A DNA stretch of 64,000 nucleotides from a virus: positions 31,305-95,304 of IMG/VR virus record IMGVR_UViG_3300025164_000635; one strand, 5' to 3'. Position 1 is the first letter of the stretch. Each line of letters opens with the position of its first letter. The notes under the pieces are model-generated. The model saw only the letters and a program-made list of their open reading frames with translations, searched no databases and was not told the origin of the DNA. Shown here one piece after another: positions 1 to 64,000 of the stretch. The position numbers and the translations under genes were made by a program.

Positions 1-1761
1 GATGCCTCGCTCAGAACGAGGAGCTCCTTCCATGCGGAACGGGGAGATGATGTTCCGACCCGTTTCAGGGGCCGCCGAGAGCATGTAGTCCCGGCGTGCA
101 GCCATCGACACCCGTTTGCGGATCTTGGCAATCTGCTCCAGCAGAAGACCCGCTCTGATTCTTCCCGGCGTAGAAACATGGCCGGGAAGAGCCTTGTTGA
201 GTTGCTCAATGTCATAGCCCAAGCTTGGATCACGTCCACGTGCCACCAGGCCGCCCGACTTCTCGTACCATCTCTGGACGGTCATCGGGTCGCCAGACTC
301 GCGTTCCTGACCTACTTGGTTGATCTTCACAGCCAACTGGTTCAGGGCTTCTCCGGCCGCGGTCGACGTCTCGCCAAAGACAGGCCCGACTCTGGGCATC
401 CCTTCCATGAGCTTGCGGCGTCTCTCGTTCACGAGACGCATGGCCGCCCGGGGAGTCATCCCCTCTCCAATGGATTTACGCCACACGTGCATCAACTCCG
501 AGAAGATCTCGGGCTGGACGGGCCTCATGCCGGCTTCAAACTGGACGGGCGTGACAAGCACATCATCGATCGTCGGCTGGCCACGGAACTCACCCAATCG
601 CCCTTCCTGGACGACCGGCATCTCCCCCGTTTCCTTCTCGGAGGCAATGTCGGGCAGAATGAAGCGGCCGCCCTGGGTGAGAATGGACTTGGCTCCCAGA
701 ATCTCTTTGACGCGGCCGTAGGCCACACGTGCAAAGCCCAGAGGGGATGTTTCGGCAACTGGCTCGGTTGGCTTTTCGGCAGCCCTCTGCGGGAGACGGG
801 TCGGATCAAAGCTACTGACCCCGATCTCTTGCATATGAGATTGAAGCTCTTTGATAGCCTCTTCTTCCGAGAAGTCTCCCTTCCGGGCGCCCTTCGCCAG
901 CATGCCGGCGATCTCGTACAGCGCCCGCATATCTCGCCGCCAAGCAAACGGGATGACAGGCGAGCCGGGTTCGCCAGTGCCTCTCTCGAACTCACTCAGT
1001 CGATGGGGGTGAAATCCAGTCCACTTCTCAATGAGACCTGCCTCATCAGAGGCGGCACGGATGGGGGTATAGAGAGTGCCGCCGGGCTGAAACTCTTTGG
1101 CCTCGGCCACAGGCCGCTCAGAATAGGTGATGTTCTTAACCGGTACTAGCTCCGAGGAAAGATGAGGGATTTCCTCGACGTTCTGACCCGTCATACGCCT
1201 CATGATCTGGCGGGCGTACTCAACCCGGTTCTCTTCGTTCAGGCCGTGCCAAGCGACGATGATGTCTGTCGCAATGGTCTTGGGAGCAAAGAACAGGCTG
1301 GCCTTTGCTCCTGGGGCAAGGCTTTCTCGGAGTGCGTGGGCATACATTTGGGGCTGGAGAAAATAGCCCTCTTCCTTCGGGGTGCCGGTGTATTTCTCAG
1401 GCTGGAAGTGGACCTTCTCGGTGGGCGTGGAGACCTTAACGTCTGAGACGTTGATGATCTTATCGCCACCGTTCCAGAGCACGACGTCAGGCCGTCCCTT
1501 ATAGGGAATATCGTAAGCTCTGCCGGTCAGCCCCTTGATCTGAGTGGAGATACGCGCAACGCCCGTCCCGGAAAGAGTCTCAGGATGGGCTTTTACGAAG
1601 GGGATCAGTGTGTCTGAGACAAACTGATCGAACTCTTCACCGTGCTTGATGTCTTCAGATGACCAGAAACCCTGCTTGGGATCGCTGGAGAGGTAGGGCC
1701 AGCCTTTAGCGGAATAAGCGGCCGCGCTCGGTCTGACTTCGGGACGATCAGGAGGAGGCAT
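1..1761 (-). CDS. Large virion-module protein with N-terminal RecB/Cas4-like nuclease domain (partial, runs off left edge)
   Basis: An uninterrupted frame of 587 codons begins at ATG 1761, two bases after the stop of the preceding gene, and leaves the window without a stop. Residues about 85-145 carry a PD-(D/E)XK pattern of the RecB/Cas4 type: GRPD (D92), SDVK (D107, K109), then QPQMY (Q136...Y140), the QxxxY motif of that group. The rest is mostly charged and helical. Right after the two tail chaperone genes is normally the tape-measure protein, so this may be a nuclease-tape-measure fusion or a separate nuclease. The frame is clear; the tape-measure role is inferred from position only. Confidence 0.8.
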   Translation of the reverse strand, partial: MPPPDRPEVRPSAAAYSAKGWPYLSSDPKQGFWSSEDIKHGEEFDQFVSDTLIPFVKAHPETLSGTGVARISTQIKGLTGRAYDIPYKGRPDVVLWNGGDKIINVSDVKVSTPTEKVHFQPEKYTGTPKEEGYFLQPQMYAHALRESLAPGAKASLFFAPKTIATDIIVAWHGLNEENRVEYARQIMRRMTGQNVEEIPHLSSELVPVKNITYSERPVAEAKEFQPGGTLYTPIRAASDEAGLIEKWTGFHPHRLSEFERGTGEPGSPVIPFAWRRDMRALYEIAGMLAKGARKGDFSEEEAIKELQSHMQEIGVSSFDPTRLPQRAAEKPTEPVAETSPLGFARVAYGRVKEILGAKSILTQGGRFILPDIASEKETGEMPVVQEGRLGEFRGQPTIDDVLVTPVQFEAGMRPVQPEIFSELMHVWRKSIGEGMTPRAAMRLVNERRRKLMEGMPRVGPVFGETSTAAGEALNQLAVKINQVGQERESGDPMTVQRWYEKSGGLVARGRDPSLGYDIEQLNKALPGHVSTPGRIRAGLLLEQIAKIRKRVSMAARRDYMLSAAPETGRNIISPFRMEGAPRSERGI

Positions 1762-1763
1762 CG

Positions 1764-2126
1764 CTAGGTCCGGTTGAAGAGGTTTTGAAGATCATTCTTG
1801 CCGTTCCCTTGTTGGAACTTCTGCTCCAGGACTTGATCCATCCACTCTCGGAAGTCGGACTCGCCCGAGGCGCACGCCTCGAACTCGTTCATCAGGATGT
1901 GTGGCTGTGAGGCAACACCACCTGGCCACCACAGGCTGTTCCAGGTTCGGCACTTGCGATAGAGCCAGTAGACCTCTGGCATCTTCTGAACTCCCTCCGG
2001 GAAGAGGGCTGACTCAGGCACCATGGAGAAGGTGTTGCCGAACTTGAGGCGTTCGGCTTGGTAATACTCGTACTTGAGTGCACCCGCTACCGCCTCCTGA
2101 ATCTGGCGATAGTGGGCGCTCATCAT
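1764..2126 (-). CDS. Tail assembly chaperone-like protein, second frame (GT-type)
   Basis: This is a 120-aa protein starting ATGATG at 2126, whose ATG overlaps the TGA of the upstream gene. No domain is recognised; residues are rich in W, Y and M (LWWPGG). It sits between the tail-tube block and the tape-measure position, where siphophages encode an overlapping pair of tail chaperones, the second usually made by -1 frameshifting. The overlap contains an AAAA run that would allow such a slip, giving a fusion of about 278 aa. The role is inferred from order and overlap, not from sequence. Confidence 0.7.
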   Translation of the reverse strand: MMSAHYRQIQEAVAGALKYEYYQAERLKFGNTFSMVPESALFPEGVQKMPEVYWLYRKCRTWNSLWWPGGVASQPHILMNEFEACASGESDFREWMDQVLEQKFQQGNGKNDLQNLFNRT

Positions 2127-2599
2127 TTTGCTTGCTGCCAGTCCCAGTCTGGATTGAACTGACGAACCGCCCGATGGATGGTCTGGGCAACCAACGGGTG
2201 GAGCTTGCCCCATATCGAGGTGAACTCCTCCCACTTCATGATGTTGGCCGGCATCTTGGGGAAGACCGGCTTTCCGTTGCGTTCCAGGTTGCCCACGTCT
2301 TGCAGAGTCCAGTAGGCTTCGTGCTGGATCCGCTCACGCCAGTTATCATCAATCACTTCAGACACGGCCAATCCGCTTTCGTCGGCCCCGGTGTATCGTA
2401 CCTCTCGTTTCGACTGCAAATCCGTTCTCCGGATCTGATCTTCTTCGGTCGCCTGCCGGACAACGACCCACACCCGTTTGGCGTCCCGTTCCTCGTCAGG
2501 AAGGCCGTCCAACTGTTGGTCTTCCAGGGACTTGAAAGCTGGCGAGATGTCGGCCAATTTGATCGGCTCACTGATGGTCGGATAGAGTGCGAGATCCAT
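2123..2599 (-). CDS. Tail assembly chaperone-like protein, first frame (G-type)
   Basis: This 158-aa acidic protein is preceded by AGGAGATACC before ATG 2599. It lies directly downstream of the tail tube gene in the leftward operon. In siphophages this slot holds the G chaperone, which coats the tape measure during tail assembly. The C-terminus reads QQAK then stop, at the A-rich junction with the next frame. It has no recognisable motif; the assignment rests on gene order, size and the overlapping partner. Confidence 0.7.
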   Translation of the reverse strand: MDLALYPTISEPIKLADISPAFKSLEDQQLDGLPDEERDAKRVWVVVRQATEEDQIRRTDLQSKREVRYTGADESGLAVSEVIDDNWRERIQHEAYWTLQDVGNLERNGKPVFPKMPANIMKWEEFTSIWGKLHPLVAQTIHRAVRQFNPDWDWQQAK

Positions 2600-2645
2600 G
2601 GTATCTCCTGGTGGGTAGGGGGATTGCTCCCCCTACCCGGCTCGA

Positions 2646-3992
2646 TTAGCTGGTCGGTATGGCATACGCTGCGCTGACGGTATTCTGGAAGCGCACCTCG
2701 GCGTAAGGGGGGCTCACCGGCTTCTGGACGGTGCCGAGAAGAGTGATGATCACTGGCTGTCCAGCCGTGAACGGCAGAGCACCCTGCAACGCCCAGGACA
2801 CATTCCCCTGGGTGGTGCGAACATTCAGGGCGAACTGCCGTGCGCCCGATAGGTAAGTCAGGGGACTGTAAGCCCGGAAGTCCACGTCTCCCGTGAAGGG
2901 AGAGGCCGAGAATCGCTTCCCGGTCGTCGAGTTGGTGATCAGAGCCCGATATAGATCGTAGTTGCTGATCAGGGCTGTCGCCCGGAACGTGATCTGGCGT
3001 GTGATGTTCGGGAAGTCTAGAGGACTGTACTCCCCGATGATCATGGCCTGCTCGACCGGCAGCAGAGAGTTCGTGATGGTCACCGTCAGACCCGAACACT
3101 GCAACTGCTCGCCCTCAATGATGACCTGCGACTTCGGATCGGCTGCGATTGAAAACGCATCGTCGGAGTCGTAAGCATCGGTGAGCCAGTTGATGTTCAC
3201 ACTATGGCCAGCGCCGGCGATCTCGGTTGTCAGGGCCTCGGCCACCGTGATCTTGGCCGTCGTCGCCGTGACGACGGTGAACGTGCCATTGTTACCCGCT
3301 TCCGTGAAGCCCGACGTGACGATGGAGTCGCCCGGCTCGAAGCGCTGGAAACCGGATGCCGAGTCGTTGAAGCTGTCGTCTGTGGCACTCACAGAGATCG
3401 TGGCCGCCGTGTAGCGTTTCGGGACGAACAGGTCTTCGTCTTCCGGCGAGCGTGCCATCAAGTCCATGGTGGCCGAGAGCACGCCCATCGACGGCAGGTT
3501 GAGCTCTAGGCTGCCGATACGAGCGTCCTGCATCTGCTCGCCCAGAGCATCTACGCCCGTGGCCGTCACCCCTTCCAGGAAGCGCCGCACAGACATATAC
3601 GGCGTGTAGTTGGTCTGGGCCGAGTCGTGGGTGAAGGTGTGGATGTACGAGCCGGTCTCGGCTGAGTCGGCGCCGCCGCCGTCGATGTTGAAGGCGAAGT
3701 TGTCTGTGACAGTATCCTTGCCCATGGCCGCCAGGAGTATATGACCGATGTCATCCTGGAGACGAGGCAGGAAGGCGAGTTGGCCGGCTCCCCAGACACC
3801 GGTCTTGTACATACCGCGTGGCGTGATGTCCGAGCCCGCTTCTAGGGGTAGGTTCCGGGAAGGCTGTGTGGGGCCGAACGGCGCTGCGGTAAAGGGAAAC
3901 TTTCGCCAGGCGGGTGTCGCACTCATGAGGTTGTGGTCCCTCTGAATGGCAAGACCGAACTGGGATGCTGCTGCGATGTGAATTTGTCCCAT
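2646..3992 (-). CDS. Major tail tube protein with inserted beta-sandwich module
   Basis: This 448-aa protein lies downstream of connector and tail-completion genes and upstream of the chaperones, the standard place of the tail tube subunit. It is beta-rich and Thr/Ser-rich, as tail tube proteins are. Residues about 193-267 form a module with the pattern GDSIVTSGFTEAGNNGTF; a clear relative of this module occurs in the head-region protein at 8082-8687. Such modules are seen as insertions in phage tube and decoration proteins. The tube role is inferred from order, size and composition. Confidence 0.75.
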   Translation of the reverse strand: MGQIHIAAASQFGLAIQRDHNLMSATPAWRKFPFTAAPFGPTQPSRNLPLEAGSDITPRGMYKTGVWGAGQLAFLPRLQDDIGHILLAAMGKDTVTDNFAFNIDGGGADSAETGSYIHTFTHDSAQTNYTPYMSVRRFLEGVTATGVDALGEQMQDARIGSLELNLPSMGVLSATMDLMARSPEDEDLFVPKRYTAATISVSATDDSFNDSASGFQRFEPGDSIVTSGFTEAGNNGTFTVVTATTAKITVAEALTTEIAGAGHSVNINWLTDAYDSDDAFSIAADPKSQVIIEGEQLQCSGLTVTITNSLLPVEQAMIIGEYSPLDFPNITRQITFRATALISNYDLYRALITNSTTGKRFSASPFTGDVDFRAYSPLTYLSGARQFALNVRTTQGNVSWALQGALPFTAGQPVIITLLGTVQKPVSPPYAEVRFQNTVSAAYAIPTS

Positions 3993-4024
3993 TGGGATTC
4001 TCCTGTTGACGACTTAGGTTGCGA

Positions 4025-4594
4025 TCACGACAAGGGGATGCCGGTGGGATAAGGCTTTGGCCCAGTCGTGGTGAGCGCAGACCAGCGAAGGAAGAAGCGG
4101 GTGGTATTCGCCGTCTTCGCTCCAGAGTCGTACTCCACCACACCTGCGACCAGGAAGAGGTGTACTCTCTCCCCGTACTCATCCACCAAGTCCCGTATAT
4201 CCATATTTCTGAGAGCAAACTTAGCACGCGCCAGTGCTTCCTGGATCACGGCGTCCGCCTCAACGGGGTCCTCACGAGATCGGGTGAGGAGCCCGACCGC
4301 CTCGACGACCCCCCGGATGAACTCGGAGGTATCACCGCCGATTATGGCCGGTGGCATGTGGAGACCGAGCGTGTTGGCCCTCCGGTCTGCCAGTGTGCCG
4401 TCCGTCCAGGCTGTATCCAGGATGGGATCGAAGTTGAGCAACACGAGTGCGATCCGATCCTTTCCAGGATTTCCCTGCGTTCTGAGGTATACCCCGTCCA
4501 CCCGCGTCGTATTGTTAGCCGACAGGTCGGTCATGCAGACCTTTTTCAGGGTGTCCAGGATTCGCACATTCAGCAGGTGCTTGATGGCCGACAT
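4025..4594 (-). CDS. Putative tail completion/terminator protein
   Basis: This 189-aa protein starts at 4594, two bases after the stop of the connector gene. It contains a duplicated-looking alpha/beta arrangement and a stretch LLNFDPILDTAW. Its place between head-tail connector and tail tube is where siphophages encode the tail terminator, which caps the tube and joins it to the head. No family could be named from the sequence, so the role is positional. Confidence 0.6.
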   Translation of the reverse strand: MSAIKHLLNVRILDTLKKVCMTDLSANNTTRVDGVYLRTQGNPGKDRIALVLLNFDPILDTAWTDGTLADRRANTLGLHMPPAIIGGDTSEFIRGVVEAVGLLTRSREDPVEADAVIQEALARAKFALRNMDIRDLVDEYGERVHLFLVAGVVEYDSGAKTANTTRFFLRWSALTTTGPKPYPTGIPLS

Positions 4595-4597
4595 ACC

Positions 4598-5263
4598 CTA
4601 CCTCGTCTGAGGAGGATGGAGTGCGATCAGGTTCTTATACCAGTTCCACATCTCGCGGGCCTGGGCCGCCCGTGAGTTGTCCACAGGCGTCCCGGAGTCA
4701 AGCTTGATGTTGTACTCTCGATTCATGGACGAGGCGACCGCCTGCGGCTGCAGGATGAACGCCCCGGCCAGGAAGGAAAGCGGGTGCTCGGCCCACATGG
4801 GAATGTAGATCTCAGGCTGCACCACGAGAACATTCCCATCCCCGTCCAGGCGATACTCTATCGCTGGCCAGGTAGCGTAGTAGTGCAGAACCAGTTCCCG
4901 ATTGCTCGATGGCGTCTCCAGGTGTAGAACATTTCCCCACACCCAGAAGGCCAACTCCTGATCGGTCTCGCTTCGGTAACCGTCTTCTTGGAAGCGTCTC
5001 TTTGCCCATATCTTCGAGTTGGCGGGATCGTAGATCATGCCCATCTCGAAGAAGTCGACGGGTAGGTCGGCCAGCCGGCCTCCTTCCCGGATAACCAGGC
5101 TTTGCTCTCGTTCGCGGGCGGTATGGGCGCAGAAAGCATCCTGCGCCCAGTTCCAGGCCGCAATCCTCATTGGAGTGACGTGTTGCGGCGTGACATCGGT
5201 CACAGTCACGTCATCCAGGAAGTAACTGAGCTTATCGTTGATCGTGCCCCAGGTCGTGCTCAT
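4598..5263 (-). CDS. Putative head-tail connector protein
   Basis: This 221-aa protein begins MSTTWGTINDKLSYFLDD at 5263. The pattern of a short helical start, W-rich middle (AAWNWAQDAF, HYYATWPA) and helical C-terminus is common in phage neck or adaptor proteins. It follows the major capsid gene and precedes the tail-completion gene, the usual head-tail connector slot. No catalytic motif is seen. Confidence 0.6.
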   Translation of the reverse strand: MSTTWGTINDKLSYFLDDVTVTDVTPQHVTPMRIAAWNWAQDAFCAHTAREREQSLVIREGGRLADLPVDFFEMGMIYDPANSKIWAKRRFQEDGYRSETDQELAFWVWGNVLHLETPSSNRELVLHYYATWPAIEYRLDGDGNVLVVQPEIYIPMWAEHPLSFLAGAFILQPQAVASSMNREYNIKLDSGTPVDNSRAAQAREMWNWYKNLIALHPPQTR

Positions 5264-5267
5264 GAAA

Positions 5268-6692
5268 TTACTGGATGCTCACTGCACCACGATTGGCGAA
5301 TGACCCTTCACAGAAGAGGACCTCGTACACGTCCGGGTTCTGCTGATTCATTTCGCCGCGCTCCTGCCAGGTGACGCGCTCGATCGAGGGGAAGTCGGCG
5401 TTCTCGTCCGTTGGACGATTCCAAACGATCTTCTCGCGTCCTGCCCAGACCACCATCCCACGAGCGCCGACTGCGTACACGGGGTACACATGCTGCGCCT
5501 TGGTGACGTAGCCGTACACGCCCGCGGTGACCGCCTCGTTGAACTCTTCGGTGATCGGATAGCGGAACACCAGTCGATTATTGGTTGTATCCACAGCCTG
5601 AACTTCCATGATGATCGTCTTGCCGTCCAGGAAGTTCACGCCGTTCGTGATTCCCCAATCACTGGTTCGGGACGCATGCAGCGCCACGAAGTCACCGACC
5701 GCAAAGTCACCATCTGAGAAGTCGGAACACTGGACGTAGTGGGTGACGGCTGTGCCGCCCTGACCGGTGAGCCAGATGCCGTCGACCGAGCCGGTCTCGG
5801 GATCGGGGGCGCCATCGCCCCAGTTCACCGGGCTGGTGATGTTCACCTGTTTGTCGATCTTGCCGGCACACCACAAGGACATCCCGACCCCGTAGTCCTG
5901 GATCGTGATGTTGCGGTACTGGATGACCCCACCATTGATGATGCGCTGATCGTTCAACTGCCGTAGGTCAATCATCCAGTCACGCGCCGGTGAGTTCCAT
6001 AGATCCCAGTAAACTGAAGTCGGGACCGAGATCAGGACGTTGCTGCGGAAGTCCTGGCCGGGAACCGGGTTGGCGTAATCACCGTGTTGCTTCAGTGTAT
6101 CCTTGCTGCGGATCGCCATACGCAGCGACATCTCTTCCAGGTACTGGATGTCGAACTTGTACGTGCCCGACCTGTCCAGTGTCCCGAAGTCGTTGGCCGA
6201 TGACCAGACTGCGCCGTTGCCCAGGAACTTGTACATAGCGTTGTTGAGCACGGCATCTCGGGCGATCTTCTCGTGTACCTCAACGACATTGTTGAGAAGC
6301 TGCGCGTTCATGGCCGCCCGGATGAAGGCGTCCGTGTCGTTTCCGAAACGGGTGACCAACTCGTCGGCCTTGTCCCATTGCGCCTTGCCGCCGTAGCGGA
6401 ACCGGGAACGCAGGCGCCGCTCACGGGTGTCAACGTAGATACCAGACGTGTAGCGCTGGTACCAGCCAATCGGGTTGTGATTGGCGTGCGATGGGATCAG
6501 CTCACGACCCGTGTAGAAGAAGTTGTTCAGGCCGACCCCTACGGGAACCTGGACGTAATCCGCCCAGGGTGTGAACATCACGTCGGCTTGGTGGAACCGC
6601 GTGTCCACCGATGCGTCTCGTTCATCCCACGTACCACGGTTCCAGGCCGCCATGGGGTGAATGTCGAGATATTGTGCTAGTTCGAGTGCCAC
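5268..6692 (-). CDS. Major capsid protein
   Basis: This 474-aa protein is of the size expected for an HK97-fold major capsid protein. It directly follows the coiled-coil scaffold gene and precedes the connector, the canonical order. The N-terminus (MALELAQYLDIHPMAAWN) is followed by the R-rich helical stretch ERRLRSRFRYGG, consistent with the E-loop/spine region. No protease gene or delta domain is obvious, so maturation may rely on the separate scaffold. The call rests on order, length and overall style. Confidence 0.8.
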   Translation of the reverse strand: MALELAQYLDIHPMAAWNRGTWDERDASVDTRFHQADVMFTPWADYVQVPVGVGLNNFFYTGRELIPSHANHNPIGWYQRYTSGIYVDTRERRLRSRFRYGGKAQWDKADELVTRFGNDTDAFIRAAMNAQLLNNVVEVHEKIARDAVLNNAMYKFLGNGAVWSSANDFGTLDRSGTYKFDIQYLEEMSLRMAIRSKDTLKQHGDYANPVPGQDFRSNVLISVPTSVYWDLWNSPARDWMIDLRQLNDQRIINGGVIQYRNITIQDYGVGMSLWCAGKIDKQVNITSPVNWGDGAPDPETGSVDGIWLTGQGGTAVTHYVQCSDFSDGDFAVGDFVALHASRTSDWGITNGVNFLDGKTIIMEVQAVDTTNNRLVFRYPITEEFNEAVTAGVYGYVTKAQHVYPVYAVGARGMVVWAGREKIVWNRPTDENADFPSIERVTWQERGEMNQQNPDVYEVLFCEGSFANRGAVSIQ

Positions 6693-6713
6693 TGTGGCCT
6701 CCTAAGTTTGAGA

Positions 6714-7499
6714 TTACTGCTTGCCGACCAATGCAGTCCTTTTGAGCTCCCAATTCTTTCTCTCTTCTTCCTGGAGTGCCTTGTCTTTCATGCCGCCTGC
6801 AATCCAGGACTCGTGCGCGGCCATCGCCTTCTGGTGATAGAACTCCGGTGTCCCCTCTCCAACGGATTGCTCGGGAGGAGGGGGAACGGTGCCGGGAAGA
6901 ACGACCGAGGGAGACACCTGCTGCAGAGTGGCCGCAAGGGCCACGGCCTTCGTCTCAAGTTCCTCGGCGGTCATCTTGGAGTTCATGATCAAGTCGAGGA
7001 TCGGATTCGATTCCGTTCCATCCTCGGCCTTCACTGTGGCGGACAGAAGTTTTGGGTGCTTCATCAGGACAGCTTGGCGAGCAACCTGCCCTTGCAGTTG
7101 GGCTATCTGTGCGTTTGCGGCTTCCAGAGCTTGCTGTGTGGTGACCAGAGTGGCCGCCTGGGCACGCACGGCCTCCAGGTCGGTAGTTATTCGGGCAATC
7201 TGGTCATCTCGGGCACGAACCTCCATCTGGCCCGCTTCGATCTGGCCAGTCATCTTCCTCCAGCGTTCCTGGGCAGCGCCGATGACACCGTCGTACTTGG
7301 CACGCCAGTATTCAGGGGAAGTATCACCAGGCTCAGTCTCACCGGCCTGTCTCAACTGTCGGGACGAGGCAAAGGGAGGCGGTTCCGCCTGACCAAAGAC
7401 TTGTGGCTGAGGGGCAGGCACTGCGGGCGGCGGCGCGGCCGGTGTAGCAGGCAGCGTGGTCACTCCAGGGTCTGTTGCAGTCGTTCCATCGGGTGGCAT
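6714..7499 (-). CDS. Capsid scaffolding protein
   Basis: This 261-aa protein has a Pro/Ala-rich N-terminus (residues 1-60), a long predicted coiled coil (about 75-150, rich in A, Q, E, L) and a charged C-terminus ending KNWELKRTALVGKQ. This composition and its position just upstream of the major capsid gene are typical of internal scaffolds, which guide capsid assembly and usually bind through a basic C-terminal segment. Confidence 0.75.
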   Translation of the reverse strand: MPPDGTTATDPGVTTLPATPAAPPPAVPAPQPQVFGQAEPPPFASSRQLRQAGETEPGDTSPEYWRAKYDGVIGAAQERWRKMTGQIEAGQMEVRARDDQIARITTDLEAVRAQAATLVTTQQALEAANAQIAQLQGQVARQAVLMKHPKLLSATVKAEDGTESNPILDLIMNSKMTAEELETKAVALAATLQQVSPSVVLPGTVPPPPEQSVGEGTPEFYHQKAMAAHESWIAGGMKDKALQEEERKNWELKRTALVGKQ

Positions 7500-7521
7500 T
7501 TCTCAAGCTCCTTGATGTGGA

Positions 7522-8067
7522 TTAGTCCTCAAAGTAGCTGAGAACTTTCAGGTACAGCCGGCTCTTCCCGGCTGTGTAGACTTTGGTGGCCGCGCCGGCG
7601 AAATACACGATCAGTTCTTGCGGGGTCGCGTAAATCTTGGGCGGGATGGGTGTGGCCGCGGCTGCGAGATCCACGAAGCCAGCCGCAGCCGTGATGTCGG
7701 CGTCGGCCAGAAGTGCATCTGAGCCGAGAAAGACGCCGTCGATCTCTTCGCTGGCCGCGTCGTTGACCCAGGCGGTCACTGTTTCCAGGTAGCCGCCGAG
7801 AAGACGCAGCTTCTTGGGTAGCTCACCTAGGCTGACTTTCGTTCCGGCGCCGCCGCTGACGCCACCGGTACCCGTGCAGGCCGGCAGGTCGTTGAAGTCG
7901 AACTCGGCGCTGATGTAGTATTCCATCAGATGCTTCCCGGAATACTCATCGCGTGTTCGCTCAACCTGGACCCAAGCTGTCTGGGGCCGCTCCGGTGTTG
8001 AGACCGGGATCAGGCCCGTGTCAACGGTACCGCGCTTAGGAACTAACAGAGTCGTTGGAGTAGGCAT
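7522..8067 (-). CDS. Virion structural protein, possible capsid decoration
   Basis: This 181-aa beta-rich protein is rich in Ala, Gly and Leu, with no recognised domain. It lies between the scaffold gene and another beta-rich protein inside the head block and is probably co-translated with them. Decoration or head-fibre proteins are commonly encoded here. The function is positional inference only. Confidence 0.55.
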   Translation of the reverse strand: MPTPTTLLVPKRGTVDTGLIPVSTPERPQTAWVQVERTRDEYSGKHLMEYYISAEFDFNDLPACTGTGGVSGGAGTKVSLGELPKKLRLLGGYLETVTAWVNDAASEEIDGVFLGSDALLADADITAAAGFVDLAAAATPIPPKIYATPQELIVYFAGAATKVYTAGKSRLYLKVLSYFED

Positions 8068-8081
8068 GTTCTATAGCCTCC

Positions 8082-8687
8082 TTAGAGTGATGTATCCTTC
8101 ATGAGCGCGAACAGGACGGTGATGTCGATAATGGCAGCCGCCGTCTTGTCCGACAAAGTCGCCACAATCGTCCGCACGCGGTCGGTGGTCACGGGTGAAC
8201 CGGGCATCACCAACTGCTGCGCGCCGACCGCTTCGGTGATCGTGACAGTCTCGCCGGCAGCGTCATCGACCAGGGTGGCATCCACTATGATCTTGGAGGG
8301 CGTGGCCGAGACGACTACCTTCGTGCCGTTGTTGCTCACGTCTCCTGTGAAGCCCGCCACGACGATGGAGTCCCCCTGTGAAATCCAGGTCGGGAAGGCA
8401 GCCGCCGAATCGTTGTAGGAGTTATCGGTCTCAGCCGCCGAGATCGTGGCCGCGCTGTACTTCCTGGCGCCGACGACAGCGGCATTGACCAGTTCCGTTT
8501 CCGTCCCGCCCTTGTAGCCGACCTTGAGAGTGGCGTTCTCGGCCGGCGCGTCCTGCACGCCCAACAGCGTTCCGACCACCATGGCGTCCCGTGGTAGCTC
8601 AAAGAGTTCCACGTCGTCAACATCGGCATCGGTCACAGTAGCCGTCAGGCGTCTCAGCCCGGTATTAGCTTGAAATCGGGTTTTCAT
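8082..8687 (-). CDS. Virion protein carrying the same beta module as the tail tube protein
   Basis: This 201-aa protein has short beta-type N- and C-terminal parts flanking residues about 76-150, which match the module in the tail tube protein (GDSIVVAGFTGDVSNNGT here). The shared pattern YxAATIS, then D-S-x-N-D-S, then GDSIV..GFT..NNGT shows common descent. It is likely a decoration or head-surface subunit. Its start overlaps the preceding zinc-ribbon gene by 23 bases. Confidence 0.65.
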   Translation of the reverse strand: MKTRFQANTGLRRLTATVTDADVDDVELFELPRDAMVVGTLLGVQDAPAENATLKVGYKGGTETELVNAAVVGARKYSAATISAAETDNSYNDSAAAFPTWISQGDSIVVAGFTGDVSNNGTKVVVSATPSKIIVDATLVDDAAGETVTITEAVGAQQLVMPGSPVTTDRVRTIVATLSDKTAAAIIDITVLFALMKDTSL

Positions 8688-8928
8688 GCATTCGCCTCCT
8701 TCCGTTTCGCCGCGAAACGGATCGATTATCCACAGCAGACATCACAATTTGCCCACTATGGCCTAAGCCAAGCGTGTTTCGCCAGGCGACGTGAATCAAC
8801 GGAGTGCGAGTGATGACGCGAATGGTTTTCGTCGAGCCACACTTGCAAACGACCGGCGAAGAATCCTCCATCATCCTCTGTACCTCGAACACGTCCTGAC
8901 ACGCCTGACACTCGTAGTCGTACCTCAC
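8665..8928 (-). CDS. FmdB-type zinc-ribbon protein
   Basis: This 87-aa protein starts at GTG 8928 (GTGA overlap). It opens MRYDYECQACQDVFEV and continues with a CKCG pair, the CxxC...CxC layout of FmdB/Zn_ribbon_8 proteins. The C-terminal half is basic. Its DNA contains one of the six GTTTCGCCGCGAAAC palindromes (8701-8721), near the 3' end. Zinc ribbons of this type recur in phage head operons, but their role is not known. Confidence 0.7.
   Translation of the reverse strand: MRYDYECQACQDVFEVQRMMEDSSPVVCKCGSTKTIRVITRTPLIHVAWRNTLGLGHSGQIVMSAVDNRSVSRRNGRRRMHENPISS
8701..8721. repeat. parS-like palindrome in the head operon
   Basis: GTTTCGC-C-GCGAAAC core (8704-8718), perfect over 21 bp (8701-8721), within the 3' part of the FmdB-like gene. 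Confidence 0.75.
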
Positions 8929-9278
8929 GTCAAATCTGTCCTTTCCCGGATCGGGGCTTCTGTCCTTGCCAATAGTCGCTGGTTTCGGGCAGGTCCCTGG
9001 AGAAATAGTTTGAATCGCCCGGTTCGGTTAGTGTGCTGTCCAAAACCGACCCGCACGGGCATGTCTCCATCCACCTCGTCATCCCATAGCTCGCCAGGCC
9101 CTTCTGCCCAGACCGAGAAGGTGGGTTGGTCGAGATGCCGGTCGATGACGTGATAGATGGCGCCTCCTGCCGAGGACTCATAGTCAAACTGAGCAGGTCG
9201 GCCATTCTTTTCCCATAAGCCGAAGACGAAATCGTATTCATCGTCACCGGACTTAATCTGGCGTGGTTCGTCAGCCAT
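8925..9278 (-). CDS. Hypothetical protein in head operon
   Basis: This 117-aa acidic protein is not recognised. It starts at ATG 9278 and ends in a GTGA overlap with the zinc-ribbon gene, so the two are translationally coupled. It is rich in D, E, F and W in the first 60 residues and basic at the end. Confidence 0.65.
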   Translation of the reverse strand: MADEPRQIKSGDDEYDFVFGLWEKNGRPAQFDYESSAGGAIYHVIDRHLDQPTFSVWAEGPGELWDDEVDGDMPVRVGFGQHTNRTGRFKLFLQGPARNQRLLARTEAPIRERTDLT

Positions 9279-9516
9279 TTTGCCTCATCTGGATCAGGGG
9301 CCCTGAGTGTGGCTGTCTCTTCTGCCGGATCTCGCCCAGAAATTGAGCACCTTCTGCAGTGGTGATCTTCTGAAAAGTCCGAAGGGTTTCGACCTGCCTC
9401 TTCAAGGAGTTCAGGTAGAGGCCGCGTTGAATGGGCGGGACCGCATTCACTTTCTTGAGGGCCTCCACGATGTCTTCTCGGCCCCTGACCAGTCCTGGAT
9501 AGAGAACCATGCTCAT
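9271..9516 (-). CDS. Hypothetical small helical protein
   Basis: This 81-aa protein starts at ATG 9516, forming an ATGA overlap with the stop of the upstream gene; a longer start at 9648 would run inside that gene and is unlikely. It is mostly helical and basic (LYLNSLKRQVETLRTFQ). No family is recognised. It belongs to the chain of coupled small genes between portal and scaffold. Confidence 0.6.
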   Translation of the reverse strand: MSMVLYPGLVRGREDIVEALKKVNAVPPIQRGLYLNSLKRQVETLRTFQKITTAEGAQFLGEIRQKRQPHSGPLIQMRQNG

Positions 9517-9713
9517 CTCCTCTTGTGAGACCACTTCCGGGCGTTGGATGCAAAATTCGCCTTCTTGCGAATGGCCGTACTCTTGGCCCTCTTCCCGGCA
9601 GCGATACAGGCGGACGTCACACCGCCGTACCCTTGCCGCTTGCACCAAGCCGTGAAGCTGCCCTCACGCGACTTCTTGATGTGGATACCGCTCCTGCGTT
9701 TTCGCTTAGCCAT
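9513..9713 (-). CDS. Conserved small basic phage protein
   Basis: This 66-aa protein starts MAKRKRRSGIHIKKS at 9713. It is very rich in K and R, and the pattern GSFTAWCKRQGYGGVTSACI is recognisable from many phage and large-virus genomes, where it is a conserved small protein of unknown role. The basic charge suggests nucleic-acid or capsid-interior binding. An internal ATGA overlap couples it to the next gene. Confidence 0.65.
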   Translation of the reverse strand: MAKRKRRSGIHIKKSREGSFTAWCKRQGYGGVTSACIAAGKRAKSTAIRKKANFASNARKWSHKRR

Positions 9714-10038
9714 CGTCCTCCTCCTCATCCCACTCACCAGGTGGTCTGCCTCTAAAAAGAACCGGTTGGAACTCCAGGTCGTCCCGGGCATGGAAATCGG
9801 CCTGGACGTCTAGATCGACGACATGCACGGTCAGTCGGGCGACCACGGGGCCGGTCACCGGGATGAAGACGGAGGCATCGACCACGGCCAGCTCAATCTC
9901 GGCTTGCCCTGATTCTCCCAAGACGTAGATGTGGGTCTCGTGCCCTGTACCTTGAGACATAATGCGTAGTCGCCCAATACGCTCGGCCTTTTTCTGTACT
10001 TCTTCCCGGCTTTCCAGTCCCACGGACTGTGTGCTCAT
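9706..10038 (-). CDS. Hypothetical beta-rich protein
   Basis: This 110-aa protein starts at 10038 and overlaps the next gene by 8 bases. A helical N-terminus (EEVQKKAERIGRLR) is followed by a beta-rich middle and an acidic tail (EWDEEEDDG). No family is recognised; it is presumed to belong to the virion block. Confidence 0.6.
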   Translation of the reverse strand: MSTQSVGLESREEVQKKAERIGRLRIMSQGTGHETHIYVLGESGQAEIELAVVDASVFIPVTGPVVARLTVHVVDLDVQADFHARDDLEFQPVLFRGRPPGEWDEEEDDG

Positions 10039-10040
10039 GA

Positions 10041-10205
10041 TCAGGTCGATCCTTTCATTCGCATACGGCCCATGCTCTTTGGCATCTTCATATGTCTTCC
10101 TCTGGTCATCATTGAGTTGCTACTACTCTTCCGGCCACTATAGAAAGAGCCACGAGACCGGGAAGACGAGCGAGAACGATTCTTGGTGTATCGGTGTCCT
10201 GCCAT
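10041..10205 (-). CDS. Small Arg/Ser/Met-rich protein
   Basis: A 54-aa frame starts at ATG 10205 behind AGAGGTGATTCCT and stops at 10041, three bases before the next gene. It contains many R, S, K and M residues (RSRSSSRSRGSF; MKMPKSMGRMRM). The ribosome site, fit between neighbours and strongly basic composition support a real gene. It could be a DNA- or RNA-binding virion peptide, which is an inference from charge. Confidence 0.6.
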   Translation of the reverse strand: MAGHRYTKNRSRSSSRSRGSFYSGRKSSSNSMMTRGRHMKMPKSMGRMRMKGST

Positions 10206-10210
10206 AGGAA

Positions 10211-10543
10211 TCACCTCTTTCCTCTCACCTCGTACCAGGCGGATAAGGTGTTACCGTCCATGTTGAAAATCCAATAAATACGATAGTCCTTGTTGTGTGC
10301 CAGGCTCTTGACGAGAGGAGTCGTGAGTAATCGTCCTACGGCACTCCCACTCCCCTGCGTGCTGGCCGTCGTCACATCTTTGAATCCGCCACCCGTCACA
10401 TCGTAGACTTTTGCGACAAATGAGGTGGGGTCCTCAAGACCCCAGGAGGCTGGGATGGTGATGGCATAGGCCACCTTGGCCTCGACGCCATGTACCCGTT
10501 TGTCTTCGACAACCTTTCGATAGTCGATGATGGCGGTGGCCAT
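10211..10543 (-). CDS. Hypothetical beta-rich virion-block protein
   Basis: This 110-aa protein starts at 10543, overlapping by one base the stop of the upstream gene. It has the alternating hydrophobic pattern of an immunoglobulin-like or beta-sandwich fold (KVAYAITIPASWG, YRIYWIFNMDG). Small proteins of this type next to fibre genes are often neck or fibre accessory proteins; no family could be named. Confidence 0.55.
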   Translation of the reverse strand: MATAIIDYRKVVEDKRVHGVEAKVAYAITIPASWGLEDPTSFVAKVYDVTGGGFKDVTTASTQGSGSAVGRLLTTPLVKSLAHNKDYRIYWIFNMDGNTLSAWYEVRGKR

Positions 10544-10770
10544 TAGTGTTCCTCTCCTGGTCCGCCCGGCTCTTCTTCCAGAGTGAGCACGGGAACATTT
10601 TCCAGGGTCAGGCCAGGAAGACTAAGTAGAGTCAAAGAAAAGGTCAGACTGGCTAGGGTTAGTGTCGGCATGTCGTCCAGGGTCAAGAAAACTGTCTCGT
10701 TGAACTCACTGCCCGGTGGAAAATAGCCATTCGGAAAATAACTGGCTGGAAATAACAGATCGGGAAACAT
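10543..10770 (-). CDS. Small Leu/Thr-rich protein beside the fibre gene
   Basis: This 75-aa protein starts at 10770, three bases after the fibre gene stop. It has an unusual N-terminus rich in F, P and Y (LLFPASYFPNGYFPPGSEF), a Leu/Thr-rich middle (TLTLASLTFSLTLLSLPGL) and an acidic tail. No family is recognised. It is coupled to both neighbours. Confidence 0.5.
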   Translation of the reverse strand: MFPDLLFPASYFPNGYFPPGSEFNETVFLTLDDMPTLTLASLTFSLTLLSLPGLTLENVPVLTLEEEPGGPGEEH

Positions 10771-10773
10771 GGG

Positions 10774-12435
10774 TCACGTGAGATCATAGGTAATGGTCAG
10801 GCGATTCCCGTCCGCGTCCACGGTGGCCGAGATACGATTCTTGCTATCGGCCACCGCATTGCGGAAGATGGGACTGAGACCTGGTAGGCCGGAGAGCTTC
10901 CCGGCCAGGGCTGCGGCCATGATCGCCACAGCCTGTCGAAACGTCAGGCCCACCTCAATTGCATCTACCCGATCCAGCAGGGCGTCTGCGACCGCGTTCC
11001 TCTCTGCGACCGTCAGGGCAACTCCATCGGTTCCGGTATCGGCCAAGATAGATTGCGCGGTACTCTCCAGTGCTGCGGCCCCGGCCGATAGGTTATCGAG
11101 ATAGCCGGCTCGTAAGGCAGTCAGCCTTCCTTCCAGGTCGTCCACCTTTGATTCAATATCGGCCAGGTCTGCCGAAACAGAAGCACCGGTCGGCGTCCCT
11201 ACCTTAGTCTGGAGATCGTCTGTGTCGGCCAAAACGGATTGAGCGGTGCTTTCCAGAGCTGTAGCGCCCGCTGACAAGTTGTCCAGATAGCCGGCACGTA
11301 GTTCAGTGAGTCGGCCCTCCAGGTCATCTACCTTGCTCTCGATGTCAGCCAGGTCCGCCGAGAAGGATGTCCCAACTGGCGTCCCGAGCTTTGTCTGAAG
11401 ATCATCGGTGTCGGCCTGGATACTCACGGCGGTACTCTCCAGGGCGACTGCACCGCCCGACAGATTGTCCAGGTAGCCGGCCCGCAAGTCAGTTAATCGC
11501 CCTTCCAGGTCATCGACTTTCGACTCGATGTCGGCTAAGTCTGCCGAGAAGGAAATGCCCGTTGGCGTCCCTAGCTTGGTCTGAAGATCGTCCGTGTCGG
11601 CCAGAATTTCTGTGGCGGTACTTTGTAGCGCCACAGCACCACCTGACAGGTTATCCAAGTAAGCCGCGCGCACGGCGGTCAATCGTCCCTCCAGATCATC
11701 GGTCGCCGTCACGATAGACTGAGCCGTAGCTTCCAGTGCGACTGCCCCGGCTGATAGATTATCCAGGTAGCCAGCGCGCAGTGTGGTCAACCGTCCTTCC
11801 AGGTCATCTACTTTTGATTCGATGTCGGCTAAGTCTGCCGAGAAGGAACCTCCTGTGGGCGTTCCGATCTTGGCCTGGATGTCGTCCGTGTCGGCCAAGA
11901 TGGATTGAGCGGTGCTCTCCAGGGTCACTGCGCCCGCCGAGAGGTTATCCAGGTAGCCAGCGCGAGTGTCCGTAAGCCTCCCTTCCAGGTCATCGACTTT
12001 GCCCTCGACGTCTGCAATGTCGGCGGCCACAGAAACGCCCGTGGGCGTGCCAATCTTGGTCTGGAGATCGTCTGTGTCAGCTTGCACAGTAGCGAGTGCC
12101 GCGGCTGTGGAGAGAGCATCGATCTGATTGGTGCTCGTCTGAATGTTGACGCTTAGATCACACCATTCATTCCCAGCTACATCACTGAATGTGATATTTA
12201 TGTTGTCGGCGTTCATCTCTGAGGCCGACAACGTGACCTTGACCATCGTTCCGCTCGCGGGGGTAACGACTGGTAGTGTGGCTAGGTTGTTAAAGGGCCC
12301 TCCATCCAGGCTTACCTTGACATCGCCCGCCGCCAAGGTTGGATTCACCTGGAAGAGCTTCGTGTTAAATTGGCTAGTGAGACCAATGTAAAAGATGAAC
12401 TCTGTATTCTTCTTGGGCGGCAAATAGGAGGCCAT
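10774..12435 (-). CDS. Repeat-containing virion fibre protein
   Basis: This 553-aa protein has three parts. Residues 1-105 form a beta domain (NPTLAAGDVKVSLDGGPF) of the kind found at the base of phage fibres. Residues about 120-470 are five 62-aa repeats plus one short copy, each containing KVDDLEGRLT..RAGYLDNLS, predicted to form an elongated triple coiled coil. The C-terminus (RQAVAIMAAALAGKLSGLPG onward) is a trimerisation/cap segment seen in many phage fibres. It is likely a neck or head fibre given its place near the portal. Confidence 0.75.
   Translation of the reverse strand: MASYLPPKKNTEFIFYIGLTSQFNTKLFQVNPTLAAGDVKVSLDGGPFNNLATLPVVTPASGTMVKVTLSASEMNADNINITFSDVAGNEWCDLSVNIQTSTNQIDALSTAAALATVQADTDDLQTKIGTPTGVSVAADIADVEGKVDDLEGRLTDTRAGYLDNLSAGAVTLESTAQSILADTDDIQAKIGTPTGGSFSADLADIESKVDDLEGRLTTLRAGYLDNLSAGAVALEATAQSIVTATDDLEGRLTAVRAAYLDNLSGGAVALQSTATEILADTDDLQTKLGTPTGISFSADLADIESKVDDLEGRLTDLRAGYLDNLSGGAVALESTAVSIQADTDDLQTKLGTPVGTSFSADLADIESKVDDLEGRLTELRAGYLDNLSAGATALESTAQSVLADTDDLQTKVGTPTGASVSADLADIESKVDDLEGRLTALRAGYLDNLSAGAAALESTAQSILADTGTDGVALTVAERNAVADALLDRVDAIEVGLTFRQAVAIMAAALAGKLSGLPGLSPIFRNAVADSKNRISATVDADGNRLTITYDLT
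10999..12090 (-). repeat. 186-bp tandem repeat array inside the fibre gene
   Basis: The fibre gene contains five full 186-bp units and one short unit of about 108 bp, with a high level of identity between units. Each encodes a 62-aa block ending LDNLSAGAVALESTA or close to it. The short third unit lacks the block around GTPTG and SADLADIES, which suggests a unit lost by unequal recombination. Boundaries are approximate. Confidence 0.75.
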
Positions 12436-12438
12436 CGA

Positions 12439-12768
12439 TCATCCTGGTTGATAGATCGTAATGGAGTCGTTCACATTCATGAGGTCAGCCCCGCCTGGGC
12501 CAACCTTTTTCTTGCCGCCTCCTCCACTGCCTCCCTTGTCCTTCGTCTTCTTGCCCTGCCCCATCGGGCCTAATTCAAGCATGACCATTAGAGTTGACAG
12601 TTGTCGTTTTCGGGGCTCTTGAATCTCGACATTGACACCGGTCTGGGTAGTACGCCGACTGGCGGGCTCTTGAATCTCGACATTGACACCGGTCTGGGTA
12701 GTACGCCGACTGGCGGGCTCTTGAACCTCAACATCGACATCAACTTGGGTAATACGTCTCGTGCTCAT
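12439..12768 (-). CDS. Small protein with tandem 17-aa repeats
   Basis: This 109-aa protein has three N-terminal 17-residue repeats of the type RRTTQTGVNVEIQEPAS, then a basic Gly/Lys-rich linker (KKTKDKGGSGGGGKKK) and a short hydrophobic end. It sits between the fibre gene and another small virion gene. Beta-type repeats with a flexible linker suggest a surface or anchoring protein. No family is recognised. Confidence 0.6.
   Translation of the reverse strand: MSTRRITQVDVDVEVQEPASRRTTQTGVNVEIQEPASRRTTQTGVNVEIQEPRKRQLSTLMVMLELGPMGQGKKTKDKGGSGGGGKKKVGPGGADLMNVNDSITIYQPG
12613..12765. repeat. 51-bp direct tandem repeat (two near-identical copies, one diverged)
   Basis: Two adjacent 51-bp copies beginning GGGCTCTTGAATCTCGAC at 12613 and 12664 are virtually identical, and a third at 12715 is diverged. 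They encode the 17-aa repeats of the small protein on the minus strand. Near-identity at silent positions points to recent duplication or gene conversion. Confidence 0.85.
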
Positions 12769-12771
12769 AGA

Positions 12772-13131
12772 TTAGGGCCATTGGCGCACGATCATATTGA
12801 CGAGCCGAGCTTCTTCTTGTTCAACAGGCGTAGCCGCCGTGCCACTCCTGACCTGGAGAAACTTGACGCCTGCAAATCGTAACGGATTGGCGAGGGTGAT
12901 GTAGCGATCCTCTGCGGCCTGTACCGTAACCTCATTGTCATCGTCTCCGTAGAGATCCCGAACGACATCCGGGACGGAGCCCGCCAGGAAGGTAAAATCG
13001 GCGGCCGTCCACTCTGCCGGCATCTCAATCCCGACAAGCAGCAGACCATTCAGAGAGACTGCCTCGGACAGTGTGCCTGCCGCGGCGAAATGAACAGGAA
13101 GTACGAACAGTCTTGACATGCTTTGGCTCAT
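12772..13131 (-). CDS. Virion-associated small protein
   Basis: This 119-aa protein starts at 13131 and overlaps the stop of the next upstream gene by 4 bases. Its middle reads AEDRYITLANPLRFAGVKFLQVRSGTAA, a beta-rich pattern I have seen in phage proteins next to portal genes. It may be a decoration or internal head protein. No motif gives a function. Confidence 0.55.
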   Translation of the reverse strand: MSQSMSRLFVLPVHFAAAGTLSEAVSLNGLLLVGIEMPAEWTAADFTFLAGSVPDVVRDLYGDDDNEVTVQAAEDRYITLANPLRFAGVKFLQVRSGTAATPVEQEEARLVNMIVRQWP

Positions 13132-13460
13132 TCGAGTACCCCCAGAAGTACAATCTTGAGTGTGGCTCCCAGGGGAGCCACCACGGAAACGCCGGTCAAG
13201 GTAGCGCCTCCTAGGTAAGCGACCGTGCAGTCATACCCTGAGACAGCCCCGTTCAGCCGGAGCTCAATCACTTCGTCACTCGACAGGAAAAGAGAGGTGA
13301 CGCTTGACAGAGGGGCCGGGAAGAGATCGACTGCGCTGGCCGAGGCTGGCAGCTCCATCTCGTATTGCATCATCTCAGCATCCCCGGTCAGGAGGTTCTC
13401 AAACAGGGGTGAAATGCGATCACCGTTTGTGTCCAGCACCGATAGGAAGACCTGCTTCAT
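13128..13460 (-). CDS. Hypothetical beta-rich protein after the portal gene
   Basis: This 110-aa protein starts at 13460, overlapping the portal stop by 4 bases. It alternates hydrophobic and polar residues (TSLFLSSDEVIELRLNG) and contains no Cys cluster or catalytic motif. It is translationally coupled with the portal gene and the next small gene. Function unknown. Confidence 0.55.
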   Translation of the reverse strand: MKQVFLSVLDTNGDRISPLFENLLTGDAEMMQYEMELPASASAVDLFPAPLSSVTSLFLSSDEVIELRLNGAVSGYDCTVAYLGGATLTGVSVVAPLGATLKIVLLGVLE

Positions 13461-15073
13461 TTGGGTACTCCTGCAGGAACAGGTACGGGCGCGTTCTGCC
13501 CATTCCCGGACGGCTGGCCACCCCCGAAGGGAGCCGGCTTCGATTCCGCGATCGCCGTAGCCCGTTTGATCTCAAGCTCGTTCTCAAATTCCATGTCGGC
13601 CCGGATGCGGTCCTGCTCTGCTTCGGGATCGTGGACGCCAATCTCGGTCAGGTAGCTCAGGAGACTGATACCGCCCTTCGTGAGGCGGTTATTGAGCATG
13701 TCGGCTCGTTCGCTTACTTCCAGGGGGATTTGAGGATTCCAGATCAATAGTTGATTGAGGCGAAGATGGTCTTCCGAGAGGTTGACTGGCAAAGTAACGC
13801 CGGCCTGGGTCAATGCATTTCCATAGCCCATCAGGCCGGCCAAGATGATGCGATTTAAGTGCCGCATGGCGGTCGAGAAGTCGATGCGCTCAGCTTGTGT
13901 GTGCGCCATCGTCGGCCACATCCGGTAAGCCGTCACCGGGCCCGTGATCCGGCCGCCCGACACATCATCGTCACCCAGAGCGACGGCTGCAATGTCGGCC
14001 TGCCGGCGGATCTCGTTCCAAAGCTCAGCATCGTAATTGGCAAGACTGGCTGGCACTTCGGGATAGCGCAGGAAGTCGGCCTTGGGATCGCCTGAGTTGG
14101 GAGCTGCTCTCTTCACGCCCAAATTGAGAGCAGTCGATACTTCCCGGCCATGCTCATCGAGAACGGGCTGCATCTTCAGACCCTTCTCAACATTGGCAAC
14201 AGTCATGATCGGATGGGTGACTTCCCGGACGGCATCCCCTTTGTCAGCCGATCTGAAATTCTTCTCTCGCGTCAATCCTACCAGGTCGGGAATGTGACTA
14301 TTGCCCCAGAATCCATCGTCTCGAATGTGGGGGATATAGACGATGGGCACTCTCTTGAATGGGTGTGGCCCTTCCAGGATACCGTATCCTTCAACTTGGG
14401 CCACTTTGCCGTTCACCCGAATGACATAGCTGTCCGGCGTCCAGTGCTCCATGTAGAGGGCATCTTCATTCTCATCAACCTTGACCCCGTAGCGTGCGGC
14501 ATCCACAGATGAGATCAGATAGCCAATGTAGCACTCCCGCAGGTTCCACCATTGGCCCTTGTCGTAAACGGGTAGCAGCGTTCCTGGTGTGACCGGGAAG
14601 ATACGCAGGCGGGTCGCTAACTCAGTATCTTGGGGTTGCCACAGGACTTGCAGGCCATACCCGCCGAACACCTGGGTCATCAAGCCCACCCTCTGAATGA
14701 GCGCAGTCGCTTCTGAGTCATCCCAAGTGGAGCGTAAGAGGTCCTGAATAGAGGTCGCCTCAGCTCGTGAGGTGCTACTATCACCGCCCGGTTTCACGAC
14801 GATCTGGACAGGGTTTGAGAGGACATTGTGAGGCTGAATCCCGATCAGTACGTCACGGTGGACGCGACACACTTTCCCGATCGGGTTCAGGGCAAGGGGA
14901 TAGAGCTTGGGGCGATCTCCGGTCGCCGGATCGGAGATACTAGACTCAGGATCACGAATGGAGTCCCCGCGAAACCACGACAGATAATCCGCGTAGGCGG
15001 TTCGCCGGGCAGCCCACTCGTCTGAATTGTAGAGTTCTTCGTCTGGATTCTTGACCAGGCCAAAGCGTGCCAA
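13457..15073 (-). CDS. Portal protein
   Basis: This 538-aa protein has the size and position of a phage portal: directly after terminase in the leftward operon. It contains the acidic-aromatic N-terminus (NSDEWAARRTAYADYLSWF), a long beta-rich wing and the helical stem/crown (LSEDHLRLNQLLIWNPQIP, RADMLNNRLTKGG). The portal dodecamer forms the DNA entry vertex and binds terminase. The start is TTG at 15073 behind GAGGT; an in-frame stop lies just upstream and no ATG fits. Confidence 0.85.
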   Translation of the reverse strand: MARFGLVKNPDEELYNSDEWAARRTAYADYLSWFRGDSIRDPESSISDPATGDRPKLYPLALNPIGKVCRVHRDVLIGIQPHNVLSNPVQIVVKPGGDSSTSRAEATSIQDLLRSTWDDSEATALIQRVGLMTQVFGGYGLQVLWQPQDTELATRLRIFPVTPGTLLPVYDKGQWWNLRECYIGYLISSVDAARYGVKVDENEDALYMEHWTPDSYVIRVNGKVAQVEGYGILEGPHPFKRVPIVYIPHIRDDGFWGNSHIPDLVGLTREKNFRSADKGDAVREVTHPIMTVANVEKGLKMQPVLDEHGREVSTALNLGVKRAAPNSGDPKADFLRYPEVPASLANYDAELWNEIRRQADIAAVALGDDDVSGGRITGPVTAYRMWPTMAHTQAERIDFSTAMRHLNRIILAGLMGYGNALTQAGVTLPVNLSEDHLRLNQLLIWNPQIPLEVSERADMLNNRLTKGGISLLSYLTEIGVHDPEAEQDRIRADMEFENELEIKRATAIAESKPAPFGGGQPSGNGQNAPVPVPAGVPK

Positions 15074-15134
15074 AAGCCGAACCTCAGTAGCGCCTTCCTG
15101 CGCTCTGATTTCTCGGCTTCTCTAAAGCCCTGGC

Positions 15135-15341
15135 CTAACTTGTGGTCGTGGTGGGGGAAGGAATCGGGTAACGATCGACTTGAACCGAATTGCACTCAGG
15201 ACAGTTCAACTCAATCATCACTATGCCTTGTTCCATGTCGAAGGTCAGGTTGTAGAGGAATCTTGGTTTCTTTCCTCGGTCGGTCAGCCTGTTCACACAT
15301 GGTCTGCTTTTACACTCTGCCCGATAGGAGCCGTTCGGCAT
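15135..15341 (-). CDS. Small zinc-ribbon protein, Com-like
   Basis: This 68-aa protein has a first Cys pair near residues 10-15 and a second CPEC in VMIELNCPECNSVQVDRY. The layout recalls the small Com family of phage translational regulators (IEIKCPRC), but the first half is divergent. It lies between portal and terminase genes and downstream of a leftward promoter at 15397-15369. It could regulate translation of a neighbouring gene; this is a guess from family resemblance. Confidence 0.55.
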   Translation of the reverse strand: MPNGSYRAECKSRPCVNRLTDRGKKPRFLYNLTFDMEQGIVMIELNCPECNSVQVDRYPIPSPTTTTS

Positions 15342-15368
15342 CCATCGCCCTCAACCCAATTGTGGAAC

Positions 15369-15397
15369 ATCTTACAAGAATCTCTGTCGTTTGTCAA
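15369..15397 (-). promoter_or_regulatory. Leftward sigma70-type promoter inside the structural operon
   Basis: On the minus strand, TTGACA (15397-15392) is followed after 17 bases by TAAGAT (15374-15369). It lies within the 3' end of the small gene 15372-15599 and faces the Com-like and portal genes. A perfect -35 with correct spacing is strong, but use in vivo is untested. Confidence 0.6.
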
Positions 15398-15599
15398 TAT
15401 GGCGTCTCGTGACCACGCGCCTGAACCTTCCGCTTGCTCTAACCGACCGCAGACCGCCTCGGCTTCTCGGCTCGACCTGAATCTGAGGATTTGCAGTGTC
15501 TTCGATGAGCTGGGCCTGCCAGCGTATAACAATCTGCAACATTCGGCGTAACATTGACTGAACCTTGTCCAGTGACCAAAGTCCCATACGTTTGATCAT
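15372..15599 (-). CDS. Small basic protein coupled to terminase
   Basis: This 75-aa protein starts at ATG 15599, in an ATGA overlap with the terminase stop. It is helical at the N-terminus (LDKVQSMLRRMLQIVIRW) and very Arg-rich at the C-terminus. No family is recognised. A leftward promoter lies in its last codons. It may be spurious, but the overlap matches the style of its neighbours. Confidence 0.5.
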   Translation of the reverse strand: MIKRMGLWSLDKVQSMLRRMLQIVIRWQAQLIEDTANPQIQVEPRSRGGLRSVRASGRFRRVVTRRHIDKRQRFL

Positions 15600-17455
15600 C
15601 GCCGATCCCTCCGGGTCTGTGTTCGTGCTCCTCGATAGGAGCTTCTCGGCAGCCTCACCATCTCTTCGTCATCACTGGCCGGCATGGGTTTCAGATCTTC
15701 GTTGATCCTGAACTTATCGACCACCCTACTCCAAAGAGTCCCTTCGTACCTGACCGCCAAGCAGTATACAAACAAAGAGGCAATCACGTCATCGGACAAC
15801 TTATCGTGCCCCGGCCCCTTTTCCCGGTAAACGCCGCCTTGATACCAAAGAGCGGTCAGCTTCGGCCAGGCAAAATGACTATCTTGCGCCAAGAGCGTAA
15901 ATAGAGACCGAGCCCAGGCTTTGTTGTTACCGGCAAACGTGACCGGCACAGTCTGATAGCTAGCGAAAACACCACTGTCCTCGAACCCGGTCAGTCCCAG
16001 ATTGGTCGCGTCGTAATAGCCCATGGCTGCGTAATCATCCATGCACTGCTTGAACGCGCTCAGCCACGGATCGTAAGTCCCATCCCCATCCAGCATCCCA
16101 AAATAGACTAACGGGATTGGTTTCACCATGAAGGTCGTCAAATCAAGCGCCAATACGGTCGGCACATTCTGGTCACTCAGCTGGGCCGGATACGACTTTC
16201 CCGGATCGCCCACCACAATGTAGCTATGTCGCGCAATTGGCGGCACTCGATACCGGATGACGCCCATTTCCCCTCGACTCTCAGACGGGATCCGCTCGGC
16301 CAGTAAGTCCTTATCCATCTCTTCATCGTGGCACCGATTGAAAAGCACTTCTGGCAATAGCCGATTCAGGCTCGAGGAGTTCGTATCCCCACCCAACCAA
16401 CGCCTCTGCTCGGCCTCAGATAGCAAGGCCCCATGAAATGCCTTCTGCCGATCGGTGATGTAGACGTTCGCGTCTCGGTGAATCCCCTCCACGTAGCGTG
16501 CCTTCACCAAAGGATCGTTCTTCTCGGCCAGCGTCCTGATGCGTCCTTTGAGCACTTCCAACTCAGGATTCAACATCCCGTCTTCGGGTGGGTTCGTCAG
16601 CATGGTCAGTTTCGACCACATATCCTCACCATTCGCCCGTTGTCCGCGCGAACGGGTCATGAGTGTTCCCAAAGCGGCCACAATACCCATGAGGTACTGC
16701 ACCTCGTCCACATTCAGCCAATCCACATTCTTCCCGGTAATGTTCTGCGCTGTGCCATCTCGCCCAATCGTTTGACACACAAACCGGCTCTCATATTGCG
16801 GCCCAAAGGGACTCCGAATCACCACGGTCGGGTGTGGCTTTGAGACAAACAACTCGCCCCCACGAGTCATCTCTACAAATTTCGTGAAGGGCGTATCGGT
16901 GCACCACTTTGTCAACTCTTCCACCATCAATACGGCCTGATTCTCGGTGGGCGCCACGTTCAGGAACCGGAAGCCCGGATACAACGCACAGCACCCCAGG
17001 CCCGCCACGGCTACCGCACTCGTCTTGCTCGTCCCGGTCCCCGTGATGGCCAGCACGACCGCCACACTCGGATCGATCAACCCATTCTGTATCACCCACG
17101 GCAAAAAGAGATACCCATGCGGATACAAGAAGTCTGGCTCAGCCAGCTCTGTCCAGCGCGTCTCAATACGCATGAGGCCAAACCCCTCGACCTCCAGTTT
17201 CATCTCCTGCTCCGGCCGGCCCGCCTGCACCCACATCTCGTGCAACTGACCGTACTCAAAAAGAGACCGGTAATGGCCAGTCTCACCCCCTTCCGCCCGC
17301 CAGCGAGTCCCCCCGCCTGGCAAGCGCATGTAGTAGTTCGTCAGCACATTCAGGTCACCGTCGCGTGCCTCCTTCAATACCCGCATGTCTGACGGCTCCG
17401 CCAGCGACTCAAATCGCTTCATCCACCTCGATAACGCCCTCTCGTCCGCCCTCAT
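15596..17455 (-). CDS. terL: Terminase large subunit (packaging ATPase-nuclease)
   Basis: This 619-aa protein powers DNA packaging and cuts concatemers. The ATPase half has a deviant Walker A (TGTGTSKT, residues 138-145, with Ser where Gly is usual) and Walker B NVDEV (D250-E251). The nuclease half has YIVVGDPGKS (D416) and a late acidic motif SDDVIASL. Start ATG 17455 is preferred because it follows GGAAGGGGGATGG and forms an ATGA overlap with the upstream gene; a start at 17494 is possible. Length and motifs fit a TerL. Confidence 0.9.
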   Translation of the reverse strand: MRADERALSRWMKRFESLAEPSDMRVLKEARDGDLNVLTNYYMRLPGGGTRWRAEGGETGHYRSLFEYGQLHEMWVQAGRPEQEMKLEVEGFGLMRIETRWTELAEPDFLYPHGYLFLPWVIQNGLIDPSVAVVLAITGTGTSKTSAVAVAGLGCCALYPGFRFLNVAPTENQAVLMVEELTKWCTDTPFTKFVEMTRGGELFVSKPHPTVVIRSPFGPQYESRFVCQTIGRDGTAQNITGKNVDWLNVDEVQYLMGIVAALGTLMTRSRGQRANGEDMWSKLTMLTNPPEDGMLNPELEVLKGRIRTLAEKNDPLVKARYVEGIHRDANVYITDRQKAFHGALLSEAEQRRWLGGDTNSSSLNRLLPEVLFNRCHDEEMDKDLLAERIPSESRGEMGVIRYRVPPIARHSYIVVGDPGKSYPAQLSDQNVPTVLALDLTTFMVKPIPLVYFGMLDGDGTYDPWLSAFKQCMDDYAAMGYYDATNLGLTGFEDSGVFASYQTVPVTFAGNNKAWARSLFTLLAQDSHFAWPKLTALWYQGGVYREKGPGHDKLSDDVIASLFVYCLAVRYEGTLWSRVVDKFRINEDLKPMPASDDEEMVRLPRSSYRGARTQTRRDRR

Positions 17456-17640
17456 CCATCCCCCTTCCCTACAGGTGGAGTCTTGCCCCACCATTCCGTG
17501 CGTCTGGAGACCGCCTCATCAAAGGCGTCCAGACAGCTAATTAGAAACTGCGCCAGGATGAAGTCCGGCGTGTCCGACCGATTCTCCATGCTGTTCTCGT
17601 TCAGCAACACCGTCAGCTTGTCCCGAAATCCGTCACTCAT
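17452..17640 (-). CDS. Small conserved protein upstream of terminase
   Basis: This 62-aa protein has the core TPDFILAQFLISCLDAFDEAV and ends WWGKTPPVGKGDG, a pattern seen in small proteins of many tailed phages and of unknown function. It is coupled by ATGA overlaps to both the coiled-coil gene before it and the terminase after it. It is too short for a typical small terminase. Confidence 0.65.
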   Translation of the reverse strand: MSDGFRDKLTVLLNENSMENRSDTPDFILAQFLISCLDAFDEAVSRRTEWWGKTPPVGKGDG

Positions 17641-17906
17641 ACCTCGAGAGCCTCCGTTATACTCTCAACCTGCCTTACCAACTCCTCCAGGCGCGTGACC
17701 CGTTCCTGAAACTGGTTTGCCAACGCCACATACACCCCATTCGACTGCTCCCTGAGCGTCGGCGCCTCCATCATCGGCCGCATGACGCCCGACAGCCGCC
17801 CCTCCAGTCTCCCCAGACCCTTCTGGAGTTGCTCCAGGCTCACATCCAGCTTAACCAGTACCTCCTGCATGTGTGTCTGTTTAGCCATCTGGTCATGCTG
17901 CTGCAT
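17637..17906 (-). CDS. Small coiled-coil protein upstream of terminase
   Basis: This 89-aa protein starts at ATG 17906 behind AAGGAGGGGCAAG. Two heptad-rich segments (VLVKLDVSLEQLQKGLGRLE; RVTRLEELVRQVESITEAL) predict a coiled coil. Its place two genes before the large terminase would fit an oligomeric partner such as a reduced small terminase, but there is no DNA-binding motif. Function not established. Confidence 0.65.
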   Translation of the reverse strand: MQQHDQMAKQTHMQEVLVKLDVSLEQLQKGLGRLEGRLSGVMRPMMEAPTLREQSNGVYVALANQFQERVTRLEELVRQVESITEALEV

Positions 17907-18162
17907 CTTGCCCCTCCTTGAGATATTCTCGACTTGCCTGAATGTACGCAGGCGGCTGTGTCCAGCCCGACAACAGTGCTAACCACACCCGCCCAAATAC
18001 TAGAGCCGATAGCCTTTCTCGCAAACTCAGCCGCCAGCAGGATACGCACTGCTCCCCATCTGACCATACTGCCAGCGGCACCACTCCCCCTACCCTCTCC
18101 GAGTAACTGTGACTGCTTGGAAACAAGACCTTGTTCGCTAACCCAAAAGCCACTGGCCTCAT
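17893..18162 (-). CDS. Conserved phage protein with SCWRLSLRER motif
   Basis: This 89-aa protein contains the stretch SCWRLSLRERLSALVFGRVW then TQPP, a signature seen in hypothetical proteins of many unrelated phages. Start ATG 18162 is chosen because it overlaps (ATGA) the stop of the preceding short gene; a longer frame from 18345 would overlap that gene almost entirely. Function unknown. Confidence 0.65.
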   Translation of the reverse strand: MRPVAFGLANKVLFPSSHSYSERVGGVVPLAVWSDGEQCVSCWRLSLRERLSALVFGRVWLALLSGWTQPPAYIQASREYLKEGQDAAA

Positions 18163-18338
18163 CCCCCACCCCACCCCACCTGCTCCATCAGGGCTACCAA
18201 CGCTTCCGTCACCCGTATCCACTCGTCCCACTGCGCCACCAGACGCCTTGGCGCGTTCGCTCTCATCATCGACGCCCTCTCTATCAGCGCCCTCAACTCC
18301 CCCACCCCCAACGGCCTCAAACTCTCTTCGGTCACCAT
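18159..18338 (-). CDS. First gene of the leftward operon, small helical protein
   Basis: A 59-aa frame starts at ATG 18338 behind an excellent GAGGAGGTG ribosome site and stops in an ATGA overlap at 18159. The sequence is amphipathic-helical (LRALIERASMMRANAPRRLV, QWDEWIRVTEALVALMEQ). It is the promoter-proximal gene of the leftward block. No family is recognised. The longer frame covering the same bases lacks this ribosome site. Confidence 0.65.
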   Translation of the reverse strand: MVTEESLRPLGVGELRALIERASMMRANAPRRLVAQWDEWIRVTEALVALMEQVGWGGG

Positions 18339-18507
18339 CCCTCACACCTCCTCTTACAGAGTCCCCCTATTCTACCACTCCCCACCCTTCTCGGCCTCAC
18401 CCACGCATACAACTTGGCCGCCGGAAAAGGGAGAAATATATAAGAACAGATGGCCTTTTAGTGAAGTATAGGGCTTTCTGTCCACATCCAGGAAAGGAGA
18501 AAGTGTC
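18339..18507. promoter_or_regulatory. Divergent control region between the two transcription units
   Basis: This 169-bp gap separates the leftward structural operon from the rightward cluster. It is pyrimidine-rich on the left and has an AT-rich core (GAGAAATATATAAGAAC). On the plus strand TTGGCC (18414-18419) and TATATA (18437-18442) are 17 bases apart, a candidate rightward promoter. No comparably good leftward promoter is seen, although TAGAAT is present on the minus strand near 18370. Confidence 0.5.
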
Positions 18508-18615
18508 ATGTCACAGGTTGGTTCGTTCATTCTGTTGGTCGTGGCCGCCGTGTTCATTCTGGCTGGTGGTGGCGCAGGCGTCATCATCGGGCAACTGTTC
18601 ACGATGGGCTTCTAA
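18508..18615 (+). CDS. 35-aa single-span membrane micro-protein
   Basis: This frame starts at ATG 18508 behind GGAAAGGAGAAAGTGTC and ends TAA 18615. It encodes MSQVGSFILLVVAAVF followed by a Gly/Ile-rich stretch, giving one predicted transmembrane helix (residues 6-30). It is the first gene of the rightward cluster. Such peptides in phages can be holin-like, superinfection-exclusion or host-modulating; nothing here decides. Confidence 0.6.
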   Translation: MSQVGSFILLVVAAVFILAGGGAGVIIGQLFTMGF

Positions 18616-18715
18616 CTGAATAGCAGAGGCAGAGGGGCAACCGAAAGGTTGTGTCCCTCGCCCTCTGGGATTCAGCCGAAAGGCTATACCAAGAATCCTG
18701 GAAAGGAGAACAGCC
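18616..18715 (+). ncRNA. Structured intergenic leader A (two hairpins, GAAA loops)
   Basis: Two consecutive stem-loops precede the ribosome site of the next gene. The first (18632-18659) pairs GAGGG/CCCTC and CAACC/GGTTG around a GAAA tetraloop. The second (18668-18698) pairs GGATTC/GAATCC and inside it AGCC/GGCT around GAAA. GNRA loops on stable stems suggest a folded RNA element rather than spacer. Confidence 0.55.
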
Positions 18716-18961
18716 ATGTTGCAGATCAACCATGTCGAGATCAGGACAATCGAGGCCGCGAAACTGATGGACTTCGTGGGCAAGGCGCAACCGTCTGCTT
18801 GGGGTATCGGTCGGTATGCCCTGCAGGCAGGGCAGCCCACCATCCAGGTTGAGCAGCGGGTGTGCCATGCCGCCGCTCTTGAACTGCGCCAGTTGGCCGC
18901 AGAGAAGGACATCGCCAACCCGGCGCTGTTCGCTATTGCGGCCTATCTCGGCAATCTGTAA
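18716..18961 (+). CDS. Hypothetical 81-aa protein
   Basis: It starts at ATG 18716 behind AAAGGAGAACAGCC. The protein is Ala/Leu-rich and helical, with no Cys cluster or membrane span. It is separated from both neighbours by about 100-base structured spacers, unlike the overlapping genes elsewhere. No family is recognised. Confidence 0.6.
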   Translation: MLQINHVEIRTIEAAKLMDFVGKAQPSAWGIGRYALQAGQPTIQVEQRVCHAAALELRQLAAEKDIANPALFAIAAYLGNL

Positions 18962-19065
18962 AACAACTGAATATCGCAGAGAGGGGCTAGGCCATAGGCT
19001 TAGCTCTAATGCGGCATACCGGTCTCAAGCCCGGTAAACCCATGTCGCATAAAGGAGAAAGAGTC
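18962..19065 (+). ncRNA. Structured intergenic leader B
   Basis: After the stop comes ACAACTGAATATCG, shared with other spacers of the cluster. Hairpin 18983-19007 pairs GGGGCTAGGCC with GGCTTAGCTCT (11 pairs including G-U). Hairpin 19009-19050 pairs ATGCG/CGCAT and TACCGG/CCGGTA around TCTCAAGC, similar to the ACTAGAG loops of leaders C-E. AAAGGAG follows. Confidence 0.55.
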
Positions 19066-19257
19066 ATGCGTACAGTTATCCAGGACCGGGTAGCTTCAGA
19101 AGCTACTCGGAGAGCATACGAACGTATGATGGAGAGCAACCCAAGACCCAGCTACCAGCCTCAGTCTGAGGCCGAAGCCTGGAGACAGGCGTGGATCTCA
19201 GGCAAGGTCAGCCTAGGGGATGTCCCGGCTCGCTATCGCTCCCTCGTTGCTCGCTAA
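19066..19257 (+). CDS. Hypothetical 63-aa protein
   Basis: The start is ATG 19066, directly after AAAGGAGAAAGAGTC; a longer frame from 19009 would begin inside the leader hairpin and is rejected. The protein is charged and helical (RVASEATRRAYERMME), with a central polar stretch. Function unknown. Confidence 0.6.
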   Translation: MRTVIQDRVASEATRRAYERMMESNPRPSYQPQSEAEAWRQAWISGKVSLGDVPARYRSLVAR

Positions 19258-19372
19258 CAATCGAATATCTGCCTTCTTCCAGGAAGGCAGAGCAGGCTCA
19301 TTCTCTCGGAGGAGGATGGGCCTGCTCTGCTTTCTGGGACTAGAGCCCAGAGCAGAGAAAAGGAGAATCACC
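19258..19372 (+). ncRNA. Structured intergenic leader C (three-hairpin type)
   Basis: It opens with AATCGAATATCTG. Hairpin P1 pairs GCCTTC/GAAGGC (19271-19288). P2 is an 11-bp perfect stem, GCAGAGCAGGC (19287-19297) with GCCTGCTCTGC (19320-19330). P3 is CTGGG-ACTAGAG-CCCAG (19334-19350). The P2 right arm can instead pair CTCTGC with GCAGAG (19352-19357) around P3, so two folds exclude each other. AAAAGGAG then follows. Confidence 0.65.
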
Positions 19373-19567
19373 ATGACGTACCCGAAAGGCTACACCAACG
19401 ACTACGCTACCATCTGGGAGCAACGCATGAGCAAGGCCATCGGCCTGCACCTACACTGGCTGACTGAGGCATGCTACCAGGCCGCTCTTTACAGCGACCG
19501 CCTCACCATCCAGGCTCAGGTCAAGCTGGGCAAGCTCTACATGGCTGCCAGCAAGGGCGGCAAGTAG
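19373..19567 (+). CDS. Hypothetical 64-aa protein
   Basis: The start is ATG 19373 after AAAAGGAGAATCACC; the longer frame from 19220 covers the leader and is rejected. The sequence is aromatic- and His-containing (HLHWLTEACYQAALYSDR), with no recognised domain. It lies between structured leaders C and D. Confidence 0.6.
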   Translation: MTYPKGYTNDYATIWEQRMSKAIGLHLHWLTEACYQAALYSDRLTIQAQVKLGKLYMAASKGGK

Positions 19568-19678
19568 TCGTCAATCTACTTCTGTCTTCCCCTCCGGGAA
19601 GGCAGAGGCTTGGGTATCACGGTATCCAAGCCTCTGCCTTTCGGGACTAGAGCCCGAAGCAGAGAAAAGGAGAAACCC
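19568..19678 (+). ncRNA. Structured intergenic leader D (three-hairpin type)
   Basis: It has the same order of elements as leader C. P1 is CTTCC/GGAAG (near 19584-19600). P2 is a 13-bp stem, GGCAGAGGCTTGG with CCAAGCCTCTGCC (about 19600-19638). P3 is TTCGGG-ACTAGAG-CCCGAA. CTCTGC of P2 can also pair with GCAGAG after P3. The stems differ in sequence from leader C but keep pairing, while the P3 loop ACTAGAG is unchanged. Confidence 0.65.
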
Positions 19679-19948
19679 ATGTCTCACAAGATCATCTTCG
19701 TGCTGGTGCTGGTCGGGCTGATGCTGGCCTTCACGGCCTGTGATGCCTCGAAAGAGGCAGGCTGGACGACCTCCTGTATCCGGGAGTACAAGGCCGCCAA
19801 CGATGGGGCTGATCCGGATGCGGACACACTCAAGGCGTGCGTTGAGGCCAAGAGAGATGCTGCTGAGTCTCTCAACAAGACACTCAATCAGGGCAAGCAG
19901 CAGGCCGAAGCCCTGGTTGCTACACCCGTCCCTGACCCCAATAAGTAG
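19679..19948 (+). CDS. Small predicted lipoprotein
   Basis: The start is ATG 19679 after AAAAGGAGAAACCC. The 89-aa product opens MSHKIIFVLVLVGLMLAFTAC, a short positively charged start, a hydrophobic helix and a Cys at residue 21 preceded by F-T-A, a plausible lipobox. The mature part is charged and soluble. Phage lipoproteins often block superinfection at the envelope; that role is only a possibility here. Confidence 0.65.
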   Translation: MSHKIIFVLVLVGLMLAFTACDASKEAGWTTSCIREYKAANDGADPDADTLKACVEAKRDAAESLNKTLNQGKQQAEALVATPVPDPNK

Positions 19949-20080
19949 CAAGCTATAGACAACCAAATATCGCTTCACCCCTGCTCCCTCATGGGAGCAG
20001 ACCAGAGCCACTCTCCTGCGAGGGCGGCTCTGGTCTGCTTCTGGGACTAGAGCCCAGGCAAACAGAAAGGAGTAGTAGCC
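19949..20080 (+). ncRNA. Structured intergenic leader E (three-hairpin type)
   Basis: It opens with ACAACCAAATATCG. P1 is CTGCTCCC-TCAT-GGGAGCAG. P2 is a 14-bp stem, AGCAGACCAGAGCC with GGCTCTGGTCTGCT. P3 is CTGGG-ACTAGAG-CCCAG, identical in loop to leaders C and D. The ribosome site GAAAGGAG follows. The alternative pairing seen in C and D is weak here. Confidence 0.65.
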
Positions 20081-20575
20081 ATGTTACACAATCCGTTGTT
20101 CTGGTTCTGTGTTGCAGCTCTGCTTGTTGCTATCCATGAGCTGATCGTCCGCAATCGCAACCCCTTCTACGAGCTGGACTTGCGGGAGTATTACGAGCCG
20201 AGCTCCCAGGAAGGGGATGAGTGCCCCATCTGCGGTGTCATGGGCGGGCACGATGCCGAGATATGCACGGGTGATGAGTATGCCGGCGTGTGCCGTGAGG
20301 ACTTCTATGTCCAATTCGGCAACACCCCAGAAGTTCGGGAGCTGTATCACATCTGGGTCTCTGAGGCTAATGTGGAGTTCCGCTGGATGGTCATGGATAT
20401 GTGCGGCATGTACGGTGCCTCCGAGACCTTGGGCCGCCTCCGGGAAGCCATCAACGAGGAGCGGCCTCTCGACTTGCCATCCAGCAAAGAGATGCACCGC
20501 CGCATCCTCCGGGCTTGCCCCGATCCCGACCTCGCCCGCGGTATGGGTGAGGAGACCCTCTACAGAGTGCGATAG
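20081..20575 (+). CDS. Membrane-anchored Cys-containing protein
   Basis: This 164-aa protein has an N-terminal membrane helix (residues 5-22, LFWFCVAALLVAIHELIV) and a soluble domain starting with CPICGVMGGHDAEIC, which could hold zinc. It ends 8 bases before the next gene, whose start shares its transcript. No family is recognised. Confidence 0.65.
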   Translation: MLHNPLFWFCVAALLVAIHELIVRNRNPFYELDLREYYEPSSQEGDECPICGVMGGHDAEICTGDEYAGVCREDFYVQFGNTPEVRELYHIWVSEANVEFRWMVMDMCGMYGASETLGRLREAINEERPLDLPSSKEMHRRILRACPDPDLARGMGEETLYRVR

Positions 20576-20583
20576 GAGGAACA

Positions 20584-21003
20584 GTGGATAAGTATGTACG
20601 GGTCCGTCTGACGAGCGCTAGCCTCTTGGCGCAGTCAGATCCCTTCCCAGTGTTGTTGTGGTACGACGCCAGGAAGCGGGCCGTCCACCTGAAGGTCATC
20701 TCCAGCGCGGGTGGGCGGTATGACGTGCACCTTCGGTTCCAGGTGCACGAGGGCAAGGCTTACCTCATGGATCGGATGTGCTTCTGTGAGGACTTCGAGT
20801 CCTCGATGAAGCACTTCGACATGCTCCAGGAGCTCGGGATGCCGGTTGAGGGGAGTGCCTTGCCTCTCTATCGGGGCCTGCCCATCTGCAAGCACATCCT
20901 GCTCGGCGGTCTGAAGGTGATCGCCGAGAACTGGGTGGCCCTCTTCCTGGATGGGCAGCCGCAGGCTAAAGCCTTCCAGGAAGATGAAGTCCTGCCGTTC
21001 TAG
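20584..21003 (+). CDS. Putative SWIM-type zinc-binding protein
   Basis: This 139-aa protein starts at GTG 20584 behind AGGAGGAACA. It contains CFCEDF and, 36 residues later, ICKHILLGGL. The C-x-C...C-x-H arrangement resembles a SWIM zinc finger, a DNA/protein-binding fold, although the spacing is longer than usual. It lies directly before the putative RNA polymerase gene, separated by a structured leader. Confidence 0.55.
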   Translation: MDKYVRVRLTSASLLAQSDPFPVLLWYDARKRAVHLKVISSAGGRYDVHLRFQVHEGKAYLMDRMCFCEDFESSMKHFDMLQELGMPVEGSALPLYRGLPICKHILLGGLKVIAENWVALFLDGQPQAKAFQEDEVLPF

Positions 21004-21172
21004 CACGAGCAAAACAACACACGTGCCTCTTGTGCACTCCAATGACGCCACTGGTGTCTGGACATGCAAGAGAGGCATGTGCCATATCATGCCGAAAGGC
21101 AGCGCTTGGCCGCGTTACAGCCGATTGAACGACCTGATAGGCAGGAATCAACCTACATAAAGGAGAACAGCC
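21004..21172 (+). ncRNA. Structured leader F, upstream of the RNA polymerase-like gene
   Basis: A long hairpin at 21020-21081 pairs CACGTGCCTCTTGTGCA with TGCAAGAGAGGCATGTG (16 of 17 positions including G-U). Within its loop GACGCC/GGTGTC forms a second stem. A TGCC-GAAA-GGCA mini-hairpin follows near 21091-21102. The ribosome site AAAGGAG lies just before ATG 21173. Confidence 0.6.
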
Positions 21173-23575
21173 ATGTCGTTCACGTCATTTCGCTCTACCC
21201 GTAAGGTGGTTGTGGTGGACCGCTTCGGGCGACCCACCGGAGAGGAAAGGATTCTCTCTAACAGCCCGATCGACGCCCTGTTCCCTGACGAGAAGATCGT
21301 CATGGTGAACTGGAAGTACGAGGGCGCGAAGGCGCCCACCGCTGAAGAGTTGCGCCGGCCGATCCGCCACGGCGGCAACGAGTACCGTGGTGACTGGGCC
21401 TGGGGCAGCAGCGTCAAGCGCGGATACACTGTGGGCCTGACCCGTGACCTGCTGGTGGACACGGGATTGCTGAACTGCTGTGAGGACGCCCACCGATTCG
21501 GTCGGGCGTTCCTTGCCAACGGCCTGTATGGGGCCGGGAAGGGTGAGCTGCACATCAAGTTCGTGCCCGAAGGGACTCAGACCCTGGCCGGCCCGGTGGC
21601 GGACGGCTTCGGGTATGTGAGACGCTCGGTGGCCGAGAAGATGAATGCCGGACACGACAAGATCAAGTTCGGCACCGCGCGCGACTCGTCGCACTGGTGG
21701 CAGCGCATTCCCTGGACATCCGAGATCCAGGAAGAGCTGGAGCCGCTTCTGCGTGACAACCTGGTGGAGGCTGGTGACCCCGGGTTGTGGATGTTGAGGC
21801 AGTTAGGCGACCGCGATCAGGGTCGCCGCCACCTGGTCGAAGCCGAGCCGTTGATGGCTGAGCACCCGTATGTGGCGAACATGCTCATGAGGGTGTCCTC
21901 AGACATCCTGGCCCGGGCGGCCACGACGGTCCCCCTGAATCACGCGGTGAAGGTTACTGTGCCCGCGAACGTCCCCAACATCGCTGTGGACGGGAAAACA
22001 CTGAGCACGCGCTACCCGATCGATGCCAAGAACTCCATCCGGGCGAACAACAACACGCTCAACACCGTGGAAGCCGAGATGGAGCGGATTGCCGAGATGG
22101 AGCGGATTGCCCAGATGGAGGTCATTCAGTATGGCATGACCTCCATGGGTGACCATCCCTTCTCGGCTAAAGGCTGCGCCGGGATCGTTGACGATGATCT
22201 CCTCGATGCCGACTTCGTGTTGTGCACGAAGGACATCAAGATGGGTGACAAGAAGTTGGTGGACATCAAGGCGGAGATCGTGGTCTCGGTGACCCAGTGG
22301 TTTGCCCAGGGCGAGGCGGTCGGTGTGAATACGAAGTTCTGGGCCGACCAGGGCGGTGATTGCGACGGCGATCTGGCGTTGATCGCCGATTGCAGTGAGT
22401 TGCCCCGCCTGTGGGAGGCGGTTAGCGGGTTTGGGCTCCAGCCCACGCCCAAGCTCATCAAGACTCACACGAAGCTGGAGGACGAGGACATCCGGGGTGA
22501 GTTGGCTGAGAAATCCATGCTGAATGTGGTCGGCATGGCAGTCAACCTCATGGCTGCGACGTTTGTCACGGCCAACCGGGAAGAGATGGCCCACCGCCTG
22601 GGCTATGCGAGTGAGGCTGCCCTGGATAACGCCCTGAATTACTGGGTGAAAGCAGGCACGGATCTCTTCAAGGTGTCTGTCGACACCAAGCAGCTCATGC
22701 AAGATCTCTCTCGGTTCCAGAGCAAGCTGGTCAATGTGCTCGGTACGCTGCCGCCGTGGGTGAGCTGGCCCAACGACTGGGCCTTCACGCACGGCGTCCC
22801 GTCCTTCTGGAACGAGGACGAGATGGGTCACCTGAAGAGCGACGATCCTGTTCGGAAGAATGCCGTTCCTACCAATTCCTGGTACGACGGGACCATCGTC
22901 CAGATCATGAGGCTGACCCTGCTCGCCCTCAGCGCGATGCTGAGCCATACCCTGGCTGTGCGGCCGCTGCATGACTTCCAGAGATGGGCCCTGGTTGTGC
23001 CGGACAGTGTTCTGGGGCCCGCGATCGGTCTCCAGAAGATGTTCGTAGCCGAGTCCCAGCGCGTCAACTGGGAGTGGCCCCAGGATGTCGTCCGCTTCAG
23101 CCAGTGGTGGGCCGAGAAGGTCGCCACCTGGAAGAACGAGATGGGCCTGGATGACACCCTAGCCTGCGCTGCTATCTGGCGCGCGGCCCATGACATGCGG
23201 AGCAAATACGCCGGGGCGTCGTCTGTGTTCATGGCCTTCCCGGAAGAAGTACTGGATATTCTCCGGGATAAGCCCGGCCTCTCCAAGTTGGTGTCTGGTG
23301 TCATCCTCGGCCTGCCCGAAGTGACCGAGGAGACGGTCATCCAGGGCACCGTTCGGGAGTTCAAACGCAAGGACTCACAGTCCGGCCGGACCGTCATCCG
23401 CAAGTGCTTGGTGGACGGTAACTCGGGCCTACCCCATATGCCCGACATCAACTACCCGGGCGCGATTGCCGTCTTTGCTTCGGATCACCCGTCGCCCGAG
23501 AATGGGCTGAAGGTGACCGTCAAGGTCACCCGGCGCACCAAGAAGTCCTGGTTCGCTGATTGCATCTGCCAGTAG
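21173..23575 (+). CDS. Putative double-psi beta-barrel RNA polymerase (YonO/QDE-1-like)
   Basis: This 800-aa protein carries GGDCDGDLALIAD, with D396, D398 and D400 forming the DxDGD metal-binding motif. The preceding stretch QGEAVGVNTKFWADQGG resembles the beta-prime sequence around NADFDGD. Upstream, ADGFGYVRRSVAEKM (DGFG at 144-147) recalls the DGxG motif of two-barrel, single-chain polymerases, and basic residues such as K333 precede the catalytic barrel as expected for the first barrel. Such enzymes are known from phages (YonO, crAss-like) and eukaryotic RdRPs. It would transcribe phage genes independently of the host. Overall similarity beyond the motifs cannot be judged here. Confidence 0.65.
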   Translation: MSFTSFRSTRKVVVVDRFGRPTGEERILSNSPIDALFPDEKIVMVNWKYEGAKAPTAEELRRPIRHGGNEYRGDWAWGSSVKRGYTVGLTRDLLVDTGLLNCCEDAHRFGRAFLANGLYGAGKGELHIKFVPEGTQTLAGPVADGFGYVRRSVAEKMNAGHDKIKFGTARDSSHWWQRIPWTSEIQEELEPLLRDNLVEAGDPGLWMLRQLGDRDQGRRHLVEAEPLMAEHPYVANMLMRVSSDILARAATTVPLNHAVKVTVPANVPNIAVDGKTLSTRYPIDAKNSIRANNNTLNTVEAEMERIAEMERIAQMEVIQYGMTSMGDHPFSAKGCAGIVDDDLLDADFVLCTKDIKMGDKKLVDIKAEIVVSVTQWFAQGEAVGVNTKFWADQGGDCDGDLALIADCSELPRLWEAVSGFGLQPTPKLIKTHTKLEDEDIRGELAEKSMLNVVGMAVNLMAATFVTANREEMAHRLGYASEAALDNALNYWVKAGTDLFKVSVDTKQLMQDLSRFQSKLVNVLGTLPPWVSWPNDWAFTHGVPSFWNEDEMGHLKSDDPVRKNAVPTNSWYDGTIVQIMRLTLLALSAMLSHTLAVRPLHDFQRWALVVPDSVLGPAIGLQKMFVAESQRVNWEWPQDVVRFSQWWAEKVATWKNEMGLDDTLACAAIWRAAHDMRSKYAGASSVFMAFPEEVLDILRDKPGLSKLVSGVILGLPEVTEETVIQGTVREFKRKDSQSGRTVIRKCLVDGNSGLPHMPDINYPGAIAVFASDHPSPENGLKVTVKVTRRTKKSWFADCICQ

Positions 23576-23802
23576 CATAGGTTCCGAGGCCGATCTTCGG
23601 ATCGGCTCTCGGCTTCTGGGTAGGTGAAAGCCCATCCAGAAGCCGGGAAGGAACTTACCTTCTCTAGCGTGGAGTCTCACCACACTCTCCCTCCCACGGG
23701 GCACGGCAGCCTACTTCCGGGCTACCGCCGTCTTCCCCCTGGGGCTAACGCCGCACTAAAGCTCCGAGAGGAAGCAAACTCCTATAGGAAAGGTGGTGTA
23801 GC
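23576..23802 (+). ncRNA. Structured leader G after the RNA polymerase-like gene
   Basis: Hairpin 23584-23612 pairs about 12 positions around a TTCG tetraloop (CCGATC-TTCG-GATCGG core). Hairpin 23611-23644 pairs GGCTTCTGG with CCAGAAGCC. Further GC-rich stems follow. The ribosome site GGAAAGGTGG precedes ATG 23803. No open frame of note lies in this 227-base spacer. Confidence 0.55.
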
Positions 23803-24126
23803 ATGTCCAAGTTCCTGAACCGTGACGTTGACCTGAAGGCGAAGGTCGCTGGCAAGCCCGGTACCGGTACGCCCGGCCCGCGGCAGCCCGTAGCCACGAC
23901 CGACATCAACGTGACGCAGCTCGAGGCGTTCGCGGCCAAGCTGGAAGCGACGTACCCCAAGCTGGAGCCCAACGACCGCGCCATCGCCAACAGCATGAAC
24001 CCGGCGACGGGCAAGGCCAATATCCTCCTGGCCGGCATCAGTCGCGCCCGGGGTGACAAGGCCAGCGTGACCGTGTACAGCACCGGCCGCGTTGTCTGGG
24101 CGGGCGTCCCCGCGTTCACTCTGTAG
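23803..24126 (+). CDS. Hypothetical basic protein after the RNA polymerase-like gene
   Basis: This 107-aa protein has a Gly/Pro/Lys-rich N-terminus, a central helical region (TQLEAFAAKLEATYPKLEPN) and a Thr/Val-rich end. Strong ribosome site, long structured leader. No recognised family. Confidence 0.6.
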   Translation: MSKFLNRDVDLKAKVAGKPGTGTPGPRQPVATTDINVTQLEAFAAKLEATYPKLEPNDRAIANSMNPATGKANILLAGISRARGDKASVTVYSTGRVVWAGVPAFTL

Positions 24127-24191
24127 CCCACAGTGGAGGGGTCCGACATAGGGCCCCTCCCCCCCCACCCTTTCCTGGAAGGAATCGAACC

Positions 24192-24302
24192 ATGAAACTC
24201 AGCCTGTCCGAACTCATCCTACTGGCCGCTGGGTTGCTTGCAACGGCTACATCTGGCTATCACTCCAGCCCTGGGTCACTGGTGATAGCCATCATCCCCT
24301 AA
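24192..24302 (+). CDS. 36-aa hydrophobic micro-protein
   Basis: A frame from ATG 24192 to TAA 24302 follows GGAAGGAATCGAACC. The product starts MKLSLSELILLAAGLLATA and is hydrophobic for about 18 residues. It is the last coding frame before a terminator-like hairpin and the 1-kb gene-free region. Confidence 0.5.
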   Translation: MKLSLSELILLAAGLLATATSGYHSSPGSLVIAIIP

Positions 24303-24314
24303 CAACATGGCTAT

Positions 24315-24353
24315 GGAGCCGGTGCCCGCGGCGGGTGCCGGCTCCCCTCTTTT
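24315..24353 (+). terminator. Rho-independent-type terminator
   Basis: A 13-bp stem (GGAGCCGG/CCGGCTCC outer, CCC/GGG inner, with two G-U pairs) at 24315-24345 is followed by CCTCTTTTG. It closes the cluster containing the RNA polymerase-like gene and separates it from the large RNA candidate. Confidence 0.65.
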
Positions 24354-25150
24354 GAACAGGTGCCCTGAGAGCAGCCCCAGATGACGGGCGGGGTATTAAA
24401 GCAGGCCAAAACCCTCACCCCGATGACCGTTCCAAATATCATCCCAGGCTGCTCTTAGGGAATCTGTCCTTAAAAAGGCAACAGGCTCTCGCATGAGGGT
24501 CACCCAGGGGCACACCAGGGGCCCTGAAGGGGTGCAATCCCTGTGGCCCGTTGGAACTTCCGGGAAGTACACGGTGGTAGAACGGGCGTTCTATTGAGGC
24601 GGGACTGAGTAGGCGTCGGCAGATTATGAGGGGAGTCACCCTGGAGCGGGCTCTCACGAGTCGTGACGTGAGTGGTGCCGTGCGGACTGAACGTGAGGTG
24701 GCCCGTGCGGACTGCCCTCATAGTCTGCCGAGGCGGACACAGTTCTGCCACGGTGGGGTGGAAGGCCCTGCGGGGCGTGCATGCGCTTGAATCATGCAGC
24801 CGGCAAGTAATGGCTAGAGTAGCCTCTGGTCCCGTGATCACTATGCGGGGAAAGGCAGGCTTGAGCAGGGAATGCGTGCACGCGCCCTGTCAAGGGAGTT
24901 CTGCCGGGCGTGTCTCTAACCCTGGGCACGCAGCACAATCCTAAGCCGGACTTTGAGGGCCGTGATGGATGGTGGGGGAGAGGCCGGGAAGAGTCTATGA
25001 CCGCCGGTGTTTCGGCACCAGGGCGACGGGCTCTTCCTGGCTGGCTCCCATGACCTGTTTCTCTCATGTGTCCGATGGCCGAGAAGGGCTTCAAGGCAGG
25101 CAGTGGAGGCGTGTGGACGATAATTCCTACGCTGGAAACTGCCGTCACAG
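24354..25150 (+). ncRNA. Candidate large structured non-coding RNA (about 800 bases)
   Basis: This stretch has no convincing frame on either strand, while genes around it overlap. A 14-bp helix joins CCCTGAGAGCAGCC (24363-24376) to GGCTGCTCTTAGGG (24447-24460), with CGGGGT/ACCCCG and ACGG/CCGT nested inside. Other stems: CCCGTT/AACGGG (24547-24586), GCGGACT/AGTCTGC (24707-24728), GCATG/CATGC (24779-24797), GCGTG/CACGC (24908-24931). Two stems contain G-U pairs that only pair in plus-strand RNA. Size, phage setting and the nearby tRNA-like element recall GOLLD and ROOL RNAs; no sequence match is claimed. The ends are not defined. Confidence 0.55.
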
Positions 25151-25157
25151 TTAGGTT

Positions 25158-25237
25158 CGTGTGACTACGTGGCCGGCTGTGGCCGAGTGGACTGGTCATC
25201 CACTCGTAATGTGCGGGTTCGACTCCCGCCAGCACGC
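25158..25237 (+). tRNA. tRNA-like element, possibly a degenerate tRNA-Thr
   Basis: A perfect T-arm GCGGG-TTCGACT-CCCGC lies at 25213-25229. Upstream GAGTGGA-CTGGTCA-TCCACTC (25185-25205) forms an anticodon-like arm that would read GGT; alternatively the canonical loop CTCGTAA (25203-25209) would read CGT. Both are Thr anticodons. GGCC/GGCC could form a D-arm. The acceptor stem pairs only in part (CGTGT/GCACG) and no CCA is encoded. It may be a decayed tRNA or a tRNA mimic. Confidence 0.4.
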
Positions 25238-25263
25238 TTTCATGAGCAGTATAGACGCTTTTT

Positions 25264-25341
25264 GGTTTGAGGCTATCGGGCATTCATACTGGCCTCAAAC
25301 CCAAACGGGCGATCTATCCTATTGTTTCGGCAATGGGATAG
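25264..25341 (+). promoter_or_regulatory. Two hairpins in the leader of the next gene
   Basis: GGTTTGAGGC (25264-25273) pairs perfectly with GCCTCAAACC, and CTATCCTATTG (25314-25324) pairs with CAATGGGATAG (25331-25341) over 11 positions around TTTCGG. They lie between the tRNA-like element and the ribosome site at about 25365. They may end the RNA locus or control the gene behind it. Confidence 0.5.
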
Positions 25342-25379
25342 TGAGATAAGGAACACATTGCCTGGAAGGGAGGCAACCG

Positions 25380-25592
25380 ATGAAGAGACGTGTCGTCATC
25401 AGAGGGCAGCCTATGAAGTACATCGTGAAGTACATCAAAGACCCAGTAAGGGACAGGCGAGGGGAGCCGCCCTACCGAGCCCTCATTGACGGGGAAGAAT
25501 GTGGCGAGTGGAAGCGAACCGCCATACAAGCGAGCACTGAACACGATCGGATTGTGGCCGAGAAGGCTGCAACCAAGATAAAGGAGGCATGA
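25380..25592 (+). CDS. Hypothetical 70-aa basic protein
   Basis: It starts at ATG 25380 behind GGAAGGGAGGCAACCG; an in-frame ATG at 25413 also has a fair site. The product is basic with a beta-type N-terminus (VKYIKDPVRDRRGEPPYRAL) and a helical end. First gene of the accessory block. No family recognised. Confidence 0.6.
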   Translation: MKRRVVIRGQPMKYIVKYIKDPVRDRRGEPPYRALIDGEECGEWKRTAIQASTEHDRIVAEKAATKIKEA

Positions 25593-25834
25593 TGTACACC
25601 ACAACGACATTTCCACCCATCTTTCAGCACGGCCCAGTGTCCTCGACCATGCAGTTGCACGTGCCTACCAGCGGCTATGGCCGGAGTGTCGCCATCGTCC
25701 GAACACTGCACAACGGATCGGTCACCCACGAGTATCTGCCGGAATTCCTGGCCGAGCTGGTCGTCGCCATGATCCCGTTCGACGAGCCACTGGTCGCGTC
25801 GGTGAGGATCGCCTACTCGGAGATGGGACAATGA
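25589..25834 (+). CDS. Hypothetical 81-aa protein
   Basis: It starts ATGATG at 25589, overlapping the previous stop. The protein is beta-rich at the start and hydrophobic in the middle (LPEFLAELVVAMIPF). It is coupled to both neighbours. Function unknown. Confidence 0.55.
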   Translation: MMYTTTTFPPIFQHGPVSSTMQLHVPTSGYGRSVAIVRTLHNGSVTHEYLPEFLAELVVAMIPFDEPLVASVRIAYSEMGQ

Positions 25835-26061
25835 TCATCCTCAACGTCCTGTACCCCTATGCCGATCCGACAACCGAAGTGCTGCACGTGAACGCGGCCA
25901 CCCTAGAGAATGCCGAGACATACGCCATCCGCCGACTTGTGGAGGAAGCGGTCAATACTCTGAACGCCTCGGCCGGCTCCAAAAGCATGAGCCGTACCTA
26001 CCACGGGCACGAGCTTTGGTGGTGGAAGAATCTGGCGACCAAGCTGGAGATCCCGCGATGA
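25831..26061 (+). CDS. Hypothetical 76-aa protein
   Basis: It starts at ATG 25831 in an ATGA overlap. It contains a short beta start (MIILNVLYPYADPTTEV), a helix (AETYAIRRLVEEAVNTLN) and the aromatic motif HELWWWKN. No family is recognised. Confidence 0.55.
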   Translation: MIILNVLYPYADPTTEVLHVNAATLENAETYAIRRLVEEAVNTLNASAGSKSMSRTYHGHELWWWKNLATKLEIPR

Positions 26062-26267
26062 CCGTCAGCGAAGCCTACGAGCAAACCAATGCCTTTGGTC
26101 GGCCCAGATACGCTATGTTCCTGAGAGATGGAGCCGGCCATCTGCATCAGATTCATCGCATCAATAGGCTCGATGACAACTACCTCCTTGATACTGAGCA
26201 CGGCTCTTTCCCCAGATTGGGGATGGAACAGTGCATCACAGCAGAGCAGAGTGAACATTACCGCTGA
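26058..26267 (+). CDS. Hypothetical 69-aa protein
   Basis: The start ATG 26058 overlaps the previous stop (ATGA); the longer frame from 26016 lies inside the previous gene and is rejected. The product begins MTVSEAYEQTNAFGRPRYAM. Its last codons take part in the closing stem of the structured element that follows. Confidence 0.55.
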   Translation: MTVSEAYEQTNAFGRPRYAMFLRDGAGHLHQIHRINRLDDNYLLDTEHGSFPRLGMEQCITAEQSEHYR

Positions 26268-26372
26268 ATGGCCGGGAAGATGACCTTCCCTGGGGGTGAG
26301 CGGATTGGACTCCCTAAGCCATTGAAGGTTGGCTGCGGCCAGCCGGACGAGGGTTCGACTCCCAAGCGGTAA
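26258..26372 (+). ncRNA. Structured element with T-arm-like hairpin
   Basis: An 8-bp stem TTACCGCT (26258-26265) with AGCGGTAA (26365-26372) encloses GGGAAG/CTTCCC, a 7-bp hairpin GGTTGGC-TGCG-GCCAGCC and GGGTTCGACTCCC (26351-26363), which resembles a tRNA T-arm. A standard cloverleaf cannot be drawn. It could be a decayed long-variable-arm tRNA or a leader element. The rest of the spacer to 26479 holds only the GTG start site of the next gene. Confidence 0.35.
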
Positions 26373-26479
26373 CTCCCCACCAAGCGGACGTCCCGTGGCG
26401 GTGTACGGCCCATGACGTGGCCGTGAAGACCGGACAATCGGGACGTTCGCTTTGTGGGCATTTTCTTCCGAGGTGAAAC

Positions 26480-26791
26480 GTGGAAGTCTCTACCTATAAC
26501 GGTACCATTCGGATCCAATTCAGTGAGGGCAGCAAACGACACCAATGTATCCTCACCATCATGCTTGAGGACGGGAAACCCATTGTCACCAGTGGCCGAG
26601 GAGTGTGGCCGGGAAAGGAACGCCTGGCGGCCATTGATAACAGTGAATTGCAGGACTTCCTGGACAAGCTACAGGCCAGCACCGAGAAGACACTCAAGAT
26701 GGCCGACCTGCGCCAGATACTGGCCAAAAGCGAACCGTTCTTCCAGGTCCAGGAGTCCAGGTCGTCCGCGAACCGTGCCAATCGCTTCTAG
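26480..26791 (+). CDS. Hypothetical 103-aa protein
   Basis: It starts at GTG 26480 behind CCGAGGTGAAAC. It has a beta-rich first half (YNGTIRIQFSEGSKRHQCIL) and a helical second half (ELQDFLDKLQASTEKTLKMA). The pattern could be a small nucleic-acid-binding fold but no family is recognised. Confidence 0.6.
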   Translation: MEVSTYNGTIRIQFSEGSKRHQCILTIMLEDGKPIVTSGRGVWPGKERLAAIDNSELQDFLDKLQASTEKTLKMADLRQILAKSEPFFQVQESRSSANRANRF

Positions 26792-26836
26792 GCGGAAGGG
26801 GCTGCGGCCCTGAAAGCAGTAGGTTACCCGAACCTG

Positions 26837-26875
26837 CGTCTTCTAAACGTTTCGCCGCGAAACGTTTAGAAGACG
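26837..26875. repeat. 39-bp perfect palindrome centred on a parS-like site
   Basis: Two 19-base arms pair without mismatch around one central base (26856). The core is GTTTCGCCGCGAAAC (26849-26863), which recurs elsewhere in the window; here the arms extend outward through CGTCTTCTAAAC. It lies between genes. It could be a main protein-binding site, a cruciform or a terminator stem. Confidence 0.85.
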
Positions 26876-26937
26876 AAACGAGTGAAGTAGGGAAGCTGAA
26901 CCTGTAAAGAGCCCTGAGTGGCTGCCGCCGATGAAGG

Positions 26938-26975
26938 AAGGGGGATGGAGAAATCCATTCCCCTTTGCCTTTTGT
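26938..26975 (+). terminator. Terminator-like hairpin with GAAA loop
   Basis: A 12-bp stem (26938-26965; AAGGGG..ATGGA with TCCAT.CCCCTT) closes on a GAAA tetraloop and is followed by TGCCTTTTG. It lies 12 bases before the next ribosome site, so it may attenuate rather than fully stop transcription. Confidence 0.55.
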
Positions 26976-26987
26976 ATGAGGTGAGAC

Positions 26988-27077
26988 ATGAAATTGGACA
27001 TTCCCGAGAAGATCGCCATCTGGGGTTTTGTGCTATCCATGGCAGCCCTGATCGTGCGTATCGTCACCAGTTTGTGA
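26988..27077 (+). CDS. 29-aa membrane micro-protein
   Basis: A frame from ATG 26988 to TGA 27077 follows TGAGGTGAGAC. The product has a charged start (MKLDIPEKIAIWG) and one hydrophobic span ending SMAALIVRIVTSL. Small single-span peptides recur through this genome. Function unknown. Confidence 0.5.
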   Translation: MKLDIPEKIAIWGFVLSMAALIVRIVTSL

Positions 27078-27123
27078 AACCCCGATGCCAGCGGACAATC
27101 TGGCAGAGACGAAAGGAGACAGA

Positions 27124-27915
27124 GTGAACATCGGAATCTGGGCACAGCCGGCATTCTTCCCGGCCACGCCCCCCGCTCCCCGTGACTTTGAGGCAGTCAC
27201 GGAAACGGGTGAAGAGGTCGAGCCTCAGCGTGAGAATCGCTACCGTTTCCATAATGGGAGCGTAGGCGATTGGATTGAGATCGAGAACGTAAGTGAATCC
27301 AGTGAGTACAACGACGAGCTATTCGACCGCCTGGAGGCACTGCGCCAGGCCGATCGCAATGCTTGGAGTGCTACCCTGGACGAACTGGACAGCGACACCT
27401 ACCGGCAGTACATGATCGACCGTACTTCCCGGTGGCACATGGAGAAGGCCCGGCCCGCTCTGAAATGTGAACGGGAAGGGCTGGAAGCCGCGGTCAAGGC
27501 CATGCGTGACTGCACCCGGGCGGAAGCCTATGACCGGAAAGGGCAGTCGATGAAGTTGGCTCAGTCCATCCGGGAGCGGGCCACTCAGGCCAAGTCACTC
27601 GATGACCTGTGCAAGCTGGCCGATGAGGCCGACGCCTTTGACAATCGGACGCAGCAACTCGTCAGTGTGAAGGCGCTGTTGCCGAAGTACATCCCGGATA
27701 CCATCTGGAACTACATCGAAGGCGCCATTGAGAGGGCGCACGAACGCATCAAGGCTGAGAAGAATCGCCACATTCGCTCCTGCCCACCCGAAGTGGATGC
27801 CTGGATCAGGGCGAACGGCTCCAAGGTCGTTGAGTACAGAGGCGTCCAGCGACCCATGAGGATCCTACCACGCCACGTTCAGGTGAATGTGGCGACCCAG
27901 GAGATAAGACGATGA
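27124..27915 (+). CDS. Hypothetical 263-aa helical protein
   Basis: The start is taken as GTG 27124 because AAAGGAGACAGA lies just before it; ATG 27085 has no ribosome site. The protein has a proline-rich N-terminus, then a mostly helical, charged body with several R/E-rich segments and a short beta end (GVQRPMRILPRHVQVNVA). No domain is recognised. Confidence 0.65.
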   Translation: MNIGIWAQPAFFPATPPAPRDFEAVTETGEEVEPQRENRYRFHNGSVGDWIEIENVSESSEYNDELFDRLEALRQADRNAWSATLDELDSDTYRQYMIDRTSRWHMEKARPALKCEREGLEAAVKAMRDCTRAEAYDRKGQSMKLAQSIRERATQAKSLDDLCKLADEADAFDNRTQQLVSVKALLPKYIPDTIWNYIEGAIERAHERIKAEKNRHIRSCPPEVDAWIRANGSKVVEYRGVQRPMRILPRHVQVNVATQEIRR

Positions 27916-28115
27916 AGCAAACTCGTATCAAAATCAATGCCCGGCCCAATGTGCCGGCAGTCCTCATCGTAGGCACCAGCGACGAGATGGTCATGAACTT
28001 GATGCTGAATGGCTACCTCGGTATGTTCCCCCTGATAGGGGATGAGAGAGTGACCTTCCAGGTCTCCGAGGAAGAGACGGTATACTCACCCCTCGCCATG
28101 CTGACCATTCTGTAA
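27912..28115 (+). CDS. Hypothetical 67-aa protein
   Basis: It starts at ATG 27912 in an ATGA overlap. The sequence is beta-rich (KINARPNVPAVLIVGTSDE, VTFQVSEEETVYSP). It is the last gene before a 390-base spacer. No family is recognised. Confidence 0.55.
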   Translation: MKQTRIKINARPNVPAVLIVGTSDEMVMNLMLNGYLGMFPLIGDERVTFQVSEEETVYSPLAMLTIL

Positions 28116-28303
28116 CGGGCGCCACGCCGGTCGGGGTTGCAGCCCCGATCAGTACCGGTTAATCCGTCCAGAACCCTCCAAAGAAGCCTTTTACCTGTGT
28201 CGTGTGTCACGCCAGGCATTTCAGCTTCCCGGACACCCTCTGAGACGGTGTAAAAACCGGTTGATCGTACCCGACGAGAATCCCGGCCGGCGTATTTTCC
28301 CCC
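28116..28303 (+). other. Gene-free spacer upstream of a strong promoter
   Basis: This part of the 390-base gap carries no supported frame. It contains a TCGGGG-TTGCAG-CCCCGA hairpin near 28131-28148, which may weakly end upstream transcription, and one copy of the dispersed octamer (CTTCCCGG near 28229). The rest of the gap holds the promoter and a leader of about 170 bases. Confidence 0.4.
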
Positions 28304-28335
28304 TTGACAAACTCTTGATTGGGTGTATAATCAAG
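28304..28335 (+). promoter_or_regulatory. Consensus sigma70 promoter with operator-like inverted repeat
   Basis: TTGACA (28304-28309) and TATAAT (28326-28331) are 16 bases apart. CTTGATT (28314-28320) and AATCAAG (28329-28335) form an inverted repeat with an 8-base gap that overlaps the -10. The same arrangement is found at 43995-44027. It should drive the Csx15-like gene early in infection. Confidence 0.8.
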
Positions 28336-28505
28336 TCCAAGAATGGGGAAGGGGAGAAGCAAGCCGACTGGGGATACCTTCGTATTGACTCCCCTACCCT
28401 CTTCCTGGCTGAGGATTGAATGTGCGAGTGTTCTCTCATCCTTCTTACCCACGTGTGGACATTGCGCTCCGTTTCGATTCTCCCCTGTCCGAGAAGGAAT
28501 AGGTC

Positions 28506-28832
28506 ATGAATTGCGTCATCAACTTCTCACATCCGCTGACCGAATATCAGTACAAGGATCTCTCAGAGCAGCTTGGCCACTTCACCGAAGTATATAAGCC
28601 TGTCCAGTTCGATATGGTCACGGGCAACCTGCGCCGAGAAGTGGAGACCCTGCTGAATGACACCGTGCAAGACATCTCGGAGATTGTCGCCATTATCCCG
28701 CCAAAGTTGAGCGTGGCGGCCTATTGGATGGCGCTCGAGATGGAAGCGCTGGGATGGCACAATGTACCAGCCGTCTACTTTATTCATGACTCCAGCGTCC
28801 CCCCTCAGTTTGTCGTGGGCGGTGTAGAGTGA
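28506..28832 (+). CDS. Csx15-like protein (type III CRISPR-associated family)
   Basis: This 108-aa protein opens VINFSHPLTEYQ, close to the INFxHPLTxxQ start of the Csx15/VVA1548 family, which is associated with type III CRISPR loci and has a CARF-like nucleotide-binding fold. A later PVQFD and the IIPPKLSVAAYWMALEMEAL-type helix also fit. In a phage, such a protein could bind or destroy cyclic oligoadenylate and blunt type III immunity, as phage ring nucleases do. It is the first gene after a consensus promoter. The family call is from memory of the motif. Confidence 0.55.
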   Translation: MNCVINFSHPLTEYQYKDLSEQLGHFTEVYKPVQFDMVTGNLRREVETLLNDTVQDISEIVAIIPPKLSVAAYWMALEMEALGWHNVPAVYFIHDSSVPPQFVVGGVE

Positions 28833-28993
28833 TCTGGCTATTCTTCGCACTCATCATGTTTCTGGTCATCGACTACCATCGCTTGCGAAGGGCCTGGAAG
28901 GGACCCGGGCCTTTCGATGGACAAGGCTATCCCAGCTCAACGCTGCGGCTTCTGATCGTAGCAACGGTAGTCGCCATACTCCTGCTGAGGTGA
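28829..28993 (+). CDS. 54-aa two-span membrane protein
   Basis: The frame starts at GTG 28829 in a GTGA overlap with the Csx15-like gene and ends TGA 28993, 4 bases before the next ATG. Two hydrophobic segments (residues 2-14 and 41-53) flank a short basic loop (HRLRRAWKG). The coupling suggests joint expression with the Csx15-like protein. Function unknown. Confidence 0.6.
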   Translation: MIWLFFALIMFLVIDYHRLRRAWKGPGPFDGQGYPSSTLRLLIVATVVAILLLR

Positions 28994-28997
28994 AATC

Positions 28998-29255
28998 ATG
29001 AAAGTCTATCGACAAACATTCCAAGTCACCGGGTTAGGCTCCTTCCCACTCGACATGCTCCGATATGATGAGTGCTATCCGCGCACAGAGCGAGATACAG
29101 CTCTGATCGATCAGTCTTTCCAGGAAGCCAACGTGCAATACATTGGCCTTGAGCGCATCCTCACCGATGAGGCGAAAGACCCCACATTCGATCGCTGGAA
29201 GTCATTCCTGTGGGCAGTTGTGAAGAATAGCATCGTGACAGAGCAAATCAAATGA
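28998..29255 (+). CDS. Hypothetical 85-aa protein
   Basis: It starts at ATG 28998 after CTGAGGTGAAATC. The sequence has a beta-type start (VYRQTFQVTGLGSFPLDML) and a helical, charged remainder. No family is recognised. It overlaps the next start (ATGA). Confidence 0.55.
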   Translation: MKVYRQTFQVTGLGSFPLDMLRYDECYPRTERDTALIDQSFQEANVQYIGLERILTDEAKDPTFDRWKSFLWAVVKNSIVTEQIK

Positions 29256-29488
29256 GCTCCGATCTCAGACCCGAGAAGGTCATATTGCAATTTGTCCAGG
29301 AAGCCGAAGAGCAGGGCCGGACACTGGCCGAGATTGCCAAGCACACCGGTCTCTTCCAGGCGCAGGCCGCTGTCATGCTCCAGACCTGGGAGAACGAGGG
29401 CTACCTTGTCCGGCACATTAACACCTATGGGGCACCGGGAAAGGAAAGGACGGTCGCGCGCTGGTACGCGACCCCCAAGAAGGACTGA
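29252..29488 (+). CDS. Winged-helix DNA-binding protein
   Basis: This 78-aa protein contains a helix-turn-helix (TLAEIAKHTGLFQAQAAVML) followed by a wing-like stretch (NEGYLVRHINTYGAPGKERT). This is the compact winged-helix pattern of small phage regulators. Target sites are unknown; it is one candidate for the shared operator at 28314 and 44006. Confidence 0.6.
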   Translation: MSSDLRPEKVILQFVQEAEEQGRTLAEIAKHTGLFQAQAAVMLQTWENEGYLVRHINTYGAPGKERTVARWYATPKKD

Positions 29489-29520
29489 AGAACCCACAGT
29501 GCAAAGGAGACCACACCACC

Positions 29521-29847
29521 ATGGATCCCTCTTCAACAACCATCTTTCTATCCATCATGACCCTCATCACGCTCATGCTGGGCGGCCTGATCGCCGTAGA
29601 CTATTACGATCGGTCCATCGCCCGATCGCGTGACTACGAGGTGAGGAAGCTCATCGTCGCTCCAGACGAAGTGGAGTTCACTGTTTACTTCCAGCGCCGG
29701 GCAGGATTTCGGTGTATCTCTCACACCGAAACCCTACGCGGGAAGAGGGAACTCCTCTTCGAGACGGGCAATATCCCAGAATGGGCCTTTGCTCGGGTGT
29801 CCACCATGCAGAGATACACGACACGACCCAGGAGTGCCCATGCCTGA
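29521..29847 (+). CDS. Membrane-anchored small protein
   Basis: This 108-aa protein has one N-terminal membrane helix (residues 8-26, IFLSIMTLITLMLGGLIAV) and a soluble beta-rich domain (APDEVEFTVYFQRRAGF). It starts behind GGAGACCACACC. Its 3' end overlaps the RadC gene by 8 bases. Unknown family. Confidence 0.55.
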   Translation: MDPSSTTIFLSIMTLITLMLGGLIAVDYYDRSIARSRDYEVRKLIVAPDEVEFTVYFQRRAGFRCISHTETLRGKRELLFETGNIPEWAFARVSTMQRYTTRPRSAHA

Positions 29848-30559
29848 TGAAGGACAATTGTCCTTCGTAGTTCAAGATGGAACCCACACTGAAAAACCTA
29901 AAAGAGTAATCCGAGAAGTCATTGCCCGAGAGAACGTGACCTGGCGAGCCGATAACATAGGCGTGAAGTCGTTATCAACCCTGGAGCTCTTGTCCCTCGT
30001 CACGGGCGACGCCGAAGCTGCTGCAAACCTACTGGCCAGCAATGACATTGCCGACATGATGAAGATGAGTTGCGCCGAGATGACCAAGACCAAGGGAATC
30101 GGGAGGAAGCGTTCCTACCAGATATTGGCCGCTCTGGAACTGGGACGACGTTCCCTCACCACAGCGCCTATTGAGAGGACACAGATCCGCGCACCCGCCG
30201 ATGCCGGCGACATCTTCATGGCCGACATGCAGAATCTGACCCAGGAAGAACTGCGTGTGATGGTGTTGGACACACGCAATCGAATCCTGGCAGTACCCAC
30301 CATCTACAAGGGATCTCTGAACACAACCTGGATTCGCACAGCCGAAGTATTCAAGCCGTGCATCTCCAGAGACGGGGCCGCCATCATTGTCGCGCACAAT
30401 CATCCAAGCGGTGATCCATCTCCTTCCTCAGAGGACATCAGCCTCACGAAGGAGATCATCAACGCCGGGAAGTTGCTGGACATCGAGGTACTCGATCATC
30501 TCATCATCGGCCATCAGCGTTTCATCTCACTCAGGGAACGCGGCCTGGCCTTTGAATAA
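29840..30559 (+). CDS. radC: RadC-family (JAB/MPN domain) protein
   Basis: This 239-aa protein has an N-terminal helix-hairpin-helix-like region (KTKGIGRKRSYQILAALELG) and a C-terminal RadC domain with HNHPSGDPSPSSED: H186, H188, S190 and D199 form the JAMM metal site. RadC proteins are common in phages and mobile elements; a DNA-repair role is doubtful and the substrate is unknown. The start ATG 29840 follows AGGAGTGCCC. Length is normal for the family. Confidence 0.9.
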   Translation: MPDEGQLSFVVQDGTHTEKPKRVIREVIARENVTWRADNIGVKSLSTLELLSLVTGDAEAAANLLASNDIADMMKMSCAEMTKTKGIGRKRSYQILAALELGRRSLTTAPIERTQIRAPADAGDIFMADMQNLTQEELRVMVLDTRNRILAVPTIYKGSLNTTWIRTAEVFKPCISRDGAAIIVAHNHPSGDPSPSSEDISLTKEIINAGKLLDIEVLDHLIIGHQRFISLRERGLAFE

Positions 30560-30573
30560 AGGAGAACATAGCG

Positions 30574-30981
30574 ATGAACCACCTAAGCGCCTCTGAAGCA
30601 TGTGAAGCGCACCGAAAGAGAATCACTGATAGGTTCGCTTCCATCCTGCGACAGCGATTCGAGGACCTCGACGAGGGTCATACCCTGCAAGCTGCAGAGC
30701 ACGCGGCCTCTGCCTACATCGGATACCCTGAAGATTGGATCCGCAGACCCGAGACGGCCTTACTGAATTATCCCAAGCTGGTCGTCTGTGAATGCGGCAA
30801 ACGATCGGTCGCGGAGTATCACTACGGAATCGGCTGGACACCGGTGGATCCCGAGTGGAAGATGCACCTGGGCTTTGAGCCGATGGTTTCTTACTGGTCA
30901 TGTGGTCAGCCAAACCATAAGGCGACTGTTTGGCAGGAGTTGTTCATCCTGGAAGACATCCAGCAGGTGACCGAGCCATGA
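30574..30981 (+). CDS. Hypothetical 135-aa protein with Cys pair
   Basis: It starts at ATG 30574 behind AAAGGAGAACATAGCG. The first half is helical, the middle carries VVCECGKR and later WSCGQPNH, which could bind one zinc. It is coupled by ATGA overlap to the RNase H gene. Unknown family. Confidence 0.6.
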   Translation: MNHLSASEACEAHRKRITDRFASILRQRFEDLDEGHTLQAAEHAASAYIGYPEDWIRRPETALLNYPKLVVCECGKRSVAEYHYGIGWTPVDPEWKMHLGFEPMVSYWSCGQPNHKATVWQELFILEDIQQVTEP

Positions 30982-31490
30982 TAAGGTTCAAGCTCATCAT
31001 CTACACCGATGGCTGTTGCTTCCCGGTGCCTAACTCAGCCGGGACAGGTGGCTATGCCGCCGTCCTACGCTATGGAGAGAGCACCAAAGAGATTGTCGGC
31101 GGTTTCCTGATGACCAATGCGCCTCGGATGGAACTCTACGGGGCACTCACGGCCCTGGAAGCACTCAAGAGGCCATGTCATGTCATCATCAGGAGTGACA
31201 GCAAGTACCTGGTCAATATGTTCGGGCAAGGGTGGGCCAGGAAGTGGAAGGCACAAGGATGGTACCTTGATCCCAGGGCCACCGTCCCACAGTTGGCCAA
31301 GAACGTTGACCTTGTGAGCCGGCTCCTGAACATGATTGATTCACACTTCTCGGTCAGGTTTGAGTGGGTGAGGGGCCACAACGGGGACCCCGATAACGAG
31401 CGGTGTGACAAGCTGGCCCAGCAAGGAGCCGAAGAGGCTTACGAGCCGGACCCAGGCTACCAACCCAGACAGGAGGAGAGTGATGGGTAG
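30978..31490 (+). CDS. rnhA: Ribonuclease HI
   Basis: This 170-aa RNase H has all catalytic acids: D11 (YTDG), E52 (PRMELYG), D74 (RSDSKYLV) and D144 (NERCDKLA), plus H134 (VRGHNG). It removes RNA from RNA-DNA hybrids such as primers. The start ATG 30978 overlaps the previous stop. The family length is usually about 150-155 aa, so this one has a short C-terminal extension. Confidence 0.9.
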   Translation: MIRFKLIIYTDGCCFPVPNSAGTGGYAAVLRYGESTKEIVGGFLMTNAPRMELYGALTALEALKRPCHVIIRSDSKYLVNMFGQGWARKWKAQGWYLDPRATVPQLAKNVDLVSRLLNMIDSHFSVRFEWVRGHNGDPDNERCDKLAQQGAEEAYEPDPGYQPRQEESDG

Positions 31491-31761
31491 CCAACCCAAG
31501 TACCGAGTCTGGTATGATGAGATGTCCGACCTCCTTCAGGAACCACTCACTCCTCGTGAGCAAGAAGTGGCGACCCTGGTTGTAGCCGGCCTGCGAAACA
31601 AAGAGATTGCTAACCGGCTCTGCATCAGTGTAGAGACGGTCAGGACGCATGTTGCCAATATCCTTGCCAAGCAGGGCATTTTAAGCCGGAAAGACATCCG
31701 GTTGGGCGACTTGCAACCTGCCCCTTCCCTTGGCGTTCAAGCGGGAGAAAGCAAACCATGA
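31483..31761 (+). CDS. LuxR/GerE-type HTH transcription regulator
   Basis: This 92-aa protein consists almost only of a LuxR-type DNA-binding domain: LTPREQEVATLVVAGLRNKE, then IANRLCISVETVRTHVANIL. There is no sensor domain, so it acts as a solo regulator. The start ATG 31483 follows GGAGGAGAGTG and overlaps the RNase H 3' end. Target promoters are unknown. Confidence 0.8.
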   Translation: MGSQPKYRVWYDEMSDLLQEPLTPREQEVATLVVAGLRNKEIANRLCISVETVRTHVANILAKQGILSRKDIRLGDLQPAPSLGVQAGESKP

Positions 31762-32498
31762 AGACTAACCTTCTCGGATTCCACATCGAAGTCACGCATA
31801 ACAGGCTCGCTAGTCTCAACATTCACCATGTCGATCGGCGCGCAGCATTGGAATACCCTGAGTTCACCACTACTAGCCCCACTCGGGTAAAGCTCATGCG
31901 GATTAAGGCGGTGCTTCAGCTTCAGCCAGGAACATCAATGGCGGACGCCAAAGCTTGGGTCGAAGCCCAGAACTGGGGAGACCAAGTGCCTTCTGAGCAG
32001 GACGACAGCGATAGCAGGTCTGAGTATTACGGTTCACGCCAGGAAGAAAGGTGGGGCCTGGATGAGCCTCCAGATGAGAAGAGAGAGGCTGAGATCGCGC
32101 TGGTCAACAGACTCAGGGCCAGGCATCAGTGCCCCATCTGGCGCGGGAAGGACGGCTCACTCCATCCCATCTCACTCATGTCTCCCGGGCATCTCACCAA
32201 TGCCTTACGCCAACTCTATCGGAGACTGGCCAAGATCGCATCGGCCAGGATGTTCTACCACGATCCCTTCTGGGGCCCTCACGGTGATGGAGCCCAGGAT
32301 GCAGCAGAACGGGCCATGGATGAGGCAGACGAGATCGAGTACCAGGTAGGGCTTTGGGCTACTGCCCTGGAAGGTGAGCTCGAGAGACGTGGCCTGCCCC
32401 TACCGGAGAGAGTGAAGGCCGAGCCGCCGCCCCGGGTCAAGAATGTCTGGGTTGAGGGAGCCTTCACCATTGCGGAGATCGATCGTGAAAAAGAGTAG
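31758..32498 (+). CDS. Hypothetical 246-aa protein
   Basis: It starts at ATG 31758 in an ATGA overlap. A central conserved-looking segment (GHLTNALRQLYRRLAKIASA) is followed by acidic helices. The N-terminal 60 residues are beta-rich. No domain is recognised; it lies between a regulator and small Cys-containing proteins. Confidence 0.6.
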   Translation: MKTNLLGFHIEVTHNRLASLNIHHVDRRAALEYPEFTTTSPTRVKLMRIKAVLQLQPGTSMADAKAWVEAQNWGDQVPSEQDDSDSRSEYYGSRQEERWGLDEPPDEKREAEIALVNRLRARHQCPIWRGKDGSLHPISLMSPGHLTNALRQLYRRLAKIASARMFYHDPFWGPHGDGAQDAAERAMDEADEIEYQVGLWATALEGELERRGLPLPERVKAEPPPRVKNVWVEGAFTIAEIDREKE

Positions 32499-32550
32499 AG
32501 AGAAGCGTTTCCAGTGGGTCTCCCGCTGGCACTTCTCGCCCAAGAAGTGA
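32485..32550 (+). CDS. Possible 21-aa basic peptide
   Basis: A short frame starts at GTG 32485 behind GCGGAG and ends TGA 32550, overlapping the previous gene. The product is KKSREKRFQWVSRWHFSPKK after the start. It is basic and aromatic. It could be chance; the ribosome site is its only support. Confidence 0.3.
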   Translation: MKKSREKRFQWVSRWHFSPKK

Positions 32551-32565
32551 CGCTAGGTGACACAC
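32547..32565. repeat. 19-bp direct repeat, copy 1
   Basis: GTGACGCTAGGTGACACAC, identical to 39565-39583. In both copies the TGA near the start is the stop codon of the upstream gene. Confidence 0.8.
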
Positions 32566-32585
32566 CTTTCGGATAGGATGAAGAC

Positions 32586-32846
32586 ATGAGCCTGGAAGAC
32601 ATCCTCAGAGACTACGCCCACCAGTTCGGCATCGATGATTCGTTCATTGAGGCGAGTGACCACCCCTACACCTGCGGCTGTAGCAAATGTAAGAATTGGT
32701 GGGTGGATATGGGCCCAGACCCAGACACAGGCCGGTGTGGCCCATTCACCCTGGAAGAGATCAATGTCGTCCGGCGAGTACGTGGCCTGCCGGCGTATAT
32801 CCTGGAAGAAGAGCCGGATGAGACCTACTCCGAATCCGAGGGTTGA
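32586..32846 (+). CDS. Small Cys-containing protein
   Basis: This 86-aa acidic protein contains YTCGCSKCKNWW, a possible zinc site, and an acidic tail. It starts at ATG 32586 after GGATAGGATGAAGAC and overlaps the next gene's start. No family is recognised. Confidence 0.6.
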   Translation: MSLEDILRDYAHQFGIDDSFIEASDHPYTCGCSKCKNWWVDMGPDPDTGRCGPFTLEEINVVRRVRGLPAYILEEEPDETYSESEG

Positions 32847-33174
32847 ACCCTACCGGGTGAAGAGAGGCCGCTACGCCGGCGCCATCGGTAATAACGGGGC
32901 CTTCCTGATCCCTGGTCCCGATCACGGTAAGCTACTCTACTTAATCGTCTCGGACGGTGGAGAATGGGAGCACGTGTCCGTCTCTAAGAAAGGGGCAGTC
33001 ATCCCTTCCTGGGATGAGATGTCCTTTGTGAGACACCTGTTCTGGGAGCCCGAGGAGTGTGTCGTTCAGTACCACCCGCCCCAGTCCAGGTACATAAACA
33101 TCCATCCCGGTGTGCTGCATCTATGGCGGCCTATTCATCGGGCTATCCCTATGCCACCCCTGGAGTTTGTGTGA
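32818..33174 (+). CDS. DUF7694-family phage protein
   Basis: This 118-aa protein has EWEHVSVS, then PSWDEMSFVRHLFWEPEECV, QYHPP and LHLWRP, the signature order of the DUF7694 family found in many phages and of unknown role. The start ATG 32818 is preferred; the longer frame from 32635 lies inside the previous gene. Confidence 0.7.
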   Translation: MRPTPNPRVEPYRVKRGRYAGAIGNNGAFLIPGPDHGKLLYLIVSDGGEWEHVSVSKKGAVIPSWDEMSFVRHLFWEPEECVVQYHPPQSRYINIHPGVLHLWRPIHRAIPMPPLEFV

Positions 33175-33674
33175 TGAAAAAGATAGCGCGTTGGTCTAAC
33201 CTGCCCTTTAAGAGAGCCGACGATCTACAGATCCGCATCTGGCTCAGCGATGTGGAGTGTGACCAGGCCCAGGAAGCCGGCCTTCCTGGATACGATTGGC
33301 CGGTCACTGCCGAGAATATCATCAAGGCCATCCGACGCAAGATGTCGCCTACCCCTTACTTCCGCCTGGGTACTTTCAGAGGTGCGTTTGATTGTCTCCG
33401 ACACACGCTTAATCGCATGGGTGATCATCACGAAGACACCATCACCTTCCGGGGAGACAGAGTAGACATCGCCCCCTGGAACAATGCAGACGAATACTAC
33501 TGGGGTGGAATCGGCGGCCCAAGCGGGGAACCCCATCTCCCGCTCTTGCTCGCCTTAGCCTGTGTTCTGTACTACCCCGATGCTGAGTGGGGAGATCAGA
33601 ATGTGTTCTCGTGGTGGGATACCACTCACAAGAACACAGCATCATCTCACAAACACACCCGAGTAGATGAGTAG
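33174..33674 (+). CDS. Hypothetical 166-aa protein
   Basis: The start is ATG 33174 (GTG 33171 directly before it is possible). The sequence is aromatic-rich (AEWGDQNVFSWWD, ADEYYWGGIGGPSG) with a helical middle. It is coupled to the DUF7694 gene. No family is recognised. Confidence 0.6.
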   Translation: MKKIARWSNLPFKRADDLQIRIWLSDVECDQAQEAGLPGYDWPVTAENIIKAIRRKMSPTPYFRLGTFRGAFDCLRHTLNRMGDHHEDTITFRGDRVDIAPWNNADEYYWGGIGGPSGEPHLPLLLALACVLYYPDAEWGDQNVFSWWDTTHKNTASSHKHTRVDE

Positions 33675-33677
33675 CCC

Positions 33678-33953
33678 ATGCCTGCCGTCGTTAAGAAAAA
33701 CACCATGAAGATCGTTCTGCAGGGCGAGTTGGAGGGTGAAGCCGAGTTCAACCTACCGAGTGTCCTAGTGCAGGAACTCAGAACGCTCGTCACGATGGCC
33801 CAGTTCAAAAGCAAGATCGACACCAACCCTGCCTCAGTAGCAGGCATTCTCATCTCTCTTGGGATTGATGTTGCACTTGGTGAGTATGCCAGGCACCAAC
33901 TCAGGGCCAGGAAGGAAGAGATTGCTTCCCTACTAGCCAGAGAGGCAAAGTGA
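33678..33953 (+). CDS. Hypothetical 91-aa protein
   Basis: It starts at ATG 33678 three bases after the previous stop. It has a beta start (KIVLQGELEGEAEFNL) and two helices (VASVAGILISLG-type region and RARKEEIASLLAREAK). No family is recognised. Confidence 0.55.
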   Translation: MPAVVKKNTMKIVLQGELEGEAEFNLPSVLVQELRTLVTMAQFKSKIDTNPASVAGILISLGIDVALGEYARHQLRARKEEIASLLAREAK

Positions 33954-34894
33954 TCGCCGTCGTCAACGCTCGTGACTGGAAGCAGGATGGGGAGTACATC
34001 GGGTGGGCCAACCAGCCCCGCTTCCCGGTATCCTCACCGCTTGCCAATCCCTTTCTGGGCTTGCTCAAACGAGGGATAAGCCGGGAAGATGTGGTTGCCC
34101 GCTACCGCGGCTGGCTGAGAAATCAGTACCGCGTGAATGGGCCAGCCAAGCGAGAGTTGCTACGCCTATCGCACAAGCATAAGGCGGGTGAGAACATTGT
34201 CCTCGTCTGCTGGTGTAAGCCCGATCCATGTCACGGTGATGTCGTTGCCGAGGCCATAGCAGGCATTGAGAAAACTCTGAAAGTGTCAACTACCACGACA
34301 GAAGAACCCAAATATCCATCCTACACTTTGTCAAACGAGTCTGCCATGGTCAGGGTGGTGGGAGCCACCTACGATCCTGGAACACAGACCCTCGTGGCAG
34401 CCCAGATCGTGACCAATGCGAAAGAACTACAGGTGGCTGTCCGAGCAAGTCTGTCGGTGAACAGGAAGAACAGCTTTCTATATCTCAATGGCCCGGCCAT
34501 GCATGTCGAGCTTCTTGGCGCTCGAAGGGGCTACCAAGTCATCACCGCCAACCTGGAAGCCAAAACAGGGGCGCAAGGACTGACCAGCTTCCTGCTTCAT
34601 CCAGGCGCGGGCAATCCGGCCGGTCTGGAAAATTTCTATGTCGTCTCTATGGAGCACGAGGACCCTGTTCGGAAATTTATCCAGCGCCTAGCTCTGGCAA
34701 CTCCCTGGGGCTACCTGGATGAGTGGGGCAGTGCTCTTTACGAGCACGGCTTACATGAAGGGCTGATTGAGAGTCTGCCCGTGGTCGGTGTCTCGGACAT
34801 CAGGAACGCCATCCGGGTAAGCTCTAGCACAGATGCTTGGAGAGACATCATTCGACTTGCACTCTATTCCGGCGAGATCACGCTCGCCGGTTAA
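33950..34894 (+). CDS. DUF4326 protein with C-terminal extension
   Basis: This 314-aa protein starts at GTG 33950 (GTGA overlap). Residues 1-110 form a DUF4326 domain: NARDW, SSPLANPF, YRGWLRNQY and VCWCKPDPCHGDVVAEAI. DUF4326 alone is about 110 aa and common in phages; its role is unknown, though the conserved Cys/His resemble those of nucleotide- or DNA-processing proteins. Residues 115-314 are an unrecognised domain fused to it. It precedes the methyltransferase-helicase gene by 8 bases. Confidence 0.7.
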   Translation: MIAVVNARDWKQDGEYIGWANQPRFPVSSPLANPFLGLLKRGISREDVVARYRGWLRNQYRVNGPAKRELLRLSHKHKAGENIVLVCWCKPDPCHGDVVAEAIAGIEKTLKVSTTTTEEPKYPSYTLSNESAMVRVVGATYDPGTQTLVAAQIVTNAKELQVAVRASLSVNRKNSFLYLNGPAMHVELLGARRGYQVITANLEAKTGAQGLTSFLLHPGAGNPAGLENFYVVSMEHEDPVRKFIQRLALATPWGYLDEWGSALYEHGLHEGLIESLPVVGVSDIRNAIRVSSSTDAWRDIIRLALYSGEITLAG

Positions 34895-34902
34895 GGAACT
34901 CA

Positions 34903-37900
34903 ATGGCACGTTTGGAATCACAGAGCAAACTGTTGTACTACCCCACTGAGCCAGCCATCATTGAGATGATTGCTTCCTGGTTTACGGTCAAGACACCGAT
35001 TCGCCTGGTTGATCCGGCCTGCGGTATGGGCGCCGCCCTGCGGCAGTTCGCGGACCTTCTCGGCGGATCTGCGGAAACCTGGGGCATCGAGCTCTCCTAC
35101 TCCCGATCGGTCGAGGCTGCTAAGGTACTGGATCGGGTGCTGCCTACCACCTTCTATGGTGTGAGCTGGGCGAGACGCTCTGTCTCTCTGGCGTTCAACA
35201 ATCCACCTTACGACTGGTCGGAGACACGGGACGAGTCCGGGAAGAGGTTGCGGCACGAGTACCTCTTCGTCACTAAGACGACCGACAAGATCATCGCAGG
35301 CGGCCATCAGGTGATTCTCATTGGGCAGAGTCAGATGGAAGAACGACTGGCCCGTCACCTGGCCGGCTGGTATGAATCCTTCCAGGTATTCAAGTCGGGC
35401 GAGGACTATGAGAAATTCGGTCAGATTGTGATCCTGGCCTGCAATCGGGGAGCGGCCTATGTCCATCCGGGGAGCAAGGCCATTCAGGAACTCACCTGCC
35501 TGACCGATGACCACCTGATCATGGGATGGGGGAAACAGGAAGAGTCTTATACCGATGAAGAGACTGGTGAGGAGAAGACACGCAAGGTGGAAGTGCCGGT
35601 CTTCACCGACATCCCGCCCATGCGTGCTCGCCAGGAAGATGAGCCTGCCTGGGTCATCCCTTCCCGGCCCGATGAGGATCGGTTTAGTTATGCGCCCGTC
35701 TCTCACACCGATATGGTGGATGCCGCCCTGCGCTGTAAACTGACCGCGGCCGAGGAGTTTCGGAAAGTGACTCATGTCAAGCCGGTCGGCTCTCCCTTCC
35801 AGACAGCCGTGCCGCCCAAGATTGGGCACGTGAGTATGCTTCTCGGTGCGGGCGAGATTGGAACACTCCCGATCATATTGCCCGATGGGCGCCGAATGCT
35901 ATTGCGTGGTCTGTCCCAGAAACAGAAGGTGCAGACCTCCCTGCCCGTCATGGATAGTAAAGGACAGGTGACCCACTACAACGTGGAGGAACGGGAGAAG
36001 CCTTGCACTGTCATTACCACGATCACGGACAAAGAAATTGAACTGGTGTCCGACATCAACAGTGTGGGCGATCTCATCACTCGCTATGCCGATCCTCTAG
36101 CCTCTGCTATCTTGCAGAGGAATCCGGCCACCTATGGCTTCGACCCCACTGAATCTGAATGGCGTTCCCTGGACGGCGTGGCGGCCCAGCTACCGCCCCT
36201 TCCAGGAAGAGACGAGCGTGGCTTGTTCAACGCCCAGAGACATCTTGCCATCGCCGGGAAGAGAGTACTCCAGCAACATGGCCACCTGATCATCAACGGG
36301 GAAATGGGTATTGGCAAGACGGCTATGGCTGTCTCCATCTTGGTGCTGATGAATAGCACACTGGGGCTGGTGAGGGAGATGAACCAGTGGCCAGCCCTGA
36401 TCTACTGCCCAGGTCATATGGTCGGCAAGTGGCGTCGGGATACGGAAGCCATCGCCAAGCCAGATGAGCCGATTGCCGCGCGGATCATCAGTGATCCCGT
36501 GCGCCGTGGCCGAACCTTCTACCACAATGTGATTCTGCCTCTCATCGAGGAGGCGGAAGGCGAGGTCACCAGCCGGGAAAGGACGCAGGTCGATCCGATA
36601 GCCGACAGCGATTCCGGCGGCCGCTGTAGGCTGACCGTCCGCGTTTCGCCGCGAAACAGGACCCGTCTAGTCAGGGCGCTGGAACAGGCAACCCGTGTGA
36701 CCTTCCGGGCCAAGAGGCGCAACGGTGACTCAGGCAGCCCGAGTGTCAGGCTGACCATGACGACCCAATTCACCATCGATGGCTTCCAGGCACATTACTT
36801 CGATCAGGATGAGTACACCCTGTTCGATTTCGCGTCTGACTGGCAGGCAGGCCGGCTTGGAAAGAGGGCCGTCGCCATCGTTGCGTTTGACCCTGGCAAG
36901 TATGGGGCTGGAGCGGTCCAGATAGTGCCAGAGCACTACTCCTCCAAGATGGGGCCGTCCAAGCATTACACACCCTGGGATAGAACTCAGGATGACAAGG
37001 ATGTCCGGCCCATCCCGGCCCTGTTTGGAGCCGGTGAGGTTCTCAAGGAACGGCTTCTACTGCGCTGGAAGAAAGGCATCACCGTCGTCGATAGTGAGGA
37101 CGGTAAGAGTGCTGTTGAGGAAGAGAGGAAAGTCAGAGCGTTCCAGTGCCCCATATGTGGCTGTCACTACATGGACTGGAACAAGATTCCTGACTTCTGT
37201 GCCGGGAAGGTGGACAAGGGCTACTGGCACTTCGATGAATCTGAGCGGACCGATGGGAAGGAAGGAAAGTGGAAGTGGCAAAAGGTTGAGGGTAAGTGTC
37301 AGACCCCTCTATTTGAGATGTCGAGATGGCGCCGGGAAGGGGTTGCCCGTCTTATCCAGAAGAAATTCAGACATCTGTTCAAGATTTACATCGCCGATGA
37401 AGTGCATAAGGCCCAGGCGGCCCGCACAGACATCGGCGTGGCCGACTCCCGGTTCATTGCCGGCACTCGGTACTCGATTGCTTTGACTGGCACTCTGTTC
37501 GGTGGAACCGCCTCCTCTCTGTTCTATCTGCTCTACCGGAGAAATCCAGAAGTGAGACAGAACTACTCCTATGAGGACGGCCACAGTCTATGGGTCAATC
37601 ACCATGGTTTGTTGAAATACACCTACTCTCAGGACGAAGCACCCCGGCCAGGGGATCGGGGAGCCACGACCAACATCAAGCGTTGGAACTATCGATCCAC
37701 AGAGCTTCCCGGCATCATGCCCTCGGTCATAAGGTTTCTCTTGCCCATCACCTTGTTTGCAAGGATTACCGACCTGGGCTACCAGTTGCCGCCTCTCCAC
37801 GAGCACATTGAGCGTATTCCGATGAGTCCTGAGATGGTGGAAACATACGCTAAAATCACCGGCCCTATGCTCAAGAAGGCGGTGACGATCGCCAAAGAGG

Positions 37901-38949
37901 ACAAGGACCCAGGCTGTTTGTCGATCTGGTTCCGAGCGGCCTGGATGTGGCCGAACGCCGCCTTCCGGGACGCCCACTTCACGCGAGGTGAGTTCGACTG
38001 GAAGTTCAAAGCCTGCCCTGGTATCCTGCCGAAGGAAGCCCGACTCCGTGAGATTGTCCGTGAGAACCGGGAAGCAGGGCGCAAGACCTTGATCTTCGTC
38101 GAGCAGTCCGCGACGAGAGACATCCGGGAAAGGCTGCGAACCGTCATCAGGAACGGACATGACGACGTAGAGATTGCTGTCATCGAGGACAGTGAACTCA
38201 CCGAGAACGAGAACGGGATTGATCTCGATCTGAAGGTATCCCTGCTCAGCGCCGGTGACATGAGTCCAGCCAAGCGGGAGAGATGGATCAAGCTGCACGC
38301 GCCCACGATGAGCGCACTCATCGTGAATCCAAAGCTGGTCGAGACCGGGCTGGATCTCGTTATGTTCAACCACATCGTGTTCTACGAGCTGCCCCTATCC
38401 CTGTACGTCCTATGGCAGGCGCAGAGGCGAGTGTGGCGACTAGGTCAGAAGTCAGACGTCGACGTCACCTTCCTGGTCTACGTCGATGAAACCGGCCATA
38501 GCATGGAGGCTCGTCTGCTGGACTTGATGGGCTTGAAGATGAAGTTCGCCCTGGTGCTGTACGGAGACGAGGCGACCGGCGCCCTCATCTCGATGGATGA
38601 CGATGACCTGGAACGGGAGATCATCCGGGCAGCCCTGGAAGGCAAGAGCTACGCTGACTTGGGAGAAGTGGTGCAAGTGGGTCATATCTTCTCGACCAGC
38701 GAGACGGGAAGAGAGTCGGGTCAGACCGCCATCAGCGCCAGCCCCTTCGGAGAGCCTACGGCCACCTCGGTCAACTTTATGGAGATTGAGGAAGCCCTGG
38801 AGCCCGAGCCGGTGCTCGTTGTGGACGACCCTGAACTAGAAGCCATGACCATCCCGGTTCCAGCCGGGAAGGTGACTGCTCAACTGGATATGTTTGGCGG
38901 CCTGGTGAACATCGGGTCGCTGCCGCGTTCCCGGAAGAGGAAATGGTAA
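34903..38949 (+). CDS. DNA methyltransferase-SNF2 helicase fusion
   Basis: This 1348-aa protein has an N-terminal N6-adenine methyltransferase-like domain: motif I DPACGMG (37-43) and NPPY (100-103). A superfamily 2 helicase follows with Walker A GEMGIGKT (466-473), DEVH (832-835), a Cys-rich insertion (C749, C752, C754) and motif VI QAQRRVWRLGQ (1172-1182) of SNF2 type. Such fusions (compare P1 DarB and plasmid DUF6094 proteins) are linked to protection of injected DNA from restriction. The start ATG 34903 follows AAGGAACTCA. A parS-like site lies within it at 36643-36657. Confidence 0.8.
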   Translation: MARLESQSKLLYYPTEPAIIEMIASWFTVKTPIRLVDPACGMGAALRQFADLLGGSAETWGIELSYSRSVEAAKVLDRVLPTTFYGVSWARRSVSLAFNNPPYDWSETRDESGKRLRHEYLFVTKTTDKIIAGGHQVILIGQSQMEERLARHLAGWYESFQVFKSGEDYEKFGQIVILACNRGAAYVHPGSKAIQELTCLTDDHLIMGWGKQEESYTDEETGEEKTRKVEVPVFTDIPPMRARQEDEPAWVIPSRPDEDRFSYAPVSHTDMVDAALRCKLTAAEEFRKVTHVKPVGSPFQTAVPPKIGHVSMLLGAGEIGTLPIILPDGRRMLLRGLSQKQKVQTSLPVMDSKGQVTHYNVEEREKPCTVITTITDKEIELVSDINSVGDLITRYADPLASAILQRNPATYGFDPTESEWRSLDGVAAQLPPLPGRDERGLFNAQRHLAIAGKRVLQQHGHLIINGEMGIGKTAMAVSILVLMNSTLGLVREMNQWPALIYCPGHMVGKWRRDTEAIAKPDEPIAARIISDPVRRGRTFYHNVILPLIEEAEGEVTSRERTQVDPIADSDSGGRCRLTVRVSPRNRTRLVRALEQATRVTFRAKRRNGDSGSPSVRLTMTTQFTIDGFQAHYFDQDEYTLFDFASDWQAGRLGKRAVAIVAFDPGKYGAGAVQIVPEHYSSKMGPSKHYTPWDRTQDDKDVRPIPALFGAGEVLKERLLLRWKKGITVVDSEDGKSAVEEERKVRAFQCPICGCHYMDWNKIPDFCAGKVDKGYWHFDESERTDGKEGKWKWQKVEGKCQTPLFEMSRWRREGVARLIQKKFRHLFKIYIADEVHKAQAARTDIGVADSRFIAGTRYSIALTGTLFGGTASSLFYLLYRRNPEVRQNYSYEDGHSLWVNHHGLLKYTYSQDEAPRPGDRGATTNIKRWNYRSTELPGIMPSVIRFLLPITLFARITDLGYQLPPLHEHIERIPMSPEMVETYAKITGPMLKKAVTIAKEDKDPGCLSIWFRAAWMWPNAAFRDAHFTRGEFDWKFKACPGILPKEARLREIVRENREAGRKTLIFVEQSATRDIRERLRTVIRNGHDDVEIAVIEDSELTENENGIDLDLKVSLLSAGDMSPAKRERWIKLHAPTMSALIVNPKLVETGLDLVMFNHIVFYELPLSLYVLWQAQRRVWRLGQKSDVDVTFLVYVDETGHSMEARLLDLMGLKMKFALVLYGDEATGALISMDDDDLEREIIRAALEGKSYADLGEVVQVGHIFSTSETGRESGQTAISASPFGEPTATSVNFMEIEEALEPEPVLVVDDPELEAMTIPVPAGKVTAQLDMFGGLVNIGSLPRSRKRKW
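36643..36657. repeat. parS-like palindrome in the methyltransferase-helicase gene
   Basis: GTTTCGC-C-GCGAAAC, perfect over 15 bp, inside coding sequence. Confidence 0.75.
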
Positions 38950-38962
38950 TCGGCCTCCGAAG

Positions 38963-39041
38963 GGAGCAGAATGGGGTTTGGGGAAGCCTGGTGAACTTCC
39001 CCCCGGCCTGACACGCCGGCCTCCTTTACCCGTTCTGCTCC
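38963..39041 (+). promoter_or_regulatory. Branched leader hairpin before the next gene
   Basis: GGAGCAGAATGGG (38963-38975) pairs over 13 positions with CCCGTTCTGCTCC (39029-39041). Inside, GGGGAAG/CTTCCCC (38980-39002) and GGCC/GGCC can form two arms. The three-way shape lies between the fusion gene and the ribosome site GAGGAGGAAAG. Confidence 0.5.
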
Positions 39042-39068
39042 TCTCGGTGGCCGAGGAGGAAAGAAAAG

Positions 39069-39278
39069 ATGCTACAAGAAATAACACTCAACGGTGTGGA
39101 GACGCGCGAAATATGCCCGGTATGCCTGGAGGAGAATGTGCAAGTTCAGCATGGGCATAATGTGAATGGAGGTCCGTGCCACTATTGGCACTGCCCTAAT
39201 CCAGAATGTAGCAACCGGGGGATCGTCCACGTCGGATACCCCTGCTCAGGCTGTGGTGAGGAAGGTCAAGGAACATGA
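39069..39278 (+). CDS. Small zinc-ribbon protein
   Basis: This 69-aa protein has four Cys pairs: CPVC, CHYWHC, CPNPEC, CSGC. The clustering of Cys and His predicts one or two zinc sites. It follows a branched leader hairpin and overlaps the next start. Function unknown. Confidence 0.6.
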   Translation: MLQEITLNGVETREICPVCLEENVQVQHGHNVNGGPCHYWHCPNPECSNRGIVHVGYPCSGCGEEGQGT

Positions 39279-39568
39279 AAGCCTACAAAATCACCTATGA
39301 TGTGAGAGATGGAGACCACGAGTATGTCCAACACTTATTCTTCTCGGCCGGTGATGAGCTGACCGAGGAAGTGAGGATGTTCGGGCACCAGCTCTTCCTG
39401 GAAGAAGCAGTACCCGATGGTACTCTTCTACTGGATGATGGGTCCGGTTGGTGGAGTATTCGCGATGGGCGTGCCTACCAGCTCTACAGCATCGAGCCGT
39501 TCCAGACGATGGTGTTGCCTAACCCAGACGGGCACAATCACCGATTCGCACTTGTATGCCTATGGTGA
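39275..39568 (+). CDS. Hypothetical 97-aa protein
   Basis: It starts at ATG 39275 (ATGA overlap). The sequence is beta-rich (KAYKITYDVRDGDHEYVQHL, PDGTLLLDDGSGWWSI). Its stop lies within one copy of a 19-bp repeat also found at 32547. No family is recognised. Confidence 0.6.
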   Translation: MKAYKITYDVRDGDHEYVQHLFFSAGDELTEEVRMFGHQLFLEEAVPDGTLLLDDGSGWWSIRDGRAYQLYSIEPFQTMVLPNPDGHNHRFALVCLW

Positions 39569-39583
39569 CGCTAGGTGACACAC
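39565..39583. repeat. 19-bp direct repeat, copy 2
   Basis: GTGACGCTAGGTGACACAC, identical to 32547-32565, again spanning a stop codon and opening a non-coding gap. Confidence 0.8.
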
Positions 39584-39668
39584 GACTGGAGTATCTTGAT
39601 GATGATGTTTTCCGTACCGCCCTCCCCCAGTCTTCTTGCCTGGAAGAGACACCAACAGGAGAGACATC

Positions 39669-39875
39669 ATGAGTGATGAAGTGAAGGAACTCGTCTTCTA
39701 CGATTGGTCAGAAGATGACTTGCGTCGAGAGTTCAGGACCTTGCTCAAGCATGAGCCAACCGAGGCTGAGATGAAGCAGATCATCGGCCTGCTGTTCACC
39801 CTGGCAGAGCGTATCGAAACGGAGATCATCGACACCGTGCAGGCCGCCATACGAGAGGCAGGGATAAGCCAATGA
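39669..39875 (+). CDS. Hypothetical 68-aa acidic protein
   Basis: The start ATG 39669 follows CAGGAGAGACATC; a longer frame from 39636 lacks a site. Acidic, helical (RREFRTLLKHEPTEAEMKQI). Coupled to the next gene by ATGA overlap. Function unknown. Confidence 0.55.
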   Translation: MSDEVKELVFYDWSEDDLRREFRTLLKHEPTEAEMKQIIGLLFTLAERIETEIIDTVQAAIREAGISQ

Positions 39876-40399
39876 CCATCCAAAGACCTTGCTACCGCGT
39901 CACCATCGTCATGCTAGGGAACTGGACACAGGTGGGGCCCCATTCCCCATCCTACCGCTGGCGTCTTCTACTGATGGAAGCCTTCGACATCGGGCGTGCC
40001 GAGGCGATTGCCATGAGTGAGCCATTCTACTTCGTTTCGACCAAGAAGACCCAACTGGACTACTACTTCTCGCCCGTCTGGGACATAGACGCAGAGCGCA
40101 TAGCCCGCTTCATTCTTCTATCGGGCAAACACTTTGCAGAAGCACACATTGAGATCTGGGGGAGAAGCAGCATCGAGATGACCGTAACACCCTTGGAGAA
40201 AAACCAGGCCAATCTCATCCTGGAGAGGCTGCGTGAGATCGATAACAAGCTATCGCCAGAGAACCTGACGTGTGACGGCGAGCTGCCGTACCAGGAAGTC
40301 GAAGAGAGGCGTTTCCCCTTACTCAAGGAGAGGGGTTGGCTCGTCGAGATGTTGGGTCGGGAGCCGACCGAGGCCGAGCTCTTCCCGGAGGACACATGA
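39872..40399 (+). CDS. Hypothetical 175-aa protein
   Basis: It starts at ATG 39872. It alternates beta strands and helices, with no catalytic motif. Ends in an ATGA overlap with the next gene. No family is recognised. Confidence 0.55.
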   Translation: MTIQRPCYRVTIVMLGNWTQVGPHSPSYRWRLLLMEAFDIGRAEAIAMSEPFYFVSTKKTQLDYYFSPVWDIDAERIARFILLSGKHFAEAHIEIWGRSSIEMTVTPLEKNQANLILERLREIDNKLSPENLTCDGELPYQEVEERRFPLLKERGWLVEMLGREPTEAELFPEDT

Positions 40400-40605
40400 C
40401 CGATCAAGCTGAAGTCAGAGCGATCCGAACGATCACCATTGAAGTACGCGGCGGCTGCGTCGATGAAGTACGTGGCCTACCGAAGGGTTGGAACTACCGA
40501 GTCATTGACCACGACCTGCCCGAAGTAGGCGAGTGTCCCATGGGCTGTGGCCCATTGAACAACGATGACACCTGCCCCGTTTGTGGCTGGAAAGAGGACG
40601 CATGA
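40396..40605 (+). CDS. Small zinc-ribbon protein, VRGG type
   Basis: The start ATG 40396 overlaps the previous stop. The 69-aa product has TIEVRGGCVDEVRGLPKGWN, a motif seen in small phage proteins, and a C-terminal zinc ribbon CPMGC...CPVC. Function unknown. Confidence 0.6.
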   Translation: MTDQAEVRAIRTITIEVRGGCVDEVRGLPKGWNYRVIDHDLPEVGECPMGCGPLNNDDTCPVCGWKEDA

Positions 40606-40967
40606 AAGCCACCGTTGCTATCAAAGGACGTCGCAATACAATCCAGGGTGAAGTCTTCGCCCTGCCGGAAGGCGGCGCCTTAGTGTATCTGCCCACTCTG
40701 AACCTGGAAGGGGATGCTCCCTTCCCGGACAATACCACCGGCCTCTACTACCAGGTTGAGGATTCCGATGAAGATTTTATGTGCCCCAAGTGCCGAGACC
40801 CTCTTCCCGACATCCAGAGAACCGGTACACGACTGATCAACGCGAAGGAGTACCTGTCGGCGGACGGGAAAGTCGAGGAACACGAGGACGAGCGAGACAT
40901 TGAGCTGCCTCGTGTCGGCCAGTGGGTCTACGAGTGTCTAAGTTGTGGGCACACCTGGAAGGAGTGA
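40602..40967 (+). CDS. Hypothetical zinc-ribbon protein
   Basis: The start ATG 40602 overlaps the previous stop (ATGA). The 121-aa product has CPKC at the middle and CLSCGHTWKE at the C-terminus, a split zinc ribbon like those in transcription-related proteins. The N-terminal 60 residues are beta-rich. Confidence 0.6.
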   Translation: MKATVAIKGRRNTIQGEVFALPEGGALVYLPTLNLEGDAPFPDNTTGLYYQVEDSDEDFMCPKCRDPLPDIQRTGTRLINAKEYLSADGKVEEHEDERDIELPRVGQWVYECLSCGHTWKE

Positions 40968-40969
40968 TC

Positions 40970-41173
40970 GTGAGAACCTTTCATGTTGAGCTGGCTGTTT
41001 GCTACGAGGACAAATCCTGGGAGAGTGAGAGCGTGTCACTTGACCTCAACATCGACCGAGAGCCGAAGGATCATGAGTTGCTGGACAAGGCCGAGAAGAA
41101 GTACCGGCGTGAGAATCCCAAAACAGAAGCCGTCGCCTTTGGCCTGCTGTCTGTTTGGGATCAGGAGGACTGA
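40970..41173 (+). CDS. Hypothetical 67-aa protein
   Basis: The start GTG 40970 lies 5 bases after AAGGAG; GTG 40964 is an alternative. The product (RTFHVELAVCYEDKSWESES...) has a beta then helical pattern. No family is recognised. Confidence 0.5.
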   Translation: MRTFHVELAVCYEDKSWESESVSLDLNIDREPKDHELLDKAEKKYRRENPKTEAVAFGLLSVWDQED

Positions 41174-41712
41174 TGAATCCCTTCCAGTTCTACCCCATCG
41201 GCAGTTACCACATGGACTGGCTCAATCATCGGGTCGTCCAGATCGTCGCCCACATTAAGAGCCAATGGCTCTCAGTCGGCGGTGACTGGTATGGAGTCGC
41301 CAGTGTCCAGGTGTCTCCCTCAGTTCAGGACCACCGGTCGGCTGCTTACCGGAGCATGAAAGAGGCTGCCGAGACACCCCTCTGGATGACCCAGGACGAG
41401 CACGCCAGGGCACACAGAGAGATCGTAGCCGGCGAGTTACCCGACCTGTTTTACGTGACCTGTATTAACAGAAATCACGGGGGTCCCTGGCTGGAGCCCG
41501 TTAAGTCGCACCGTATCCTCCACCCGGCAGACAACCTGACCCTTGTGGTCTCGGCCAGCCGGAAACATTACGTCATCGTGGAGCACGATCCGGGTGACCC
41601 CAGCGTGGGCATTTCCGGCACAGAAAGAGCCTTACTCCCCTGGTGCAACTCCAACCGGGCTACCCTGGAAGTTGCAAACTGGCTTATCTGGAAACGAACG
41701 GAGAAAGAATGA
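41173..41712 (+). CDS. Hypothetical 179-aa protein
   Basis: The start ATG 41173 follows GGAGGACTG. The sequence is rich in W and H (SYHMDWLNHRVVQIVAHIKS, VGGDWYGVASVQVS). It ends in an ATGA overlap. No domain is recognised. Confidence 0.55.
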   Translation: MNPFQFYPIGSYHMDWLNHRVVQIVAHIKSQWLSVGGDWYGVASVQVSPSVQDHRSAAYRSMKEAAETPLWMTQDEHARAHREIVAGELPDLFYVTCINRNHGGPWLEPVKSHRILHPADNLTLVVSASRKHYVIVEHDPGDPSVGISGTERALLPWCNSNRATLEVANWLIWKRTEKE

Positions 41713-41999
41713 TCACTCTCAAGTTGCCTGATGAGACGTGGGCCTTCTTGAAGGGGAGACTCATGCTTAGTGCAGCCGGCACTGTCTGGCCCGAGATGCG
41801 GGCGGGCATCAAGGCAGCACTGGCAAGCATCGTTCAGATGGAGCCGGCCACCCTGCCTGAGATCACGGCAGCCCGGGCTCTCTACCAAGACGACACCGTT
41901 CGCATCGATGACGATGCCTTGGCTTCCCGGACAGACGGGGGCACCGTTTGGGTAGAAGCCTGGGTGTTGATCGTGACACCAGAGGACTCCCATGGGTGA
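41709..41999 (+). CDS. Hypothetical 96-aa protein
   Basis: The start ATG 41709 overlaps the previous stop. The N-terminal half is helical (ETWAFLKGRLMLSAAGTVW), the end acidic. Overlaps the next gene by 8 bases. Function unknown. Confidence 0.55.
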   Translation: MITLKLPDETWAFLKGRLMLSAAGTVWPEMRAGIKAALASIVQMEPATLPEITAARALYQDDTVRIDDDALASRTDGGTVWVEAWVLIVTPEDSHG

Positions 42000-42294
42000 A
42001 ACGTTTGACGCTAATGGCGTTGTCTTCACTGGGTCGGATGACGGCAAGACCGAGTGGTGGGAGCACAAGGACATCCAGGGCTGGTACTGGCTGGTGTTCA
42101 AGCATCGTGGTGGTAGGCAGTGGCAGGCGGTGGTCGTCAACAAAGACCGATCCCGAACGCTAACCTGCGCTGTGAGGGGCAGTGACGGCAGTCTGGAAAA
42201 AGAGGACATCCTCTATCGGGAGGCGCCCTACAACAAGGAGATCCTGATGAAGGCTGTGTCTGACCTGGTGAAGGTCGCGGAGTGGCCTGAATGA
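41992..42294 (+). CDS. Hypothetical 100-aa protein
   Basis: It starts at ATG 41992. A beta-rich, W-rich core (TEWWEHKDIQGWYWLVFKHR) suggests a small barrel or sheet. Coupled to the 58-aa gene that follows. No family is recognised. Confidence 0.55.
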   Translation: MGETFDANGVVFTGSDDGKTEWWEHKDIQGWYWLVFKHRGGRQWQAVVVNKDRSRTLTCAVRGSDGSLEKEDILYREAPYNKEILMKAVSDLVKVAEWPE

Positions 42295-42467
42295 TCATTC
42301 TCTACGAAGCCACCACCATTAAGAAGACCGGGAAGTACACGGTCTATGAGCGGCTCCACTGGCGGCGTGAGCATATCGCCCGCTACTCCATCTGTGAGGG
42401 CAGTCTCCAGGTCAAAGAGTGTCGTACCAAGAGAGAGGTGAAAGCCTACCTCAGAAGGAACACATGA
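42291..42467 (+). CDS. Small basic 58-aa protein
   Basis: The frame runs from ATG 42291 (ATGA overlap) to TGA 42467. The product MIILYEATTIKKTGKYTVYE continues basic (RLHWRREHIA, KRTKREV-like end). Overlaps on both sides and codon style support it. Function unknown. Confidence 0.6.
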   Translation: MIILYEATTIKKTGKYTVYERLHWRREHIARYSICEGSLQVKECRTKREVKAYLRRNT

Positions 42468-42694
42468 ACAAGAACCAGTACAACCAACTCCGGGTCGGAG
42501 ATGTAGTCAGGTTTATCTCCGGGTCAGTAAAGCCCGGCCCGAAGCACACGACCCGCTATCTCCATATTGAGGATGACCTGGATGTGATTTCGGTGGACGG
42601 CAAGGAAGCACTCATTCGATCGAACCGGCCCTGTGGCTGCTCCTTCCAGGTTACGGTTGAGGAAATCACCCTGGTCAGGAAACAAACACCATGA
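42464..42694 (+). CDS. Hypothetical 76-aa protein
   Basis: The start ATG 42464 overlaps the previous stop. The sequence (QLRVGDVVRFISGSVKPGPK) has the pattern of a small SH3-like or OB-like barrel. No family is recognised. Confidence 0.55.
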   Translation: MNKNQYNQLRVGDVVRFISGSVKPGPKHTTRYLHIEDDLDVISVDGKEALIRSNRPCGCSFQVTVEEITLVRKQTP

Positions 42695-42773
42695 GTGACT
42701 GGAAGAATACTCCTTCAAAGAGGGCGAGTTGGTGATTGTGGCCCTTACGATCCGTGCGCCCGAGGGCGCTTAG
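42691..42773 (+). pseudogene. Possible frameshifted small gene
   Basis: ATG 42691 (ATGA overlap) opens only 14 codons. In another frame the same stretch reads EEYSFKEGELVIVALTIRAP until TAG 42773, which looks like real protein but follows a stop and has no ATG. A one-base change near 42706 would join the two. It may be a broken gene or chance. Confidence 0.3.
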
Positions 42774-42811
42774 TGTACCCGGCCAGCGGCCGGGAAGAAT
42801 GGAGAACTCTC

Positions 42812-43228
42812 ATGTTTCAGACGATCATCATTGCAGGTAACCTAGGCCGTGATCCCGAGATGCGCTACACCCCCAACGGGACGGCGGTCACCAATTTCAA
42901 CATGGCGACCAACCGGAAGTACACCGGCAGCGATGGGCAGCAGGTCAAAGAGACCACGTGGTTTCGGGTGAGCGTGTTCGGCAAACAGGCCGAGGCCGTC
43001 GCCCAATACATGAAGAGGGGCAGCGGCGTGCTCGTCGAGGGACGTCTGTCGGCGGACAATCAGACAGGTGGGCCGCGTATTTGGACACGCCAAGACGGGA
43101 CGCCAGCAGCCTCCTTCGAGGTAGTTGCCAACACCGTGCGCTTCCTGTCCAGCGGACAGAGGGCCGAGGGCGGTGAAGAGACGGCTGCCGCCGAAGGCGA
43201 AGAGGAAGAGCAGAACATTCCCTTCTAG
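42812..43228 (+). CDS. ssb: Single-stranded DNA-binding protein
   Basis: This 138-aa OB-fold SSB begins MFQTIIIAGNLGRDPEMRYT and has TTWFRVSVFGKQAEAVAQYM and GSGVLVEGRL, as in bacterial SSBs. The acidic tail ending EEEEQNIPF matches the host-protein-docking tip (DDDIPF). It coats single strands in replication and recombination. The start ATG 42812 follows TGGAGAACTCTC. Confidence 0.95.
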   Translation: MFQTIIIAGNLGRDPEMRYTPNGTAVTNFNMATNRKYTGSDGQQVKETTWFRVSVFGKQAEAVAQYMKRGSGVLVEGRLSADNQTGGPRIWTRQDGTPAASFEVVANTVRFLSSGQRAEGGEETAAAEGEEEEQNIPF

Positions 43229-43272
43229 CCTCAAAGCTGGGACCCCAGCTAGGGCCCGTGGGGTCACTGTCC

Positions 43273-43302
43273 GGGGAGGGGGAGCAGTCCCCCTCCCCTT
43301 CT
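43273..43302 (+). terminator. Terminator hairpin after ssb
   Basis: An 11-bp perfect stem GGGGAGGGGGA/TCCCCCTCCCC with loop GCAG (43273-43298) is followed by TTCTC. It lies 45 bases after ssb. The U-run is short, so termination may be partial. Confidence 0.6.
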
Positions 43303-43314
43303 CGGAGAACACGT

Positions 43315-43770
43315 ATGAAAACCTTTACGGCAGGTCAGTTCAAGAACGAGAAATTCTTCACGGCGGACATGAAGGAACGCTTCTCTAATCACTTCGTCAA
43401 GTTTGTGGAAAGTGGATTCAAGCGAGAGTTGTTCTACCAATGGTTCTACGAGAGGCTCACAAACCTCTTTGGCATGATCGCCCACCACAACCGAGAAGGA
43501 TTCTACGAGACCTTCTTCACCACGGCGGCCCGCCAACTCCGATTCGTGGATGCCCTGGTTGAGTGGGGCTACAAGGACGATCTGGAAGGCATCTTGACCG
43601 CCTGGCTTCTGACTTCCCGCATCCCTGCCCAGATTGAGAGGCTGCGTGACCTGGACGAGGAAGCCCAGGAACGGGCGATGCTGGCCTATCTGCTCCAGAA
43701 GTATGATGGGAAGCCTGTCTCGCCTGAGCTACTACCAGATGAGGAACAGCTACCCCCGGCGTTGCTCTGA
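43315..43770 (+). CDS. Hypothetical 151-aa helical protein
   Basis: The start ATG 43315 follows CGGAGAACACGT; the longer frame from 43258 contains the terminator hairpin. The protein is helical and aromatic (FVKFVESGFKRELFYQWFYE). It lies after ssb and may act in DNA metabolism, but nothing specific is seen. Confidence 0.6.
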   Translation: MKTFTAGQFKNEKFFTADMKERFSNHFVKFVESGFKRELFYQWFYERLTNLFGMIAHHNREGFYETFFTTAARQLRFVDALVEWGYKDDLEGILTAWLLTSRIPAQIERLRDLDEEAQERAMLAYLLQKYDGKPVSPELLPDEEQLPPALL

Positions 43771-43816
43771 TCGCGTGTGCGTGTGGGGCAGTACAAAACT
43801 GTTCAAGGTTGTTCAA

Positions 43817-44014
43817 ATGACCATGGTTTCCTGCACAAATTGCCGGTATTACCACAGTGATTCGTGGCTCGATACATGGTGGATGCTGTGTACCCACCCT
43901 TCCTGGAAAGATGAGGGCCGAATTTTGCCCAACCGGGAAGACCCCACTACCCCGCCCTGGTGCCCCCTGAACCAGCCGGAGGAAAAACTAACCCTTGACA
44001 ACTATCTTGAATAA
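43817..44014 (+). CDS. Small Cys/His-rich protein
   Basis: The start ATG 43817 has a weak site. The 65-aa product has CTNCRYYH, later MLCTHPSW and PPWCPL, giving four Cys and two His, likely a zinc fold. The next promoter starts within its last codons. Confidence 0.5.
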   Translation: MTMVSCTNCRYYHSDSWLDTWWMLCTHPSWKDEGRILPNREDPTTPPWCPLNQPEEKLTLDNYLE

Positions 44015-44027
44015 GTATACAATCAAG
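43995..44027 (+). promoter_or_regulatory. Sigma70 promoter with the same operator-like repeat as 28304
   Basis: TTGACA (43995-44000) and TACAAT (44018-44023) are 17 bases apart. CTTGAAT (44006-44012) and AATCAAG (44021-44027) form the same inverted repeat with an 8-base gap as the promoter at 28304. The ATG of the next gene lies 7 bases after the -10, so its mRNA may be leaderless. Confidence 0.75.
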
Positions 44028-44029
44028 CC

Positions 44030-44197
44030 ATGAAGAAGAGATGGTCTTTCCCCTACGTCTATTACTGTAGGAACTGCAAGCGCACACATGCGCGGAATGT
44101 ATCCAGGCGCAATTACCCCTGGGGATGCCCCTACTGCAAGAGTAATAACTTGGTGACAAGCCGGTCCAAAGGAGTCCCTTCCAGGAAGGAACCATGA
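44030..44197 (+). CDS. 55-aa zinc-ribbon protein, possibly leaderless
   Basis: The frame from ATG 44030 to TGA 44197 encodes YYCRNCKRTHARN and GCPYCKSNN, a CxxC...CxxC zinc ribbon in a basic protein. No ribosome site is present; the -10 of the promoter ends at 44023, placing the likely transcription start at the ATG. It overlaps the next gene (ATGA). Confidence 0.65.
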   Translation: MKKRWSFPYVYYCRNCKRTHARNVSRRNYPWGCPYCKSNNLVTSRSKGVPSRKEP

Positions 44198-44526
44198 ATA
44201 ACGTTTCGCGGCGAAACAAGGGAAAAGCTTCAGCTTCACTCCGCACACACGGCGGTCGCCGGCCTGGGGCCGGGCCCCGCTGGAAGACACTGGGGTTCCT
44301 GAAGGTAGGGGACCGGGTGAGAGTGACCGTTGTAAAAGTGGAAGGCACCGGTGTTCTGAGAACCGAGTGGCCGACAACGCACACTCGACCGATTCTCTCT
44401 GAGTATGGGGTCATCCAGGCTGAGATCACCCGCACGGGAAGAGAGAACGTCGTCAAGATCACCCTGGATACAGAGCCTCAGATGGTCTTGATCCTGGAAG
44501 GACCTGTCCATGAAGAACGAAAGTAA
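44194..44526 (+). CDS. Hypothetical 110-aa protein with basic N-terminus
   Basis: It starts at ATG 44194. A parS-like site (44203-44217) makes up codons 4-8. The N-terminus is basic and Gly-rich (THGGRRPGAGPRWKT), a pattern found in DNA-packaging or DNA-binding phage proteins, followed by a beta barrel-like segment (LKVGDRVRVTVVKVEGTG). No family is certain. Confidence 0.55.
   Translation: MNNVSRRNKGKASASLRTHGGRRPGAGPRWKTLGFLKVGDRVRVTVVKVEGTGVLRTEWPTTHTRPILSEYGVIQAEITRTGRENVVKITLDTEPQMVLILEGPVHEERK
44203..44217. repeat. parS-like palindrome at the start of gene 44194
   Basis: GTTTCGC-G-GCGAAAC, perfect over 15 bp, overlapping codons 4-8 of the gene. Confidence 0.75.
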
Positions 44527-45340
44527 CTACCAGCCCTGCCGAATCCGCATCTTCCGGGACGAGGGCTACGAACACACGAATCGTGTTGCCATCTTTGACA
44601 TGGTTAGGCAGGTCGTGATCAAGGTATGGCACCATAGGAATGGATGGAAGGACCCGAGTCCCCATCCTGCCCATAGCCCCTTTGATGTCTGTGGTCGATA
44701 CGACCTTGCTCTAAAGGACTGCCTCCAGATTGCCAAGAACCAGGCAGCCATCCTCAACCTGCCTTTTCGGCAGGCCAGTGACATTGTGTCTGCAGACGAC
44801 ATCCTAGAAGGCGAAAAACGAGGCTGTCTGATCTGTGGTAAAAACGACAAGCGATCAAGAGACAACTTCATCTGCAATCCTTGCCTCAAGATCATCGCAG
44901 CAGGGCAGATGGCTGCCGCCGACAAGGGAGAATATGGCATCTCCACGGAGTTCGGCTATCCTCTGCGCTTGAATCGTGAGCAAGGGGAGAGTCTCGCCCA
45001 TCTCATCTGTAAACTGGCGGGAACGAGCCTGGGAACTTCCGGCTTCTATCTCAACCTTGACCGTATAGGGGACCCCGGTGGCTCTTTCAATACCTCCTAC
45101 AAGTGGCCAATCACCTTAACGCTTGACCAAAAGAATGCCCTGGTTGAGCTTCTTAACCTCATCGGGGCAGCTTGTCAGAATAACTACACGGTCGGCCTGG
45201 AAGAGGGAGCCCGGTTCGTGCAGGGCATTGCGACCGGTCGTTACTCTGTCGCGGAAATCAACGAGAAAGAAGCCGGGCTAAGTGCTTCCCGGAAGAAGAT
45301 CGACAAAGACCTGAGCAAATGGGATGGAGGAGACGAATGA
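44510..45340 (+). CDS. Hypothetical 276-aa protein with zinc ribbon
   Basis: It starts at ATG 44510, overlapping the previous gene by 17 bases. A central CLICGKNDKR...CNPC forms a zinc ribbon at about residues 106-125. The C-terminal half is helical with LNLIGAACQNNYTVGLEEGA. No domain is named. It overlaps the DHH gene by 4 bases. Confidence 0.6.
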   Translation: MKNESNYQPCRIRIFRDEGYEHTNRVAIFDMVRQVVIKVWHHRNGWKDPSPHPAHSPFDVCGRYDLALKDCLQIAKNQAAILNLPFRQASDIVSADDILEGEKRGCLICGKNDKRSRDNFICNPCLKIIAAGQMAAADKGEYGISTEFGYPLRLNREQGESLAHLICKLAGTSLGTSGFYLNLDRIGDPGGSFNTSYKWPITLTLDQKNALVELLNLIGAACQNNYTVGLEEGARFVQGIATGRYSVAEINEKEAGLSASRKKIDKDLSKWDGGDE

Positions 45341-46188
45341 CCACCTGCTGTTTCTATCACAGGGGGTGCACGGACGGGTTCGGCGCGGCTCTAGTCGTCC
45401 GCTTGCACTTGCAGATGAAACGGGATTTTGTACCGCTTGTAGAGGTTGAGTTCATTCCCGTCCAGTATGGTGACGAGGCGCCCGACGTGACCGGGAAAGA
45501 TGTGATCATCGTGGACTTCAGTTGGCCGCGTGAAGTCTTGCTTCGTATGGAGACGCAGGCCAACAGCATAGTTGTCCTCGATCACCACCAGTCCGCCGAG
45601 AGCGAGCTGGCCGACCTGGACTTCTGCATCTTCGACACGAGCAAGTCAGGCGTCGTGCTGGCCTTTGAGTTCTTCTTCCCGGACTCCATCATACCTGACT
45701 TATTCCTCTATCTTCAGGACCGTGACTTGTGGCAGTGGAAGATGCCACAAAGCCGGGAAGTCAACGCCGCCATCCGCAGCTACCCGTTCGACTTCGAGCT
45801 CTGGACATCCTTCCTGGAATACGGCAAGATGAAGAACCTGGTGGTGGAGGGAAAGGCCATTGTCCGTTACCAGGATCAGCAGATCCGGATTGCCCTGCCT
45901 CACGCTGAACTGGTTGAAATCGGCGGCCACCAGGTCCCTTGCCTGAACGCCACACATCTCACTTCCGAGATTGCCCATGAGCTTATCGGTGACTATCCCT
46001 TTGCCGCTGTGTACTATGACGTGAAGGACAACAAGCGGGTGTTCCAGTTACGGTCCAAAGAGGGTGGCATCGATGTGTCCGAGATCGCCAAGTTGTACGG
46101 TGGCGGTGGACATCGGGCAGCGGCCGGCTTCACGATCCAGATTGGTCATACTGGCCTGGAAGAGTGGGGACTCGAGAGACTTCTTTGA
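45337..46188 (+). CDS. DHH-family phosphoesterase
   Basis: This 283-aa protein has motif I HRGCTDGFGAAL, motif II VDFSWP, DHH at 82-84 (VVLDHHQSA) and the C-terminal DHHA1 motif YGGGGHRAAAGF (254-265). Family members cleave short RNA, nanoRNA, cyclic dinucleotides or single-stranded DNA. In a phage it could recycle nucleotides or destroy cyclic dinucleotide alarm signals; the substrate cannot be told. Length matches small DHH phosphoesterases. Confidence 0.85.
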   Translation: MTTCCFYHRGCTDGFGAALVVRLHLQMKRDFVPLVEVEFIPVQYGDEAPDVTGKDVIIVDFSWPREVLLRMETQANSIVVLDHHQSAESELADLDFCIFDTSKSGVVLAFEFFFPDSIIPDLFLYLQDRDLWQWKMPQSREVNAAIRSYPFDFELWTSFLEYGKMKNLVVEGKAIVRYQDQQIRIALPHAELVEIGGHQVPCLNATHLTSEIAHELIGDYPFAAVYYDVKDNKRVFQLRSKEGGIDVSEIAKLYGGGGHRAAAGFTIQIGHTGLEEWGLERLL

Positions 46189-46230
46189 CACGGACGTACT
46201 GATTGCCATTCCTGAACCTGGAAAGGATCT

Positions 46231-46437
46231 ATGAGGCAGCTTACCGCCTACCAAAACGAAACCCTCTCTCGTATCAAGGACAAGAAGCTTTCTGAAGCAA
46301 TCAAGAAAGCCTGGGAGGGCGGCCGTGCCTATACCGGCACGGTCGGCTTGGACGGGATGGTTGGTATGATCGCTCGCTGCAACCGGGAAGCGACCAAACG
46401 TCTCACTCGTCGCAAGTCCACAAAGGAGTACACATGA
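46231..46437 (+). CDS. Small basic 68-aa protein
   Basis: It starts at ATG 46231 behind GGAAAGGATCT. It is lysine-rich and helical (RIKDKKLSEAIKKAWEGG, REATKRLTRRKS). DNA- or RNA-binding is possible from charge. Overlaps the next start. Confidence 0.55.
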   Translation: MRQLTAYQNETLSRIKDKKLSEAIKKAWEGGRAYTGTVGLDGMVGMIARCNREATKRLTRRKSTKEYT

Positions 46438-46691
46438 GGCATAGATACTGGGTAAGCTGGTTCAGTACCAGCGCTGAGCCCCTTGAGGAAGTGCCCTTCC
46501 CGGTGTGGAATACCGGGAGTAGTGATGCCTGGAATATCTTCTGTGCGGTCATCGACGCCGAGGATGTCGTGGATCTCTGGGATAAGGTCAAGCTCTTCTT
46601 CCCGGACCGCAAGGCGCGTTTCTGTGACCTCAAGCCGACCGACTGGATGCCGATCGGTGATCAATTTTCCTTGTATGGAGACACTGCATGA
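46434..46691 (+). CDS. Hypothetical 85-aa protein
   Basis: It starts at ATG 46434 (ATGA overlap). The sequence is W-rich and acidic (EVPFPVWNTGSSDAWNIF). No family is recognised. Confidence 0.55.
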   Translation: MRHRYWVSWFSTSAEPLEEVPFPVWNTGSSDAWNIFCAVIDAEDVVDLWDKVKLFFPDRKARFCDLKPTDWMPIGDQFSLYGDTA

Positions 46692-46732
46692 CTATCTGTG
46701 AACCCTGTGGCAAACTGGCGCGGTGCATGTAA
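46688..46732 (+). CDS. Possible 14-aa Cys peptide
   Basis: A tiny frame MTICEPCGKLARCM begins in an ATGA overlap at 46688. It contains a CxxC. It may be only a translational relay to the GTG start at 46743. Confidence 0.2.
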   Translation: MTICEPCGKLARCM

Positions 46733-46742
46733 GGAGTTTTAA

Positions 46743-47381
46743 GTGATACTCCGAGATAAGGCCGCCGACCTCTTGACTTCCCTCTCGCCTGGTACTTCCC
46801 GGATTGCCCTTGCCGGTAGCATCCGGCGTGGGATGAAGAATCCCAAGGACATCGAGATCGTTGCCATCCCACTCTATGAGCACACCCTTCACTTCCGGGA
46901 AGTAGGGCTTCAGGGCGAGATGTTCGGTGATCGTCTTCCGGTGCCGGAGTCGGTCAGCCTCCTGGATGCTGAGCTCGACAAGCTGTACGCTTCCACTTCC
47001 TGGAAGTTGCGCGCTGACCGAGGGGCGGGCCTTCGCGCTCGCTTCCTGATCGATCGCGACGGTGATAAGCTGGACTTGTTCATCACCGACGCGAGACTGT
47101 GGGGGATCATCTACACATTCCGCACGGGTCCTGCCCAGTTCAGCCACGGATTGGCAAGCCTGGCACTGAAGCGGGGTTGGCATATCGAGAGTGGTCTGCT
47201 GCACCGGCATGCTCGGCCGGTGAGAAACAATCGGCGAGTGTCCTGCCTTCTCGGTGAGGAATGTCACCTGATCGCAGACACACACGAAGAGCATCAGGTC
47301 TTCCAGGCACTTGGTCTCCCTTGGCTTGAGCCGGAAGAACGTACCGACACCTGTCTCAACCAATACCTTTGGGGAGCGTAA
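46743..47381 (+). CDS. PolX-like (polymerase beta family) nucleotidyltransferase
   Basis: This 212-aa protein starts at GTG 46743 behind AAGGAGTTTTAA. It has GSIRRGMKNPKDIEIVAIP: G25-S26 with R28/R29, and the acids D36 and E38, followed by a third acid D111 in KLDLFIT. The C-terminal thumb-like part (YTFRTGPAQFSHGLASLALK) is as in phage PolX-like proteins. E replacing the second Asp is common in this phage subgroup. It may add nucleotides to DNA gaps or tRNA ends; the substrate is unknown. Confidence 0.8.
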   Translation: MILRDKAADLLTSLSPGTSRIALAGSIRRGMKNPKDIEIVAIPLYEHTLHFREVGLQGEMFGDRLPVPESVSLLDAELDKLYASTSWKLRADRGAGLRARFLIDRDGDKLDLFITDARLWGIIYTFRTGPAQFSHGLASLALKRGWHIESGLLHRHARPVRNNRRVSCLLGEECHLIADTHEEHQVFQALGLPWLEPEERTDTCLNQYLWGA

Positions 47382-47383
47382 CC

Positions 47384-47599
47384 ATGGCCGATACAATTAA
47401 GATCTACGCCCCTCTCGTAAACGGAGCACAGTGGATTCATTCGCTGCCCCCCATGAAGGGGATAGAGGGCCCTTACAGTGACGGAGCCTACGTAGGAGCT
47501 AGGCTCTATGCCGTGATCAGCAAGAAGAATGCAATCGCGGCCTACAAGAGGGCACGCGGGAAGAACAGACGTATCATTAAGGAAGTATGCAAGCTATGA
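47384..47599 (+). CDS. Hypothetical 71-aa protein
   Basis: The start ATG 47384 follows GGGGAGCGTAACC. The product (MADTIKIYAPLVNGAQWIHS...) has a beta start and a basic helical end (AAYKRARGKNRRIIKEV). Function unknown. Confidence 0.55.
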   Translation: MADTIKIYAPLVNGAQWIHSLPPMKGIEGPYSDGAYVGARLYAVISKKNAIAAYKRARGKNRRIIKEVCKL

Positions 47600-47626
47600 G
47601 GAGACAACCCATGAAGGGAATAGAGC

Positions 47627-47737
47627 ATGATTGAGATCGAGCCCTGGAAACTCATCCTCGCTGCGTGTCTCCTCCTGCCCTCTGCCGGCTGGATAGGCTT
47701 TCTTCTCGGTGTGGTATGGTCACGCCGGCGCCACTAA
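47627..47737 (+). CDS. 36-aa single-span membrane protein
   Basis: The frame from ATG 47627 to TAA 47737 follows GAAGGGAATAGAGC. It encodes a hydrophobic helix (LILAACLLLPSAGWIGFLLG) with a basic end (SRRRH), a typical inside-out single span. Function unknown. Confidence 0.55.
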   Translation: MIEIEPWKLILAACLLLPSAGWIGFLLGVVWSRRRH

Positions 47738-47777
47738 CCTCTCCCTCCCGGTTTGCAACTGGTTGGAAACATGCCCC

Positions 47778-47813
47778 TTGACAATCTGTGATAAATTGGG
47801 ATAATCTGTGATA
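47778..47813 (+). promoter_or_regulatory. Sigma70 promoter with direct-repeat operator
   Basis: TTGACA (47778-47783) and GATAAT (47800-47805) are 16 bases apart. The sequence AATCTGTGATA occurs at 47783-47793 and again at 47803-47813, 20 bases apart, so on one face of the helix, which suits a dimeric regulator. The first gene behind it encodes a basic protein that may be autoregulatory. Confidence 0.7.
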
Positions 47814-47866
47814 TATATGTTCTAGTGTTTCTGACGATAGAAGCACTAGAATCCCAAGGAGGGGCG

Positions 47867-48283
47867 ATGCCAACAAGACGAGGCTCTAGCAGGTCTGGTA
47901 GGAACAAACGTACTACATTAGGACCGCTAGAGTATGTTACTTCTCAAGCAGAGCTCAGGAGGTTCCAGAAACTCCTGATTGAGTTGCGAGAGTTCTTTAC
48001 CCTCGATGAGATCTCAGAGATGACCTGGAGGGGCGACAAGAACTCAGCCCGCTTGTCGCACGCCGAGCAAGGGAAGCACCTGGGCAAGAAACCGAAGGTA
48101 CGAATCGCCCGCCAGGACTACAAAGACATCCTTTATGCTCACAAGTTCCTGATGTTCTTCGTTGGATTTCGACAGGAAGTGCGAGTCAAGGTCCTCGCCG
48201 TGATACGCCAGTGGGCCCGTGTGGAGCATGACATGATGGAACTCATCTCACTGGTTCATGACGCGACCAAGAAGAGGAAGTGA
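47867..48283 (+). CDS. Basic protein, possible DNA-binding regulator
   Basis: The start ATG 47867 follows AAGGAGGGGCG; a longer frame from 47825 lies in the promoter leader. The 138-aa product has a Ser/Arg-rich start (TRRGSSRSGRNKRTT), a helix-turn-helix-like segment (ELREFFTLDEISEMTWRGDK) and a helical end. It is the first gene behind the direct-repeat promoter. Confidence 0.55.
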   Translation: MPTRRGSSRSGRNKRTTLGPLEYVTSQAELRRFQKLLIELREFFTLDEISEMTWRGDKNSARLSHAEQGKHLGKKPKVRIARQDYKDILYAHKFLMFFVGFRQEVRVKVLAVIRQWARVEHDMMELISLVHDATKKRK

Positions 48284-48711
48284 TGGGGCGTCTAATTGGA
48301 TTGATAGGGTGTCTGCCGATCGGTGTCATCCTGGCATTGGCGCTGTTGGCACAGGGAACTGCCAACATCGGCTTCGGTGTAGCGTCTGCTGAGATGGGCG
48401 CTACAGTCCTGACCCAGACCCTCATGCAGCCGATCCTCATGCTGGTCTGTGGGGCAGGGGGGTTCCTGCTCGCCCTCCCAGTCCTGGCTGCACTCTACAT
48501 CTACGCGCAGATAAGGCTCGGTAAGAAGGCAGCCGACCTCTGGGAGAATACACCACGGCTTCCTCTACCGAGCCGGGAAGAACGGAAGCCCAAGCCCGCC
48601 CTACCGACCGCCGCAGATGCTTTGGCGCTACCGAAGTCTGACGAGAGCATGGTGGTTCGGCGCCGGCGTGTGCCGGCCCACCGAGAGATTCATATTCCGA
48701 GGAACTTCTAA
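48283..48711 (+). CDS. Two-span membrane protein
   Basis: The start is ATG 48283 (GTG 48280 possible). The 142-aa product has two hydrophobic spans, residues about 3-24 and 47-73, and a basic cytoplasmic-type tail. It directly precedes the membrane-anchored ATPase gene and may partner with it. Confidence 0.65.
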   Translation: MGRLIGLIGCLPIGVILALALLAQGTANIGFGVASAEMGATVLTQTLMQPILMLVCGAGGFLLALPVLAALYIYAQIRLGKKAADLWENTPRLPLPSREERKPKPALPTAADALALPKSDESMVVRRRRVPAHREIHIPRNF

Positions 48712-48712
48712 G

Positions 48713-50581
48713 ATGAAGCACAGGATCGCCGCAGGGTTGCTCTTCCTGGCACTGGTGATGGGATTCACCGGATGCGTGAACGATCCTTGCACGGGTGCCA
48801 GTCCTGAGTTGTGTGGCCAGTTCCGGGCACAGGTAGCAGGCACGGCCACCGTAGGAGCCGCCAGCGCGCGTGCTCAGGCTACCCAATCTGCCATTGACGC
48901 AGGCTTGGCTGCTGCGAAAGCGACGGCCATCATCAAGGAGGCCAATGCGGAGGCAGATAGAGCAGCAGCCGAAATCAGGCTGGCTCAGGAGAAGGCGGAC
49001 CGGGAAGCAACTCTGGAGGCCCGAGCCGCAGAGCAGCAGGCCACGATCACCCAGGGTAAGGCCGATCTAGAAGCAACCACGACTACAGGTGAAGCCTACA
49101 TGGCTGCAACCGCTACCCTGACGGCCATCCAGACTAAGAGCCATCAGGATACGCTCAACGCAATCGGCATGTTTGTCCGAGATGTGGTGTTTTACGCGGG
49201 CGGCCTGACTATTCTCTTCCTAGCCTGCTACTGGGCCGTGAACTACATTCGCCGCAAGTCGGCGATTTCCGATACACCGGCTGGCACCATTCTGGTGTTA
49301 CCAAGTGGCAACCCGTTTGCTGCCCGGCTGATCATCCCGCTTCTGGCTGAGCGTGCCGTGATCGACTCTCATGATGCGCCCGAGAGGGCCAGCGACGACA
49401 CCATCCGGCGCAAGCAGGTGATCGACCTGGCGCTGGCGGCCGCACGTGCCAATGCAGATGTGGTCAATGAGGCTGACGTGATTGAGGGAAGTGGGTGGGC
49501 TGAGGCGGGCCGCACTCCGCAGCCGGAACTGCCCGCAGCCATTGCCTTGCCTCTTCCCAGTAACATCGATCGCTCTCGGCTCGTGTTGCCCCCTCCCTAC
49601 CGGGAGATTGCAGCATCCTGGAGGCCGACTGCCGAACGGATGCTGCTTGGCTACACGCCCGATGGTCAGCCGCTCTATGGCAAGATCGATGATCTCCTGT
49701 CCGTGACGGTCATCGGCCGGCAGGGGACCGGGAAGACAACGCTGGAGCGCTTCATCTATGTCCAGTGTGTCCAGCTCGGGGCGCGCGTTATTGTCTGGGA
49801 CCCACACGATGACATCGTGGATAGTCTCCCTGGTACAGAAGCCTGCATCGAGGCCGAGACTATTCAAAGGTCCGCGTCTCAAGTCTTGGCTATTCTGAAT
49901 GGCCGCCGTCAGGCCAAGCTACATCACGAGCAGGTCATTCTCGTTATTGTGGACGAGTACAACGCGCTGGTGCACGCAGCCGAGGTCGCTCCCGTGATCC
50001 AGGAGCTCGTCACACAGGGACGGAAGTACCGGCTGTTCTGCATCGTTTCCGTGAAGGGCGCCCCGGCTGCCTCCTTTGGCGGTGCTTGGATTCGGGATGC
50101 CTTCTCGGCCCACTACGCTTTCAACTGCCGGCCTTCCACGGCCCGACAGATTGGGTTTGACGGTGAGGCGGCCCGACAAGTCGAGCTGCTCCGCCCTGGG
50201 GAGGCGCTCCTGGAAGGGAGTGCCCCGCCCCAGATGGTGCTCATCCCACAGACAACCATTGATGACGTAAGGGCCATTTTCCCCACTTCCAGCAATGGAA
50301 ATGGGGCTGGAAGTGGGGCTGGAAGTGGGGAAACGGTCATTGACCAGCTTCCCGGAAACGGGCTTGGAAGTGGGCTGGAAACGGGCCTGGAAGTGGGCTC
50401 GGAAATGGGGGCCGTAGACCCCCAAAAGCTGGAGCTCGTCCGGCTGGCGATGATGCGTGGCGCATCCGTCAAGGACATCCTTCAGCAGGTCTTCGCTAGT
50501 TCTACGAGTGGCAGCGGCTACAAGGACGCCCTGGCCGAGCTACGGCGCTACCAGGCCGTGATTGCATCCCAAGGAGGATAA
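48713..50581 (+). CDS. Membrane-anchored FtsK/HerA-type ATPase
   Basis: This 622-aa protein begins with a signal-like helix and lipobox-like LVMGFTGC (C21), then an Ala/Glu-rich coiled coil (about 50-145), a membrane span (157-178) and a RecA-fold ATPase: Walker A GRQGTGKT (335-342) and Walker B IVDEY (D414-E415). A Gly/Ser/Glu-repeat linker (about 545-580, from GGAAGTGGG-type DNA repeats) precedes a helical C-terminus. FtsK/TraD/HerA proteins move DNA at membranes; in a phage a role in DNA entry, segregation or exclusion is possible. The start follows GAGGAACT. Confidence 0.75.
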   Translation: MKHRIAAGLLFLALVMGFTGCVNDPCTGASPELCGQFRAQVAGTATVGAASARAQATQSAIDAGLAAAKATAIIKEANAEADRAAAEIRLAQEKADREATLEARAAEQQATITQGKADLEATTTTGEAYMAATATLTAIQTKSHQDTLNAIGMFVRDVVFYAGGLTILFLACYWAVNYIRRKSAISDTPAGTILVLPSGNPFAARLIIPLLAERAVIDSHDAPERASDDTIRRKQVIDLALAAARANADVVNEADVIEGSGWAEAGRTPQPELPAAIALPLPSNIDRSRLVLPPPYREIAASWRPTAERMLLGYTPDGQPLYGKIDDLLSVTVIGRQGTGKTTLERFIYVQCVQLGARVIVWDPHDDIVDSLPGTEACIEAETIQRSASQVLAILNGRRQAKLHHEQVILVIVDEYNALVHAAEVAPVIQELVTQGRKYRLFCIVSVKGAPAASFGGAWIRDAFSAHYAFNCRPSTARQIGFDGEAARQVELLRPGEALLEGSAPPQMVLIPQTTIDDVRAIFPTSSNGNGAGSGAGSGETVIDQLPGNGLGSGLETGLEVGSEMGAVDPQKLELVRLAMMRGASVKDILQQVFASSTSGSGYKDALAELRRYQAVIASQGG

Positions 50582-50731
50582 ATGAGCGACCAACTACTGT
50601 GGTGGGCCTACCGGCACATCAACGGCGGAATCCATGTCAAGCCCTACTTCCCGGCCGAGAATCGGGCCGAGGCTGAAGCCAAAGCTAAGGACAGGTTGTC
50701 ATTGTCATTAGATGACACACCCCAAGAGTAG
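50582..50731 (+). CDS. 49-aa small protein
   Basis: The frame from ATG 50582 to TAG 50731 starts right behind CCAAGGAGGATAA. The product (MSDQLLWWAYRHINGGIHVK...) ends acidic. This is a common type of small phage protein (RHINGGxHVKxY). Function unknown. Confidence 0.65.
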   Translation: MSDQLLWWAYRHINGGIHVKPYFPAENRAEAEAKAKDRLSLSLDDTPQE

Positions 50732-50743
50732 ACTGGAGATACG

Positions 50744-50953
50744 ATGCCCGATCAACAACTCCCTGGTTTCCAAGCCGAGTATCCCAATACTGAGGGCTGG
50801 ACAACCGAGCAGGCCCAAGAAGTCTACACATTTTAAGGATTCGGTGCCGGCTTGGCTATTGTCATCCGCAAGGCAGACGGCGTGCGCGGCACCCTGAACT
50901 TCAACCGCTTCCGGGAAGGCCGAATTTACTTCGACTTCGAGGCTATCAAATGA
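50744..50953 (+). pseudogene. Small phage gene interrupted by an in-frame TAA
   Basis: ATG 50744 opens a frame of 30 codons to TAA 50834-50836. The same frame continues to TGA 50953 with GLAIVIRKADGVRGTLNF, which is clearly coding and matches a family of small phage proteins. Codon 31 is probably a mutated Tyr (TAC or TAT). Either the gene is broken, the stop is read through, or the assembly has an error. TAA ends other genes here, so recoding is unlikely. Confidence 0.6.
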
Positions 50954-51300
50954 GCGCATTCAGTATCCCCTATACGGTCACGCTTGATCTCAATCTGGTA
51001 GATGGCAGCCAAGTCCTGCCTACCGAGAAACACCTGAAAGAGATGGGTGCTCTCTCGGTGAGTGTCCTCGGCTTACAGGTCGTGGCTGTGTTTGAGTTGC
51101 ATCACTCCGTGGTGACCAGCCAGGCCGACCTGGGCTGGCACATCCGTACCCGCTATGTGGAATCCCTGATGGGCTTTCCCATCGGCAGCTTGGGGGTACA
51201 CGCCCATCCTACCTGGAAGCCCCCAGTCTTGGAGTGGCAGGGATTCAGAGTGGAGAGCTTCATCATCTCATTCCCCTACCCGGAAGACGAAGGAAAGTGA
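50950..51300 (+). CDS. Hypothetical 116-aa protein
   Basis: It starts at ATG 50950 (overlap with the previous stop). Beta-rich (IPYTVTLDLNLVDGSQVLP, GFRVESFIISFPYP). No family is recognised. Confidence 0.6.
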   Translation: MSAFSIPYTVTLDLNLVDGSQVLPTEKHLKEMGALSVSVLGLQVVAVFELHHSVVTSQADLGWHIRTRYVESLMGFPIGSLGVHAHPTWKPPVLEWQGFRVESFIISFPYPEDEGK

Positions 51301-51301
51301 C

Positions 51302-51508
51302 ATGGACATCGACACAGCAACTAATCTTCTATTGGCCCGTCTGGACAATGCCTATTCTGATATGCGGTCTGTCATCGCGGACATGACCCACCTCAACAAT
51401 CAGACTGCTTCATTCAAGCAGGCTGTACAGAACTTCCAGGATGCCGCGACTGACATCTGGGAGTGGAAGCAAATCGTCCACAGAGTAAGGAGTAATAGTA
51501 AGGAGTAA
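51302..51508 (+). CDS. Hypothetical 68-aa helical protein
   Basis: It starts at ATG 51302 one base after the previous stop. Helical, rich in N, Q, A and D (SVIADMTHLNNQTASFKQAV). Possible small coiled coil. Function unknown. Confidence 0.55.
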   Translation: MDIDTATNLLLARLDNAYSDMRSVIADMTHLNNQTASFKQAVQNFQDAATDIWEWKQIVHRVRSNSKE

Positions 51509-51511
51509 TAC

Positions 51512-51772
51512 ATGAGTAGCGGTTATAAATTCGTCAATAAGGCGTCCACCCGACCAAGCGAGTTACGGCCGGGCATGGCGATGGCCGTGAAGGTGGTCGC
51601 CGTGCTGCACACAGACTTCCCGTCCTGGTGTGCCTACCAGGGACCCACCGACTGGTCAGACCAGCAGGTGGCCGACCAGGGAGACGAGATTCTCCAAGAG
51701 GCTGCCGAACGTCTGTTCCCGACCATGAGAAATCATGCTAAGGAACACGCCCTCGAATACTACAATCCATAG
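51512..51772 (+). CDS. Hypothetical 86-aa protein
   Basis: It starts at ATG 51512 after AAGGAGTAATAC. The product has GMAMAVKVVAVLHTDFPSWC and an acidic helical end. No family is recognised. Confidence 0.55.
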   Translation: MSSGYKFVNKASTRPSELRPGMAMAVKVVAVLHTDFPSWCAYQGPTDWSDQQVADQGDEILQEAAERLFPTMRNHAKEHALEYYNP

Positions 51773-51783
51773 GAGGATAGTGT

Positions 51784-52161
51784 ATGTCTCAAGCCATCAT
51801 TGATAAGTTGGATCGACTCGCTGAATATCAGTCTCAGCGGGACGTCCTAAACATGGACAAGCAGGCTGCGATCGACAGTATCCTGACGCCAGAGATCAAG
51901 GAACGGTTGGCCGAAGTTGAGGCCGAGTTCGGCGGCAAGGTTGAGGCAGTTACAGAAAACCTTGCTGCTCTTGAGGCGGAGGTGAGGGCTGATGTCCTGA
52001 CACAAGGCGAAACTGTACGTGGGTTTCGTCTGCAGGCAGTGTGGAGCAAGGGTCGCACTTCCTGGGACGACAGGGCCCTGCAGGGCTACATGAAGGCACA
52101 TCCTGAGCTTGCCGAATTTCGCAAGCAGGGTGAGCCATCGGTCAGCATTCGAGTGATCTGA
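51784..52161 (+). CDS. Coiled-coil phage protein (recombination-accessory style)
   Basis: This 125-aa protein has a long coiled coil (IKERLAEVEAEFGGKVEAVT...) and ends with GRTSWDDRALQGYMKAHPEL and PSVSIRVI, a motif conserved among small phage proteins encoded near recombination genes. A nuclease-inhibitor or recombinase-accessory role has been suggested for similar proteins but cannot be shown here. Confidence 0.6.
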   Translation: MSQAIIDKLDRLAEYQSQRDVLNMDKQAAIDSILTPEIKERLAEVEAEFGGKVEAVTENLAALEAEVRADVLTQGETVRGFRLQAVWSKGRTSWDDRALQGYMKAHPELAEFRKQGEPSVSIRVI

Positions 52162-52182
52162 AATCTGAAAGGAGTAAACAAC

Positions 52183-53001
52183 ATGGCTGAGGGTGCATTA
52201 GTCCCCACCGGGGGACGTGGGTGTGGTAACCGAAAAGTAGGCAGTATCTACGCTGAGTGCGGGCTGAGTCCCTTCGGCTCACCCATCGAGAGCTTCTTGT
52301 ACTGTCCACCGGTACGTGTGCCGGCAGACTTCATCGTCAAAGCCCAGGGGATTACCCTCCTGGAAGACCCAACCGATCCCCGTCTGTTCCATATCGTTGA
52401 TCACCTGGGCGTCAACTCCTGGCCGAATGTGGCCGACTGGTTTGAAGAGGCGCGGCGTTTCGGGCTGAGTCACAACATCTCTGGATCGGGTGTTGAGTAC
52501 GCCAAGCTGACACCGGGAAGCCGTATCATGCCTATCCATCCGCACGCCTGGGTACACAACTTCCCAGTCTTTGCCGCAGCCTGGATTCCTGGCCTGAAGC
52601 CGGGCGACAGGCACGCCTACGACTTCTGCCCGAAAGAGATCACTGAGCACAACATCCTCTTCGATGGTCCCCGACCCGAAATGTGCGCCGGCGTGTGGTA
52701 CCAATCTCTTCTCAAGGGTCAGTTCCCGGTCTACGAGGACGAGATGATTGAGCACTGGAAGGCCGAAGTTCCGACCATGCTGGAGACCGCGAAGAGGCTG
52801 GTCATCCGAACGATGCCCTCGTTCGAGTATCAGGGGTTCTGCCCGCCCGATGGCGTGACACCTCAGTTCGAGGCAGCCTTCATCGGAAGCTGGCCGATCA
52901 CTCGCTTGGTGGTCATAAATGACCCGGTGGACGGCAAGCATGAGAAGGCCCTAAAGAGGGCGAGCGAGTCCAGCCTACCGGTGGAGGAGGTCAATGAATA
53001 A
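52183..53001 (+). CDS. Hypothetical 272-aa protein
   Basis: It starts at ATG 52183 behind GAAAGGAGTAAACAAC. Rich in P, H, W and Cys (MPIHPHAWVHNFPVFAAAWI). The mixed alpha/beta pattern with conserved-looking HPHAW and aromatic residues suggests an enzyme or structural fold, but no family is recognised. It overlaps the next gene by 8 bases. Confidence 0.65.
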   Translation: MAEGALVPTGGRGCGNRKVGSIYAECGLSPFGSPIESFLYCPPVRVPADFIVKAQGITLLEDPTDPRLFHIVDHLGVNSWPNVADWFEEARRFGLSHNISGSGVEYAKLTPGSRIMPIHPHAWVHNFPVFAAAWIPGLKPGDRHAYDFCPKEITEHNILFDGPRPEMCAGVWYQSLLKGQFPVYEDEMIEHWKAEVPTMLETAKRLVIRTMPSFEYQGFCPPDGVTPQFEAAFIGSWPITRLVVINDPVDGKHEKALKRASESSLPVEEVNE

Positions 53002-53200
53002 GAAACAACTCAAGAAGGCGGCCGAAGAGAAAGGGCATCGACTGGGGCGCTTCACGAGACGCAAGTATCAGACCCCCTACATGGCCGGGAAGACCATGTA
53101 CTATGTTGCGTGGTGTCTTTGGTGTGGAGATGCCGCGCTCACTGGCAGTGATGATGACTCACCTGTTCTCAAAAACACCTGTACCGGGAGGAGGAATTAA
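52994..53200 (+). CDS. Small basic Cys-containing protein
   Basis: This 68-aa protein starts at ATG 52994 behind GGAGGTCA. Basic (KKQLKKAAEEKGHRLGRFTR) with VAWCLWCGDAALTG and a later Cys, a possible zinc knuckle. Function unknown. Confidence 0.6.
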   Translation: MNKKQLKKAAEEKGHRLGRFTRRKYQTPYMAGKTMYYVAWCLWCGDAALTGSDDDSPVLKNTCTGRRN

Positions 53201-53203
53201 CAC

Positions 53204-53617
53204 ATGCACTGGCGAATTGAGCAGATAATAGATCAGATGGGCGGCCGCGGCGTGCGTGGCGCCTTGGGCTACATCGGGGCCAGCGAGATTGCCTATCACT
53301 GCCGGAAGGACGACAGCAAGCCGGTCAACAGCACGGTAGACGACCACGGCCTGATTGAGTTCGAGATCGGCCTGATGTTCAGGGTGAATGGCAAAGAAAG
53401 GGAAGCCTGGAAGATGGTCGTCAGCCTGGAGTCGGATGATACCTACACCGTCCGGCTGTTCCGTAAGGCCACACCCGAAGAGTGGGGTCGGAAGATCCTG
53501 GCAGTCGTCCTGGATACCGACACAGATGTCTACTGTGACAATCTCCAGGCTGTAGTCGAGGGCATGTACGACCAGGCCATCAAGAAGTACAATCGGGGCA
53601 TGATTCGGATCGCATGA
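53204..53617 (+). CDS. Hypothetical 137-aa protein
   Basis: It starts at ATG 53204 after GGGAGGAGGAATTAAC. Mixed alpha/beta (LIEFEIGLMFRVNGKEREAW) and a helical end. Coupled to the micro-protein that follows. No family recognised. Confidence 0.6.
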   Translation: MHWRIEQIIDQMGGRGVRGALGYIGASEIAYHCRKDDSKPVNSTVDDHGLIEFEIGLMFRVNGKEREAWKMVVSLESDDTYTVRLFRKATPEEWGRKILAVVLDTDTDVYCDNLQAVVEGMYDQAIKKYNRGMIRIA

Positions 53618-53748
53618 TGTCAGCCGAAGCCCTGCTCCAGTTCCATGTGATTGTAGTCATCATTGTCAGCCTGCACCTTCTCACCGCTTGCTACCTGGTC
53701 GTGAAGTGGCTGGAGAAGAAAGGCTGGCTACAGAGGAGAAACACATGA
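53614..53748 (+). CDS. 44-aa single-span membrane protein
   Basis: The frame starts ATGATG at 53614 overlapping the previous stop and ends in an ATGA overlap with the ParB-like gene. A hydrophobic helix (VIVVIIVSLHLLTACYLVV) is followed by a basic end (KWLEKKGWLQRRNT). The coupling ties it to the ParB-like protein. Function unknown. Confidence 0.6.
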   Translation: MMSAEALLQFHVIVVIIVSLHLLTACYLVVKWLEKKGWLQRRNT

Positions 53749-54629
53749 GCAAGAAGAAGATAACTGAAGTCGTCGTTGACGAAGATGCAGCAACAACCCA
53801 GCTTGATTTCGCCCTCCTGGAGGCTGCCGAGGCGGCCCTGGAGGGTATCAAGTACACTGCCAAAGACCTCGACATCACACTCTTCCCGGACTCCTATCCG
53901 GGTCGGCGCGTCAGCCCGGAAGAGGTACGGGTGGCTGCAACAGTGGGCATCCTCCAGCCAATCGACCTGGAAGAGGACGACAAGGGCGGTTACATCGTCC
54001 GTGATGGGCATCGCAGGATCATGATGGCGCATGCCGCCGTGAAAGAGTATGACAGCAAGCGATGCCGCAAGATACGGGCGCACATCTACCCCAGTGACGG
54101 GGTGGTGGGCTCCATGCAGACCCTGATCCTCAACAATACACGTTCCAGCAACCCGCTCGCCGAGTTCAGTGCTATCCTTGAGCTTGAGAAGGAAGGCTAC
54201 TCAGACCGGCAGATTGCTGTGGGAACCGGCATGGATACTGTGACGATCAAGAAACGCCGGAAGTTGGCGAAGCTGGACAAGAGGCTCCGAAGGGCGTGGG
54301 CAGCCGGGAAGATGACCAACCTAGGAGCCGAGGTCGTGGCCGCCTGGAGCAAGACCTACCAGGACCGCCTAGCCGAGATGCTGGAAGACGGAGAGCACGA
54401 AAAGATCACGGCGAAAGACCTTGCCGAAGTGAGGACGGAACGCCGGGAAGCCGCAACTGCGTCCCTGCCGACTTCCATGTTCCAGAATGTGCCTACCGGC
54501 ACGGTGGAGTCTTGGGCGGCCGTTTCGCGGCGAAACGTTCAGCGCATCCTGGCTGGCGTCCCCCAGAAGGCCCAGGACGTCCGGGAGGCGCTGGAGGACG
54601 TCCTGGCTACCCTGGAGAGGTATCCATGA
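53745..54629 (+). CDS. ParB-like DNA-binding protein
   Basis: This 294-aa protein has an N-terminal ParB/sulfiredoxin-like region with VRDGHRRIMMAHAA (DGHRR at 87-91, the ParB box), then NTRSSNPLAEFSAI and a helix-turn-helix (about 152-172, SDRQIAVGTGMDTVTIKKRR). Phage ParB-like proteins can bind parS-type palindromes or act as regulators; some have nuclease or CTPase activity. A GTTTCGCGGCGAAAC site (54522-54536) lies inside its gene. No ParA is seen in the window. The start ATG 53745 is coupled to the previous gene. Confidence 0.8.
   Translation: MSKKKITEVVVDEDAATTQLDFALLEAAEAALEGIKYTAKDLDITLFPDSYPGRRVSPEEVRVAATVGILQPIDLEEDDKGGYIVRDGHRRIMMAHAAVKEYDSKRCRKIRAHIYPSDGVVGSMQTLILNNTRSSNPLAEFSAILELEKEGYSDRQIAVGTGMDTVTIKKRRKLAKLDKRLRRAWAAGKMTNLGAEVVAAWSKTYQDRLAEMLEDGEHEKITAKDLAEVRTERREAATASLPTSMFQNVPTGTVESWAAVSRRNVQRILAGVPQKAQDVREALEDVLATLERYP
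54522..54536. repeat. parS-like palindrome inside the ParB-like gene
   Basis: GTTTCGC-G-GCGAAAC; perfect over 17 bp (54521-54537). It is one of six copies in the window and lies in the gene of the protein most likely to bind it. Confidence 0.75.
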
Positions 54630-54838
54630 GCCCACACAACAAGATCGTCAAGTTCGTGCTCAAGGGAAGGGAGATTGTCTACACAAGTATCCCCGAAGGG
54701 GTTACTTTAGTTGTGGACGATGAGGACACTCGAACTACCCTCCAGGTTCAAGCCAATGGTTTCAAGACCCGTTACGACTGGTTCGACAAGGATGGCAAGC
54801 CAACCAAGCACCACCCGGACGTAAAGAGGAGATTGTAA
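54626..54838 (+). CDS. Hypothetical 70-aa protein
   Basis: The start ATG 54626 overlaps the ParB-like stop. Beta-rich (KIVKFVLKGREIVYTSIPEG) with a basic end. Function unknown. Confidence 0.6.
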   Translation: MSPHNKIVKFVLKGREIVYTSIPEGVTLVVDDEDTRTTLQVQANGFKTRYDWFDKDGKPTKHHPDVKRRL

Positions 54839-54839
54839 G

Positions 54840-55058
54840 TTGAAAATCCAACTCGTGTTCGATGACTGGCGGCGGGCTAGAGGGAAGAAGGAGTCGATTT
54901 ACTATACCGATGAGGGCGTCGAGCTCTCAATGGGCGAATTCCACTCTGGCACTACCTTTAATGCCACGATCGATGTGGAGTATGAAGAGGACTGGTTGCG
55001 TGAGCAACTCGAGGCTGGCTACGAACCGGTCTTCTATGTCATCCTACCGGAGAAGTAG
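54840..55058 (+). CDS. Hypothetical 72-aa acidic protein
   Basis: The start is TTG 54840 behind GAGGAGATTG; no ATG fits. The product (KIQLVFDDWRRARGKKESIY) ends acidic. No family recognised. Confidence 0.5.
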   Translation: MKIQLVFDDWRRARGKKESIYYTDEGVELSMGEFHSGTTFNATIDVEYEEDWLREQLEAGYEPVFYVILPEK

Positions 55059-55060
55059 CT

Positions 55061-55285
55061 ATGTCTGACCCACTGAAAGCCCCATGCGGCAAGACGAATA
55101 GCCGATCCGGGAAACCCTGGACTTGGAAAAGCCTGGAAAACCATATCACCCAGTGCAAGGCTTGTCGGGCGGAACCGGTAGAAGAAGAAGACCTGGGCCT
55201 GGAGATGACCGAGCTCATCGCGGCGGGCGAGGAGCTCGACGGTGTTTTCTGGGGGATTGCCTTCGAGATGGGCGAGGGGTGGTGA
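55061..55285 (+). CDS. Small Cys-containing protein
   Basis: It starts at ATG 55061. The 74-aa product has CGKTNSR then HITQCKAC, possibly a zinc site, and an acidic second half. It ends just before the promoter at 55298. Confidence 0.55.
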   Translation: MSDPLKAPCGKTNSRSGKPWTWKSLENHITQCKACRAEPVEEEDLGLEMTELIAAGEELDGVFWGIAFEMGEGW

Positions 55286-55297
55286 GATGAATGGGGC

Positions 55298-55326
55298 TTG
55301 ACAGCCTTCTCGGAAACCCCTATAAT
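55298..55326 (+). promoter_or_regulatory. Consensus sigma70 promoter
   Basis: TTGACA (55298-55303), 17-base spacer, TATAAT (55321-55326): a perfect consensus, the strongest in the window. It is followed by a leader of about 170 bases that contains a long hairpin. Confidence 0.85.
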
Positions 55327-55447
55327 CTCTGACTGTAGGGCCTCAGCGTACTCGCACCACGCAGAGCCCTCAGCCAGGCCGGGCCTCGCAGAACCCCATG
55401 CTGCGGGCCCGCCAGGATAAACCCTTGGGGCCTTGTGCCCCGTGATG

Positions 55448-55483
55448 GGAGCGCCAGTGTGATCGTCATCACACTGGCGCTCC
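55448..55483 (+). ncRNA. Perfect 16-bp hairpin in a long structured leader
   Basis: GGAGCGCCAGTGTGAT pairs perfectly with ATCACACTGGCGCTCC around loop CGTC. No U-run follows, so it is not a classic terminator. With the perfect promoter upstream and other GC stems (GGGCC/GGCCC type) between, the transcript from about 55333 may be a small RNA or a regulatory leader for gene 55505. Confidence 0.6.
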
Positions 55484-55504
55484 GTGCTTGTGAAAGGTGA
55501 AGCA

Positions 55505-55810
55505 ATGCTACAGTTTGCACTCATCACCTACCATCCCTGCGATGACTACTCTCGGCAGTTGTGTCTGCTCCGGGAAGAGTATGACGGCGGCTGGTGGGTG
55601 AAGCACCTAGATGGGAAGACCAACTACTACTTCAACGACCGGCTACGTCCCCTCAGCATCTATCGGCTCACTCGCCGGCGTGAAGTCGAGGCGGCCGCCA
55701 TCATTGGTCAGGATGACGATCTTGCGGCCGTCCGTCTTCTTAGCCAATTCAGCCAAATCCGCGAACGGCGTCGGCTTCCAGGACTCATGCGGGGCAGGGG
55801 CAGCCGGTAA
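55505..55810 (+). CDS. Hypothetical 101-aa protein overlapping an antisense gene
   Basis: The start ATG 55505 follows AAAGGTGAAGCA. The first 60 residues look coding (REEYDGGWWVKHLDGKTNYY). The last third, rich in R and L, lies over the 3' end of the opposite gene (55643-56242). The true end may be as given, making a 168-base tail-to-tail overlap. Confidence 0.5.
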   Translation: MLQFALITYHPCDDYSRQLCLLREEYDGGWWVKHLDGKTNYYFNDRLRPLSIYRLTRRREVEAAAIIGQDDDLAAVRLLSQFSQIRERRRLPGLMRGRGSR

Positions 55811-56242
55811 AGCTGCGGGGTCGCGCTCGATGGCCCGCTCACGGGGGGTCATCACCCCCTCGGGCAACATCCGTCCAAAGAAGATCTCGAAGATTCGAGC
55901 GCGCGCAATCTCCGATTCACCGTTATGTAGCATGTCCATCATGGCTGAGAAGACACCATCGGCCTCATCAAGCACTCGACGATTCAGACGAATGCTGGCC
56001 TCGGCCCGGGCTGTGGTCAGGGCAGCCGCCTCCATCTGACGCACCACCTCTAGCTCTCCCACAACTGCCTCTTCGATAGCCTTCACATCCTCTTCGTGCT
56101 CTCGGAGAAGCGCATAGAAGGTACTGCGGCTCATTCCTAGGTTTTCTTCCTGGAAGACCTGGGCAACGCTCTTTCCCTCACCGTGTACCTTCTGGAAGAC
56201 TGTCCAGAGGGAAATCCTGTAAACTTGCAAGTCAGTTCCCAT
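55643..56242 (-). CDS. HTH protein read against its neighbours (small-terminase-like or regulator)
   Basis: This 199-aa protein is the only leftward gene in the right arm. It has a helix-turn-helix (SVAQVFQEENLGMSRSTFYA), then long helices and a disordered Pro/Ala-rich part before a short beta end. Small terminases show HTH plus coiled coil, but they usually lie next to the large subunit; a repressor or master switch is an alternative. No clear ribosome site precedes ATG 56242. Confidence 0.6.
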   Translation of the reverse strand: MGTDLQVYRISLWTVFQKVHGEGKSVAQVFQEENLGMSRSTFYALLREHEEDVKAIEEAVVGELEVVRQMEAAALTTARAEASIRLNRRVLDEADGVFSAMMDMLHNGESEIARARIFEIFFGRMLPEGVMTPRERAIERDPAALPAAPAPHESWKPTPFADLAELAKKTDGRKIVILTNDGGRLDFTPASEPIDAEGT

Positions 56243-56289
56243 ATACCAAGTTTAACACAGATGGGGCCTGCCGGCCTATAGGAGAAATG

Positions 56290-56320
56290 GAGACATCCCC
56301 GACGCAACCAGGGATGTCTC
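56290..56320. promoter_or_regulatory. 10-bp inverted repeat between divergent genes
   Basis: GAGACATCCC (56290-56299) and GGGATGTCTC (56311-56320) form a perfect inverted repeat with an 11-base gap. It lies between the leftward HTH gene and the rightward gene at 56364, a natural operator place. Confidence 0.5.
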
Positions 56321-56363
56321 TTCGAGAGGGAGAACACACACTCATCGCCAGGAGTATTATACT

Positions 56364-56636
56364 ATGAGACTCTACATACTAGGCACTGATTACACCAGCA
56401 CAAAGGTAGATTGGGTAGACCTGGAGAACTTCGCCAACCCCAACGGACACACACTCCTGCTGCTTGATGATCACAACGATCTCGTCGGCTCCCAGCTCTC
56501 TGAAAGATTCCCAGTGGATGTGACAGAGTTCGTCGCGGAGCGCAAACGGGAGGCCGAGTTCTGGTCAGCTATTGATAAGTTATCCTCCGAGAAGGCGATT
56601 GCGCTACTTACCGCCTGGCTCGAGAGGAGCCGGTAG
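56364..56636 (+). CDS. Hypothetical 90-aa protein
   Basis: It starts at ATG 56364 after CCAGGAGTATTATACT. The product (MRLYILGTDYTSTKVDWVDL...) has an alpha/beta start and a helical end (SEKAIALLTAWLERSR). It is divergent from the HTH gene. Function unknown. Confidence 0.55.
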   Translation: MRLYILGTDYTSTKVDWVDLENFANPNGHTLLLLDDHNDLVGSQLSERFPVDVTEFVAERKREAEFWSAIDKLSSEKAIALLTAWLERSR

Positions 56637-56700
56637 AACGGCTGTTCTTCCTGGTTTGAAACTTGGCCTGAAACTCTAACCGGAAATATCCCAAAGGGGC

Positions 56701-56764
56701 TTGACTTTCCCGGTTTCGTGGGTTACACTGAAGCCGCGTTTCAGACGCGCGTTCAGTGTAACCC
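56701..56764 (+). promoter_or_regulatory. Promoter with operator-like inverted repeat over the -10
   Basis: TTGACT (56701-56706) and TACACT (56724-56729) are 17 bases apart. GGGTTACACTGAA (56720-56732) and TTCAGTGTAACCC (56752-56764) form a perfect 13-bp inverted repeat that covers the -10 and the start of transcription, with CGCG/CGCG inside. It should control the replication module. Confidence 0.65.
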
Positions 56765-56807
56765 ACCCCGGAGCCGGGGAGCACTTAACAGAGTATCTAC
56801 AGAGTGT

Positions 56808-56828
56808 CCAGGAAGTCCCACTTCCTGG
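56808..56828 (+). promoter_or_regulatory. Hairpin in the leader of the resolvase gene
   Basis: CCAGGAAGT-CCC-ACTTCCTGG, a 9-bp perfect stem with a 3-base loop, 20 bases before the GTG start; GAGGAG lies between. Confidence 0.5.
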
Positions 56829-56849
56829 ATTGGCTGAGGAGAATTAGCG

Positions 56850-57755
56850 GTGCGAGTGGATCTTCGCCCCCTGGGCGATGATGGTTCAACTGTTGCACAT
56901 TCCCCCTCCCTTGAGGAAATCCGTTCACGTCTACCGACCCTAGAAGAGATCGACGCCAAGATCGAGTCCGGTGAGTGGTCTGACGAAGGCCGTGAACTCA
57001 CCGAGGATGAGAAGGCTCGGGCCAGAGAAGAGAGAGCCGAGAAGCCCATCCGCAACGACCTCGCGGCCAAGGGGGAGCAGGTCATCATTTCACTGCTCAA
57101 GACACAACTCTTCCAGGCCGTCAACGTTCGCAAAGCTCCAACTCGTCTCCAGAACATCTTCAGTCAGGGTCATGTCGTCGGCCAGTTTCGGGAATCGGTC
57201 GACGTCGACGTCCTGTCTGACCGAATCCCACTTCTGGTGAACGGTGACATCCTCTGGCCGGCCCTTCGTTGTGAAGTCAAGTCCATTTCCGGTCCAAGCT
57301 GGCCTCTCAGCAAGCTCTCCCATACCGAAGTTTCCTATCTGGACGACGCTGTTCACGCTAATCAGGCTGCTTGGTTAGCGTTGGTGTGGTTCTCTCAGAC
57401 GGTGACATGCAAATGGTGTGGTCACTTCTTCGTGGCAAAACGATCCAAGAGGGAGGTTTTATGCGTCCAGTGTAAGGGAATGACGTCGGCCCGCAAGACC
57501 AAGCTGGACGCCTACCTGATCCATCTATTCTCGTGGCGCCGGTGGAATCTCGTCTTGGACTTGATGCAAAGCAGGGTAGCGGGCAACTACCAAGGCAAGT
57601 CGATCAGGCTCCAGGAGCATCCCCACCTGGAAGAGTACGCCATTCACAAAGTGAAGGGACGCTGGATCCTGAGTGATAACCACTGGCTCCGAGCACTCCT
57701 ACCGTCTCTGCATGGCCTACAGCCTGAATACGAACAGGTGGAGATGTCGATATGA
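56850..57755 (+). CDS. RecU/Hjc-type Holliday junction resolvase-like nuclease with zinc finger
   Basis: This 301-aa protein starts at GTG 56850 behind GAGGAGAATTAGCG. It has the PD-(D/E)XK pattern D118/D120 (VDVDVL) and E142-V-K144 (RCEVKS), followed by LSHTEVSYLDDAVHANQAAW and LALVWFSQ, like the RecU core HQ...G..F. A zinc finger CKWCGHFF...CVQC (about 187-210) is inserted after it. The first 60 residues are acidic and helical. It would cut branched DNA before packaging or in recombination. The family is inferred from motif order. Confidence 0.7.
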   Translation: MRVDLRPLGDDGSTVAHSPSLEEIRSRLPTLEEIDAKIESGEWSDEGRELTEDEKARAREERAEKPIRNDLAAKGEQVIISLLKTQLFQAVNVRKAPTRLQNIFSQGHVVGQFRESVDVDVLSDRIPLLVNGDILWPALRCEVKSISGPSWPLSKLSHTEVSYLDDAVHANQAAWLALVWFSQTVTCKWCGHFFVAKRSKREVLCVQCKGMTSARKTKLDAYLIHLFSWRRWNLVLDLMQSRVAGNYQGKSIRLQEHPHLEEYAIHKVKGRWILSDNHWLRALLPSLHGLQPEYEQVEMSI

Positions 57756-57934
57756 AGAAGCCCACCGAAAAGCAAGAGGATGGCCCGTTAGCCACCTGGG
57801 CCAAGGAACATGGCTTCCCGGCCCTCACCGATGAGGCACTTAGGGAGGCTACAGAACAACAAGAGGACAAGCGCCTGGCTCACATGGCTCGCTTCGTAAT
57901 CTTCTTTCGTCAGGCGACAAAGAGAGAGAGATGA
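57752..57934 (+). CDS. Hypothetical 60-aa charged protein
   Basis: It starts at ATG 57752 (overlap with the previous stop). Rich in K, E, Q and R, helical (ALREATEQQEDKRLAHMARF). Function unknown. Confidence 0.55.
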   Translation: MKKPTEKQEDGPLATWAKEHGFPALTDEALREATEQQEDKRLAHMARFVIFFRQATKRER

Positions 57935-58818
57935 CCAACACCTCCCTAATAAAAATTCCATCGCCAGATATTCCCGTCATCAGCACGGGCCTGGAAGAAC
58001 TCGCTATCGAGTCGGCACGTGATGCCGCGCTCAGAACACTCGGCCTAAATTCCGAAGAGAACGAGCCACTTGTCCTGACGGCAGAGCAGAACGCCCAGTG
58101 CAACCATTTGGCGCTTCGCAAGATGGTCGTGGCCGAGGGGGTCACTCAGGCAGCGATCATGCGGCTGGCACTCCGTGTCTACGCGAACTCTGAATGGACG
58201 CTACTTGACCTAGAGACCTTCGACCAGTACGTGAACTCTGTACTGACGCACGAGGACGGGGACGGCCCCATCCCGGCCGCCATGCGGAAGTACCGTCACC
58301 TGCTGCGTTCCAGCATACCTGTCCTGCACGCACTGGACATCAATCCCGTCAAGGTTGTCATTCCCGGAGAAAATGGGGATGATCCAGAAAAGGTCGAAGT
58401 CAGGGCGCAGCATTTCATAGACAGACCGAGCCTCTTCCAGGAGATTGACTCGTTGCTCCGAGACGTAGTTCCATCGACCCCGAAGGGACGTGCTCGCATT
58501 AAGAAAGCAGTCACTCTGGCCGTCACTGCCAAGAGCCGGGAAGAACTCAGGCGTCAGCGCTTCCTGGTCAGAAATCCTCAGCCTCCTCCATCCCGATCAA
58601 GAGGACGGATCCAGCTCGTGAGTTTCCTGGAGCCGACCCTGGACGAAAATGGGAATCCTGTCCTTGAGACAGTCAAGAGGCACGGCCTGCCCTGGGAGCG
58701 TCAGCGTGTGGACTCACGGCCTGGTTGGCGTATCACCATCGAAGCGACTGACCAGGAACACCTGGAGTACATCCAAGACGTGCTCAGTACGCGCGTCGAG
58801 TTCGTCGAGGAGAGTTAG
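57931..58818 (+). CDS. Hypothetical 295-aa protein in the replication operon
   Basis: It starts at ATG 57931 (ATGA overlap). Mostly helical with an extended N-terminus and a C-terminal alpha/beta part (RPGWRITIEATDQEHLEYI). A helix-turn-helix-like stretch (VVAEGVTQAAIMRLALRVY) lies at about 66-84. Its position before DnaB would suit a replication initiator or loader, but no motif proves it. Confidence 0.6.
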   Translation: MTNTSLIKIPSPDIPVISTGLEELAIESARDAALRTLGLNSEENEPLVLTAEQNAQCNHLALRKMVVAEGVTQAAIMRLALRVYANSEWTLLDLETFDQYVNSVLTHEDGDGPIPAAMRKYRHLLRSSIPVLHALDINPVKVVIPGENGDDPEKVEVRAQHFIDRPSLFQEIDSLLRDVVPSTPKGRARIKKAVTLAVTAKSREELRRQRFLVRNPQPPPSRSRGRIQLVSFLEPTLDENGNPVLETVKRHGLPWERQRVDSRPGWRITIEATDQEHLEYIQDVLSTRVEFVEES

Positions 58819-58821
58819 AGA

Positions 58822-59295
58822 ATGCCACAGATTGACGTGCCTACCGGCACACGTGAGATAAGCTGTCCGCAGTGCGCGGCCGCCATTGTGATTTCCAGAC
58901 GGAAGTACGACAATCCGATCTACTGTGAGGCTTGCGGATGCTCACTGCAAATCAGAGATGAGGATACAGGAGACTGGCTGAACCTGTGGTGGGCTCCCCT
59001 GGAGTCTGAGCTTGCCCGCTTCATGGGCAAGACCTTCGGTGTCATACGGTTCCCGTCCGAGGCGATGTCGCTGCGATGGGGACGGTTCGAGAGACGGCAC
59101 GAGGCCGAGAGGATCAAAGCGGCCGCCCATGTGGCCCTGGAGAGGATGTCAGCCCACCCCATGCGAGATCTGTGCTTCTCGACGGTGATCGCTATGATCG
59201 AGAAGCGGGACAGCGTTTCGCCGCGAAACGTTGATGACGCTCAGGACACTGAGGTTGTGGTAGGAATCAATCCTCTCAGGAGCAGGCGATCGTGA
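58822..59295 (+). CDS. Zinc-ribbon protein in the replication operon
   Basis: This 157-aa protein has CPQC and CEACGC near the N-terminus (residues 16-42), a zinc ribbon, followed by a helical region. It starts at ATG 58822 and is coupled to the helicase gene. A parS-like site lies near its 3' end. Function unknown. Confidence 0.6.
   Translation: MPQIDVPTGTREISCPQCAAAIVISRRKYDNPIYCEACGCSLQIRDEDTGDWLNLWWAPLESELARFMGKTFGVIRFPSEAMSLRWGRFERRHEAERIKAAAHVALERMSAHPMRDLCFSTVIAMIEKRDSVSPRNVDDAQDTEVVVGINPLRSRRS
59215..59229. repeat. parS-like palindrome near the DnaB gene
   Basis: GTTTCGC-C-GCGAAAC, perfect over 17 bp (59214-59230), about 60 bases before the DnaB-like start. Confidence 0.75.
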
Positions 59296-60896
59296 GCCTA
59301 GCCACCGAAACCCGAAAGGTTGAACTCAGATTGTTGGGCTTGTCGGTCGTTCTGCCGACCGACAATGGAGCGCTGGATGTGATTCGGTCTATCGTCCGGG
59401 ACATAGCTATGCGCTTCCCAGTGGATAGTCAGCTAGATTGGCTCTTTCATGATGTACAGATTCGTGCCATCATGAAGGTAGCTGTGGATGCCGTAAAGCT
59501 CGGGGCCGATCCCGATCCGCACAACATTGCCCAGGCCATTATTGCTTATGGCCTAAGCGATGCCTTTAAGTCGCTTGATTCTGATGTGATTGCTAAGCGC
59601 ATTGAGACTCTAGTCCAGGAAGGGCGGGGGGATCAAGTTCCGACGCCGGCTCTGGCTCGCTTTGTGAGTGGGTCTCTGACCAAGCTCAGCCAACAGAGAC
59701 GCTTGGAAAGTGCTGGTCACATGGTGCTTGATGAGGTAGAGCACGGGGAAGGAGACGCTTCCCGGCGCTACCGTCAGGCCACCCAGATCTGGGAGTCGGC
59801 TGCTCCTCCTGTGGCAAACCTGGCTTCCAGGACCGGAACAGAAATGGCTGCAATCCACGGGTATGAGATGGCATTACGTGCAGCCGGGACCGAGAAGGGG
59901 TTACCACGCATGGAATTGCCGGGTGTCTTTGGCCTGGGCCGGGCTAGAACCCTGTCGGGCGGACAGCGGTCTGTAGTGCCGCTACACCTTTCCCCTGGCT
60001 TGGCGACTCTGGTCACTGCCAAAAGCGGATTCGGCAAGACTATGATGGCAAACGAAATCGCGTTCACCAATGCGGTCAGGGGTCTCAGAGAAGGATACCC
60101 ATACATTCAAGTCCTGTTCCTGCACGATGAGGACATTCCGCCACTCGTGATGGATCGATACGCGGCGCGTGTGACCGGCTTCCCGGTTGGGGAGCTGGAA
60201 GAGGGCTACCACCAAGAAGAAGTGGCAGCCGCCTTCACTGACTGTGCTGACTGGCTGGATCAGATTCACTTTGTCCACTGTCCAGGTGCTCGAATCCCAG
60301 ACCTGATCGATTCTGTCCGGGATCACGCGGCCCGCCTGGATCAGGGTCAACAACTCCTGGTCATCATGGACTACATCAGTGGACAGAAACTCAACTTGAT
60401 TGACATGCCGGGTGACAACGATGCGTACAAGCTGAATGCTGCCTTCAATGAATTCAAGAAGGCTGCGGAGGCACTTACTCGGCAGGAAGGTGAGGGCTCC
60501 ATGTATCGGGGAGAGGTACATGTTGTCATGCTGAGCCAGTTGAATGACCAGGACACGCCATATGGCAACCGGGGCGCGGCTTTCTTTGGTCAGTTGTGGA
60601 TTAACTTGGTACGCCGGGAAGTGGAAATGGATGAGCTCAACATGACCGACCTCATCAACAAGGCATACGAGCGGGTGTATGGGCTACCGCCCGAACGCCA
60701 GGAAGAGCACATCATCACCCGTGGCAACATGGCGCCCATCGCCATGCTCAAGGTCGTGAAGCAAAACATGGGCCCCACGCCGGCTTCTTGGGTGTTGTTG
60801 GACCCGAGGCGCTTCCTTTTCCTGGGGCCACATCCAGATGCCAAGACTTTGTGGTACGAGAGCTGTTGCGCCTACCGGCGCATCGACAAAGACTAG
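59292..60896 (+). CDS. dnaB: DnaB-like replicative helicase
   Basis: This 534-aa protein starts at GTG 59292. The N-terminal 160 residues are helical as in DnaB; the RecA-type core has Walker A AKSGFGKT (243-250), Walker B VIMDY (D360), and downstream VVMLSQLNDQ (motif H3/Q). It unwinds DNA at the fork. Its neighbour encodes primase, so the two form the primosome. Length is slightly above the bacterial average. Confidence 0.85.
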   Translation: MSLATETRKVELRLLGLSVVLPTDNGALDVIRSIVRDIAMRFPVDSQLDWLFHDVQIRAIMKVAVDAVKLGADPDPHNIAQAIIAYGLSDAFKSLDSDVIAKRIETLVQEGRGDQVPTPALARFVSGSLTKLSQQRRLESAGHMVLDEVEHGEGDASRRYRQATQIWESAAPPVANLASRTGTEMAAIHGYEMALRAAGTEKGLPRMELPGVFGLGRARTLSGGQRSVVPLHLSPGLATLVTAKSGFGKTMMANEIAFTNAVRGLREGYPYIQVLFLHDEDIPPLVMDRYAARVTGFPVGELEEGYHQEEVAAAFTDCADWLDQIHFVHCPGARIPDLIDSVRDHAARLDQGQQLLVIMDYISGQKLNLIDMPGDNDAYKLNAAFNEFKKAAEALTRQEGEGSMYRGEVHVVMLSQLNDQDTPYGNRGAAFFGQLWINLVRREVEMDELNMTDLINKAYERVYGLPPERQEEHIITRGNMAPIAMLKVVKQNMGPTPASWVLLDPRRFLFLGPHPDAKTLWYESCCAYRRIDKD

Positions 60897-60897
60897 A

Positions 60898-62118
60898 ATG
60901 GGAACTCAACGATTAAGCGTGCGAGAAAAAGCCTTTCCCTACGACGAATACAAGGGGCGCTATTCGATGTTGGCTGTGGTGCAGGCGAGTGGCATTGCCA
61001 AGGCCGGCCCACAGCACAGCCGAACGGGCGTCCAGTTCTTCTGCCCATTTCACGCGGACACGAAGAGTGCGAGTTTCCACATCCGGTCGCGTTTCGGCCA
61101 GTGTTTCGGCAGTTGTGGATGGAAAGGAGACATCTTCGACTTCATCCGAGAGTGGTGGAGGCGGGACGGCATCCCCTTCCCGGAAGATCATTTTGAGAAG
61201 GCCGCGGTTGAGTGGCTGGAGAAGGCCGAGCGGGACAACCTGCTGCGCTCTGGCGTCGTTCCCGATGTCAACGGCCGGGACTGGTCTATCGAGGCTCACT
61301 GGCCGTACATGCGCGCCGACGTATACCACCAGAACCTTCTCCAGGACGAGAATCACATCTTGTACTTCCTGATGAGGGGTTGCAACTGGGATACCATCAC
61401 CCGGCACTACCTAGGGTACAATCGGGGCAATCACCGATATACCATCCCGATCCGGAATCATATTGGACTGTACGGCGTGAAGATGCGTCGGGATGAGGAG
61501 CACTACCGGGCGACCTTCGCCGAGAAGGGTGACGAGTGGCTGCGGCACCAAATGAGTGTGATGCGCTACCACCGGCTGGAGCATGCCCAGACGACCGGCG
61601 TCCTTCCGGTTGAGCCGACTGAAGAGGATGTATACAATTCATTCTGTGCCAAGTACATCTGGGGTAAAGGAGACTGTGTCTGGTTCTGGAACGAGGACCG
61701 TCTACTGGTTCGACCCCAGACCTATCTCCCCTACGTCTTTCTCACAGCCGATGAGATGTCTGGTCTCATCCTAGAGCAGTTGGGCTACGCAGCGGTGGCA
61801 ATGGGCAGTGACGCCAGTTTCCCGAAGGGCGACACCATCCTGCACTACCGAAGTGAGGGGAAGACATTCCAGATCAGGATAGCCGACGTATTCCAGCATG
61901 TCATGAAGGTGTACCTGGTAGCCGACAATGATGATTCAGGCTTGGCCGGCGCAAAGCGGAGAGCATTGGCCATTGGGCCATCCAAGTGTGAGATTCTCCG
62001 TGTGCCGGACAAGCAGTTCAAGGACCCCGCGGACTTCTACGTTGGAGAAGGGGAGACGGCTTTCCGGCACTGGCTGGTAGGCATCCCAACATTAAGTGAG
62101 TTGGGCCTGAGTCGTTAG
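60898..62118 (+). CDS. dnaG: DnaG-type primase
   Basis: This 406-aa protein has an N-terminal CHC2 zinc finger (C49, H52, C69, C73; CPFH...CFGSC) followed by DIFDFI, and a C-terminal TOPRIM signature ADNDDSGLAGAKRRA (D343, D345). It makes RNA primers. Shorter than bacterial DnaG, lacking the helicase-binding domain. The start ATG 60898 lies directly after the helicase stop. Confidence 0.85.
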   Translation: MGTQRLSVREKAFPYDEYKGRYSMLAVVQASGIAKAGPQHSRTGVQFFCPFHADTKSASFHIRSRFGQCFGSCGWKGDIFDFIREWWRRDGIPFPEDHFEKAAVEWLEKAERDNLLRSGVVPDVNGRDWSIEAHWPYMRADVYHQNLLQDENHILYFLMRGCNWDTITRHYLGYNRGNHRYTIPIRNHIGLYGVKMRRDEEHYRATFAEKGDEWLRHQMSVMRYHRLEHAQTTGVLPVEPTEEDVYNSFCAKYIWGKGDCVWFWNEDRLLVRPQTYLPYVFLTADEMSGLILEQLGYAAVAMGSDASFPKGDTILHYRSEGKTFQIRIADVFQHVMKVYLVADNDDSGLAGAKRRALAIGPSKCEILRVPDKQFKDPADFYVGEGETAFRHWLVGIPTLSELGLSR

Positions 62119-62163
62119 ATGTCACAGGTCTGAGCTACAATAGACTCCAGAAGGGAGTACAGA

Positions 62164-62241
62164 GTGGTCGAGTTCTTCAGCTATCCCCTTGTTATTGGTC
62201 TCATGGTCTACCGGGCATTCAGAAACGCCACCAGGAGGTAA
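62164..62241 (+). CDS. 25-aa hydrophobic peptide
   Basis: The frame from GTG 62164 to TAA 62241 follows AAGGGAGTACAGA. The product has FFSYPLVIGLMVYRAF, a short hydrophobic segment, then basic residues. A TACAAT at 62136 may be part of a weak promoter. Low confidence. Confidence 0.35.
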   Translation: MVEFFSYPLVIGLMVYRAFRNATRR

Positions 62242-62246
62242 TTCAC

Positions 62247-62762
62247 ATGGTAACTGTGTTGGACGAACTGCGTCGTGTTCTGTATACCCAACGTCTGGGT
62301 ATGCTGAATGTACTCGTGAACGATGCCGTGCGAGAGTCGGACGGCTCGGTTCTCTTCCCGGCCAGTATGTTGAAAAACTTGGAGGATCAGGCGGGTATCC
62401 CGTTTGATCGATTGTCGGGCGCCGAGAAGGACGATTGGGCGCCTGTCAAGTTGGCCGAGTGGCCCCTACTGGTTATCCCATGTCCTTCCTGCCATCTGGT
62501 AGAGGTCTTGACCTTCGGAAGGCTCGGCATCCAGTGTCACCACTGCGGTCACCGGCCCTGGCGCTTCGGGGTAGTTCAGGCGAGTGGCGCAACTGCTCTC
62601 ATGGACACCTCTCACCAAGTAGCGGCCTATTTGATTGGCCGCGATCTGGCAAACTACAAAATCTACAAGGACGGTCAGGAGGTTCCTCTTCAGGGAGCTT
62701 CAGTGGCAGACATTGAGCTTGAGCTGACCGTGGCTGGTACCAGGATGGAAAGAGATGTTTAA
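62247..62762 (+). CDS. Hypothetical 171-aa protein with zinc ribbon
   Basis: It starts at ATG 62247. It carries IPCPSCHL and QCHHCGHRPW, a zinc ribbon at about residues 78-106, flanked by helical parts. It is in the replication module. Function unknown. Confidence 0.6.
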   Translation: MVTVLDELRRVLYTQRLGMLNVLVNDAVRESDGSVLFPASMLKNLEDQAGIPFDRLSGAEKDDWAPVKLAEWPLLVIPCPSCHLVEVLTFGRLGIQCHHCGHRPWRFGVVQASGATALMDTSHQVAAYLIGRDLANYKIYKDGQEVPLQGASVADIELELTVAGTRMERDV

Positions 62763-63165
62763 CCGAGAAGAACAGCGGGAACTCAATATCTATCGATCAC
62801 AACTGCGCTACCTGGATAAGCACTCTCATGGCCCTGCTTCCCGGCCGTCCGTGCAAGCCTTAGTCATCTCGCTCAACAAGGCTTTCTCGGCATCCCTCAC
62901 ACACGAGGAACGCATTGCCATCTGGCTTGGGTTGTGCGAGTACAATCCAACCTACTTCGACACAACTAATCTGTTCACACGAGGGGCTGCCTGGCTGACC
63001 ATTCAATGGCTGCACTTTGAATTGGATGATCAGGAACACTCTGAGAGTATTGTGAACCTACCGGTTCGGGAAGTGGTGGTCACCATCTTGAAGAAGGTGG
63101 CCATGGAAGCGCTTGGATACATCCCCTTCCAGGAAGAAGTCGAAGAAGAGGTTATGATTGCATGA
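62755..63165 (+). CDS. Hypothetical 136-aa helical protein
   Basis: It starts at ATG 62755, overlapping by 8 bases. Helical (REEQRELNIYRSQLRYLDKH), acidic at the end. It is coupled to the next gene. No family recognised. Confidence 0.55.
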   Translation: MFNREEQRELNIYRSQLRYLDKHSHGPASRPSVQALVISLNKAFSASLTHEERIAIWLGLCEYNPTYFDTTNLFTRGAAWLTIQWLHFELDDQEHSESIVNLPVREVVVTILKKVAMEALGYIPFQEEVEEEVMIA

Positions 63166-63602
63166 ATGAAATCAGACGTAAACTCAAGGCATACCTGAGA
63201 CGGGACGACCCGAAGCAGGAGCGGGACCAATATGGTCTTCCCGTCTGTCCACTTACAGGTAAGATCGCAACCCAGATGCACGAGATCATCGAGTGGCCAG
63301 GCCGGAGATACGGTGACAAGTACGGCCATCGTGTCCGGGACAAAGAAGGCTTTGACTGCCTGGCCGAGATCTACTTCGTCAAGGAGCTATGTGTCCTCCT
63401 AGACGGCGAGGTCAATGTCAACCAAGCAAACATCAAGAGAGACTGGCTCCTGGGGCATCAGGCCGGGAAGTACGGCGTCCAGGCCGTCGTGACCGCTCTG
63501 GTGCGCCTGGGCCGCCATCTGAATCATCCCTACGAGTTCATCCCTCGCTTCATCATGGTGGGGGACAAGTTCAACGACATCACCATTGAGGAGAAACGAT
63601 GA
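63162..63602 (+). CDS. Hypothetical 146-aa protein, HNH-like pattern
   Basis: It starts at ATG 63162 (ATGA overlap). The stretch VCPLTGKIATQMHEIIEWPG and later INxxHxG-type residues (LLDGEVNVNQANIKRDWLLG) resemble phage proteins with a decayed HNH motif. No complete HNH active site is visible. It precedes the ERF gene. Confidence 0.55.
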   Translation: MNEIRRKLKAYLRRDDPKQERDQYGLPVCPLTGKIATQMHEIIEWPGRRYGDKYGHRVRDKEGFDCLAEIYFVKELCVLLDGEVNVNQANIKRDWLLGHQAGKYGVQAVVTALVRLGRHLNHPYEFIPRFIMVGDKFNDITIEEKR

Positions 63603-64000
63603 AGACAAGTGAAAACATCAGTAACCTGACGACGGCATTGGCCGCTGCACAGGCCAAGATGAAACCGGCCAAGATGAACGCATTCAACCCGTTCCTCAAA
63701 AATAAGTACGCGGATCTGGGAAGCATCGTGGATGTCATCCAGTCCTTGCTCGCTGAGCAAGGGTTGTCCTACGTCCAGATGCCGAGCATGACAGATGGCG
63801 AACGGATCGGGATCGCTTTGACCACGCGCCTGATGCACAACAGCGGTGAATGGCTGGAGGACACATTCTTCATGCCAATGCCCGCCTCTGAGCCCGGCAA
63901 AAGCCTGATGCAGGTCGCAGGCAGCGCGATCACTTATGCACGCAGATATGCCTTGTCCGCTATGCTCAGTGTTGTGTCGGACGAGGACATGGACGGAAAT
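63599..64000 (+). CDS. erf: ERF-family single-strand annealing protein (partial at right edge)
   Basis: The frame starts at ATG 63599 behind TGAGGAGAAACG and is open to the end of the window (134 codons). It has LTTALAAAQAKMKPAKMN, then NKYADLGSIVDVIQ and ITYARRYALSAMLSVVSDED, the ERF signature. ERF proteins anneal complementary strands in phage recombination. Confidence 0.9.
   Translation, partial: MKTSENISNLTTALAAAQAKMKPAKMNAFNPFLKNKYADLGSIVDVIQSLLAEQGLSYVQMPSMTDGERIGIALTTRLMHNSGEWLEDTFFMPMPASEPGKSLMQVAGSAITYARRYALSAMLSVVSDEDMDGN

Follow-up and report, generated by a model that had tools for sequence, protein, structure and literature searches.

Does the 800-codon frame at this phage locus encode an RNA polymerase that carries both double-psi barrels in a single chain? 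The window analysed here is a stretch of 64,000 nucleotides (bases 31305-95304 of the 95,304-base virus record IMGVR_UViG_3300025164_000635), and the frame, P0001, had drawn attention by a DCDGD motif and an upstream DGFG. Judged from its family relationships, P0001 is probably a divergent member of the YonO/QDE-1 superfamily of two double-psi-barrel polymerases, built as a single chain. Translation of the window confirmed the frame as first described: it runs unbroken from the ATG at 21173 to the stop at 23575 (+ strand, 800 aa), with DGFG at residues 144-147 and DCDGD at residues 396-400, and the sequence upstream of it is AAAGGAGAACAGCCATG. When genes were called heuristically on the whole record of 95,304 bases, its coding score (141.5) ranked fourth among 131 genes, below those of a 3153-, a 1304- and a 1348-aa protein only. 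A 357-aa frame antisense to P0001 (window 21899-22972, - strand) was taken as the mirror frame of a GC-rich coding sequence.

According to the same gene calling, P0001 is the first large gene of a rightward block. On its left lies a leftward block with matches to the terminase large subunit (phrog_2, E 5e-8) and the portal protein (phrog_64, E 4e-12); on its right there are helicase, DNA primase and ParB-like matches. A 100% identical copy of P0001 is present on contig LDXR01000011.1 (107,839 bases) of CSP1-5, an NC10 MAG from an uncultured sediment bacterium, and an NC10 host is presumptive because the link comes from MAG binning. Searches with the terminase and portal proteins found no sister phages. 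In MT835540, a phage with a relative of the helicase, D.DGD was found in no frame of 200 aa or more within the 31 of 49 kb covered.

The only Rfam match at gathering score within the window is a Twister-P5 self-cleaving ribozyme (RF02684; window 18975-19034, +; 50 bits, gathering score 37.6, E 2e-7), located in the leader of a small frame about 2 kb upstream of the polymerase gene. Three successive small genes are directly preceded by a repeated leader of ~43 nt (CTCTGC..GGGACTAGAGCCC..AAAAGGAG; window 19325-19367, 19632-19674 and 20032-20074, +), with inverted repeats upstream seen by eye. Exact copies of the leader core GGGACTAGAGCCC were found at these three places only; with up to 2 mismatches allowed, the core was not found before the polymerase gene.

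The initial annotation had pointed to RNA polymerase profiles as a check on its reading. That part found no backing: among the matches of P0001 in PHROGs, Pfam and NCBIfam there was no polymerase family, whether RNAP beta/beta-prime or the jumbo-phage or crAss-like RNAP families, and nothing above a curated cut-off. Equally, the libraries placed the protein confidently in no unrelated family, the best Pfam match being Takusan (E 0.0075, below cut-off). A PDB sequence search with P0001 gave no match, and a search of phages at E up to 1 gave no usable one. Two Acinetobacter phages matched by a core fragment at E up to 10 were set aside as chance (E 6, outside the catalytic motif). Scanning of IMG/VR viral contigs by peptide patterns revealed no convincing relative; one contig match (L003), which lies in a frame of 104 aa and depends on a stretch of 8 residues, was also taken as chance. 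In 95 genomes of the NC10 phylum, P0001 matched the identical MAG copy and, weakly, four other sequences (E 0.002-0.08); the best of the four (L017) was rejected, the opposite frame being taken by eye for an ABC-transporter binding protein. The joint profile A3, searched against 94 genomes of this phylum, recovered the identical copy and no further relative. AlphaFold2 produced no usable model (pLDDT 36 from the single sequence, 30 with an alignment including four YonO-like viral-contig proteins), and the two models neither support nor oppose a barrel fold.

The DCDGD motif (window 22358-22372, +), a predicted metal-binding aspartate triad within the block 394-435, is by itself a weak argument. 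D.DGD occurs in 4 of the 131 predicted proteins of the phage genome, one of them P0001. Of 399 long decoy frames, 29 contain it, a rate that is enriched because some of the decoys had been selected by the motif. When DNA was scanned for GGDxDGD-type sequences, at least 119 stretches were obtained; among the 80 that were translated, none was convincing as a relative, the best values being E 0.15 by BLASTP and E 0.02 with the YonO profile. It is the later family match, not the motif, that raises the candidate above chance.

This match was obtained in plasmids. Among 72,556 plasmid records, the two best matches of P0001 were homologous Pseudanabaena proteins (E 0.1 and 0.2), both aligned from residue 394 (GGDCDGD); the third and last (E 7) fell within a transposase. 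The best plasmid relative, Pseudanabaena WP_126390519.1, is an unannotated protein of 788 aa. Pairwise BLASTP of P0001 with this protein gave E 3e-8 over residues 394-713 (22% identity), a value for a single comparison chosen after the plasmid search; a second collinear piece, at residues 228-290 (E 0.19), paired EHPYV and RYPI in the two proteins. The Pseudanabaena protein matched 81 plasmid records, and all 40 listed are from cyanobacteria; its searches of phages (E up to 0.01) and viral contigs found nothing. Proteins of this family (L152-L163) are 788-1263 aa in length, and 38 of the 40 listed are called hypothetical protein, the other two ribonuclease H. Around the 12 cyanobacterial loci, HU-type, ThiF-type and Rho-N-domain genes are found nearby, each in two loci.

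A profile of 12 cyanobacterial proteins (two of them near-identical), aligned without P0001, scored P0001 at 16.8 bits (E 4.6e-5). No control among 500 shuffles and the genome's 130 remaining proteins exceeded 1.4 bits, and the best of 374 long decoy frames (30 with D.DGD) reached 5.4 bits. Block profiles were then made from ten cyanobacterial relatives without the P0001 row, their columns being drawn from the joint alignment. The N-terminal family block at residues 11-41 (..GRPTGEERILSNSPIDALFPDE; window 21203-21295, +) scored 9.4 bits, with 0 of 2000 shuffles as good (best 6.0). The RYP strand block at residues 273-291 (DGKTLSTRYPIDAKNSIRA, RYP at 280; window 21989-22045, +), the predicted start of the beta-prime-type barrel, scored 5.6 bits and was also ahead of all 2000 shuffles, narrowly (best 5.4); in local alignment it gave z 5.3, with 0 of 300 shuffles as good. 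The DxDGD block at 394-435 scored 10.6 bits (0/2000; best shuffle 5.3), and its short version was weaker in its own local alignment (7/300). Identity of P0001 to its relatives is 15-20%, and the likeness to the cyanobacterial family extends over the N-terminal block, the EHPYV/RYPI region, GxDxDGD and a C-terminal AAxWxAxH...AS.VF region. The relatives are on plasmids, whereas P0001 is on a phage record. These comparisons of sequence showed that P0001 belongs with the unannotated protein family of cyanobacterial plasmids.

The cyanobacterial family, in turn, is related to YonO-like proteins. HHalign of the family with 14 YonO-like phage proteins (four without the exact D.DGD string) gave E 1.8e-12 and a probability of 97.7, and in a search of a small set the YonO-like profile matched 9 of the 12 cyanobacterial members at E below 0.001. 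Against the PDB, a 7-member YonO-like profile found QDE-1 (1.3e-5) and RDR2 (1e-4). The solved relatives reached through this profile are thus QDE-1 and plant RDR2 (PDB 5fsw, 2j7n and 7eu0), which neither P0001 nor A3 matched directly; the A3 joint profile found no polymerase in the PDB. The Pfam RdRP family PF05183 was matched by 3 of the 11 A3 members (best 1.5e-5), P0001 not being among the three. Two YonO-like phage frames (L009:242-1744 and L013:411-2093) end within the catalytic motif, in its DxD (NGSDFD and SDADFDKY), and their matches resume downstream, in 3 and 2 pieces respectively, as if introns or inserted elements interrupted the codons of the active site; a GIY-YIG nuclease appears beneath the split YonO-like match of Bacillus phage BUCT083.

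Compared with the YonO-like proteins by HHalign, P0001 itself gave E 0.024 at residues 393-459. All 399 decoys scored worse (best 0.027), as did 150 of the 151 copies that had been shuffled or reversed. Run with hmmsearch, the YonO-like profile gave no significant match to P0001 and did not separate it from shuffles. In an ungapped alignment from residue 393, GMAVN (residues 454-458; window 22532-22546, +) pairs with the conserved GxxxN downstream of the triad in YonO-like proteins, and the GMAVN columns are invariant in alignment A4. The block profile and the HHalign result together bear out the earlier assignment of DCDGD to the beta-prime-type catalytic position. The case for polymerase homology is transitive, the firm link to YonO running through the cyanobacterial family. 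A predicted beta-prime-type catalytic barrel in P0001 is supported because profile matches lead from P0001 to the cyanobacterial family, from there to the YonO-like proteins and on to QDE-1, and homology of P0001 to the two-barrel polymerases is likely. The alignments established that the RYP strand, the DxDGD triad and the GxxxN after it are all retained in the putative polymerase, as is similarity in its C-terminal region.

PMC7824862 describes the partner barrel as contributing two basic residues. From their conservation we infer that the lysines of KG...D(L/I)(I/V)...K in the relatives may be these residues. Of the 15 relatives, 12 carry the two-lysine pattern (10 of the 12 cyanobacterial and 2 of the 3 phage proteins), the exceptions being Planktothrix, Phormidium and Avazak. 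It precedes DxDGD in all 12 and precedes RYP in the 10 with a readable RYP; the protein of Lactococcus phage P118 matches it a second time further on. In P0001, no lysine block was found in the usual place before RYP (residues 145-272). The upstream DGFG (window 21602-21613, +) is a candidate for the DGxG motif that YonO/QDE-1-type polymerases have in the beta-type barrel; the tetrapeptide is present, but its block profile was equalled by 555 of 2000 shuffles. MAFFT paired DGFG differently in A3, where it stands beside the TGDCHG motif of the relatives without statistical support, and in A4; the A4 pairing, with the D-x-x-G that comes later in the lysine region of YonO, was rejected (165/300 shuffles as good). 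Of the two-barrel polymerase originally proposed, therefore, the YonO/QDE-1-type homology is supported, by way of the cyanobacterial profile (16.8 bits against 5.4 for decoys), whereas the second barrel is unsupported and the lysine block absent from its usual place.

P0001 has 116 aa between RYP and DxDGD, compared with 40-46 aa in the relatives in which the pattern read both (11 of 15). The difference corresponds to an insert of ~70 extra residues within 296-381 (window 22058-22315, +), between RYP and the catalytic block. The sole match of P0001 to the two-lysine pattern, out of order (KG...K), is at residues 333-356 (KGCAGIVDDDLLDADFVLCTKDIK; window 22169-22240, +), after RYP and before DCDGD. 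The pattern occurred in 61 of 20,000 shuffles and in none of the 374 decoys, odds that flatter the match because the pattern was written after the resemblance had been noticed. A two-block profile was less clear (30/1500 shuffles and 3/374 decoys as good), and HMMER gave no hit for a two-lysine block in P0001. In local alignment of a longer lysine segment, 15-35 of 1000 shuffles were as good for the insert and 313-993 of 1000 for the usual place; over the whole of P0001, 28-60 of 200 shuffles were as good, with the insert as the best place in all three runs. A separate run with the longer cyanobacterial block in the insert gave 27/1000. The short cyanobacterial block was not recovered in the whole protein (285/300) or in the insert (314/1000), nor was the YonO version in the insert (199/300).

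These figures amount to a hint of a displaced lysine block at 333-356. It is conceivable, but on balance doubtful, that the barrels are interleaved, the two-lysine half-barrel having moved between RYP and DxDGD to give the order A1-B1-A2-B2 instead of A1-A2-B1-B2. In the literature searched, which consisted of titles and abstract openings with subscription papers mostly outside it, no interleaved natural two-barrel polymerase was found.

In a different explanation, P0001 would be a decayed or repurposed relative. It would have kept the beta-prime-type catalytic barrel and lost the partner barrel with its two lysines, so as to bind nucleic acid or nucleotides without polymerising, or a partner protein would supply the second barrel. 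Neither the DGFG block nor a lysine block in residues 145-272 is supported, and the stretch from DGFG to RYP is ~100 aa shorter in P0001 than in the Pseudanabaena relative, in keeping with such decay. However, DxDGD and the following GxxxN are intact, and a candidate two-lysine segment is present at 333-356; we regard decay as unlikely.

A second alternative is that P0001 is an RNA-dependent RNA polymerase or a primase-like replication enzyme, not a DNA-dependent transcription enzyme. The solved structures to which the YonO-like profile leads are those of QDE-1 and the RDR enzymes, and the name RNA-dependent RNA polymerase is attached to Mudcat gp94 of an Arthrobacter phage (E 2e-12 with the cyanobacterial profile, in a one-sequence search) and to 9 of its 40 listed phage matches. 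However, YonO strongly prefers DNA templates (PMC5467207), and the phage has a separate DNA primase match at window 60967-62115; we regard this alternative as highly improbable. That P0001 is an unrelated orphan with accidental matches is scarcely credible: D.DGD is common, the decisive plasmid match reached only E 0.1 and the low-pLDDT models provide no fold evidence, but three collinear blocks (N-terminus, RYP and DxDGD) each beat 2000 of 2000 shuffles, and the best of 374 decoys reaches about a third of the profile score of P0001.

If P0001 is a single-chain polymerase, as we think probable, the three aspartates of DCDGD would, as for YonO, coordinate Mg2+ and catalyse the addition of nucleotides along a DNA template; according to PMC5467207, the polymerase activity of YonO needs the aspartate triad. 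By analogy, P0001 would most likely transcribe part of the phage genome, perhaps the leftward structural module that starts close by. The initial annotation had suggested genes with shared leaders as possible targets; inspection of these leaders showed the Twister-P5 ribozyme in one of them.

The analysis adds a candidate single-chain polymerase from a phage linked to the candidate phylum NC10, a setting other than the firmicute and actinobacterial phages that yielded relatives here, and connects this phage gene with an unannotated family of polymerase-like proteins that many plasmids of cyanobacteria carry. A lysine block inside the catalytic barrel, if true, would be a natural rearrangement of the core common to cellular RNA polymerases. 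Interleaved barrels, if true, would mean that segments have been exchanged naturally within the core that transcription enzymes conserve most; they would test how far double-psi halves can be rearranged and make the assembly of a two-barrel polymerase directly testable.

Superfamily members encoded by phages are not new, because among 50,697 phage records YonO has matches in 36 and Mudcat gp94 in 250; YonO is the only phage member with tested activity in the literature covered. Like YonO of Bacillus phage SPbeta (phrog_8308), P0001 is a single chain of ~800 aa with RxP, DxDGD and GxxxN in this order; unlike P0001, YonO carries DGCG and RLPWVKG. Beside Mudcat gp94, AVGINAKVAERLSGADFDGD of P0001 aligns with AVGVNTKFWADQGGDCDGD (44% over 25 aa), with a single-comparison E of 0.009 for a 97-aa fragment and E 0.07 in BLASTP of the whole proteins. 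Mudcat gp94 differs from P0001 in that its RYP stands 46 aa ahead of DxDGD and its lysine block comes before RYP. In its predicted function, P0001 is a divergent variant of the already known YonO-like polymerases of phages.
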